Part shown: piece by piece, positions 1 to 33,589 of the stretch
Layout: each line of letters starts with the position of its first letter
Numbering within the stretch: position 1 is the stretch's first letter
Assembly: GCA_039802005.1 (NCBI GenBank)
Contig: JBDRVV010000026.1
Span: 1-33,589 of the forward strand
Direction: 5' to 3'
Source of the DNA: a candidate division WOR-3 bacterium
GTDB taxonomy: Bacteria > Hydrothermota > Tepidihabitantia > SM23-42 > JAOAFX01
DNA length: 33,589 nucleotides
Made by a program: the position numbers and the translations under genes
The notes under the pieces: generated by a model
The model's database searches: none
Seen by the model: only the letters and a program-made list of their open reading frames with translations
What the model was told of the DNA's origin: nothing

Positions 1-1
1 C

Positions 2-76
2 AGGATTTCCCCATTTACTAAGGAAGACCAAGAGTTTCTTGAACAGTTAGCAAAAATAATAGAAAACCTTTTCTAA
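2..76 (+). CDS. C-terminal end of a GAF-domain-like protein (partial)
   Basis: The reading frame is open from the window edge and ends at a TAA at 74-76. The 24 visible residues (RISPFTKEDQEFLEQLAKII and four more) have the pattern F-x-E/K-E-D-x-x-F/L-L-x-x-L-A, which is typical of the last helix of GAF domains, including the small free-methionine-sulfoxide-reductase type. Everything upstream is outside the window, so the function cannot be judged. It faces the convergent epimerase gene across a 56-base AT-rich gap in which I see no convincing terminator hairpin. Confidence 0.45.
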   Translation, partial: RISPFTKEDQEFLEQLAKIIENLF

Positions 77-132
77 AGAATATAAAGACTTACTTTATCA
101 ATATTTAAATAGCCAATCTATCTATAACTTGT

Positions 133-1113
133 CTACTTGCTACTTTTTACCGATGTTAAATACCACTCAACCATCCTTTTAAATCCTTCTTTTATTGAAA
201 TTTTTTGTTCAAAGCCTAACCGCCTGATTTTCTCTGATTTGTGGTGTGTGGCAGTATTAAATTTTTTCATTCTTGCAGCAGTAATTGGAAAATTATATCC
301 AGATACTTTTCCCAGAATGTCAAAAATACTTCCCGCGGTAGTTGCTATTGATAATGGAATTTTAATTTTAGGGATACCGTGCGGCATAAACTCGGTTATT
401 ATATTAACAATTTCCCGGGTCGTCATCTGGGGTTCATCAGAATAATTGAAAATATTAACACCTGGTTTTAAATAATTCATTAAGAAAATAGTTGCATCAA
501 CAAGATTTTCAACATAGGCAACGGATTTGATATTTGAACCATCTCCCACAAAGATGAAGCGCCTCTTATATATTTTATCAATTAGATTATAAACATTGCC
601 ATAATTTTCTGGTCCATAGATGACCGTTGGCCTTATTATAATTGCACTTCTGGTATTATTTTCTTCAACCCATTTGAGGATTGCTTTTTCCGCTGCTAAT
701 TTTGACTTACCATAATCAGTATCCGGTGTAGTAAAACTATCTTCAGTTGTTGGTTTATCTTGCGTTCCATAGACCGCAACACTGCTATAAAAAATAAGAT
801 TATTTATATTTAATTTTGACATACAATTGAGAAGATTTATAGTTCCACCTTCATTTACTCTAAAATACTCTTCTTTTGTAATACCGAAATCGTGATGTTT
901 TGCTGCGAGTGAGATAACAAGCTCCACACCATGGAGTGATTTTGTTACATCTGCTGGTGATAAAATATTTCCGCAAATACTTTCACAGATATTTTTTTGC
1001 TCGTCAGACGGTTCTTTAACATCCAAACCAATCACTTTATGACTTTTTTCTACCAGTTTATAAGTCAAAAACTTGCCAATGAATCCGGTATGCCCGATTA
1101 TAAGAATTCTCAT
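133..1113 (-). CDS. NAD-dependent epimerase/dehydratase (extended SDR family)
   Basis: This 326-residue protein is a nucleotide-sugar-type short-chain dehydrogenase, probably cytoplasmic, that would interconvert or modify an NDP-sugar for the adjacent polysaccharide genes. The N-terminus has the dinucleotide-binding motif GHTGFIG (G7, G10, G13). The catalytic triad is visible as S110 in YSSVAVYG and Y134/K138 in DYGKSK. Length and layout match the extended SDR class (GalE/WcaG-like), and the exact sugar cannot be read from sequence. The gene is divergent from the GT4 at 1194. Its ATG lies 5 bases downstream of a TATAAT box and has no Shine-Dalgarno site, so it is probably translated from a leaderless message. 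Confidence 0.85.
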   Translation of the reverse strand: MRILIIGHTGFIGKFLTYKLVEKSHKVIGLDVKEPSDEQKNICESICGNILSPADVTKSLHGVELVISLAAKHHDFGITKEEYFRVNEGGTINLLNCMSKLNINNLIFYSSVAVYGTQDKPTTEDSFTTPDTDYGKSKLAAEKAILKWVEENNTRSAIIIRPTVIYGPENYGNVYNLIDKIYKRRFIFVGDGSNIKSVAYVENLVDATIFLMNYLKPGVNIFNYSDEPQMTTREIVNIITEFMPHGIPKIKIPLSIATTAGSIFDILGKVSGYNFPITAARMKKFNTATHHKSEKIRRLGFEQKISIKEGFKRMVEWYLTSVKSSK

Positions 1114-1118
1114 AGTAT

Positions 1119-1146
1119 ATTATAATTAAATATAACATAAAATCAA
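1119..1146 (-). promoter_or_regulatory. Sigma70-type promoter of the epimerase gene (leaderless)
   Basis: On the minus strand, TTGATT (1146-1141) is followed by 16 bases and a perfect TATAAT (1124-1119). The ATG starts only 5 bases further on, so transcription should begin at or next to the start codon. Its -35 box faces the -35 box of the divergent promoter across four bases. Confidence 0.75.
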
Positions 1147-1150
1147 CATA

Positions 1151-1178
1151 TTGATTTTTTATTAGAGTTGAGTAAAAT
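1151..1178 (+). promoter_or_regulatory. Sigma70-type promoter of the glycosyltransferase cluster
   Basis: TTGATT (1151-1156), 16 bases, then TAAAAT (1173-1178). The ATG of the GT4 gene begins 15 bases after the -10 box, giving a leader of about 8-10 bases with no Shine-Dalgarno sequence. Confidence 0.6.
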
Positions 1179-1193
1179 TAACTACTTTAGATT

Positions 1194-2363
1194 ATGAACA
1201 TCCTTTTTTTGACCTCACGCTTTCCATTTCCTCCAATAGGTGGCGATAAATTACGATTTTTTTATATCTTAAAATATTTGAGCAGAAATCATAAAGTTTC
1301 AATTTTATGTTTTACCGATAAAAAATTATCTTCCGAGTTAACATCTGCATATAAAGATTATTTTTACGAGATAAATGTTGTTTTCCTGCCAAAAATAAAA
1401 TCTTATATAAACTGTATTGTCGGTTTATTTAAAGGAGTGCCACTTCAAATTTCTTATTACAAATCCAAAAAAATGGAAAATTTAGTTCAAGAAAAACTTA
1501 CCAACGGCAAATTCGATATCATATTTGTTCACCTTATCAGAATGGCAGAATATGTAAAAAAATCTAACATTTATAAAATTCTTGATATGACTGACGCACA
1601 ATCTTTAAATTATACAAGGGCAATGCAGTATACGCAAGGGAAATGGTCAATAATACATCGTTTTGAAAAAGATCTTGTTTTAAACTACGAAAAAAATATC
1701 TGGCGTTATTTTGATAAAACTTTTGTAGTTTCCCCAATTGACCGAGACTATCTAAAAAGTTTAGACGAGAACATTAATGTAGAGGTTCTACCAAATGGAG
1801 TTGATGTACAAAAATATTCATTTTGCTTGAATGACCATCAAAATAAAAAGATATGTTTTATTGGTAATATGAGAACATTTCCCAATACCGATGCGGCGGT
1901 CTGGTTTTGCAAAGAGATTTTCCCAATCATAAAAAAAGAGATTCCACAAGTTAAGCTTTATATCGTGGGAACTGAGCCATCAAGAAGGGTTCGTGCATTA
2001 GCAAAAATTAAAGATGTCTATGTAACTGGTGAAGTTCCAAATGTGAACGAATATGTCTGGAATTCAGAGGTCTCTGTTGCTCCAATCCGTGTGGGAGCAG
2101 GAATTCAGAACAAAATTCTTGAATCAATGGCGCTTGGCACACCTGTGGTGACGACATCTATCGGATTAGAAGGGATTGAGGCGGAACCCAATAAGCATAT
2201 CTTAGTTGCTGATAAACCGGATGAATTCGCGAAACAAGTGATAAGACTGATAAATAACAGCGAACTACGTGCTAAAATATCAACCGAAGCCCGAAGACTA
2301 ATTGAAGAAAGATATACCTGGGATAGGGTGTTAAGATATTTGCTAAATTCCTTGACTTGGTAG
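1194..2363 (+). CDS. GT4 family glycosyltransferase (PEP-CTERM/EpsH-type sugar transferase-like)
   Basis: This 389-residue GT-B glycosyltransferase is predicted to add a sugar to a lipid-linked repeat unit on the cytoplasmic face of the inner membrane. The N-terminus (MNILFLTSRFPFPPIGGDKL) has the opening strand and the glycine-rich acceptor loop (PIGGDKLR) typical of the 'sugar transferase, PEP-CTERM/EpsH1 system associated' group. The C-terminal half carries the GT4 donor-binding region, with GAGIQNKILESMALGTPVV supplying the conserved Glu followed by the LG-x-PVV turn. I saw no PEP-CTERM sorting genes in the window, so the name reflects sequence resemblance only. First gene of a plus-strand polysaccharide cluster; donor and acceptor unknown. 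Confidence 0.85.
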   Translation: MNILFLTSRFPFPPIGGDKLRFFYILKYLSRNHKVSILCFTDKKLSSELTSAYKDYFYEINVVFLPKIKSYINCIVGLFKGVPLQISYYKSKKMENLVQEKLTNGKFDIIFVHLIRMAEYVKKSNIYKILDMTDAQSLNYTRAMQYTQGKWSIIHRFEKDLVLNYEKNIWRYFDKTFVVSPIDRDYLKSLDENINVEVLPNGVDVQKYSFCLNDHQNKKICFIGNMRTFPNTDAAVWFCKEIFPIIKKEIPQVKLYIVGTEPSRRVRALAKIKDVYVTGEVPNVNEYVWNSEVSVAPIRVGAGIQNKILESMALGTPVVTTSIGLEGIEAEPNKHILVADKPDEFAKQVIRLINNSELRAKISTEARRLIEERYTWDRVLRYLLNSLTW

Positions 2364-2379
2364 CCAAATTTAATATATT
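2352..2379 (+). promoter_or_regulatory. Internal sigma70-type promoter before the flippase gene
   Basis: TTGACT (2352-2357, overlapping the end of the GT4 gene), 16 bases, then TATATT (2374-2379). The ATG at 2387 follows after 7 bases and has no Shine-Dalgarno site, so a leaderless transcript is predicted. Confidence 0.6.
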
Positions 2380-2386
2380 GTTATAA

Positions 2387-3907
2387 ATGGAAGAAATACA
2401 TCAATTTGGATATTTAATAAAAAAATTCGGCAGGGACACAATTATATATTTTCCGGCAAAAATTATTCCAGGATTAACCATTATTTTTTTTACTGCGATA
2501 TTTACTCGTGTTTTTAAACCAGAATTTTATGGGCAATATATTATCATAATTACTACTACTACTATCATTACCGCGATATTTTCACAATGGTTATTGCAAT
2601 CAATTCTTCGTTATAGGGCACAATATATATATTATAATATGGAGTTTATATTTAATATAAATCTTTTTAAGATACTTATATTTATATCCTTATTGCTGAT
2701 ACTTTTATATACTGTTCTTTATCCTTTTAAGAAAATACTACATCAATATGAAAAATTTTATCTGGTTTCATTATTGATAATTGTCGCTGATATATGGTTT
2801 ACTGTAGTCTTGACTATTTTCCAAGCGGACACCAAGGCAAATATATTTACTTTATACACCATTTTAAATGCATTTTTTAAATTAGGTTTATCTTTAATTT
2901 TTGTGTTTGTAATAAAAATGGATATTTCCGGACTTCTCTGGGGCGCTTTTTTATCTTCTTTTATACTTGTCACACCGATTATATTTACATTATTTGTCGC
3001 AAAAAAGTCATTTGAGGAATCTACAGAAAAAGATAAACAGAAGGCTTTATTTATAAACTTATTTAAACAATTTTTTGGTTATGGATTTCCCATGGTCGGT
3101 TGGTTTATAGGCTCTGAATTACTTATGGTATCTGACAGATATTTTTTGCAAATCTTCCGCGGAAGTAATGAAGTAGGCATTTACAGCACAAACTATAGCT
3201 TAATATCTTCGGCAATATCCTTTATTACTGTTCCTCTGCTAAATGCTGCACACCCTTTAATAATGAAGGCAAATGTTGATTCTTCTTTTAAACTCAATGA
3301 AATTAAAAAATTAATAAATGCATTTTCAAGATATTTTTTACTTTTAGTTTATCCGATCACTACATATATAGTGCTACTAAAAGGTGAGTTTGTTCGTATA
3401 TTTTTGGGTCCTGGATATAGAGAGGGTTCAATTATTTTCCCGATTATAGCACCTGGCATACTCTTGTGGTTTTTTGCAATGTTTGGACATAAAGGCCTTG
3501 AATTGAGAGAAAAAACAAATAAAATGTTTTTATATGTTTTGGTGTGTGCAATTATGAAGTTGATTTTAAATGTATTTTTCATACCGCCCTATGGATACAT
3601 AGGTGCTGCTATAACTACACTTATATGTTTTTCATTATATCCGGTGCTGGTATATTTTGGTACAAAAAATGATATAGAGTGGAGCATACCATGGATGACC
3701 ATCATAAAACTGGCAGTAGTGTTGATTCCTTTGATTGTCGCCGTTTATGTTATAAAGCATTTTATTACACACTATATGATTGTTTTAATTGTCAGCCTAT
3801 TTGTAGTGGTTATAGTCTATATTATTATGCTTTTCATTTTCCAAGAAATACAACCAGGTGAAATAATTGCAGCTAAACTTTTTCTGAAAAGGTTGTTTAA
3901 ATTATGA
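2387..3907 (+). CDS. Wzx-like oligosaccharide flippase
   Basis: This 506-residue integral membrane protein has the length and hydrophobic profile of the polysaccharide flippase family (MOP/MATE superfamily), about 12-14 membrane helices. The first begins near residue 22 (IIPGLTIIFFTAIFTRVFKP), where the pattern ending in F-x-P-E-F-Y-G-Q is characteristic of Wzx and related exporters. A second half-repeat signature is visible around residues 235-255 (G-F-P-M-V-G-W-F, then S-D-R-Y-F-L). It would move undecaprenyl-linked repeat units from the cytoplasmic to the periplasmic face. The downstream polymerase gene overlaps it by four bases (ATGA), indicating translational coupling. Confidence 0.85.
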   Translation: MEEIHQFGYLIKKFGRDTIIYFPAKIIPGLTIIFFTAIFTRVFKPEFYGQYIIIITTTTIITAIFSQWLLQSILRYRAQYIYYNMEFIFNINLFKILIFISLLLILLYTVLYPFKKILHQYEKFYLVSLLIIVADIWFTVVLTIFQADTKANIFTLYTILNAFFKLGLSLIFVFVIKMDISGLLWGAFLSSFILVTPIIFTLFVAKKSFEESTEKDKQKALFINLFKQFFGYGFPMVGWFIGSELLMVSDRYFLQIFRGSNEVGIYSTNYSLISSAISFITVPLLNAAHPLIMKANVDSSFKLNEIKKLINAFSRYFLLLVYPITTYIVLLKGEFVRIFLGPGYREGSIIFPIIAPGILLWFFAMFGHKGLELREKTNKMFLYVLVCAIMKLILNVFFIPPYGYIGAAITTLICFSLYPVLVYFGTKNDIEWSIPWMTIIKLAVVLIPLIVAVYVIKHFITHYMIVLIVSLFVVVIVYIIMLFIFQEIQPGEIIAAKLFLKRLFKL

Positions 3908-5148
3908 GTTATTTATCTATCGTTTGTTTTTTGCTTTGTGTTTTCTTACTCCTTGATAGTCGCAGAAAGTCTGTTGATTTATTCTCGCCATCACGGGTTT
4001 TTGCATTTGTATGGGCGCTTGCGATTGGGCTTGCAGATTTAAAATTAAGTTATTTTCAACATAAATGGGATTTATATAGTTGGATTACGCTCTTACTAGG
4101 TATTTTTTCGTTGTTGACGGGTATTTTTGGCGCATATCTGGTCTATTCAAAGGAACGATTATTATATGTTGACGAAATAAGAAGATATTATTTCAATTAT
4201 GCCATTAATGGAAAAAGACTATTTTATTCTTTAGTGATACTGATTGGTATTTATTTCATTAGTTATATCACCGAAGTAATTTTAGAAGGCTATCTACCTT
4301 TTTGGGCTTCAATTCCAGATAGAGCTAGAGTTGAGTGGGGGGTTTTTGGCATTCATCTTTTGGTAAATTCAATGCCAACGATCCTTTTTTTGGTATCAAT
4401 ATACTTCATTTTCATAAAGCAAAACAAAAAGAAGAAAATTTTACTTATGGTATTGTCTTTATTAATAATAATAAGCTATTTTTTTACATTACAGAGGTTT
4501 AATCTGACAATATGGATTTTAATGTTATTAGCACTCTTGTATTATACTACAAAACGTGTAAGTTTAAAGCATATCTTACTGATTGGTATTTTATTAGCCA
4601 TTATCATAAGTTTAATACAAAAGGTTAGATTGGTTGCGTATGTGCAAAATTATATTTATGTAATTTCTAAAATGAAATATCCTGCAACCTTCTCAATTTT
4701 TACGGAGCCCTATATGTATATAGTTATGAATTTAGAAAATTTTGCGCGGGGTGTAAGTAATTTAGAAAACTTTACATATGGTTATTTCACTGGCGACTTT
4801 ATTCTTGCGCTTATAGGAGTAAAACACTGGCTGGCAGAGACTTTTAATATTATAGAAAGGCCTTTTTTGATTTGTGGATACAATACTTTTTCATTTTTCT
4901 GGCCATATTATTATGACTACGGTGTTTTAGGTGTGGTTATGTTTCCATTTCTCGTCGGCGCCGCAACGGGATTTGCTTATTACTCATTGCGGACCTCTCC
5001 CAATTTATTAAATCTTAGTGTATATTCAATGGCTTTTTATATCCTTGTAATTTCTTTTTTCACGAACCCTCTTACAATGTTAAATACGGTGTTTAATATA
5101 TTTTTAACGATTGCTATCATCATATCAATAGATTCAAGAAAATCTTAA
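3904..5148 (+). CDS. Wzy-like oligosaccharide repeat-unit polymerase
   Basis: This 414-residue polytopic membrane protein has roughly 10-11 predicted helices and a large central loop with few conserved residues, as expected for O-antigen or repeat-unit polymerases. It begins with a helix at residues 1-18, a basic RRKS stretch, then an F-x-P-S-R-V-F-A-F-V-W-A-L segment typical of this family. Position between a flippase and a glycosyltransferase supports the call, since Wzy proteins are poorly conserved at sequence level. It would join flipped repeat units in the periplasm. Its ATG overlaps the flippase stop codon (ATGA). An O-antigen ligase is less likely but cannot be excluded. Confidence 0.75.
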   Translation: MSYLSIVCFLLCVFLLLDSRRKSVDLFSPSRVFAFVWALAIGLADLKLSYFQHKWDLYSWITLLLGIFSLLTGIFGAYLVYSKERLLYVDEIRRYYFNYAINGKRLFYSLVILIGIYFISYITEVILEGYLPFWASIPDRARVEWGVFGIHLLVNSMPTILFLVSIYFIFIKQNKKKKILLMVLSLLIIISYFFTLQRFNLTIWILMLLALLYYTTKRVSLKHILLIGILLAIIISLIQKVRLVAYVQNYIYVISKMKYPATFSIFTEPYMYIVMNLENFARGVSNLENFTYGYFTGDFILALIGVKHWLAETFNIIERPFLICGYNTFSFFWPYYYDYGVLGVVMFPFLVGAATGFAYYSLRTSPNLLNLSVYSMAFYILVISFFTNPLTMLNTVFNIFLTIAIIISIDSRKS

Positions 5149-5166
5149 TTGAAATATAGGAGCACG

Positions 5167-6069
5167 ATGCCCAGAATATCAATAATATTAGTTAACTGGA
5201 ATGGTGCGATAGACACTATAGAATGTATTCGCTCTTTAAAAAAATGCCAATATACCAATTTTGAGATAATTGTCGTTGATAACAATTCAGAAAGGAATGA
5301 TGTAGAATTGTTAAAAAAAGAATTTAGTTCTCATATAAAAATATTAAAAAATAAGACCAACCTTGGATTTGCGGGTGGTGTGAATACAGGGATAAATTTT
5401 GCCTTGCGGAGCGGTTCAGATTACTTATTATTATTAAATAATGATACTGTTGTAGAGCCCGATTTCTTAGACTTTCTTATAGAACAGGGAGAGAAAAATG
5501 AAGATATTGGAATTCTCGTGCCAAAAATTTGTTATTATTCAGCACCGCATATAATCTGGAGCGCGGGCGGATATATCAGTAGGCTCCGTGCGTCGGGATT
5601 CTCCTATGGAGATGGTAAACATGAAGAAAAATTTAACAATTCTAAATTTGTTACTTTTGGTTCCGGTTGCTGCCTTTTAATTAAAGCAAATGTTTTAAAG
5701 AAGATTGGTTTATTTGACGAAAATTACTATTTATATTTAGAAGATGCTGATTTTTGCTATCGCGTAAAAAATGCTGGCTATAAAATATTTTATGTTGGAA
5801 GATCTAAGATTTTACACAAAGTGAATGTTGCGAGTACAAGAAATATTGATGTGTTACCTTTGTATTTCATCACGAGGAACAGACTGTATTTCGCACGAAA
5901 ATTTTTTAAAGGGTGGTTTTTAATTTCAACCCTGTACCTTATTTTAACCTCGATTCTAAAATCTTTATTATGGACGATAAAAGGCGATTTAAACAGAGTG
6001 GAGGCAGTTAGATTGGCCTTTACTGATTTTTTTAAACGCAAGTTTGGTGCTGCTAATTATTTTAAATGA
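5167..6069 (+). CDS. GT2 family glycosyltransferase (rhamnosyltransferase-like)
   Basis: A 300-residue GT-A enzyme. The N-terminal nucleotide-binding strand (ISIILVNWNG), VVDNNS near residues 36-41, the LGFAGGVNTGI segment near 66-77 and the metal-binding NNDT (91-94) are classic GT2 motifs. YLEDADFCYR is the conserved ED motif that contains the probable catalytic base. A hydrophobic stretch near residues 250-275 may anchor it to the membrane. I chose ATG 5167 because AGGAG at 5158-5162 precedes it; an in-frame TTG at 5149 directly after the previous stop would place that Shine-Dalgarno site inside the gene. Resembles WbbL-type rhamnosyltransferases, but the donor is not certain. Confidence 0.87.
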   Translation: MPRISIILVNWNGAIDTIECIRSLKKCQYTNFEIIVVDNNSERNDVELLKKEFSSHIKILKNKTNLGFAGGVNTGINFALRSGSDYLLLLNNDTVVEPDFLDFLIEQGEKNEDIGILVPKICYYSAPHIIWSAGGYISRLRASGFSYGDGKHEEKFNNSKFVTFGSGCCLLIKANVLKKIGLFDENYYLYLEDADFCYRVKNAGYKIFYVGRSKILHKVNVASTRNIDVLPLYFITRNRLYFARKFFKGWFLISTLYLILTSILKSLLWTIKGDLNRVEAVRLAFTDFFKRKFGAANYFK

Positions 6070-6076
6070 TGGTAAT

Positions 6077-7189
6077 ATGAATATCGGAATTGATATTAGT
6101 GTTTTAGAAAAGGGTGTGACAGGAATAGGCAGATATTTATTGGGTATTTTGAAATATTTACCCAAGATAGATAGTAAAAATAGGTATTATTTATTTTCAT
6201 ACAAAAGGCCTTATTGTGGGAATGAATTTTACAAAATTGTAGCAACAGGCAAGTATCTGCCATCAAAATTATATTCTCCTTTTTGGCTAAATATAGTCTT
6301 GCCCAAAGCGTTGCATAAATATAATATCAAATTATTATTTTCTCCTAATCACCTTACTCCAATAAAGTTAAATAAATCAAAATGGCAAAGCATAATTACA
6401 ATTCACGATATCTGCCACAAAATTGATTCCTCTTATAAAGACCGTTTCTATCGTAATTATCTGGATATATTTTTACCTATTGCAATTTACAATTGTGAGA
6501 AGATTATAACTGTATCCCAATTTTCCAAAAACGAATTGCTGAAATTTTATAACATATCTTCTAACAAGATTTTCGTTATATATGAGTTTGCCTCAGAAAT
6601 TTTTAAACCACGGGTTATAAGTAAAGAAATGCGCGATAATTTGATGCGACAACTATCAATCCCGGAAGAGTATATCTTATATGTGGGAGTTATCGAAAAT
6701 CGTAAAAATATTTTAGGTATTTTGAAAATTGGTGATATAATTAAAAGCAAACGATACAAAATAAAAATAGTTCTGGCTGGCAAACCAGGTTTTGGGTTCG
6801 ATTCAATTATGAAAGAAATAAAACGCCGTGATAATGTGATATATTTGAGTTATATAAATGATGAGTTATTACCTTATTTGTATAATCTGGCTAAATTATT
6901 TCTTTTTCCATCTTTTTATGAAGGATTTGGTTTGCCACCTTTAGAAGCAATGCAGTCAGGTATCCCTGTTTTAACTTCTAATGTGTCTTCACTCCCAGAA
7001 GTTATCGGTGAGGGCGGTATAATGCATAAACCAGATGATTACGAAGCATTTGCCGAGGATATAATAAGATTGATGGAGGATCGGTCCTTTTATGAAATAA
7101 TGAGTAAAAAAGCGCTTAATCAGGCGAGTAAATTTAATCCCTATAAATCAATTCGTACATTAGTAGAAGTTTTTAATATTTTAGCGTAA
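6077..7189 (+). CDS. GT4 family glycosyltransferase (mannosyltransferase-like)
   Basis: A 370-residue GT-B glycosyltransferase. The true N-terminus is most likely the ATG at 6077 ([20 protein letters not shown]), because G-I-D-x(5-8)-T-G-I-G-R-Y is the normal opening of this GT4 branch; an upstream in-frame start at 6044 would add 11 unrelated residues and overlap the previous gene. The donor-binding motif [19 protein letters not shown] has the two conserved glutamates (E-x7-E), and [11 protein letters not shown] follows as usual. Starts 7 bases after the preceding stop. No strong Shine-Dalgarno site is visible. Last plus-strand gene of this polysaccharide block; meets the Wzz-like gene tail to tail. 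Confidence 0.87.
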
Positions 7190-7241
7190 GTAAGAAATAG
7201 TTTTCAATTTTACAAATATTACTTATTACAATAAGAGACAT

Positions 7242-8477
7242 TTATTTTCTTCTAAATTTTTGTATTGTTAACTGCTTAATTTTGCGAAAGTCATTTACTA
7301 CGGTATCAAAAACATTTTGCCAGGCAGGAATTTTCCTCAATTGCTGAATATATTCCAATAGAAATGATAGGAAAATACTTAGTAATAAACTTATTGCAAA
7401 AAATAACATTATTATTTTGCCTCGCCGCGGAAAACTTTTCTTTTCGGGGGGCGATGCTCTGTCAAGGAATTGGACTGATGGTGTATCCTTTGCTTCCATT
7501 ATTTTTGCCTGTTCATACTGTTGGGTCAAAAGCTCATAGATTGCTTCCTGCACTTTAAGTTCCCTGAGCAATCGGGCATATTCTAAAGATAACTCAGGTA
7601 ATTTGGCAAACGGCATGGAAAATCCCGCTCCAAATTCTTTTCTTGTAGTATCCTGTGTTCCAAATTCAATCCTTGCCAATTGTCTTTTTAATTCTCTCAA
7701 TTCCCTATCTATATTTGCAACAAATGGATTATTTATACCATTCTCTGAGGCAATTGTTCCTTTCTGAACCTCACGCAAAATAATCTCACTTTTTAACTTT
7801 GCAATGGTTGCTATGGCATTTTCAATTTCTATGTCTAACGCAACCGTGCGATGTTTCTCTTGAAATTTCCTTAAGGCTTCTTCAGCATTAGCGAGTGAAT
7901 CAATATTTTCCTTTAGACGCCGTTCAATAAAAATACGATATTTTTTACCGACAGTCATTGCAGTCTGAGTGTTGAATTTATCTAACTCTTCAATATATGC
8001 ATTAGCAATATTCGCGGCCAAATATTTATTTTTATAAGTAACACTTACAGATACAATTCCTTCATTATTTACGGTTATTTTTGTAATGCTCTTTAATTCT
8101 TTTCTTGCGTCAGTCATAGTTTTGCATTTAAATTCTTTCATAAGATTAAATTTATTAATTATCTCATCTTTTATGCGGTCACTTTGCATTACTGCCGCAA
8201 ATAAATCAGAAGGCGTGCTTGTTCCAGGCAGGATATTACCTAATCTACCAAGAGTGGTCATGCTTCCTAAAATTCCGGTAGATAACAAACCGAACATTGC
8301 GTCCTGCTGGGTGTTCGGTGGAAGAATGGTGGCAGTAGCAGTAAATTGCTGGATTAAAACAAAACTTGTTACAATTCCAATAATGGTAACAATACCAATG
8401 AATTTAATAATGAATTTTCTCCTTTTTAAAAGAATAGAGATATATGATAATAATGCAGAACTCATATTTTCACTCAT
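7242..8477 (-). CDS. Wzz-type polysaccharide chain-length determinant
   Basis: A 411-residue inner-membrane protein of the polysaccharide co-polymerase family. A cytoplasmic N-terminal stub is followed by a membrane helix at about residues 23-43. A periplasmic alpha-helical, probably coiled-coil, region with many Lys/Glu/Leu heptad-like stretches follows (about 170-330). The protein then has the family's proline-containing approach to the second helix (SPPEKKSFPRRGK), a helix at about 353-377 and a short basic tail. It lacks the kinase domain carried by the Wzc-like protein at 14269, so the locus has two separate Wzz domains. It would set the length of the chains made by the Wzy-like enzyme. 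The start codon lies 7 bases after its -10 box. Confidence 0.85.
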   Translation of the reverse strand: MSENMSSALLSYISILLKRRKFIIKFIGIVTIIGIVTSFVLIQQFTATATILPPNTQQDAMFGLLSTGILGSMTTLGRLGNILPGTSTPSDLFAAVMQSDRIKDEIINKFNLMKEFKCKTMTDARKELKSITKITVNNEGIVSVSVTYKNKYLAANIANAYIEELDKFNTQTAMTVGKKYRIFIERRLKENIDSLANAEEALRKFQEKHRTVALDIEIENAIATIAKLKSEIILREVQKGTIASENGINNPFVANIDRELRELKRQLARIEFGTQDTTRKEFGAGFSMPFAKLPELSLEYARLLRELKVQEAIYELLTQQYEQAKIMEAKDTPSVQFLDRASPPEKKSFPRRGKIIMLFFAISLLLSIFLSFLLEYIQQLRKIPAWQNVFDTVVNDFRKIKQLTIQKFRRK

Positions 8478-8484
8478 AGAAATT

Positions 8485-8512
8485 AGTTTACATATTTTTG
8501 AATAGAAGTCAA
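8485..8512 (-). promoter_or_regulatory. Sigma70-type promoter of the Wzz-like gene (leaderless)
   Basis: Minus strand: TTGACT (8512-8507), 16 bases, TAAACT (8490-8485), 7 bases, then ATG at 8477. No Shine-Dalgarno site is present between the -10 box and the start. Confidence 0.6.
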
Positions 8513-8562
8513 GAATCCTTATAAGAATAAATATAAAAATAAAAAATTTTTGTTAGAGTAAA

Positions 8563-10911
8563 TTAATAGGGTACTGAGAGGGTTAAATAATATGAATTAT
8601 TTAAAAAATTATGCTCAATAAAATTTTTATCCTTATTTACAATGACTTTCAATATATGAAGTCCCTTTTTTATTAAAAATACTCCATTTGAAAATACAAT
8701 TAACGACTTATTTGGTCTTATTGCCGATTTTAGAATAACCGTTGCAAACAGCGTGTCATTATTGTAAAAATGGACAAATACTGTATCGGTTGTTGCCTGA
8801 AGTGCATCAATATTTCGTAACAATGCAAAGACCCTCAACGAATCACCGTGCCGGGGATAGGGAGGCTCAGTCCAGACACTATCAATCACCAAATCCGGCC
8901 GTCTTAATACCGAATCTATTGGCTCATAAATAAACTTAGGAACCGTATCCAAAGCAATACTCACATAGCCCCTTGAATCCGCAGACCTGATATATGACTG
9001 CGGATTAGCATTATATGCTACTTTCTGCACTACTCCTGCATTGGTGCGCAAGGGCAACTTACACACTATTGAATCACCACTGATCCCCCATTCTTTCCAG
9101 CCAACATAAATTCGTCTGTTTGTCTGTAGATTTTCAAATTCATAGATCCGCAAAGTATCATAAGCAACACTCAATGTCAAGCACTTGTTAAATCGGTTAT
9201 GTTTGAAAAAATTTGTTAACTGCTTAAATCCATAACCTGGTGGTCGCTTTGATAAATCCAGCCGGGTGAGCGCCCAGAGTTTACCTTCCCAGTCAATATC
9301 CGGTGTCCAGCGAGTGCTGAAAGCCCATAGAAAGGCATTGCCTAAAGGCCCTGCGGGATTATCATTCGCAATAAATGTTGTAAATGTGGCGAGTTGTTCA
9401 TCTGTTTGCACAGGAAAGGCAATACCGATAGAGTCATAACTTGCATCAAAACAACCCGTAGAATGCTCGGTGCATAATAAAAATTTATCACCAAAACCAT
9501 AATGCCTTAAATAGTACCAGACCGAATCAAGGGTCTGTTTCTGGCGCTGATGGAAATATGGTATAGATTGGGGAGTTGCATAGGAATGAATAGATGCCCC
9601 TTTACAGAAATTCCCTAAGCCATTTGTGGATAATCCAGCTAACCATTCTGGTGTAGTAATTAAATTAGTTGTACCATAATGAGGGACATAAAATATCGTA
9701 AATACGCTATCCGGTGATGCATAATTATCAGATACTGCCTTTTTAATTGCTGAGTCAGCAACGATACACATTCGGGTATAGACCTTTATCAAGCTATTTT
9801 TCTTGTATGGGCTATTATCAACAAGAATTAAACTATCATAATAAGGGTCAAATATTGAATCATTGCACCAGCGATGGCGAATCTGAATGCCGCTGCTATC
9901 CAATCCCAAAAGCCATTCCGGTTCATTCCATATTTCGTAATATTTTATCGGTAAATAAAATAAATTTTGGTTTTCCCTCCAGAAGTCGCCATTCGGACCA
10001 TATCGTTTAACAAACTTATAGACATAACGAGCAAAATAATTTTCATGATTAATAAAGCCATTTGGAAGCAAGACTGATTTAAATAAATTTTTGGGAAAGC
10101 CCTTATACCATTCATGTCCTCGCACACCATAGATTAAAGTATCAATAGAATCGCAACAGGATGCCCATCTTGTGCTATTTGAAAAGCACCACAAGACATT
10201 AATAGTATCTTCAGCATAATAACGCATTAGTGTATCGCACCAGCCCCATTTATAGATTGTATCCTGTGGTGTTTTATTTTCCCACTGAAAATGTTGCCAG
10301 GCACAGAATCCTGTTCTATCCCAGGTTACACCCATTGCCTTCATTGAGTCAATCCCTGATTTCCACATTTCTTTATACCAGAATCTTTGGGGTTGTTGAT
10401 TTGGAGTTACTGTCATCCCGGAATTCATCCCGAACAAATCCTTTGGAAAGTTATTAATACCGACAATCCGTGCTGCCAAATCGCACCCCGGATGACCAAT
10501 CAACTCCCCATCAGGATAAGGATTGGAGCGGTTGTAGTAGAAGTTGGTGGAATATAGGTCTGACCGTGAGTGTTTTATATGCAATTGGTAAGTAAATCCT
10601 TTTCTAACCGGAACTTTAGGATTGAACTCAGCTGAGACGAGTTCATAATCGTAAAGTCCTGCCGAATCGCTATGAGTTTCACCTAATAGTGTCCCATCAA
10701 GTTCTTCAACGGTAAAAATATAATAACCAGGAATGATCTTCCTCCCGCAGAAGAATGATACCTCACTGATACTATCCGCTGTGGCGAGAAATGTCTGCCG
10801 CGCTTCGCGTGCATCGAAGTTATCGTTAAACGATAACTCCACATCATATATGGTGGCGGTGCCGAATAAATACGCCGCCATCATTGTCATAGCAACCAAC
10901 ACATTCTTCAT
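8563..10911 (-). CDS. Secreted glycoside-hydrolase-like TIM-barrel protein with CARDB-like C-terminal domain
   Basis: A 782-residue exported protein. A signal peptide covers about residues 1-19. A beta-rich N-terminal domain (about 20-150) resembles carbohydrate-binding or DUF4082-type sandwiches. A clan GH-A-like barrel occupies about 155-575; its acid/base candidate is E330 in YYEIWNEPE and a plausible nucleophile is E482 in LLCTEHSTG. The last ~110 residues (671-782, starting PDLVIDSVW) look like a CARDB/adhesion-type Ig-like domain. No sorting tail is seen. The substrate cannot be assigned; GH39- or GH5-like enzymes are the closest style. AAAAAAGGAGG precedes the ATG by 4 bases and the propeller gene ends 24 bases upstream, so the two form a unit. 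A role in remodelling the exopolysaccharide is inference from location. Confidence 0.7.
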   Translation of the reverse strand: MKNVLVAMTMMAAYLFGTATIYDVELSFNDNFDAREARQTFLATADSISEVSFFCGRKIIPGYYIFTVEELDGTLLGETHSDSAGLYDYELVSAEFNPKVPVRKGFTYQLHIKHSRSDLYSTNFYYNRSNPYPDGELIGHPGCDLAARIVGINNFPKDLFGMNSGMTVTPNQQPQRFWYKEMWKSGIDSMKAMGVTWDRTGFCAWQHFQWENKTPQDTIYKWGWCDTLMRYYAEDTINVLWCFSNSTRWASCCDSIDTLIYGVRGHEWYKGFPKNLFKSVLLPNGFINHENYFARYVYKFVKRYGPNGDFWRENQNLFYLPIKYYEIWNEPEWLLGLDSSGIQIRHRWCNDSIFDPYYDSLILVDNSPYKKNSLIKVYTRMCIVADSAIKKAVSDNYASPDSVFTIFYVPHYGTTNLITTPEWLAGLSTNGLGNFCKGASIHSYATPQSIPYFHQRQKQTLDSVWYYLRHYGFGDKFLLCTEHSTGCFDASYDSIGIAFPVQTDEQLATFTTFIANDNPAGPLGNAFLWAFSTRWTPDIDWEGKLWALTRLDLSKRPPGYGFKQLTNFFKHNRFNKCLTLSVAYDTLRIYEFENLQTNRRIYVGWKEWGISGDSIVCKLPLRTNAGVVQKVAYNANPQSYIRSADSRGYVSIALDTVPKFIYEPIDSVLRRPDLVIDSVWTEPPYPRHGDSLRVFALLRNIDALQATTDTVFVHFYNNDTLFATVILKSAIRPNKSLIVFSNGVFLIKKGLHILKVIVNKDKNFIEHNFLNNSYYLTLSVPY

Positions 10912-10935
10912 TATTCCTCCTTTTTTAGCCTAATC

Positions 10936-13221
10936 TTAACGCACAACCACAAATTTCTTTACTAACGCCATATCCACCGTTTTGAGGAGGGCAAAATAAA
11001 CACCACCTTGTAAATCCCGCAGATTATACTTACAAGTGTCACGCTTTGCATATAAACCTTTGTCCAAGCATAATAACCTACGACCTTGGATGTCATAAAC
11101 GCTAATTTCATAAACCTCCGGGCACAGCAGCGCAAACCTCAATAATATAAAATCTCTAACAGGATTAGGATAAATATCAAACTCGGTAGTTCTGCTTACC
11201 GATGTTCCTATATCGTGCTCTATTATGCCCACCCCAAGCCATTCTAAAATCAACATACCACTCTCATAACACGCAACATAAATCAAGGAACTGTCAAGAA
11301 ATAGACGTCGCACATCGTCGCAATGGTCGTAATAACCCACTATTACGGGATTTGTTGGGTCAACCACCTTTATCACATTCACTCGCCTCAATCTTGATGT
11401 AACATAAGCAATCGTATCTTTAACAACAACATCAAGCGCAGGATTTGGGTGCATCCCAATTTCTTGAGGTGCAGATGGAATTTTTACATTCAAAATTCGT
11501 AAACCGCCATTCAGAGTACCAAAATAAGCAAGTGTATCTTTTACAAAAATGCCCGTGGCATAACCGCCCGGCGGATTATCAAAATGCCCCACCTCAAAAG
11601 GTGCAGCAGGATTAGAGACGTTTAGTATTCGCAATCCTGAATCAGCATTGGCAATATAGGCAAAACTGTCTTGAAGAAAAATTGCATACGCTGATGTATA
11701 ATTTGGCATATAGTATCGGGGGAAAGTGTCAGGGGAAGATGGATCCGTAATTTTTACGATCTGCAATATCCGACCGGAACCGAGTGAATAAGCCAAAGAA
11801 TCTCGTACGACCATATCTGTGCCGATATTTAAAAGAGTACATTCACCAATAAAGTAAGGTGAAGATGGATTACTAATGTTAATAGTTCTAAATCGCAAAG
11901 GCCATCCAACGGAGAGATAAGCGATGCTATCCCTTATCCAAAGTGCTTCGAGGTCTGGATTTATTCCTGTTGTATTGTATTCTCCAACCTCATAAGGATT
12001 TGAGGGCGTAGTTATGTCCAAAATCTTCAAACCTTTGTTTGCATTGGAAACATACGCATAATTCCCTTGCACAAAGACATCCCTTGAATCATCAGCACCA
12101 TAGATTGAATTTTGGGCAGTCGGATTCGTCGGGTTGTTAATGTTAATTTGTGTTAATCCCACACAGTCATTGGCAATGTAGGCATAGCCAAAGTTGTTGT
12201 TCACCCAGACCGCCTGGGCATAAACAGGTAGACTCGTATCACCGACCACAAACGGATTCGCCGAATCACCCACATCCACAATCACAAAACCAGGCAGATA
12301 AACATAAAAACCCAGTTTATAAATATTAACTCCACCCACATTCAACTGACCTTCCTGCCAGATATTCAAGGGATTGGAAATATTATAAATCCTAAACCCA
12401 GGCGTAGCATGAATCACACAATATAGATGATTGCCATCAGCAGTCAGGGTATAAACCCACAACGGCAGATAGTTTACAACCTGTGGATTTGCTGGATTTG
12501 AAACATTTATCGCTGAAAGCTTCCACCTGCCACCAGTATAAACATAATTACCAGAAATTGAAATCGTATAACTACTATCCCGGCACGCACCAACTTGATA
12601 GGGATTGTTTAAGTTTGCAATATTTACAATTCTCAAACTATCTTCTGCAACACAATAAGCAAAAGTGTCTTTAATACAAAAATCCCTTGCCGAAACATTG
12701 ATTTGAGATATTTTAATTGGACTTGAAGGATTTGCCAGATTGAATACCTCAATCCCATTACCATAACTTGAAAAAAACAAAAGAGTGTCTTTTATGTAGA
12801 TCTGCATTATCAAACCATTGACCGCAATCTGACTTAACCGCACAGGATTACTCGGATTTGAAATATCAAAGACTAATACTCCTGAACCAGCACCAAAACA
12901 CAAAATATTTGTGCTCGCATTCCCATAAACCTCAAATCCCGGTCCAAAGGGCCATCTGCCAACACAGCGGACATTGAGGGAATCTCTTTGTCTCGGCTTA
13001 ATAAAAGTCTGGAAGTAATCTTCGTTCCCAAATCCCCTCAATCTCGGCGGCAATCGTCTTAATGAATCAAATACAAACCCTTTATTAGACCCTGAAACAA
13101 GTTCAGGGTGACAAAGAAAATTATTGTCATTGCGAGACGCAGCTGAAGCAATCTCATATTTAAAAGTACCTGCACTAAGATAATTGAATATGACAAATAA
13201 AAAAATAATATATCTCCTCAT
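10936..13221 (-). CDS. Secreted LVIVD-repeat beta-propeller protein with T9SS-like sorting tail
   Basis: A 761-residue exported protein. After a signal peptide (MRRYIIFLFVIFNYLSAG) I count about 13 repeats of the form G-L-x-I-x-N/D-[IV]-x-N-P-x-x-P, the LVIVD repeat that builds surface beta-propellers. The final ~81 residues (from FDIYPNPVRD) match the Por/type IX secretion C-terminal domain pattern: YPNP, then Y-D-x-x-G-R, then L-x-G-G-V-Y-F, ending in a basic VKKFVVVR. This predicts export and attachment at the cell surface. ATG 13221 is preferred over in-frame GTG 13224 and TTG 13227 because GGAGG lies six bases before it. About 24 residues just after the signal peptide are encoded by dispersed palindromic repeats (see the repeat entry). 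Confidence 0.8.
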   Translation of the reverse strand: MRRYIIFLFVIFNYLSAGTFKYEIASAASRNDNNFLCHPELVSGSNKGFVFDSLRRLPPRLRGFGNEDYFQTFIKPRQRDSLNVRCVGRWPFGPGFEVYGNASTNILCFGAGSGVLVFDISNPSNPVRLSQIAVNGLIMQIYIKDTLLFFSSYGNGIEVFNLANPSSPIKISQINVSARDFCIKDTFAYCVAEDSLRIVNIANLNNPYQVGACRDSSYTISISGNYVYTGGRWKLSAINVSNPANPQVVNYLPLWVYTLTADGNHLYCVIHATPGFRIYNISNPLNIWQEGQLNVGGVNIYKLGFYVYLPGFVIVDVGDSANPFVVGDTSLPVYAQAVWVNNNFGYAYIANDCVGLTQININNPTNPTAQNSIYGADDSRDVFVQGNYAYVSNANKGLKILDITTPSNPYEVGEYNTTGINPDLEALWIRDSIAYLSVGWPLRFRTINISNPSSPYFIGECTLLNIGTDMVVRDSLAYSLGSGRILQIVKITDPSSPDTFPRYYMPNYTSAYAIFLQDSFAYIANADSGLRILNVSNPAAPFEVGHFDNPPGGYATGIFVKDTLAYFGTLNGGLRILNVKIPSAPQEIGMHPNPALDVVVKDTIAYVTSRLRRVNVIKVVDPTNPVIVGYYDHCDDVRRLFLDSSLIYVACYESGMLILEWLGVGIIEHDIGTSVSRTTEFDIYPNPVRDFILLRFALLCPEVYEISVYDIQGRRLLCLDKGLYAKRDTCKYNLRDLQGGVYFALLKTVDMALVKKFVVVR
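13085..13155 (-). repeat. Composite palindromic repeat inserted in frame in the propeller gene
   Basis: Two sequences of a kind widespread in environmental genomes lie side by side. Positions 13089-13109 form a perfect 8-bp stem (ACCCTGAA/TTCAGGGT) with a 5-base loop. Positions 13126-13155 read, on the minus strand, GAGATTGCT...CGCAATGAC. Both are translated in the propeller gene, giving EIASAASRND and CHPELVSGS. HPELVSGS-type peptides are a recognisable signature of this repeat in other predicted proteins (recalled, not searched). Confidence 0.65.
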
Positions 13222-13237
13222 CACCAACCTCCAGCAA

Positions 13238-13265
13238 ATTCTAATCTAAGAAAGTCTAATGTCAA
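13238..13265 (-). promoter_or_regulatory. Sigma70-type promoter of the propeller/hydrolase unit
   Basis: Minus strand: perfect TTGACA (13265-13260), 16 bases, TAGAAT (13243-13238), then a short leader with GGAGG before ATG 13221. Unlike most promoters here it drives a message with a Shine-Dalgarno leader. Confidence 0.7.
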
Positions 13266-13284
13266 TAATTGTATTTTAAAAATT

Positions 13285-13322
13285 GAGATTGCTACGCCTT
13301 CACTCCGCTCAGGCTAAATGAC
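13285..13322 (+). repeat. Second copy of the GAGATTGCT...AATGAC dispersed repeat
   Basis: Begins GAGATTGCTACGCC, contains CACTCCGCTCAGG and ends AATGAC, the same ends as the copy at 13126-13155 but in the opposite orientation. It sits exactly where the decayed hydrolase fragment stops matching, suggesting it was inserted at, or promoted, the break. Confidence 0.55.
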
Positions 13323-13330
13323 AGAGAAGA

Positions 13331-13492
13331 GACAATCCTCGCAGCAAGGTCACACCTCAGATGTCCAATCAACTCCCCATCAGAATAAGGATTATTACGT
13401 TTGTAGTAAAAGTTGGTTAAGTAGAGTTGATAAATTGAATGTCTGGATAGTCTCTTGAACCGCAAAATTCTTAATATAGGATAATCCCACAT
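13331..13492 (-). pseudogene. Decayed fragment of a second hydrolase-type gene
   Basis: On the minus strand this stretch can be read as LYLTNFYYKRNNPYSDGELI and then a GHLRCDLAARIV run. This matches residues ~119-150 of the hydrolase at 8563-10911 (LYSTNFYYNRSNPYPDGELI, then GHPGCDLAARIV). At DNA level 13331-13441 aligns with 10462-10572 without gaps at roughly 75-80 percent identity by eye. The match ends abruptly beside the repeat at 13285-13322 and fades upstream, and no signal peptide, catalytic domain or ribosome site is present. It is best read as the remnant of a tandem paralogue lost by deletion; a recent partial duplication is the alternative. The rest of the 13228-13699 gap holds only the two promoters and the repeat. 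Confidence 0.7.
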
Positions 13493-13662
13493 CGTAGCTG
13501 GCTGACTCTCCGAATATCAAAAAATCGTTTTACTTGTTATTCAAATTGCCTATTTTATACTTGTAGATTGTAAGATTAAGATTTTACATTTCAATTTTTT
13601 TTTAAATAATATTTAGGGATAAAGTAGCAGGGAGAATTTCATAGCCAATTTTTATTTGACTG

Positions 13663-13690
13663 TTGACAGCGAGGAGATTATGGATATAAT
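13663..13690 (+). promoter_or_regulatory. Consensus sigma70 promoter of the Wza/Wzc-like operon
   Basis: Perfect TTGACA (13663-13668), 16 bases, perfect TATAAT (13685-13690). The ATG at 13700 follows after 9 bases with no Shine-Dalgarno site, so the transcript should be leaderless or have only a 1-3 base leader. Confidence 0.8.
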
Positions 13691-13699
13691 TATAGTGTT

Positions 13700-14272
13700 A
13701 TGATTTGGTTGATGCTTCTGACTTTATCTCCTCATGTCTATTTACTCCCCAACGATGCGGTGGAGGTTGATATATGGCATCAACCAAATTTAAGCGGTAA
13801 ATATCTTGTGGATACCGATACAAGTTTAAATATCCCGCTTCTGGGAAAAATTAACATAAAAAATATTCCTGCGGATTCTCTGGAGAAGATGCTCATTGAT
13901 GAATTTCATAAATATTACGGTGATATCTTTCTGACGATTAATATCTACTACCAGATAAATGTTTTTGGTGAAGTTAAATCTCCAGGCAAATATTATCTTA
14001 AAAGCAACGAAAATCTTGCCAATCTTCTGGCGATGGCAGGAGGTCCAACCTCAAATGGTAATATTGGCAGGATTAAGATTCTTAATTTTGGCAGAGAAAG
14101 AAGCGTGAATCTTGAAAAGATACTTAAGAGCGGAAAGAAAATAGACGAATTGAACCTCGGTCCTGGTGATGTGGTTATTATTCCAAGAAGATTTATGCCG
14201 GCACTCCAGGAATGGTCAGTGCTTTTCAGCATTGGCACATTGATTTTACAAATTATAATTTACGCAAGATGA
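13700..14272 (+). CDS. Wza-like polysaccharide export protein (Poly_export plus SLBB)
   Basis: A 190-residue envelope protein. A hydrophobic N-terminal segment (about 1-16) acts as signal or anchor, followed by the Poly_export domain (LPNDAVEVDIWHQPNLSG through about residue 85; note D-x-V-x-V/I-x-I/V-W). An SLBB-type beta-grasp domain follows (VFGEVKSPGKYYL through GDVVIIP, about 92-165), and a C-terminal hydrophobic helix (LFSIGTLILQIIIYA) that in Wza inserts in the outer membrane. It is about half the length of E. coli Wza (one SLBB instead of two) and lacks a lipobox cysteine. It should form the outer-membrane exit for polysaccharide with the co-polymerase downstream, whose ATG overlaps its stop (ATGA). 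Confidence 0.83.
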   Translation: MIWLMLLTLSPHVYLLPNDAVEVDIWHQPNLSGKYLVDTDTSLNIPLLGKINIKNIPADSLEKMLIDEFHKYYGDIFLTINIYYQINVFGEVKSPGKYYLKSNENLANLLAMAGGPTSNGNIGRIKILNFGRERSVNLEKILKSGKKIDELNLGPGDVVIIPRRFMPALQEWSVLFSIGTLILQIIIYAR

Positions 14273-16590
14273 ATAAAGAGCCAACCTTTCAAGATTATAT
14301 AGATATCATTTACAAACGACGTATATTAATTATTATCTGCGTTGTAGTTGCTTCATTTAGTGCCTTTTTCATAAGTTTAAGTTTGCCCAAGGTCTATGAG
14401 GCGAAAGTTCGTTTCAAATTAGAACTTTCCGAGTCAAAGCCCGTGTTTTTTACTGAACTATATACCCCACAGCGTGTTGACCCGGTTGAGAGCGAACTGG
14501 AAATCATTCGCAGCCGTGCCCTTGCCCGCTCGGTGGTCAAAAAACTTGGTTTAAATTTCTTTATAAATAATCATGGCAGGGTATTTTTTGATTCGATCCA
14601 GGTAAGTGAGTATTTTCCTCCAGGCAAATACTTAATAAAAATAGAAGAGGGCAAAGATTTTACAATATATAATCAAAGAGAAGAAGTCGTAGGCAGAGGA
14701 AGTATCGGTGAAATGTTCAGCAGTGGTGGTTTGAAATTTATTTTAAAAGAAAAGCCGAGTCGTGATTATTTAGAATTTTCAATTACTGATATTGAGAAGG
14801 CAACCGAGGATTTGATGCACAATGTTTCTGCTAATCAGATTAAAAATACTTCACTTGTTTTACTGAAGGCACGTTCAACTCTGCCTGAACTTGCCGCAAA
14901 GATTGCTAATTCTTTATCGCAGGAATATATTCTTTATACTTTGGAAAGCCTGAGAGAATCCGCACGTGGTTCAAAGGAATTTATTGAAAGTCAGATTAAA
15001 ATTTTCGGTACCGAGCTTGATAGTGCGGAGGAGAATCTGCGTCGATATAAGCAACAGAGTGGGGTTTTCTTGCTTAGCGAGACTGCAAAGGAAATTATAA
15101 ATGCCGTTGCCCAGTTTGAGGTGGAAAGAGAGAAGGCAGTAGTTGAACTCCATGAAACAGAAAGCAGTATAAAGAAACTTGAGAGTGAACTTGCAAAGGA
15201 TGAGGCAAGTTATGGATATTACAAACGCATGGCATCATTTCCGACAATATCAAGTAGCCCATTAATCATAAAATTGAAAGAGCAATTAAAAAATCTTGAG
15301 ATCCAGAAACAGGAATACCAGAATGACCCATTAAAGTTAAAAGAAATTCAGGAGCAGATTTCTAAGGTTGAACAGGAAATCAATCAGACAAGCAAACAGA
15401 TTGCTTTAGCAGGTCCTTCGGTTGGAGACCCTGTTTTTCAATCCCTTATTACGAATATTATAAATAGTGAAACGCGCCTTATTGCATTACAAAGTAGAAT
15501 AGATGCGTTAAATCAAATCATTGATAAACACAACCGAAGATTGAAACAGCTTCCTGAGGCAGAGGTGAATTTAGCACAACTGGAAAGACAGAAAAAGGCG
15601 AATGAAGAAATCTATACAATGCTTCTTAGTAAACTTGAAGAATCAAAGATCGCGGAAGCGATGCAAATAAGTCAGGCGCGAATAATTGACCACGCAATAA
15701 TTCCTGATAGACCGGTGGAGCCAAAACCAAAACAGAATGCAATCCTCGGGTTTTTGCTGGGATTACTGATTGGTATTGGTGGAGCCTTTTTATTGGAATA
15801 CATTGATACGACTATAAAAACGACAAAAGAGATTGAAGAATTGACGGGCATTTCAGTCCTGGCATCTGTTCCTCTGGTAAAGAACAAAAATCATATCGAT
15901 ATTCCCACGATCCATGAACCACATTCTGATATCGCTGAAGCCTATCGTATTTTAAGAACAAATATTTCTTTTTCTGCAGCAGCACGACCCATTAAGTCAT
16001 TATTGATTACATCAACAATTCCGCAGGAAGGAAAGACAACAACTACTCTAAATCTTGGCATCACGCTTTCTCAACAGGGTCATAAGGTGGTAATAATTGA
16101 TTGTGATTTCCGTAGACCAAAATTACATATTTATTTCCGAGATATTGTGAAAGACAATCATAATGGTCTAACCGATGTTTTGATCAATCGGATAAAATTA
16201 AAAGATGCAATTGTGAAGTCACCATTTGAAAACCTTTATTTTATAACAAGTGGAACCATACCCACCAACCCGGCAGAATTACTTGGCTCAAATCGTATGC
16301 TTGATACACTTGGAGAACTTAAAAATAATTTTGATTATGTCCTGATTGATGCACCACCTGCTTTAGGCATTGCTGATGCAAGAGTTTTAGGCAAAATTTG
16401 TGATGCAATTCTTGTTGTGGTGATGAGTGGGAAGACAAGCCGGGATGCAGTCCTTGAGGTTAAAGATGAACTGGAACGTGCCGGCGAAAAGATAATTGGC
16501 TATGTATTGAACGGGGTTGATGTAACTCAAAGATATTATCGCCACAGATATTACTATTATTATCAGCATTACACCAAGCCCAGCTCCTGA
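14269..16590 (+). CDS. Wzc-like polysaccharide co-polymerase / BY-type tyrosine autokinase
   Basis: A 773-residue inner-membrane protein. Wzz domain with first helix at about 18-36, a long periplasmic coiled-coil region (about 225-470) and the GNVR-like segment before the second helix (about 490-510). The cytoplasmic bacterial tyrosine kinase follows: Walker A IPQEGKTTT (584-592), Walker A' VVIIDCDFRRP (607-617) and Walker B VLIDAP (691-696). The tail QRYYRHRYYYYYQHY (754-768) holds eight tyrosines, the expected autophosphorylation cluster whose phosphorylation state controls ring assembly and polymer export. ATG 14269 was chosen for its ATGA overlap with the export gene and because MNKEPTFQDYIDIIYKRR is the normal family start; an earlier in-frame start would add 19 residues read from inside that gene. 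Confidence 0.9.
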   Translation: MNKEPTFQDYIDIIYKRRILIIICVVVASFSAFFISLSLPKVYEAKVRFKLELSESKPVFFTELYTPQRVDPVESELEIIRSRALARSVVKKLGLNFFINNHGRVFFDSIQVSEYFPPGKYLIKIEEGKDFTIYNQREEVVGRGSIGEMFSSGGLKFILKEKPSRDYLEFSITDIEKATEDLMHNVSANQIKNTSLVLLKARSTLPELAAKIANSLSQEYILYTLESLRESARGSKEFIESQIKIFGTELDSAEENLRRYKQQSGVFLLSETAKEIINAVAQFEVEREKAVVELHETESSIKKLESELAKDEASYGYYKRMASFPTISSSPLIIKLKEQLKNLEIQKQEYQNDPLKLKEIQEQISKVEQEINQTSKQIALAGPSVGDPVFQSLITNIINSETRLIALQSRIDALNQIIDKHNRRLKQLPEAEVNLAQLERQKKANEEIYTMLLSKLEESKIAEAMQISQARIIDHAIIPDRPVEPKPKQNAILGFLLGLLIGIGGAFLLEYIDTTIKTTKEIEELTGISVLASVPLVKNKNHIDIPTIHEPHSDIAEAYRILRTNISFSAAARPIKSLLITSTIPQEGKTTTTLNLGITLSQQGHKVVIIDCDFRRPKLHIYFRDIVKDNHNGLTDVLINRIKLKDAIVKSPFENLYFITSGTIPTNPAELLGSNRMLDTLGELKNNFDYVLIDAPPALGIADARVLGKICDAILVVVMSGKTSRDAVLEVKDELERAGEKIIGYVLNGVDVTQRYYRHRYYYYYQHYTKPSS

Positions 16591-16609
16591 TAAATTTTAT
16601 TGAGGGGGG

Positions 16610-16888
16610 ATGAAGAAAGCCTTTTTATCCATTATTAAAAGATGGCTGATAATAATAATCTTTATTTTGCTACCTTTATCTTATCTCAGCAGAAAGATAT
16701 TTTTATTGGCTAGTGCATACCATAGGGAAAAAATTTTGAAAAAGAATATAATCATTCTTGAGGCTGAGAATGAACTATTAAAAAGAAGGATCGTTGATTA
16801 CAAAAAAGGAACTTTGATTGAAACAAAGGCAAGAGATGATCTGGGTATGATTAAAAAAGGTGAAAAAATATATATAATTAAGAAATGA
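16610..16888 (+). CDS. FtsB/DivIC-like septum formation initiator protein
   Basis: A 92-residue bitopic protein: basic N-terminus, one membrane helix (about 12-30), a short coiled coil (about 38-66, with EAENELLKRRI) and a C-terminal segment where ARDDLGMIKKGEKIYII is the family signature (A-R-x-x-L-G-x-x-x-x-G-E). FtsB/DivIC proteins bridge FtsL and FtsQ at the division site. Preceded by GAGGGGGG about one base before the ATG region and only 19 bases after the tyrosine kinase gene, so it may be cotranscribed with it. Its stop overlaps the next start (ATGA). Confidence 0.8.
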   Translation: MKKAFLSIIKRWLIIIIFILLPLSYLSRKIFLLASAYHREKILKKNIIILEAENELLKRRIVDYKKGTLIETKARDDLGMIKKGEKIYIIKK

Positions 16889-17559
16889 ATTACTTACTTG
16901 AAATAACACCATTCTGGAAAGTTGTGGCAAAAGGCGAAGGTATGTACTCTACAGGAGAAATGGTGCTTTTCAGAAGTAAAGATGGAGTTGATGTAGGAAA
17001 AATAATAGGTCCACCAATAGAAGAAGAAGAAGTCGGTGAGATTCTACGTTCTTTGCATAATGAAGATTTTGTCAAACTGGATGAATTAAAAGAGTATGAA
17101 GAAGTATGCTTGATCGAATTCAGGAATGCGGTTCGTGAGTTCGGTCTTGATATGAAGGTTGTTTATGCCCATTGCCAATTTGATGAGGAGAGGGTTATTT
17201 TCTATTTTACAGCGGAAAAGAAGATGAAGTTTCGTAAACTTCATCGTTATATTTCACAGAAATTAAATAAACGAATTGTTATAAAACAGATCGGTGCCCG
17301 TGACTTTGCAAGGTACTGTGGTGGCGTTGGCCCTTGTGGAAGAAAGATCTGTTGTGCTACATTTCTTGGCGATTTAAAATCAATTTCACTAAGAATGGCA
17401 AGACGGCAGAATATTTTTTTATCACCGAGTAAATTATCGGGGATATGTGGAAAATTATTATGCTGTCTTAATTTTGAAGAGGATTTTTATGCTGATTTTC
17501 AGAAAACCCCAAACTTATTAGAACAAAATACCGATGAAGAAGAATTTGAAGACTATTGA
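16885..17559 (+). CDS. ricT: RicT/YaaT-like PSP1-domain iron-sulfur protein
   Basis: A 224-residue cytoplasmic protein with the PSP1 C-terminal domain. The cysteine pattern is clear: C145 (RYCGGVGPCG), C151, C156-C157 and C188 (GICGKLLCC), C193-C194, the residues used by RicT in Bacillus to hold an iron-sulfur cluster with its partners. The region around GARDFARYCGG is near-invariant in the family. In Bacillus RicT acts in the RicA/F/T complex affecting RNase Y and development; partners RicA and RicF are not in this window, so that role is not demonstrated here. It overlaps MazG by 26 bases and FtsB-like by four, indicating a compact housekeeping operon. Confidence 0.87.
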   Translation: MNYLLEITPFWKVVAKGEGMYSTGEMVLFRSKDGVDVGKIIGPPIEEEEVGEILRSLHNEDFVKLDELKEYEEVCLIEFRNAVREFGLDMKVVYAHCQFDEERVIFYFTAEKKMKFRKLHRYISQKLNKRIVIKQIGARDFARYCGGVGPCGRKICCATFLGDLKSISLRMARRQNIFLSPSKLSGICGKLLCCLNFEEDFYADFQKTPNLLEQNTDEEEFEDY

Positions 17560-18280
17560 TTCAATAACTAGCCTTATCAAACTAATCAGAACTTTACGGA
17601 GAAAGTGTCCCTGGGATAGGAAACAGACTCTAAATACAATGAAGAGCAATATAATTGAAGAGGCGTACGAAGTAGTGGATGCGATTGAAAAAAATGATAT
17701 TGATTCTATGAAAGAAGAAGTGGGAGATTTGCTCTTTCTTGGATTTTTTCTTAGCCAATTGCTTGAAAACAAGGGTATTAATTTGGAAGAAATTGTGCTT
17801 GATACTATAAAAAAATATAAAACCAAACACCCGCATGTCTTTAAGTCAAAGAGATTCAAAAATACAAAAGAAATCATAAAATTCTGGCATAGTTCAAAAA
17901 AAGATATATTCCAGGGCATACCATTTTCACTTCCCGCCTTGCTTGCAGCACGTTTAATTCAGGAAAGAGCAGCGAGGGTGGGATTTGACTGGAGTGATGC
18001 GGATGGTCCAATGCAAAAATTGATTGAGGAAATTAAAGAGTTAGAGAAAACTTGTTCAAAAAATGGAATGAAAGAAGAAATGGGGGATATTCTATTTTCT
18101 TGTGTCAACCTTGCGCGTCATTTAAAAATTGATCCTGAAGAGGCCCTGCGTCAGGCAAATAAAAAATTCGTGAAGAGGTTCAGACTTATGCAGAAAAAGT
18201 TAAAAAGGGAGAATAAAGATTTATCATCAATGAGTCTTGAAGAGATGGACAGGGTCTGGGATAAGATAAAAAAATCTTAA
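17534..18280 (+). CDS. mazG: MazG nucleoside triphosphate pyrophosphohydrolase
   Basis: A 248-residue cytosolic house-cleaning enzyme that hydrolyses NTPs/dNTPs to NMP and pyrophosphate. Two MazG domains are visible. The first has LRRKCPWDRKQT, then EEAYEVVDAI and EEVGDLLF (metal-binding E-E-x-x-E...E-x-x-D helices). The second has the GFDW signature, EEIKELEK and EEMGDILF. Full length compared with E. coli MazG (about 260). Its ATG lies inside the end of ricT in another frame, an overlap of 26 bases, so expression is probably coupled. Confidence 0.92.
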   Translation: MKKNLKTIDSITSLIKLIRTLRRKCPWDRKQTLNTMKSNIIEEAYEVVDAIEKNDIDSMKEEVGDLLFLGFFLSQLLENKGINLEEIVLDTIKKYKTKHPHVFKSKRFKNTKEIIKFWHSSKKDIFQGIPFSLPALLAARLIQERAARVGFDWSDADGPMQKLIEEIKELEKTCSKNGMKEEMGDILFSCVNLARHLKIDPEEALRQANKKFVKRFRLMQKKLKRENKDLSSMSLEEMDRVWDKIKKS

Positions 18281-18308
18281 ATATTTTTACAACATAGCAG
18301 AATTTCTT

Positions 18309-18965
18309 ATGTTATCAATTGAGAGTGAATTGAAGACTCTGAAAGAAGGTTTTAGAGAACTGGGTATTTATGCAGAAGAGCATATTTTAGATAAATTTAG
18401 TATTTATTTAAGGGTTCTTTATAATTGCAAGGGCCGTCTCCACCTGATATCCAATAATGATTACAGGCGCATAAGTTTGAAACATTTTTTACCATCTTTG
18501 ATGATTTTAAAATTTATTACAAACGAGCAAAATGCCTGCGATATTGGTGCTGGTGCTGGTTTTCCTTCAATACCGATAAAAATTTTAAAACCTGAGATGA
18601 ATTTTACCCTTTTTGAATCCATAAAGAAAAAGGCGAATTTTCTTAAGTATTTAATTAAAGAATTAAATCTTTCTGGCATTAAGGTAATTGCCGATCGTGC
18701 TGAAAAATACCATGATGAAAAGTTTGATCTAATTTTAATAAGGGCTGCGGGAAAGATTAATGTACTAATAAAAACCATTGATTTATTGATTGCACCCGAA
18801 GGAAAGGCGGTATTCTATAAGACAATGGCGGTGGAAGAAGAAATAAGACATTCTAAAAATAGACTCGATAAGAACAATTTTTCGGTCAAGGTAGAAAATG
18901 TTTATACCCCCGTAGAAAAAATACCCATGTCGTTGGTTTTCTTGACGAAAAAATGCTCTCAATAA
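18309..18965 (+). CDS. rsmG: RsmG 16S rRNA (guanine-N7)-methyltransferase
   Basis: A 218-residue SAM-dependent methyltransferase that methylates G527 (E. coli numbering) of 16S rRNA. The SAM motif CDIGAGAGFPSIPIKI is at about residues 77-92, and the family's L-x-x-H-F/L-x-x-S-L precedes it (ISLKHFLPSL). LFESIKKKANFL and the R-A pair in LILIRAAGKI are also as expected. Length is normal for the family. It starts 28 bases after mazG without a clear Shine-Dalgarno site and overlaps the following glycosyltransferase by 13 bases. Confidence 0.92.
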   Translation: MLSIESELKTLKEGFRELGIYAEEHILDKFSIYLRVLYNCKGRLHLISNNDYRRISLKHFLPSLMILKFITNEQNACDIGAGAGFPSIPIKILKPEMNFTLFESIKKKANFLKYLIKELNLSGIKVIADRAEKYHDEKFDLILIRAAGKINVLIKTIDLLIAPEGKAVFYKTMAVEEEIRHSKNRLDKNNFSVKVENVYTPVEKIPMSLVFLTKKCSQ

Positions 18966-19750
18966 TCATTGTTAACTACAATTCAAGCCATGCGTTAAAG
19001 CGATGTTTAAAAAGTATCATTGAAAAGAAACTGAATTTGCCTTGTGAAATAATTATTATTGATAATAATTCAACAATACCAATTAGAAATAGAATTAAAG
19101 AATTTGAAGAATTGATAAATATTCATTTGATAGATAATAAAAAAAATCTTGGCTATGCACGGGCAGTTAATCAGGGAATAAAAATTGCCCGAGGCAAATA
19201 TGTCTTAATCATCAATCCGGATATATTAATAACCGCTGGGGCAATAGAAAAGATGATTGATTTTCTTGAGAATAAAGAAAATATTGGTATTATTGCTCCT
19301 CAGTTATTGAATTTTGATAATTCTGTTCAATATTCTTGCTTTCGGTTTCCAAAATTCTGGACACCTTTTATTAGAAGAACTTTTTTAAAAAATTTTTCTT
19401 TTGGTAAAAGAGAAGTGGAGAGATATTTAATGCTTGATTTTGACCACAAGGAGACGAAAGAAGTAGATTGGGTTCTGGGGGCAGCAATGTTGTTAAAAAA
19501 ATCTTTAATTAAAAAAATCGGCTTGTTGGATGAAAAATTTTTTCTTTATTTTGAAGATGTTGACTGGTGTCGTCGTTTCCATAGTCAGGGCTTTAAAATC
19601 ATTTATTTTCCTGAGTCAAAATTTTATCATCAATATGCACGTTATTCTGCCGATAAATATTTGTTTTCTTTTATATTTAATAAATATTTCTGGTTTCATA
19701 CAATAAGTTGCATAAAATACTTTAAAAAATGGCATAAAATCAGCACTTGA
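18953..19750 (+). CDS. GT2 family glycosyltransferase
   Basis: A 265-residue GT-A glycosyltransferase with SIIIVNYNSS at the N-terminus, IIIDNNS (35-41), LGYARAVNQGI (66-76) and the metal-binding INPD (87-90). FEDVDWCRR is the conserved ED-containing acceptor/base motif, and the C-terminus HQYARYS is like that of rhamnosyltransferases. It is the only envelope-sugar gene in this housekeeping run and overlaps rsmG by 13 bases, so it is part of that operon rather than of the polysaccharide cluster. Donor, acceptor and product are unknown. The next gene's promoter begins inside its stop codon region. Confidence 0.85.
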   Translation: MLSIIIVNYNSSHALKRCLKSIIEKKLNLPCEIIIIDNNSTIPIRNRIKEFEELINIHLIDNKKNLGYARAVNQGIKIARGKYVLIINPDILITAGAIEKMIDFLENKENIGIIAPQLLNFDNSVQYSCFRFPKFWTPFIRRTFLKNFSFGKREVERYLMLDFDHKETKEVDWVLGAAMLLKKSLIKKIGLLDEKFFLYFEDVDWCRRFHSQGFKIIYFPESKFYHQYARYSADKYLFSFIFNKYFWFHTISCIKYFKKWHKIST

Positions 19751-19774
19751 CATTGAAAGTATTTTGAATAAAAT
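19747..19774 (+). promoter_or_regulatory. Sigma70-type promoter of the uncharacterised membrane module (leaderless)
   Basis: Perfect TTGACA (19747-19752, overlapping the upstream stop codon), 16 bases, TAAAAT (19769-19774), then 6 bases to ATG 19781. No Shine-Dalgarno site. Predicts that the nine-gene module starts as a leaderless transcript. Confidence 0.7.
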
Positions 19775-19780
19775 TATTAA

Positions 19781-20860
19781 ATGTTTTTAGTACTCTTCAT
19801 TATTATATATAATATAGATTTAAGGGCATTTGATGTGCCCAATGATGATGGTTCAAGCATTATTTTGAAATGGCAAAGTGATGAGATTTTTCAGTCATTT
19901 GAGATATTTAGAAGTCTTAATGCGGGGGAAAATTTTGAAAAGATTGGTGAGGTAAATGGCATTGAGGCGGATTTCCGTGATTCCAATTTGAAACCCAATA
20001 ATGATTATTATTATAAAGTTTCGGGTAAGCGGGATAGCATTTTGATCTTTTCCAATATTGCCGGACCAGTAAAACCCGTTGTTCAATATTTTAATCTGTC
20101 GCGTCTGCCCATGGCAATATGTATAATTATACTTTTTGCATCCGTTCTTTTCTATATAAGGCGTGCCCGAAAAGGTAAAAAATTATTCATCAGGAAGATA
20201 CCTGCATTGAATGCAATTGAAGAGGCTATCGGCAGGGCAACCGAAATGGGTAAGCCGGTTTTATATGTGCCGGGTATAATGGATATTGATGACCCGCAGA
20301 CTATTGCCTCAATGAGCATTCTGGCAAGGGTTGCGGAAAAAACTGCCGAATACGGAACACCCCTGTATGTGCCGACGAGTCGTTCAATGGCAATGACAAT
20401 GGCACAACAGGTGGTAAAGGAATCGGCAACCCGGGTAGGCCGTCCTGACTGGTATAATCCAGACAACATCAGATATATAACTGATGACCAGTTTGCCTAT
20501 GTTTCTGCAGTTGATGGAATTATGGTTCGTGAAAGGCCGGCAACCAATCTTTATCTTGGAACATTTTATGCAGAATCCCTTATCCTTGCCGAGACCGGAC
20601 ATTCAACCGGTGCGGTTCAGATTGCGGGAACAGCAATGCCTGACCAATTGCCTTTCTTTGTTGCGGCCTGTGATTTTACTTTGCTCGGAGAAGAATTGTA
20701 TGCAGCAAGTGCCTATCTTTCACAGGAGCCGATACAACTTGGTTCACTGAAGGGACAGGACTTCGGTAAACTGATATTCATCGCGGTCATTGTTATTGGT
20801 GTTATAAGCCAGATATTTAATTGGCAGTTTTTCATCAACCTATTCAATACAATAGAATGA
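19781..20860 (+). CDS. Membrane protein: FN3-like domain, TM helix, DUF6754-like soluble domain, C-terminal TM
   Basis: A 359-residue protein of unknown function. An N-terminal signal or anchor (about 1-16) is followed by a fibronectin-III-like domain (about 18-98). A membrane helix is at about 110-127 and is followed by basic residues. A soluble alpha/beta domain spans about 140-330, and a final helix is at about 334-350. The soluble part (KPVLYVPGIMDIDDPQT ... IAGTAMPDQLPFFVAACD) resembles what I recall as DUF6754; this was not searched. The motif P-x-Q-x-P-x9-L-L-G-x-[EG]-x3-A-A recurs in the protein at 21705, suggesting a shared fold. With the FN3 part outside, the soluble domain would be cytoplasmic. 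It overlaps the next gene by ATGA. Confidence 0.7.
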   Translation: MFLVLFIIIYNIDLRAFDVPNDDGSSIILKWQSDEIFQSFEIFRSLNAGENFEKIGEVNGIEADFRDSNLKPNNDYYYKVSGKRDSILIFSNIAGPVKPVVQYFNLSRLPMAICIIILFASVLFYIRRARKGKKLFIRKIPALNAIEEAIGRATEMGKPVLYVPGIMDIDDPQTIASMSILARVAEKTAEYGTPLYVPTSRSMAMTMAQQVVKESATRVGRPDWYNPDNIRYITDDQFAYVSAVDGIMVRERPATNLYLGTFYAESLILAETGHSTGAVQIAGTAMPDQLPFFVAACDFTLLGEELYAASAYLSQEPIQLGSLKGQDFGKLIFIAVIVIGVISQIFNWQFFINLFNTIE

Positions 20861-21483
20861 AGATAATTATACCCTTAATGATTGTTTTCTTTTGCGGATT
20901 TTATATGCTCATAACCTTCTTTATTCCTGCCAAATTTGCCCAGGATAGTTCGCAATTACTCCAGTTATGGTACCAGGGTGTTGCCGCATTTTTTGTCTTT
21001 ATCGGCATTTTCAATTTGATAAAAATAAATATTGATAAGATTCAGAGAAAATTGAGAGATTGGCAGTACAGTATAATCCTTTTGTTCTTTCTTGGGGTAA
21101 TGCTTGGCGCGGGCTTTATTGGCGGAAGGGATTCAAAAATATTTTTATATTTCTTTGAAAATTTTCAAGTGCCACTTGGTGCGACGATGTTTTCTTTGCT
21201 GGCATTTTTTGTCGCATCAGCTTCGTTCCGGGCATTCAGGGCAAAGACCCCGGAAGCAACATTGCTTTTGATTGCAGCAGTGATTGTAATGATCGGCAGG
21301 ATTCCGATAGGATATTTAATATGGAATAAATTTCCGGACCTTGTAGAATGGATTATGCAGGTTCCCAATACTGCGGCGAAAAGAGGGATATTGTTTGGCA
21401 TTGACCTCGGTTTGATTTCAATGGCGCTCAGAGTGCTTTTAGGCATTGAAAGAAGTTATATGGGGGGAGGCGGTGAGAAATAG
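20857..21483 (+). CDS. Uncharacterised multi-TM membrane protein (partner of the DUF6754-like protein)
   Basis: A 208-residue integral membrane protein with about six hydrophobic segments (near residues 3-22, 35-52, 70-88, 100-122, 133-153 and 175-193). It ends with a glycine-rich GGGGEK tail. No enzyme motif is visible. I chose ATG 20857 because it overlaps the upstream stop (ATGA); the earlier in-frame TTG at 20821 would extend into the preceding gene. The coupling suggests it forms a complex with the protein encoded at 19781. The same arrangement (TM-anchored soluble protein then multi-TM protein, ATGA overlap) is repeated at 21705/22523. Confidence 0.75.
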   Translation: MKIIIPLMIVFFCGFYMLITFFIPAKFAQDSSQLLQLWYQGVAAFFVFIGIFNLIKINIDKIQRKLRDWQYSIILLFFLGVMLGAGFIGGRDSKIFLYFFENFQVPLGATMFSLLAFFVASASFRAFRAKTPEATLLLIAAVIVMIGRIPIGYLIWNKFPDLVEWIMQVPNTAAKRGILFGIDLGLISMALRVLLGIERSYMGGGGEK

Positions 21484-21599
21484 AAATTTGAAATACGAAA
21501 TGCGAAGTTCTAAACTTCAATATGGAAACAAAGGCGATAAGAATTCATGGAAGGGCGGTGTGAAATGGGTTTATGGAGGAAGAGTAGTTGAATGTCCTA

Positions 21600-21671
21600 C
21601 GGTTGCGAAATGCGTTTCGTTGAAAGTTAGTTGTAATTCGTTAAGCGGAGCCGTTTCGCTTTTCGCAACCG
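21600..21671. repeat. Inverted repeat in the 221-base gap of the membrane module
   Basis: CGGTTGCGAAA (21600-21610) is the exact reverse complement of TTTCGCAACCG (21661-21671), with 50 bases between them that contain further partial pairing (GCG/CGC) and a small nested hairpin CGAAA-TGCG-TTTCG at 21606-21619. The remainder of the gap 21484-21704 starts with GAAATTTGAAATACGAAATGCG, a low-complexity motif style common in intergenic repeats, and holds no gene I can support. No T-run follows, so it is not a standard terminator. Confidence 0.6.
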
Positions 21672-21704
21672 ATAGACGTCAGACGAATTTACGGATGGCA
21701 TTTT

Positions 21705-22526
21705 ATGAAAATATTTGACCACCTCGCTCATCTTGACCGTAGAATCATATTTCTACTTGTAGCATTGGCAGTTATTATTCCGATGGTTGCGCCTTTAAAT
21801 TTACCGGTGGATATTACAAAGCCAGTTAAGAATGTTTATAATAAAGTTGAATCTTTACCTCCGGGTTCAATTGTGCTTATCTCAACTGATTATGACCCGG
21901 GCAGTGAGGCAGAATTATACCCTGCGACCGAGGCATTTATTGAGCATTGTTTTCGTAAAGATTTAAAAATATATATGATGGGTCTCTGGCCTGCGGGCAG
22001 CGAACTGGGCAATATCGCATTAAATAAAATTGCACAATCTTATAACAAAAGATATGGTGAAGATTATATCAATGTTGGCTATCGTCCTGGTGGAGCAGTA
22101 ATGCTATTGAGTTTGGGTAGGAATTTTTCTGATGTGATAAAGGTTGATTATCAGGGAACTCCGATAGATTCACTTCCGTTGGGGAGGAGAGTGAAATCAG
22201 CGAAGGATTTATCAATGGTTATGACATTTTCGGCTGGTGACCCGGGTATACTACACTGGATATTATATTTCCATGCGCGGTACGGCGTAACAATCTGCGG
22301 TGCCACTACTGCAATTATGGCACCACAGCAATATCCTTATTTGAGCTCTGGACAATTGACTGGACTTTTAGGTGGATTGAAAGGTGCAGCCGAGTATGAG
22401 ACACTTGTTGATAGAAAAGGAAGAGGACTAAGGGGTATGGATTCTCAATCAATTGTACACCTGCTCCTTGTAGGTTTTATTGTGCTTGGCAATGTGATAC
22501 TGTTATATCAGAGGAGAAAAAAATGA
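21705..22526 (+). CDS. Uncharacterised protein: N-terminal TM, soluble alpha/beta domain, C-terminal TM
   Basis: A 273-residue protein of unknown function. A helix at about 13-30 follows FDHLAHLDRR, and a soluble domain covers about 35-245. A last helix (about 247-266) precedes a basic RRKK tail. The soluble part opens with GSIVLISTDYDPGSEAEL, a Rossmann-like strand and acidic loop. Later it has APQQYPYLSSGQLTGLLGGL, which parallels MPDQLPFFVAACDFTLLGEE of the protein at 19781 (P-x-Q-x-P ... L-L-G). I take the two to be distant paralogues; this is by eye only. Proteins of this type recur in environmental bacteria as hypothetical proteins as far as I recall. Stop overlaps the next start (ATGA). 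Confidence 0.72.
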   Translation: MKIFDHLAHLDRRIIFLLVALAVIIPMVAPLNLPVDITKPVKNVYNKVESLPPGSIVLISTDYDPGSEAELYPATEAFIEHCFRKDLKIYMMGLWPAGSELGNIALNKIAQSYNKRYGEDYINVGYRPGGAVMLLSLGRNFSDVIKVDYQGTPIDSLPLGRRVKSAKDLSMVMTFSAGDPGILHWILYFHARYGVTICGATTAIMAPQQYPYLSSGQLTGLLGGLKGAAEYETLVDRKGRGLRGMDSQSIVHLLLVGFIVLGNVILLYQRRKK

Positions 22527-23140
22527 TCAATGCAATTGGAATATGGATTGCTGCACTCTTAACCCTTGCGATTTATTCGTTTCTTTATAAAGATAATCCA
22601 TTCTATAAAATTGCCGAAAATATATTTGTTGGTGTCTCTGCTGGTTATTGGGCAGTTGTGCTCTGGTATGATTTTGCCTGGCCCAATCTATTTGAGCCCT
22701 TTTTTACAAAAGGGCAGTGGTACAACATATTTCCAATTTTTATCGGACTTTTGATGTTTGCACCACTCATTCCAAAAATTTCATGGATGATACGTATTCC
22801 CCTGACATTTACCATGGGTGTTGCAATGGCGGTTTCCATTACCCAGATTGTCCAGGGTGATATCTTCCCCCAATTACAGGCAACATTTCTGCCGCTAAAG
22901 GGTATTCCTGTTTTTAATGTAATATCAAACATTTTGATTATAGGTGGAGTTATCTTTACCCTTACCTATTTTTATTTTTCAAAAGAGCATAAAGGGGCAC
23001 TCGGCATTGGTGCGAAGATTGGCATATGGTTTATGATGATATCGTTTGGCGCATCATTTGGATACACAATCATGGCGCGTGTCTCTTTATTTATTGGCAG
23101 GATTTATTTTCTTTTGCATAACTGGCTGGGAGTGATTTAA
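22523..23140 (+). CDS. Uncharacterised six-TM membrane protein
   Basis: A 205-residue integral membrane protein with about six helices (near 4-20, 28-50, 68-85, 93-110, 130-152 and 165-198). Conserved-looking motifs are NPFYKIAENIFVGVSAGYW near the N-terminus and GASFGYTIMARVSLFIGRI near the C-terminus. No known transporter or enzyme signature is visible. It is coupled to the anchored protein before it (ATGA) and shares one base with the PATAN gene after it (TAATG), so the module is translated as a chain. Its role is unknown. Confidence 0.72.
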   Translation: MINAIGIWIAALLTLAIYSFLYKDNPFYKIAENIFVGVSAGYWAVVLWYDFAWPNLFEPFFTKGQWYNIFPIFIGLLMFAPLIPKISWMIRIPLTFTMGVAMAVSITQIVQGDIFPQLQATFLPLKGIPVFNVISNILIIGGVIFTLTYFYFSKEHKGALGIGAKIGIWFMMISFGASFGYTIMARVSLFIGRIYFLLHNWLGVI

Positions 23141-23976
23141 TGGCAGATTTTGAGATAAATTTAAAGGAATTCAATCTGTCTGATGTATTACAATTTCTTG
23201 TACAATTGAAAAAGACTGGTGTGGTAAGGGTAAGTGGTGAATTGAGTGGCGAAGTGTATTTACGTGACGGGCATATTGTCCATGCCACAGATGGAACAGA
23301 GAAAGGTTTTGAATCATTATTAAATCTTTCTCTTGTTCAGCTTGAAAAGGCCGTGTTTGAATCAGGGGTAAGAGCAACAGAACAGACTATTTCCGAAGAT
23401 GTTGGCAAGTTAAATGAAAATATTGAACGGCGGCGGGTTGAATTTGAAACGATAAAAGACCGATTACCCCCAAGGGATGCAGTTCTGGCAAAATCAACAA
23501 AGGAATTGCCTTCTGCAGTGGCATTACGCCGCACAGACTGGCAGGTTCTGGCAATGGTTGATGGTAAAAGGACAATAAATGAAATAATTGCCCAGTCCAA
23601 ACTTGGTGGGTATGAGACCATAAAGACCATAGTCTGGCTTAAAGAACAGGGATTGGTTTATGACCCCAAAGAAGCAGAAAGGTTGATGGCGGGATTGTTA
23701 AGATATTTTAACGCCTTATTCAAGGTTTTTGGAAAAAATGGGCTAAACTGGTTTAGGAGATGGTCAGAGTTGAACCCTGAAAATCAAATCCTTGGTGCTT
23801 CAATAAATGTTAATGAAGAAACTTTTGAGATATCGGTTCAGAATCCATTGTCCCAGGAGCAGATTGATAAATTCAGAAAGAGTTTTGATGAATTCGTCCG
23901 GTCTGAGGGTCCACAAATCTATGGAAAGTTATTATTCAAGAAAAAACTTGAAGAATTGGTTGCAGAATTGAAATAA
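23140..23976 (+). CDS. DUF4388/PATAN-domain protein with winged-helix-like middle region
   Basis: A 278-residue cytoplasmic protein. The N-terminal ~95 residues fit PATAN (DUF4388): FNLSDVLQFLVQLKKTGVVRV, then GEVYLRDGHIVHATDGTEKG and FESLLNLSL. PATAN domains are known as protein-interaction modules in two-component and gliding-type signalling systems. Residues ~130-175 (TDWQVLAMVDGKRTINEIIAQ ... IKTIVWLKEQGLVYDP) resemble the winged-helix segment often attached to PATAN. The C-terminal ~90 residues are not recognised. Neighbouring LC7-like proteins support a signalling or scaffold function, which is inference. ATG shares its A with the preceding stop. Confidence 0.75.
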   Translation: MADFEINLKEFNLSDVLQFLVQLKKTGVVRVSGELSGEVYLRDGHIVHATDGTEKGFESLLNLSLVQLEKAVFESGVRATEQTISEDVGKLNENIERRRVEFETIKDRLPPRDAVLAKSTKELPSAVALRRTDWQVLAMVDGKRTINEIIAQSKLGGYETIKTIVWLKEQGLVYDPKEAERLMAGLLRYFNALFKVFGKNGLNWFRRWSELNPENQILGASINVNEETFEISVQNPLSQEQIDKFRKSFDEFVRSEGPQIYGKLLFKKKLEELVAELK

Positions 23977-23989
23977 AAAGGAGCGGGTG

Positions 23990-24763
23990 ATGGATGTACT
24001 GGATAAGATTGCCGGAATCATAAACTATGCGGTGGTCAATGCCGAGGACGGTTCAATTGAAGAGGTGAAGGGTTCATCAACTTCACCCCTTGGCGATCTC
24101 ACCGCATTCTTTTCATCAGCAGCAGAGGTTATAAAGAATACACTCAATCTGGGAGATATAAATTTTGTTTCTTTATGTTATGGTGCGAATCGTTTGATTA
24201 TCTTCCTTCATAATGGTAAGTATATTGGGATAGAGGTTGAAAGAGAACAGGATCCTAAAGAATTTATACTGCGTGTGCAGGAGCAACTTATCAAACCTGA
24301 AGAAACCAGAGAAGCAGTAAAGGAAGAAGTTAAGGAAGAAATAAAGGTAGAAAAACCTGAAGAGAAAATAGTTGAGGAAAAGGTTGAAGAAAAAGTTGTT
24401 GAAGAAGTAAAACCACCGCCTCCGCCCAAGGTTGAGGTTCAATTACCGAGGAGTATTAGTTCAAAACTAATGCAAATCAATCTTCTCGTTGAAGAATTCG
24501 GAAGCGGTGGCAAAAAGTCGCACTGGATCGAAATTCTCAATCAGGGGCTTGGTATCCTTGCAACGGATATCCTTCCCATGGTTGGAATTATTGGTGAAAA
24601 AATGGAATTCAAACAGACCCCGCCTTCTGAAAAAGAGGATGAGATTGTCCAGATACTGAGAACTCTCATAGATTTTCTCGTTAAAAAAGCCGTGGAGGAA
24701 ATGGGTTCTTCGCAGGCAAGGGTGAAGGTTCAGGCGGTTATTGAAAAGATGAAACAGGTATAG
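23990..24763 (+). CDS. Roadblock/LC7-like domain protein with Lys/Glu-rich linker
   Basis: A 257-residue soluble protein. Residues ~1-95 show the roadblock/LC7 pattern: helix (MDVLDKIAGI), strand with acidic turn (YAVVNAEDGSIEE), a helix (LGDLTAFFSSAAEVIKNTL), then strands (FVSLCYGANRLIIFLHNGKYIGIEV). A ~45-residue Lys/Glu-rich spacer ending in PPPPPK separates it from a helical C-terminal domain (about 155-257). Confidence in the fold is moderate since it rests on pattern only. LC7-type proteins commonly act with small GTPases; none is seen nearby. AAAGGAG and the six-base spacing favour ATG 23990 over the in-frame GTG at 23987. Confidence 0.62.
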   Translation: MDVLDKIAGIINYAVVNAEDGSIEEVKGSSTSPLGDLTAFFSSAAEVIKNTLNLGDINFVSLCYGANRLIIFLHNGKYIGIEVEREQDPKEFILRVQEQLIKPEETREAVKEEVKEEIKVEKPEEKIVEEKVEEKVVEEVKPPPPPKVEVQLPRSISSKLMQINLLVEEFGSGGKKSHWIEILNQGLGILATDILPMVGIIGEKMEFKQTPPSEKEDEIVQILRTLIDFLVKKAVEEMGSSQARVKVQAVIEKMKQV

Positions 24764-24771
24764 GAGGAGGC

Positions 24772-25359
24772 ATGGTGGATGAGTTATTGAATAAGATAGA
24801 AGACCGCGGTTTGGGTTTACCATTCATTTCACAAAAAGATGGTGAGACAATAACTTCAAAAACGGGTGAGAAACAAAAGCAAAAATTCTCCCAAACTGCA
24901 ACCGTGGTCTTTGAAACAATCAGTGCATTGGGTGGTATAAAGATTGATACTTTAGAGATAGTAGGTAGTAATCAGAGCCTACTATTTGATATTGGAGAAG
25001 GTGATCTTATAGGGCATATTTATGCTACAAGCCAGAAAGGTGTCCTGGATAGTATCTACAATGCCATAAAAGAGATAAGAACGCATAAAAAGACTGAGGG
25101 TGTCGAGGAAGAAAAACCAAAAGAAAAATTCGGACCCGAATTTCTTGACCAGTTGAAATCAATCGTTCAGGATTATCTCGGTGATTTTGCTGATAGGGTA
25201 TTTCAGAACCAACTCAAGGCACAGAGGATAAAAGCAGAAGAGCTCTACGAAGAGGATATTAGAAGATTTATTTTCGCTTTAGGCAAGGCAGCAGGAATGA
25301 TTATCGGACCAACCAAAGGAAAAGATTTGACCAATAAATTGCTGGCAAAATTAAAATAG
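24772..25359 (+). CDS. Second LC7-like domain protein
   Basis: A 195-residue soluble protein. The first half again resembles a roadblock/LC7 unit: FSQTATVVFETISALG, then IDTLEIVGSNQSLLFDIGEG, then DLIGHIYATSQKGVLDSIYN. A charged KEKPK-type linker and a helical tail (about 125-195, FLDQLKSIVQDYLGDFADR onward) follow, the same organisation as the upstream gene but shorter. The two are probably diverged relatives and may pair, as LC7 proteins form dimers. AGGAGG sits on the upstream stop codon, four bases before the ATG. No function can be assigned beyond the context of the module. Confidence 0.58.
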   Translation: MVDELLNKIEDRGLGLPFISQKDGETITSKTGEKQKQKFSQTATVVFETISALGGIKIDTLEIVGSNQSLLFDIGEGDLIGHIYATSQKGVLDSIYNAIKEIRTHKKTEGVEEEKPKEKFGPEFLDQLKSIVQDYLGDFADRVFQNQLKAQRIKAEELYEEDIRRFIFALGKAAGMIIGPTKGKDLTNKLLAKLK

Positions 25360-25367
25360 GAGGTTTT

Positions 25368-25739
25368 ATGGAATTTGTTTTATTTACTGCACCATTCGGG
25401 ATTGAAGAATCTACCTATCAATCCCTGGCAGTAATTCCCAATTATATTCTGGTCTTGGGTGCACTATTATTGTGGCTTGCTTTTATATTCTTAGGGATAA
25501 TTGCCCGAAGATATGAAATAGTGCTGGGCGAAAAAACGAACTGGCAGTTTATGATTATTGCGCCTACGGGCATTCTTCTATTTGCTATAATCCAATTGAT
25601 ATTCTGCGGCATTGGCGGTAAAATGATGTTGCCTAAAGGAGGCATTAACTATCTTGCTTATGGTCTGTTTTTTATTTCTGGCATTCTCTCGCTTGTGGCA
25701 AATTTAAGGTTTTATGGTGTCACCAAGGGAAAGCAATAA
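25368..25739 (+). CDS. Small 3-TM membrane protein of unknown function
   Basis: A 123-residue protein with three clear hydrophobic helices (about 25-48, 61-83 and 90-112). No conserved catalytic motif is visible. It is preceded by AGGAGG and lies 8 bases after the LC7-like gene, so it belongs to the same transcript. It shares size and topology with the next gene, although the two sequences do not obviously align. Confidence 0.68.
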   Translation: MEFVLFTAPFGIEESTYQSLAVIPNYILVLGALLLWLAFIFLGIIARRYEIVLGEKTNWQFMIIAPTGILLFAIIQLIFCGIGGKMMLPKGGINYLAYGLFFISGILSLVANLRFYGVTKGKQ

Positions 25740-25757
25740 AAAATTTCAGGAGGTTTT

Positions 25758-26108
25758 ATGAGGCCTGACATAATTGCAGAAATAATCTTTATGGTGGCAA
25801 TTCTACTTGCCATTGTTTCGTTAATAATTTTCGGGATTATTCTTAAAAGGCTTTTAACTCTTATCGGTGGTAAGGGAATATGGATTTTCCCGATAATCGG
25901 AAGCATATTCCTGATTGCGGTAGCGGGATTCCATATCTACAGAATGATTTTTTATTTCCCGCTTTTGAGTGTTGCAGGACCGGGTGATTTGTTTGATTTA
26001 ATCGTCGGTTCTCTCAGACTCGCAAGATATGAGAGTTTCCTTTTTCTTGGTGCGGGTCTTTTCCCACTTATTGGCGGGGTTCTTTATTACTCGGCAAGTT
26101 CTAAATGA
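25758..26108 (+). CDS. Small 3-TM membrane protein of unknown function
   Basis: A 116-residue protein with helices at about 6-27, 35-57 and 90-110. The loop between the last two holds GPGDLFDLIVGSLRLARYES. No family recognised. Preceded by AGGAGG; last gene of the module before the TonB operon's own promoter begins four bases after its stop. Confidence 0.68.
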   Translation: MRPDIIAEIIFMVAILLAIVSLIIFGIILKRLLTLIGGKGIWIFPIIGSIFLIAVAGFHIYRMIFYFPLLSVAGPGDLFDLIVGSLRLARYESFLFLGAGLFPLIGGVLYYSASSK

Positions 26109-26111
26109 CCC

Positions 26112-26139
26112 TTGACATTAATGCCATTTTCATTATAAT
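26112..26139 (+). promoter_or_regulatory. Consensus sigma70 promoter of the exbB-exbD-exbD-tonB operon
   Basis: Perfect TTGACA (26112-26117), 16 bases, perfect TATAAT (26134-26139). A short leader with AAAGGAGG (26151-26158) precedes ATG 26167, so this is a leadered message. No Fur-box-like palindrome was evident around it. Confidence 0.82.
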
Positions 26140-26166
26140 GTAAAGTATAGAAAGGAGGCTAATTAT

Positions 26167-26790
26167 ATGGTTAAAGAATTTGCAATAGGTGGAAGCGTGA
26201 TGTGGCTTTTGTTGATCTGTATCATCCTGGGTCTGGCGATTATTATTGAAAGGTTATTTTCTTTGTTGTTTAAGATAAGATTAAATCCCAAGAGCTTTAT
26301 GGAAAAACTCATTCCAACGATTGATGCCCAGGGTGTTGATGCGGGGATTGCTTTATGTGATCAGACATCATCACCTGCAGCAAAGATTGCAAAGGCAATT
26401 CTTGAAAAGGCAGATAAAGGTAAGGATGCAATGGAAGAGGTTGCGGCACGGGCAGCAGCAGTTGAACTTGCATTCCTTGATCGGGGAATGGCACTCCTTG
26501 CTGGTTTGACGACCGTTGCACCATTTTTAGGGTTCTTGGGAACGGTTACCGGAATGATCCGTGCATTTGCCGCAATCGCTGCCGCAGGAGAGGTTGAACC
26601 AACAATCGTTGCCAGTGGTATCTCTGAGGCATTGATAACGACAAAATGGGGTCTTTTGATTGCAACACCCCTGGCAATTCTCCATATTTTATTCTCAGGC
26701 AAGGTGGATGGTTACACAAAAGATATGGAGGAAGTTGCTGCAGGTTTGATTGATTATTTACTTGAGCATTATCAGAAAAGGAAAAAATAG
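26167..26790 (+). CDS. exbB: ExbB/TolQ/MotA-family proton channel protein
   Basis: A 207-residue inner-membrane protein of the TonB motor. One helix near the N-terminus (about 10-28), a cytoplasmic domain (about 32-105), then the conserved two-helix core (about 108-135 and 155-178). The core includes GLTTVAPFLGFLGTVTGMI and SGISEALITTKWGLLIATPLA, the signature of ExbB/TolQ. It conducts protons with ExbD to energise TonB. TolQ is the alternative but the adjacent TonB and receptor genes favour ExbB. The stop is directly followed by the first exbD start. Confidence 0.93.
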   Translation: MVKEFAIGGSVMWLLLICIILGLAIIIERLFSLLFKIRLNPKSFMEKLIPTIDAQGVDAGIALCDQTSSPAAKIAKAILEKADKGKDAMEEVAARAAAVELAFLDRGMALLAGLTTVAPFLGFLGTVTGMIRAFAAIAAAGEVEPTIVASGISEALITTKWGLLIATPLAILHILFSGKVDGYTKDMEEVAAGLIDYLLEHYQKRKK

Positions 26791-27255
26791 ATGGAGTTAA
26801 GGCAGAAGAAAAAAATAATTCCCAACATTCCTACTGCCTCAATGGGTGACATTGCTTTTTTGATAATTATCTTCTTTATGACTACCACAGTTTTTACAAG
26901 AGAAAAGGGAATAAAGATGCTCCTTCCTGAAAAATCACAGCAGGAAACAAAGGTCAAACCCGAAAATGTCGTTTCAATTCTGATAAATCCCGAAGGTGCA
27001 CTCAGGCTCAAGGCTTCAGGTTATGATGGTTTAGACATTTCTCCACAAAGTTATTCAGAGGTGCGGAGAATTGTTGAAGAGAAACTCTTAGAAAGAGACA
27101 CCTTACTGGTCGTTTCATTAAAGACAAGCAAGGATGCAAGGTATCAGGCAATGATTGCGGTTCTTGACCAAATAAAGTTATGCCGGGTTATCACCCAGGA
27201 TGGCAGGGAATTGAGGGCAAATAAAATTAGTTTAATCCCAACGAGTGAGGAATAA
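26791..27255 (+). CDS. exbD: ExbD/TolR-family protein, first copy
   Basis: A 154-residue bitopic protein. Its single helix (about 17-36) follows IPTASMGDIAFLIIIFFM, in which D20 matches the proton-carrying aspartate of ExbD. A periplasmic domain follows, with VVSILINPEGALRL and YQAMIAVLDQIKLC as the usual strand and helix signatures. It starts at the base after the exbB stop and shares one base with the second exbD (TAATG). The C-terminal ~20 residues (GRELRANKISLIPTSEE) extend beyond the core. Confidence 0.9.
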   Translation: MELRQKKKIIPNIPTASMGDIAFLIIIFFMTTTVFTREKGIKMLLPEKSQQETKVKPENVVSILINPEGALRLKASGYDGLDISPQSYSEVRRIVEEKLLERDTLLVVSLKTSKDARYQAMIAVLDQIKLCRVITQDGRELRANKISLIPTSEE

Positions 27256-27671
27256 TGCGTAAGAGTATAATTAGAAGATTTACAAGAACTCCAGTGATAC
27301 CTACTGCTTCAACTGCTGATGTTGCATTCCTTCTGATTCTCTTTTTTATGGTTACTACCGTTTTCCGCGCTACAACCCTTAATTTAAAGCTCACTCTGCC
27401 CAAGGCAAAATCAACCGAGAGAATATTAATCCGCAGAAATATTACCCATATCTTTATTGATAATAACGGGCGGGTATTCATTGATGATAGTCTGGTGCCC
27501 AAGGAAAGGGTGAGTACGAGGATTGCACCGAAGATAGCAGAAAATTCAGAACTCGTGACTATATTGAATATTCATGAAGATATTGATTATGGGACAGTTG
27601 ATCTGGTTCTTGACCAATTGAAAGAGGCAAGGGCATTTAAAATAACATTCGCCACTGAATTTGGAGGTTAA
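27255..27671 (+). CDS. exbD: ExbD/TolR-family protein, second copy
   Basis: A 138-residue paralogue of the preceding protein. VIPTASTADVAFLLILFFMV carries the equivalent aspartate (D22), followed by a periplasmic domain with THIFIDNNGRVFID and VDLVLDQLKEARAF. Both copies keep the key aspartate, so both should be functional. Tandem exbD genes are known in several Bacteroidota-like and other phyla and may form a heteromeric ExbD pair. Starts with a one-base overlap. Confidence 0.9.
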   Translation: MRKSIIRRFTRTPVIPTASTADVAFLLILFFMVTTVFRATTLNLKLTLPKAKSTERILIRRNITHIFIDNNGRVFIDDSLVPKERVSTRIAPKIAENSELVTILNIHEDIDYGTVDLVLDQLKEARAFKITFATEFGG

Positions 27672-27672
27672 A

Positions 27673-28281
27673 ATGCGCGACCATAAATTGATGTACGGGG
27701 TCTATTTCCGGACCGGAATGTTGCTGGGAATAATCATTTTAATACTATTATTCCTTTTTGTTCCATACGCAGAGGTCGAACCATACAAATTAAGGAAGGA
27801 AATTGTGACGATGGTGGAGCAGATTTCTGCAGAGATAGAGAAGTATGAGGAACCACCACCGGTGGAAAGGCCCAAGGTCGCAGTTGCTGCAGCGGCAACA
27901 GAAGTTGCCGAAGAAGCAGTGGAAACAATTGCTGCAACCGAATTCAGGGAAGATATAATCAGAACCCAGCCCACTGGTCCAGAGATAGAGGTCATTCCTT
28001 ATGCAAAGGTAGAAGTGAAACCCAAACCAATTTCAATCCCAAAACCTGATTATCCCGAACTTGCAAGAAAAGCAGGAATAGAAGGAAAAGCGATTGTTGA
28101 GGCGATTGTAGATACAGATGGCAGTGTGATAGAAGCAAAAATATTTAAATCAAGTGGCAATCCAATGCTTGATGAGGCAGCAATTGCTGCGGCAAGAAGG
28201 GCAAAATTTACTCCGGCAAAACAAAGGGATATGTTTGTACGAGTTAGAGTTAACATACCTTTTGATTTTAAATTGCAGTAA
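27673..28281 (+). CDS. tonB: TonB energy-transducing protein
   Basis: A 202-residue protein. The N-terminal membrane anchor is at about 14-31. A Glu/Pro- and Ala/Glu-rich periplasmic linker (about 35-115, with EPPPVERPK and several KPK/IPKP units) follows. The C-terminal TonB domain (about 120-202) holds PDYPELARKAGIEGKAIVEA and NPMLDEAAIAAARRAKFTPA. It would contact the TonB box of receptors such as the one at 29445. GGAGGT four bases before ATG 27673 fixes the start; an in-frame TTG at 27661 would put the Shine-Dalgarno site within the gene. Confidence 0.9.
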   Translation: MRDHKLMYGVYFRTGMLLGIIILILLFLFVPYAEVEPYKLRKEIVTMVEQISAEIEKYEEPPPVERPKVAVAAAATEVAEEAVETIAATEFREDIIRTQPTGPEIEVIPYAKVEVKPKPISIPKPDYPELARKAGIEGKAIVEAIVDTDGSVIEAKIFKSSGNPMLDEAAIAAARRAKFTPAKQRDMFVRVRVNIPFDFKLQ

Positions 28282-28283
28282 TC

Positions 28284-28311
28284 TTGACAGATTTAAAAAA
28301 CTGAATATAAT
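28284..28311 (+). promoter_or_regulatory. Consensus sigma70 promoter of the lipoprotein/receptor genes
   Basis: Perfect TTGACA (28284-28289), 16 bases, perfect TATAAT (28306-28311). An ~80-base AT-rich leader precedes ATG 28399, with AAAGGAGG at 28386-28393. It is the longest leader in the window and contains a possible 21-codon reading frame (GTG 28337 to TGA 28402). Confidence 0.82.
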
Positions 28312-28398
28312 ATAAGTTAGGAGATATTGAAAGGGGGTGATAATAAAAAACAAATACCACGCTCTAATAATTTATATATATAAACAAAGGAGGAATAA

Positions 28399-29433
28399 AT
28401 GAAAAGGTTGAATTGGCTAAGCCTATTGGCAATCGTTGGATTGATATTTATAAGTTGTGGAAATGAACCACCAGAGGAATTTTACAATGGGACACCCGAA
28501 GATGATTCACTTATTAACACATTGCTTAATGGTTATCCTGAGTTCCTTAAGACTGACGATATTTTCGTAAATACTTACATTCCTGTTACTCTTGCTCCTG
28601 TTTCATTTCCGGTCTCTGATTCTTATTTCAAAGGTGAATCAGTTATTGTAAAGCAGCATGTTGATAGTCTACGTGATAATGTTGCTTCAAGTTCCCGTTT
28701 TAAGGACCTCTGGTACACGAAAGATACAACCTGTACTGCGTATCTTTATGATACATTTAATGTAATACGGGAGGTCCATTATGACCTATTATACAAAGGT
28801 TATTATTTCTGGCAGGGTGACACAGTTAAGAAACTTGATACAGTAATAGTTGAGACTGGTGGTGGTTATTATTCTTACGATACAATAACTGTTGAAGGAT
28901 TGCGCCATCTATATGTTGAGCCAGTAAAAGAGAAGGTATGGAATGAAGAATTAGGCGATTCCGTCTGGAAGGTTAAAGAACCGAGAGAATGGAAGTTAAA
29001 AAGAATATCCTATGGCAATTATGGGTTGCCTAATCGTGGTGCGAGCATTCCATATATTTACTACGTAATAATTACTTCAAACAATACCGGAGAGGTTGAC
29101 ACAATCTGGGCATCAAATACGGATACGCTTTATCAACATCATGCGATGAATCGTTTTTGCCATATTGACTCGCTCTTGGATTATGATAATGGAGATTCAT
29201 TAACAATAACCATTGTACTCGGCGGCACAATTACGAGTGATCTCTGCAGTTTCTTTGCGGCTCAGGATGGAAAGAAGGTTCATCTTCCTAACGGTTCAGG
29301 AAAAATTCAAATTACGGGTTCCGGAGTAAAGAATCTTGTTTTTGAGGTAATTGTGAACGATGGCTTCTATTATGTGAAACCTGCCAGTCCACTATTAGCA
29401 AGATTCTGGCTCATACCCGTAAGGGTTAAGTAA
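28399..29433 (+). CDS. Predicted lipoprotein of unknown function
   Basis: A 344-residue exported protein. The signal peptide ends in a lipobox (LIFISC, C20), so it should be lipid-anchored on the periplasmic side of a membrane or at the surface. The mature part is rich in Tyr, Asp and Thr and looks beta-stranded throughout (for instance a G-G-G-Y-Y-S-Y-D-T-I-T-V stretch near 155). No named domain was recognised. It sits 11 bases upstream of a TonB-dependent receptor in the same transcript, so it may be a ligand-binding or assembly partner of the receptor, by analogy with SusD-like pairs. It does not resemble SusD (no TPR-like helices), so this remains inference. Confidence 0.75.
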   Translation: MKRLNWLSLLAIVGLIFISCGNEPPEEFYNGTPEDDSLINTLLNGYPEFLKTDDIFVNTYIPVTLAPVSFPVSDSYFKGESVIVKQHVDSLRDNVASSSRFKDLWYTKDTTCTAYLYDTFNVIREVHYDLLYKGYYFWQGDTVKKLDTVIVETGGGYYSYDTITVEGLRHLYVEPVKEKVWNEELGDSVWKVKEPREWKLKRISYGNYGLPNRGASIPYIYYVIITSNNTGEVDTIWASNTDTLYQHHAMNRFCHIDSLLDYDNGDSLTITIVLGGTITSDLCSFFAAQDGKKVHLPNGSGKIQITGSGVKNLVFEVIVNDGFYYVKPASPLLARFWLIPVRVK

Positions 29434-29444
29434 GGAGGTGTGCG

Positions 29445-32213
29445 ATGAAGAAACTTTGGGCGTTAATCCTTGTCGGTGCATTGTTGTTCGGTGCCGAATA
29501 CGGCAAGATCACCGGCAGGGTAAGAGACGCTGAGACCGGCGAAGCATTGATCGGTGCTGATGTCATTGTTGAAGGAACAGAACTTGGTGCCGCGACTGAT
29601 GAAAAGGGTGAATTTGTGGTTCTCTATGTGCCAGCAGGAACATACAGCGTTACCGCTTCCTACCTCGGTTACGACCCATTTACCTATGCCCAAGTGGTTG
29701 TCAATGCTGACCAGACTACCACATTGAATTTCCGTTTGAAACCGACGGTTATTGAGGTTGAAAAAGTTACGGTTGTTGCTGAAAGACCACCGATTGTAGT
29801 TTCACAGACCCAGAGTGGTCATTCAGTTACTTCCAAGGATATATCTCGTTTACCTGTTACTACAATCAATCAGGTGGTTACACTGCAGGCTGGTGTTTCA
29901 ACATCCAATCTGGGAACTCATATTCGTGGTGGAAGAACTGACGAAGTCATATATTATGTTGATGGTATACAGACAAGGGTTCCTCATACCGGTGCCCAAT
30001 CAACCCAGATAAACGCCTCAGCGGTAGAAGAAGTTACGGTTGTCAGCGGTGGTTTTGATGCAGAATATGGAGATGCACTCAGCGGTGTCATCAACATCGT
30101 TACAAAAGAAGGTGGTACAAAACCTTCAGGCAGTTTCCGCTATCTTACTGATGAGGTCTTCTTTGTAGATAATCTTAAAGATAAATTGAATTTCGGTTAT
30201 AACTTCTATGATTTATCACTTGGTGGACCTGTACCTGCGGTTCAAAGATTGAGATACTTTTTATCAGGTGAGTTGACTTTAACCGATGCCTATAGGGAAG
30301 CGTTGTATAAAGTTCCGTCACCGAGAAATACCTATCGTGCCCAGGCAAGATTTTCCTATGGAATGCCTAACAATAAAGGAAAGGTTACTCTCAGCGGATT
30401 CAATTCTCGGGATCAGTATGTGACCTGGTCTTCTAAAAGTTTGAAATATTTCCAGAGAAGACCAATGAGCCGGACGAAGAATTACATTCTTTCAACAACG
30501 CTAAATTATATGTTCAGTGCCCAGACACTTCTCTCATTAAAAGCTGGCTTGACACATTATGACCGTGTCTATGGAACAAGGGATTATGAGTGGGAAGAAG
30601 AGAATAATCAAAAATGGTTCAATGATTATCGTATGAAGGCAGAACATGTGATTGAGTATCTTACTAAAGACCAATTACCACCAAAGGATGTGATCGTCGA
30701 TAGTGTAATGCAATATCATACTGAGTATACAAACCGCGATGTCCAGGCTTTGAGATACAATCCTTATGGAATTGAAGGAATGTATTATACCTATGGTGAT
30801 TATCGTGTATGGAGATACTGGCAAAATGATGATATTCAGATGCGTTTTGATATTTCCCATGCGGTTGGCAAAATCCATGAATTTAAGACCGGAATTGATT
30901 ATATCCAGTATAATCTAAAATACTACGACAATAACCTGCCCTGGGTTACCAACCCATTCTGGGATTATTATGAGCGGACTCCTTATAAATTAGCTGCTTA
31001 TGTCCAGGATAAAATGGATTTTGAAGGACTCATTGCCAGGGTTGGTCTGAGATTTGATTATTTTGACCCCAAGAGTGTTACTTATAAAGAGCCTAATAAT
31101 CCGAGGAATGATACACTTGTTGAGGCTGAAAAGAATTACAAGTTTTCACCGAGACTCGGTTTCTCCCTTCCAGTAACTGAAAGGATGAAATTCCGTTTCA
31201 ATTATGGTCATTATTTCCAGTTACCAGCACTTGATGATATGTACGGAACAACTGATACCGCAGTTATTAGGCTTGCACTCACCCGTGGAAATACCATTGT
31301 AGGAAATATATTTTTGAAACCGCAGAAGACAGTCCAGTATGAGGTCGGTATTGAGAACCAGTTTACCCAGGATGTTGTGATGGGATTCACTGCCTATTTC
31401 AAAGATGTCTATGACCTTTCCCAGATTCGTCAGGTGATTGCATTGCCAATGCCCTATTTCCAGTTCTTCAATGTTGACTATGGAAATATCAAAGGGTTTG
31501 AGTTAAGCATCCAGAAGACAATGTCTAATATGTGGGCAATGGGCTTGAGTTATACCCTTCAGTTTGCCAAAGGAACCGCTTCTTATGCGGGTGAATTCTA
31601 TTATGATTTCTATTATGGTGGAAATGACCCGATCACTGGCTTACCGCTCCAGCCACCGGTTATTGATTACTGGCTTGACTTTGATGAAAGAAATATTGTC
31701 AATGCAAATTTTGACCTTTCTCTACCTGAAGATTTTGTCTTCATTCCATTGCAGGGTTTCAGCTCTTCCCTTGTATTCTCGTTCCATTCAGGACAGCCAT
31801 ATACTCCACAGGACCTTAAGGGTAATAAAACTGGTGATGAGAATTCGGCAAGAATGCCGGGATACTGGAATGTTGATCTGAATGCGAGCAGGCCGATAAA
31901 GATTGGACCGGTAAAACTTAATATCAGCGCTTTGGTAAGAAACTTATTTAATACAAAACAAGTGAATAATGTTTATCCCACGACTGGTGAGCCTGACAAT
32001 CATGGTGATCCTGAACCAACAATTACACAATTCGGTTATATCACTATTGCATCAACCCGTTATTCGCCACAGGCAGATTATAATCATGATGGAATAGTTA
32101 CACCACCTGAGCAAAAGAAGGCATATATTGCAGCACGTAATGATTACTACCGTGACCCGACTTATTACAATGGTCCATTCAGGGTTCAAATTGGTGTAAG
32201 TTTAGGATTTTAA
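29445..32213 (+). CDS. TonB-dependent outer-membrane receptor with carboxypeptidase-regulatory-like N-terminal domain
   Basis: A 922-residue outer-membrane protein. Signal peptide (about 1-17), then a CarboxypepD_reg-like beta-sandwich (about 20-105, GKITGRVRDAETGEALIGAD), a plug domain (about 115-230, with IRGGRTDEVIYYVDGIQ and EYGDALSGVINIVTKEGG) and a 22-strand-type barrel to the C-terminus. It ends in alternating VQIGVSLGF as expected for barrel insertion. N-terminal domains of this type are frequent in SusC-like and related receptors. A canonical EF-hand loop is present at residues 878-889 (DYNHDGIVTPPE), probably in the last extracellular loop. Substrate unknown. AAGGAGGTG precedes the ATG; gene is adjacent to a lipoprotein. 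Confidence 0.9.
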   Translation: MKKLWALILVGALLFGAEYGKITGRVRDAETGEALIGADVIVEGTELGAATDEKGEFVVLYVPAGTYSVTASYLGYDPFTYAQVVVNADQTTTLNFRLKPTVIEVEKVTVVAERPPIVVSQTQSGHSVTSKDISRLPVTTINQVVTLQAGVSTSNLGTHIRGGRTDEVIYYVDGIQTRVPHTGAQSTQINASAVEEVTVVSGGFDAEYGDALSGVINIVTKEGGTKPSGSFRYLTDEVFFVDNLKDKLNFGYNFYDLSLGGPVPAVQRLRYFLSGELTLTDAYREALYKVPSPRNTYRAQARFSYGMPNNKGKVTLSGFNSRDQYVTWSSKSLKYFQRRPMSRTKNYILSTTLNYMFSAQTLLSLKAGLTHYDRVYGTRDYEWEEENNQKWFNDYRMKAEHVIEYLTKDQLPPKDVIVDSVMQYHTEYTNRDVQALRYNPYGIEGMYYTYGDYRVWRYWQNDDIQMRFDISHAVGKIHEFKTGIDYIQYNLKYYDNNLPWVTNPFWDYYERTPYKLAAYVQDKMDFEGLIARVGLRFDYFDPKSVTYKEPNNPRNDTLVEAEKNYKFSPRLGFSLPVTERMKFRFNYGHYFQLPALDDMYGTTDTAVIRLALTRGNTIVGNIFLKPQKTVQYEVGIENQFTQDVVMGFTAYFKDVYDLSQIRQVIALPMPYFQFFNVDYGNIKGFELSIQKTMSNMWAMGLSYTLQFAKGTASYAGEFYYDFYYGGNDPITGLPLQPPVIDYWLDFDERNIVNANFDLSLPEDFVFIPLQGFSSSLVFSFHSGQPYTPQDLKGNKTGDENSARMPGYWNVDLNASRPIKIGPVKLNISALVRNLFNTKQVNNVYPTTGEPDNHGDPEPTITQFGYITIASTRYSPQADYNHDGIVTPPEQKKAYIAARNDYYRDPTYYNGPFRVQIGVSLGF

Positions 32214-32225
32214 CAGGAGGCCAAG

Positions 32226-33589
32226 ATGAAAAGGATATTAGCATTAACCCTGCTTATTGCGGTAATAGGTTTTTGCAGGACTGCAACCCCTGCACCACAA
32301 TACCGTCCATTCGAAATAAAAAAGCATGACATAAATAATGTGGAGATGTGTATCTCCAATTATGGTAAATTTGGTCAAACCAAGGCCGGTAATTCTGGTT
32401 TATTCTGGCCCAAAGGTAGTGGACACACTTATATCTTTGGTGCCGGTTCATGGTTTGGCACGATAGATGGCACTGATACACTTGTTACCATTGGTTATGG
32501 TCCACACGGTGGAGAGGCTGAATATACGCCTGGATTGAAAGATATGTCATCCGGAGACCCTAATGCGATAATATTTATGTATCCAGCTCCCTGGCCACCT
32601 CCAGCCGATATATTTCCTATGGCACCGCAAGTTCCAAAATCCCATCAGGATTCCTGGTGTGCCTATAATGACCTTGATATAAATAATCATATGCCCGGTG
32701 ATACGAGACCGATAGGCCTTGAAGTATATCAAACAGTCTATGCCTGGAATCTCAGCACGACAAGAGATATAATCTTTGTGCGATATGAACTGAAGAATGT
32801 GAGTGGCAAGAAATTGACCAATTGCTATTTCGGTGTCTGTACCGATAATGATATCGGCAATGAATCCGGAACGAATGCGAATGATATAATCTCTGGTATT
32901 GTGTGTGATACATTTGTCGTTGCTGGTGAAACACTCATTGTAGATAATCTTGGTTATCAATGGCAGGTTGCGGATGAAACTGGTTGGGATGATGTAGGTG
33001 CAATCGGATTTGATTATCTGCAGAGCCCCTGGGATTTAAAAGAAGGTCAGGATAAAGACAACGATGGGATTCCCGATCAGTATGAAAGAGATAGTGCATA
33101 TTATGCCCAGAATGTTCCACCAGCACAATGGGATGTAGATGCAGATGGAACGCCGGATTGGCGTGACCCGTCAGAGATTCCACAGATGGGGATGACTGCA
33201 TTCAAGAGATTCACATTGAACCTTGAGCCTAATAAAGATAATGAAAGATATGTGACACTCGCCGGTTATAACTTCAAGACTGGCGAATATACACCATATG
33301 ACACTGCCCCTCCACAGCCTGATGACCAGAGGTTCTTACAATGCAGTGGACCATTTGACCTTGAGGCAGATTCAGTGGCAATTGTGCTTGTTGGTATAAT
33401 GTTGACTTACTGGCCCAGGGGAATTGTAGAAAGGCCTGATACTGCACTCGCGAAACTTGATAAAACCGTCCAGTACATTTATGATATGAACTGGTTACTT
33501 CCTGGTCCGCCACCGCCGCCGAAATTGACCTGTGTGCCGGGTGATGCAAAGATTACGCTGGTCTGGGACAATTCTTCGGAGACTACGCC
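32226..33589 (+). CDS. Large secreted protein with TSP3-like and FN3-like segments (3' end outside window)
   Basis: The frame is open from ATG 32226 to the window edge, 454 complete codons. A signal peptide spans about 1-19 (MKRILALTLLIAVIGFCRTA), probably a standard one since the residues around C17 make a poor lipobox. A long beta-rich region follows, and residues 276-287 (DKDNDGIPDQYE) form a thrombospondin type 3-like calcium-binding loop. After a polyproline hinge (PPPPPK, near 436) the sequence LTCVPGDAKITLVWDNSSE starts an FN3-like domain. Such proteins often end in a sorting tail, but the end is not visible. AGGAGG at 32215-32220 precedes the start; it follows the receptor gene by 12 bases and may be cotranscribed. 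Confidence 0.75.
   Translation, partial: MKRILALTLLIAVIGFCRTATPAPQYRPFEIKKHDINNVEMCISNYGKFGQTKAGNSGLFWPKGSGHTYIFGAGSWFGTIDGTDTLVTIGYGPHGGEAEYTPGLKDMSSGDPNAIIFMYPAPWPPPADIFPMAPQVPKSHQDSWCAYNDLDINNHMPGDTRPIGLEVYQTVYAWNLSTTRDIIFVRYELKNVSGKKLTNCYFGVCTDNDIGNESGTNANDIISGIVCDTFVVAGETLIVDNLGYQWQVADETGWDDVGAIGFDYLQSPWDLKEGQDKDNDGIPDQYERDSAYYAQNVPPAQWDVDADGTPDWRDPSEIPQMGMTAFKRFTLNLEPNKDNERYVTLAGYNFKTGEYTPYDTAPPQPDDQRFLQCSGPFDLEADSVAIVLVGIMLTYWPRGIVERPDTALAKLDKTVQYIYDMNWLLPGPPPPPKLTCVPGDAKITLVWDNSSETT

Follow-up and report, generated by a model that had tools for sequence, protein, structure and literature searches.

For cell-envelope machines that draw on an inner-membrane motor, the Ton system (ExbB-ExbD-TonB with a TonB-dependent receptor) provides the closest described reference, and an ExbB/TolQ subunit with two ExbD/TolR subunits, AglR, AglQ and AglS (PMC3169522), also forms the motor of the Myxococcus Agl-Glt gliding machinery, which has a TonB-like partner and a roadblock protein, MglB, in its control (PMC9481161). 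PATAN and roadblock proteins act in pilus and gliding control elsewhere (PMC7690835; PMC9481161). Two further families lie close to the locus considered here: the GlmL/MutL accessory ATPases of B12 mutases and ornithine degradation, and Pfam PF20539 (DUF6754), an entry without an ascribed function. Here, a locus in a candidate division WOR-3 bacterium, a member of an uncultured bacterial phylum (GenBank GCA_039802005.1), was compared with these systems. The window, the whole stretch of DNA analysed, comprises 33,589 nucleotides of contig JBDRVV010000026.1 and carries nine co-directional, uncharacterised genes (g1-g9; 19781-26108, + strand) in front of ExbB, ExbD and TonB genes. A preliminary description presented these as a single membrane-anchored signalling or scaffold module read from one promoter. 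The observation itself held, as all nine open reading frames are present and their arrangement is conserved across phyla far beyond chance; the interpretation was only partly supported, as the genes form two conserved sets rather than one nine-gene unit.

The first set, module A, comprises g1-g4. g1 (19781-20860, +) is a clear member of DUF6754 (PF20539; 399.6 bits against a curated cut-off of 27, E 6e-120, positions 3-256 of 257), with a predicted signal/TM segment, an FN3 ectodomain, a TM segment, the conserved cytosolic DUF6754 domain and a C-terminal TM segment, the topology being assigned by positive-inside count. The FN3 exterior is supported by a profile search of the PDB and by Foldseek on the confident part of the g1 model. 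g2 (20857-21483, +) is a six-TM protein that follows g1 in nearly all core loci; g3 (21705-22526, +) has an alpha/beta domain, probably exterior, between two TM segments; g4 (22523-23140, +) is a five- to six-TM protein that ends the module. The second set, module B, begins with g5 (23140-23976, +), a PATAN/DUF4388 protein (PF14332; 43.9 bits, cut-off 25) with a winged-helix-like middle and a C-terminal domain shared with g6 (hhalign 96.9%, E 1.5e-10). g6 (23990-24763, +) has a roadblock/LC7-like N-terminal domain, a charged linker and the shared C-terminal domain. The LC7 assignment is supported but weak: roadblock chains dominate the best hits in a profile search of the PDB, with a best E of only 0.042, and PF03259 matched 2 of 24 members, with a best E of 0.0025. 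g7 (24772-25359, +), a cytosolic paralogue of g6 (hhalign 92.2%, E 6e-7 over 151 columns), had no direct match to PF03259. g8 (25368-25739, +) is a small three-TM protein, possibly with a fourth hydrophobic segment at its N-terminus, and its paralogue g9 (25758-26108, +; hhalign 89.6%, E 1.9e-6) is a small three-TM protein of 116 aa in nearly all genomes.

Apart from g1 and g5, none of the nine proteins was assigned to a Pfam family, and g2, g3, g4, g8 and g9 match no curated family. Profile searches of the PDB with these five returned nothing useful, although each could still have a known fold. AlphaFold models of g1 and g3, built on five-row alignments restricted to window sequences and those of L035-L038 (our handles), were poor (pLDDT 52-53), such that no physical contact is supported; Foldseek found only FN3 for g1 and weak Rossmann-like hits for g3, none at E 0.001. 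Paralogy of the g1 and g3 soluble domains, suggested by a similar predicted order of strands and helices, gained no support from hhalign, and a g2/g4 relationship reached 26% at best and is not claimed. None of the nine proteins matched a PADLOC model of anti-phage defence at E 0.01.

The architecture of the locus differs in three respects from the preliminary description, which had proposed ATGA or TAATG overlaps and strong Shine-Dalgarno sites. Firstly, only g1/g2 and g3/g4 (ATGA) and g4/g5 (TAATG) overlap, the other gaps being 221 bp (g2/g3), 13, 8, 8 and 18 bp. Secondly, the promoter-like site before g1 (TTGACA-16-TAAAAT, 19747-19774, +; 11 of 12 consensus positions) overlaps the end of the upstream gene and ends 6 nt before the ATG, so g1 probably has no Shine-Dalgarno site and its mRNA is probably leaderless. 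Thirdly, full-consensus promoter-like sites also precede ExbB (26112-26139, +; 12 of 12 positions) and the lipoprotein gene (28284), so the Ton genes are probably transcribed separately as well. These comprise ExbB/TolQ (26167-26790, +; PF01618, E 1e-25), two ExbD/TolR proteins with an aspartate in the TM segment (26791-27255, +, MGDIAFL, PF02472, E 5e-18; 27255-27671, +, TADVAFL, PF02472, E 3e-20) and a TonB-family protein (27661-28281, +; PF03544, E 2e-23). They are followed by c18, a lipoprotein with a lipobox-like FISCGN motif and no known family (28399-29433, +), and a TonB-dependent receptor with an N-terminal carboxypeptidase-regulatory-like domain (29445-32213, +; PF00593, PF07715, PF13620).

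Module A is an autonomous cassette. DUF6754 occurs in 140 of 147 WOR-3 genomes, in 1-7 copies per genome, and in 20 of 99 genomes of other phyla, usually in g1-g2-g3-g4 order; core order and near-zero spacing are kept in about 90 cassettes from WOR-3 and other phyla. g3 was found in 20 of 20 DUF6754 genomes outside the phylum and in 0 of 4 without it. The g1 ectodomain ranges from none to more than 400 aa, whilst the cytosolic domain is strikingly invariant. Two cytosolic proteins track the cassette in other phyla (compared by Fisher test): an undescribed protein of ~375 aa, here termed c31, in 18/20 genomes with DUF6754 against 0/79 without, and a long MutL/GlmL-like, ASKHA-type ATPase in 17/20 against 5/79. 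Gene order MutL-c31-g1-g2-g3-g4 occurs in several phyla, although in this genome both are encoded away from the locus. Such a parts list invites a transport reading, in which module A is itself a transporter or permease for the substrate that the receptor brings into the periplasm, energised by the MutL-like ATPase and with paralogues differing in substrate. Two multi-TM subunits, an exterior alpha/beta domain on g3 that could bind substrate, the multiple copies, the association with an ASKHA-type ATPase and the neighbouring receptor and lipoprotein are consistent with this view. However, g2 and g4 show no similarity to any transporter family, MutL proteins are not known as transport ATPases, the conserved domain of g1 is cytosolic and most copies have no receptor nearby, which leaves this reading unlikely.

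Module B belongs genetically with the Ton genes. ExbB lies next to g9 in 53 of 63 loci and within five genes in four more, including loci without module A beside it, so the adjacency, left open in the preliminary description as a functional link or chance, is not chance. An arrangement of module A, LplA, module B, receptor and ExbB-ExbD-ExbD-TonB occurs in full in another phylum. It must be considered, however, that only about a third of WOR-3 genomes have module B (g8 in 53 of 147, mostly one copy) and that most module A copies lie among unrelated housekeeping genes of many kinds, without a functional theme, so module A does not need module B or the Ton motor beside it. That the genes might not be kept together in related genomes had been named beforehand as grounds for refutation; such separation is seen only at the g4|g5 joint, and there different core cassettes have re-occupied the same slot. 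In one order, two core types, X and Y, alternate upstream of the same module B: they form separate clades (100/100), whilst the module B tree rejects the same split (AU p 0.0011, four changes), with the breakpoint at g4|g5. Whole cassettes have thus been exchanged in place. This exchange, together with persistence of the arrangement in distinct phyla at low sequence identity, speaks against the possibility that A, B and the Ton genes are functionally separate and merely stayed adjacent by descent or co-transfer; the separate promoter-like site for ExbB and the occurrence of A and B alone would fit that possibility, which we regard as improbable. A pure signalling scaffold, in which module A senses the exterior and recruits PATAN/LC7 proteins without a link to energised transport, was the earlier proposal. 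The preliminary description was right in recognising a conserved, uncharacterised membrane assembly with an FN3 exterior and PATAN/LC7-type cytosolic partners, and the variable exterior and conserved interior of g1, the interaction-type domains and the lack of a known catalytic family among the nine fit its reading. Yet module B stays with ExbB/ExbD/TonB where module A is absent and no kinase, cyclase or response regulator is part of the set, making a pure scaffold unlikely.

Our preferred explanation, itself tentative, is that the two modules work as one envelope machine. Comparison establishes that module A is a self-contained, duplicated four-protein cassette co-occurring across phyla with the MutL-like ATPase and c31, that module B belongs genetically with ExbB-ExbD-ExbD-TonB and a receptor, and that different A cassettes have been exchanged before the same B module; all that concerns function, in the absence of functional data, is inference. 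In this view, module A would be an inner-membrane receptor or client complex whose FN3 exterior varies and whose DUF6754 domain hardly changes; its state would be passed to g5-g7 on the cytoplasmic face, and the paired g8-g9 would be accessory subunits at the ExbB/ExbD motor, so that the complex gates or positions the motor driving TonB on the outer-membrane receptor and lipoprotein. With lower confidence, the MutL-like ATPase and c31 may act as the ATP-using cytosolic partner common to all module A copies. A bolder reading, possible but less likely than not, is that module A with the ATPase and c31 is a previously undescribed, widespread six-protein machine (ATPase, adaptor and four membrane subunits with a variable exterior), docked repeatedly in some lineages onto a Ton motor through the PATAN/LC7/three-TM coupling module, such that the motor serves a client other than receptors alone. 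A gene set kept in nearly every genome of a phylum, repeated up to seven times and shared with other phyla, does something important, yet four of the six co-occurring families (g2, g3, g4, c31) match no curated family over their length, and literature searches on DUF6754, on WOR-3 with TonB and on GlmL/MutL found nothing pertinent and no mention of DUF6754. If module B couples the cassette to ExbB/ExbD/TonB, the Ton motor has dedicated regulators and an inner-membrane client that textbook systems lack. The exchange of cassettes provides a natural experiment, in which the parts that travel together (g1-g4) and those that stay (g5-g9 with the motor) define the putative interface.

Set against the described systems, g1 is a clear DUF6754 protein, but its constant neighbours g2-g4 and the link to c31 and MutL are not described in the literature searched, and module A by itself fits no kind that we could name. 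The ATPase that tracks it falls within Pfam MutL (PF13941, E 6e-128) but is about 600 aa rather than about 460, scores below the NCBIfam GlmL-family cut-offs (229 bits, equivalog cut-off 475) and in several phyla is encoded beside a membrane cassette rather than a mutase. The resemblance to the Agl-Glt machinery is by analogy: the window shares the make-up of one ExbB and two ExbD subunits, FN3 ectodomains could bind surfaces, and the window TonB has a weak match to the AgmX/PglI C-terminal domain. In a surface-motility or force-machine reading, ExbB-ExbD-ExbD with TonB and the roadblock/PATAN proteins would work like AglR-AglQ-AglS with Glt and MglB, and module A would be the adhesin complex that the motor drags. 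This force-machine reading remains doubtful, as ExbB-ExbD-ExbD-TonB next to a receptor is also an ordinary Ton arrangement, a receptor and the DUF6754 cassette are what is linked here, and, in a comparison that did not extend to the Glt proteins, no dedicated MglA or other GTPase partner for the LC7-like proteins was identified, PF00025 matching in nearly all WOR-3 genomes and not being specific to MglA. With the Ton system the locus shares ExbB, two ExbD proteins with the TM aspartate, the TonB C-terminal domain and the receptor, encoded together next to g9; it differs in carrying five extra genes, for a PATAN protein, two LC7-like proteins and two three-TM proteins, with no counterpart in the described Ton systems known to us, and an exchangeable four-gene membrane cassette in front.

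Nine co-directional ORFs (g1–g9) fill positions 19781-26108. Of these, Pfam recognises only DUF6754 in g1 and DUF4388 (PATAN) in g5, and NCBIfam names none above cut-off. Read from the sequence, the junctions are ATGA at g1/g2 and g3/g4 and TAATG at g4/g5, with short gaps elsewhere, except for 221 bp between g2 and g3. This stretch (21484-21704) contains a 15-nt inverted repeat (21600-21614 / 21657-21671) and, as the close relatives at loci L037 and L064 have about 25-30 bp there, it looks like a recent insertion. Three near-perfect promoter-like sites of the TTGACA-16-TATAAT type, each with a 16-nt spacer, precede g1 (19747), ExbB (26112) and the lipoprotein gene (28284): the first matches 11 of 12 positions and ends 6 nt before the first ATG, such that the g1 mRNA is probably leaderless, whilst the other two are full consensus. 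The scan as a whole found no more sites than shuffled sequence, so only these three sites carry weight. The lipoprotein, which is of unknown family, is followed by a TonB-dependent receptor with a carboxypeptidase-regulatory-like domain (28399-32213 together), and the pair recurs after TonB in relatives.

Stretches (loci, L) were collected from the genome's own copies, from WOR-3 families and from other phyla, and ORFs were called and searched with iterated profiles. Loci were sampled rather than exhaustively collected, and ORF starts in relatives were assigned mechanically. Two modules emerge: Firstly, g1-g2-g3-g4 (module A, the core) recur in that order in about 90 complete cassettes, mostly with gaps between -60 and 60 bp. 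DUF6754 is in 140 of 147 WOR-3 genomes, in one to seven copies, and in 20 of 99 genomes of other phyla, all 20 of which also have g3. The window's own genome has five DUF6754 copies and five g3 copies, and in genome G087 three core cassettes g1-g4 lie in a row on one strand with no module B nearby (L061). Very divergent cores, with long branches, occur at L109, L110 and L142, the last being the module-B-linked core of another phylum. Secondly, g5-g9 form module B: a g8 profile finds it in 53 of 147 WOR-3 genomes, nearly always as one copy, and a g9 profile finds it in a few genomes of other phyla. Of 63 g9 loci, with a few genomes sampled twice through overlapping loci, ExbB is the next gene in 53 and within five genes in four more. 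This holds where module A is absent from the stretch (L123-L126, L131, L169, L170) and where only g8-g9 remain (L128-L130). In one other phylum the order is g1 g2 g3 LplA g5-g9 receptor ExbB ExbD ExbD TonB, with g4 seen in its sister genome (L139, L142). A lipoate-protein ligase gene (PF21948) likewise sits between the core and g5 in several WOR-3 families and other phyla, and next to the core or ExbB where g5-g9 are missing (L049, L088, L118, L161, L162, L138, L139, L142, L087, L074). In the single-contig genome G076 the operon is split, with g1-g2 at about 1.40 Mb, g3-g8 at about 1.75 Mb and g9-ExbB-ExbD-ExbD-TonB at about 1.33 Mb (L057, L137 and L172).

In the window's family and a sister family, two core types, X (the window) and Y, occupy the same slot before g5, and per-gene identity changes abruptly at g4|g5. 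Loci L154-L156 carry X cores (65-77% to the window) with Y-side g5-g9 and, in L154 and L156, Y-side ExbB (94-95% identity to locus L059), whilst L146, L147, L149 and L157 carry Y cores with window-side g5-g9. On a 17-row core tree X and Y are separate clades (100/100); on the g5-g9+ExbB tree, holding X together costs 466 log units (AU p 0.0011) and the labels need four changes. The X and Y groups were named after seeing the core tree, a caveat that attaches to the test, but the size of the differences makes this unlikely to matter. Whole-cassette replacement in the slot is the simplest reading, and it argues that a core cassette is wanted there.

Hydropathy and positive-inside counts over alignments put the FN3 part of g1 outside and the DUF6754 domain inside. 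The g3 domain is probably outside; g2 has six TM segments, g4 about six, and g8 and g9 three each. The DUF6754 domain is unusually invariant, while the exterior ranges from none to more than 400 aa with FN3 repeats. Structure prediction, based on five sequences, gave only low-confidence models. g5 and g6 share a C-terminal domain, g6 and g7 are related over most of their length, and g8 and g9 are related; module B thus contains duplicated cytosolic and membrane pairs beside a duplicated ExbD. What the comparisons establish is the identity of the modules, their gene order and co-occurrence, the linkage to the Ton genes and the exchange of cassettes. The mechanism, in contrast, is inferred from sequence alone, and is held only tentatively: module A would be an inner-membrane receptor or client, g5-g7 its cytosolic couplers, and g8-g9 accessory subunits at the ExbB/ExbD motor, with a MutL-family ATPase and a second cytosolic protein, c31, as a shared ATP-using partner. 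Transport by module A itself, a gliding-like force machine and a pure signalling scaffold all remain possible alternatives.

The two putative cytosolic partners lie upstream of the core in several phyla: the MutL-family ATPase (PF13941, E 6e-128) and c31, a ~375-aa protein with lipoyl-like and KOW-like parts that are both weak matches. Outside WOR-3, c31 is in 18 of 20 DUF6754 genomes and 0 of 79 others, and MutL (E below 1e-30) is in 17 of 20 and 5 of 79, with Fisher p of 8e-18 and 5e-12, respectively; these p-values ignore phylogeny, though each outside genome is a different family. In the window's genome both are single and unlinked to the cores (C14, C22). In this genome and in a sister family (L175 and L194), c31 lies near another PATAN (DUF4388) protein and, in L175, beside a gene that resembles a carboxyltransferase alpha subunit. 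Compared with GlmL, the ATPase is longer, and it scores below the GlmL equivalog cut-off.
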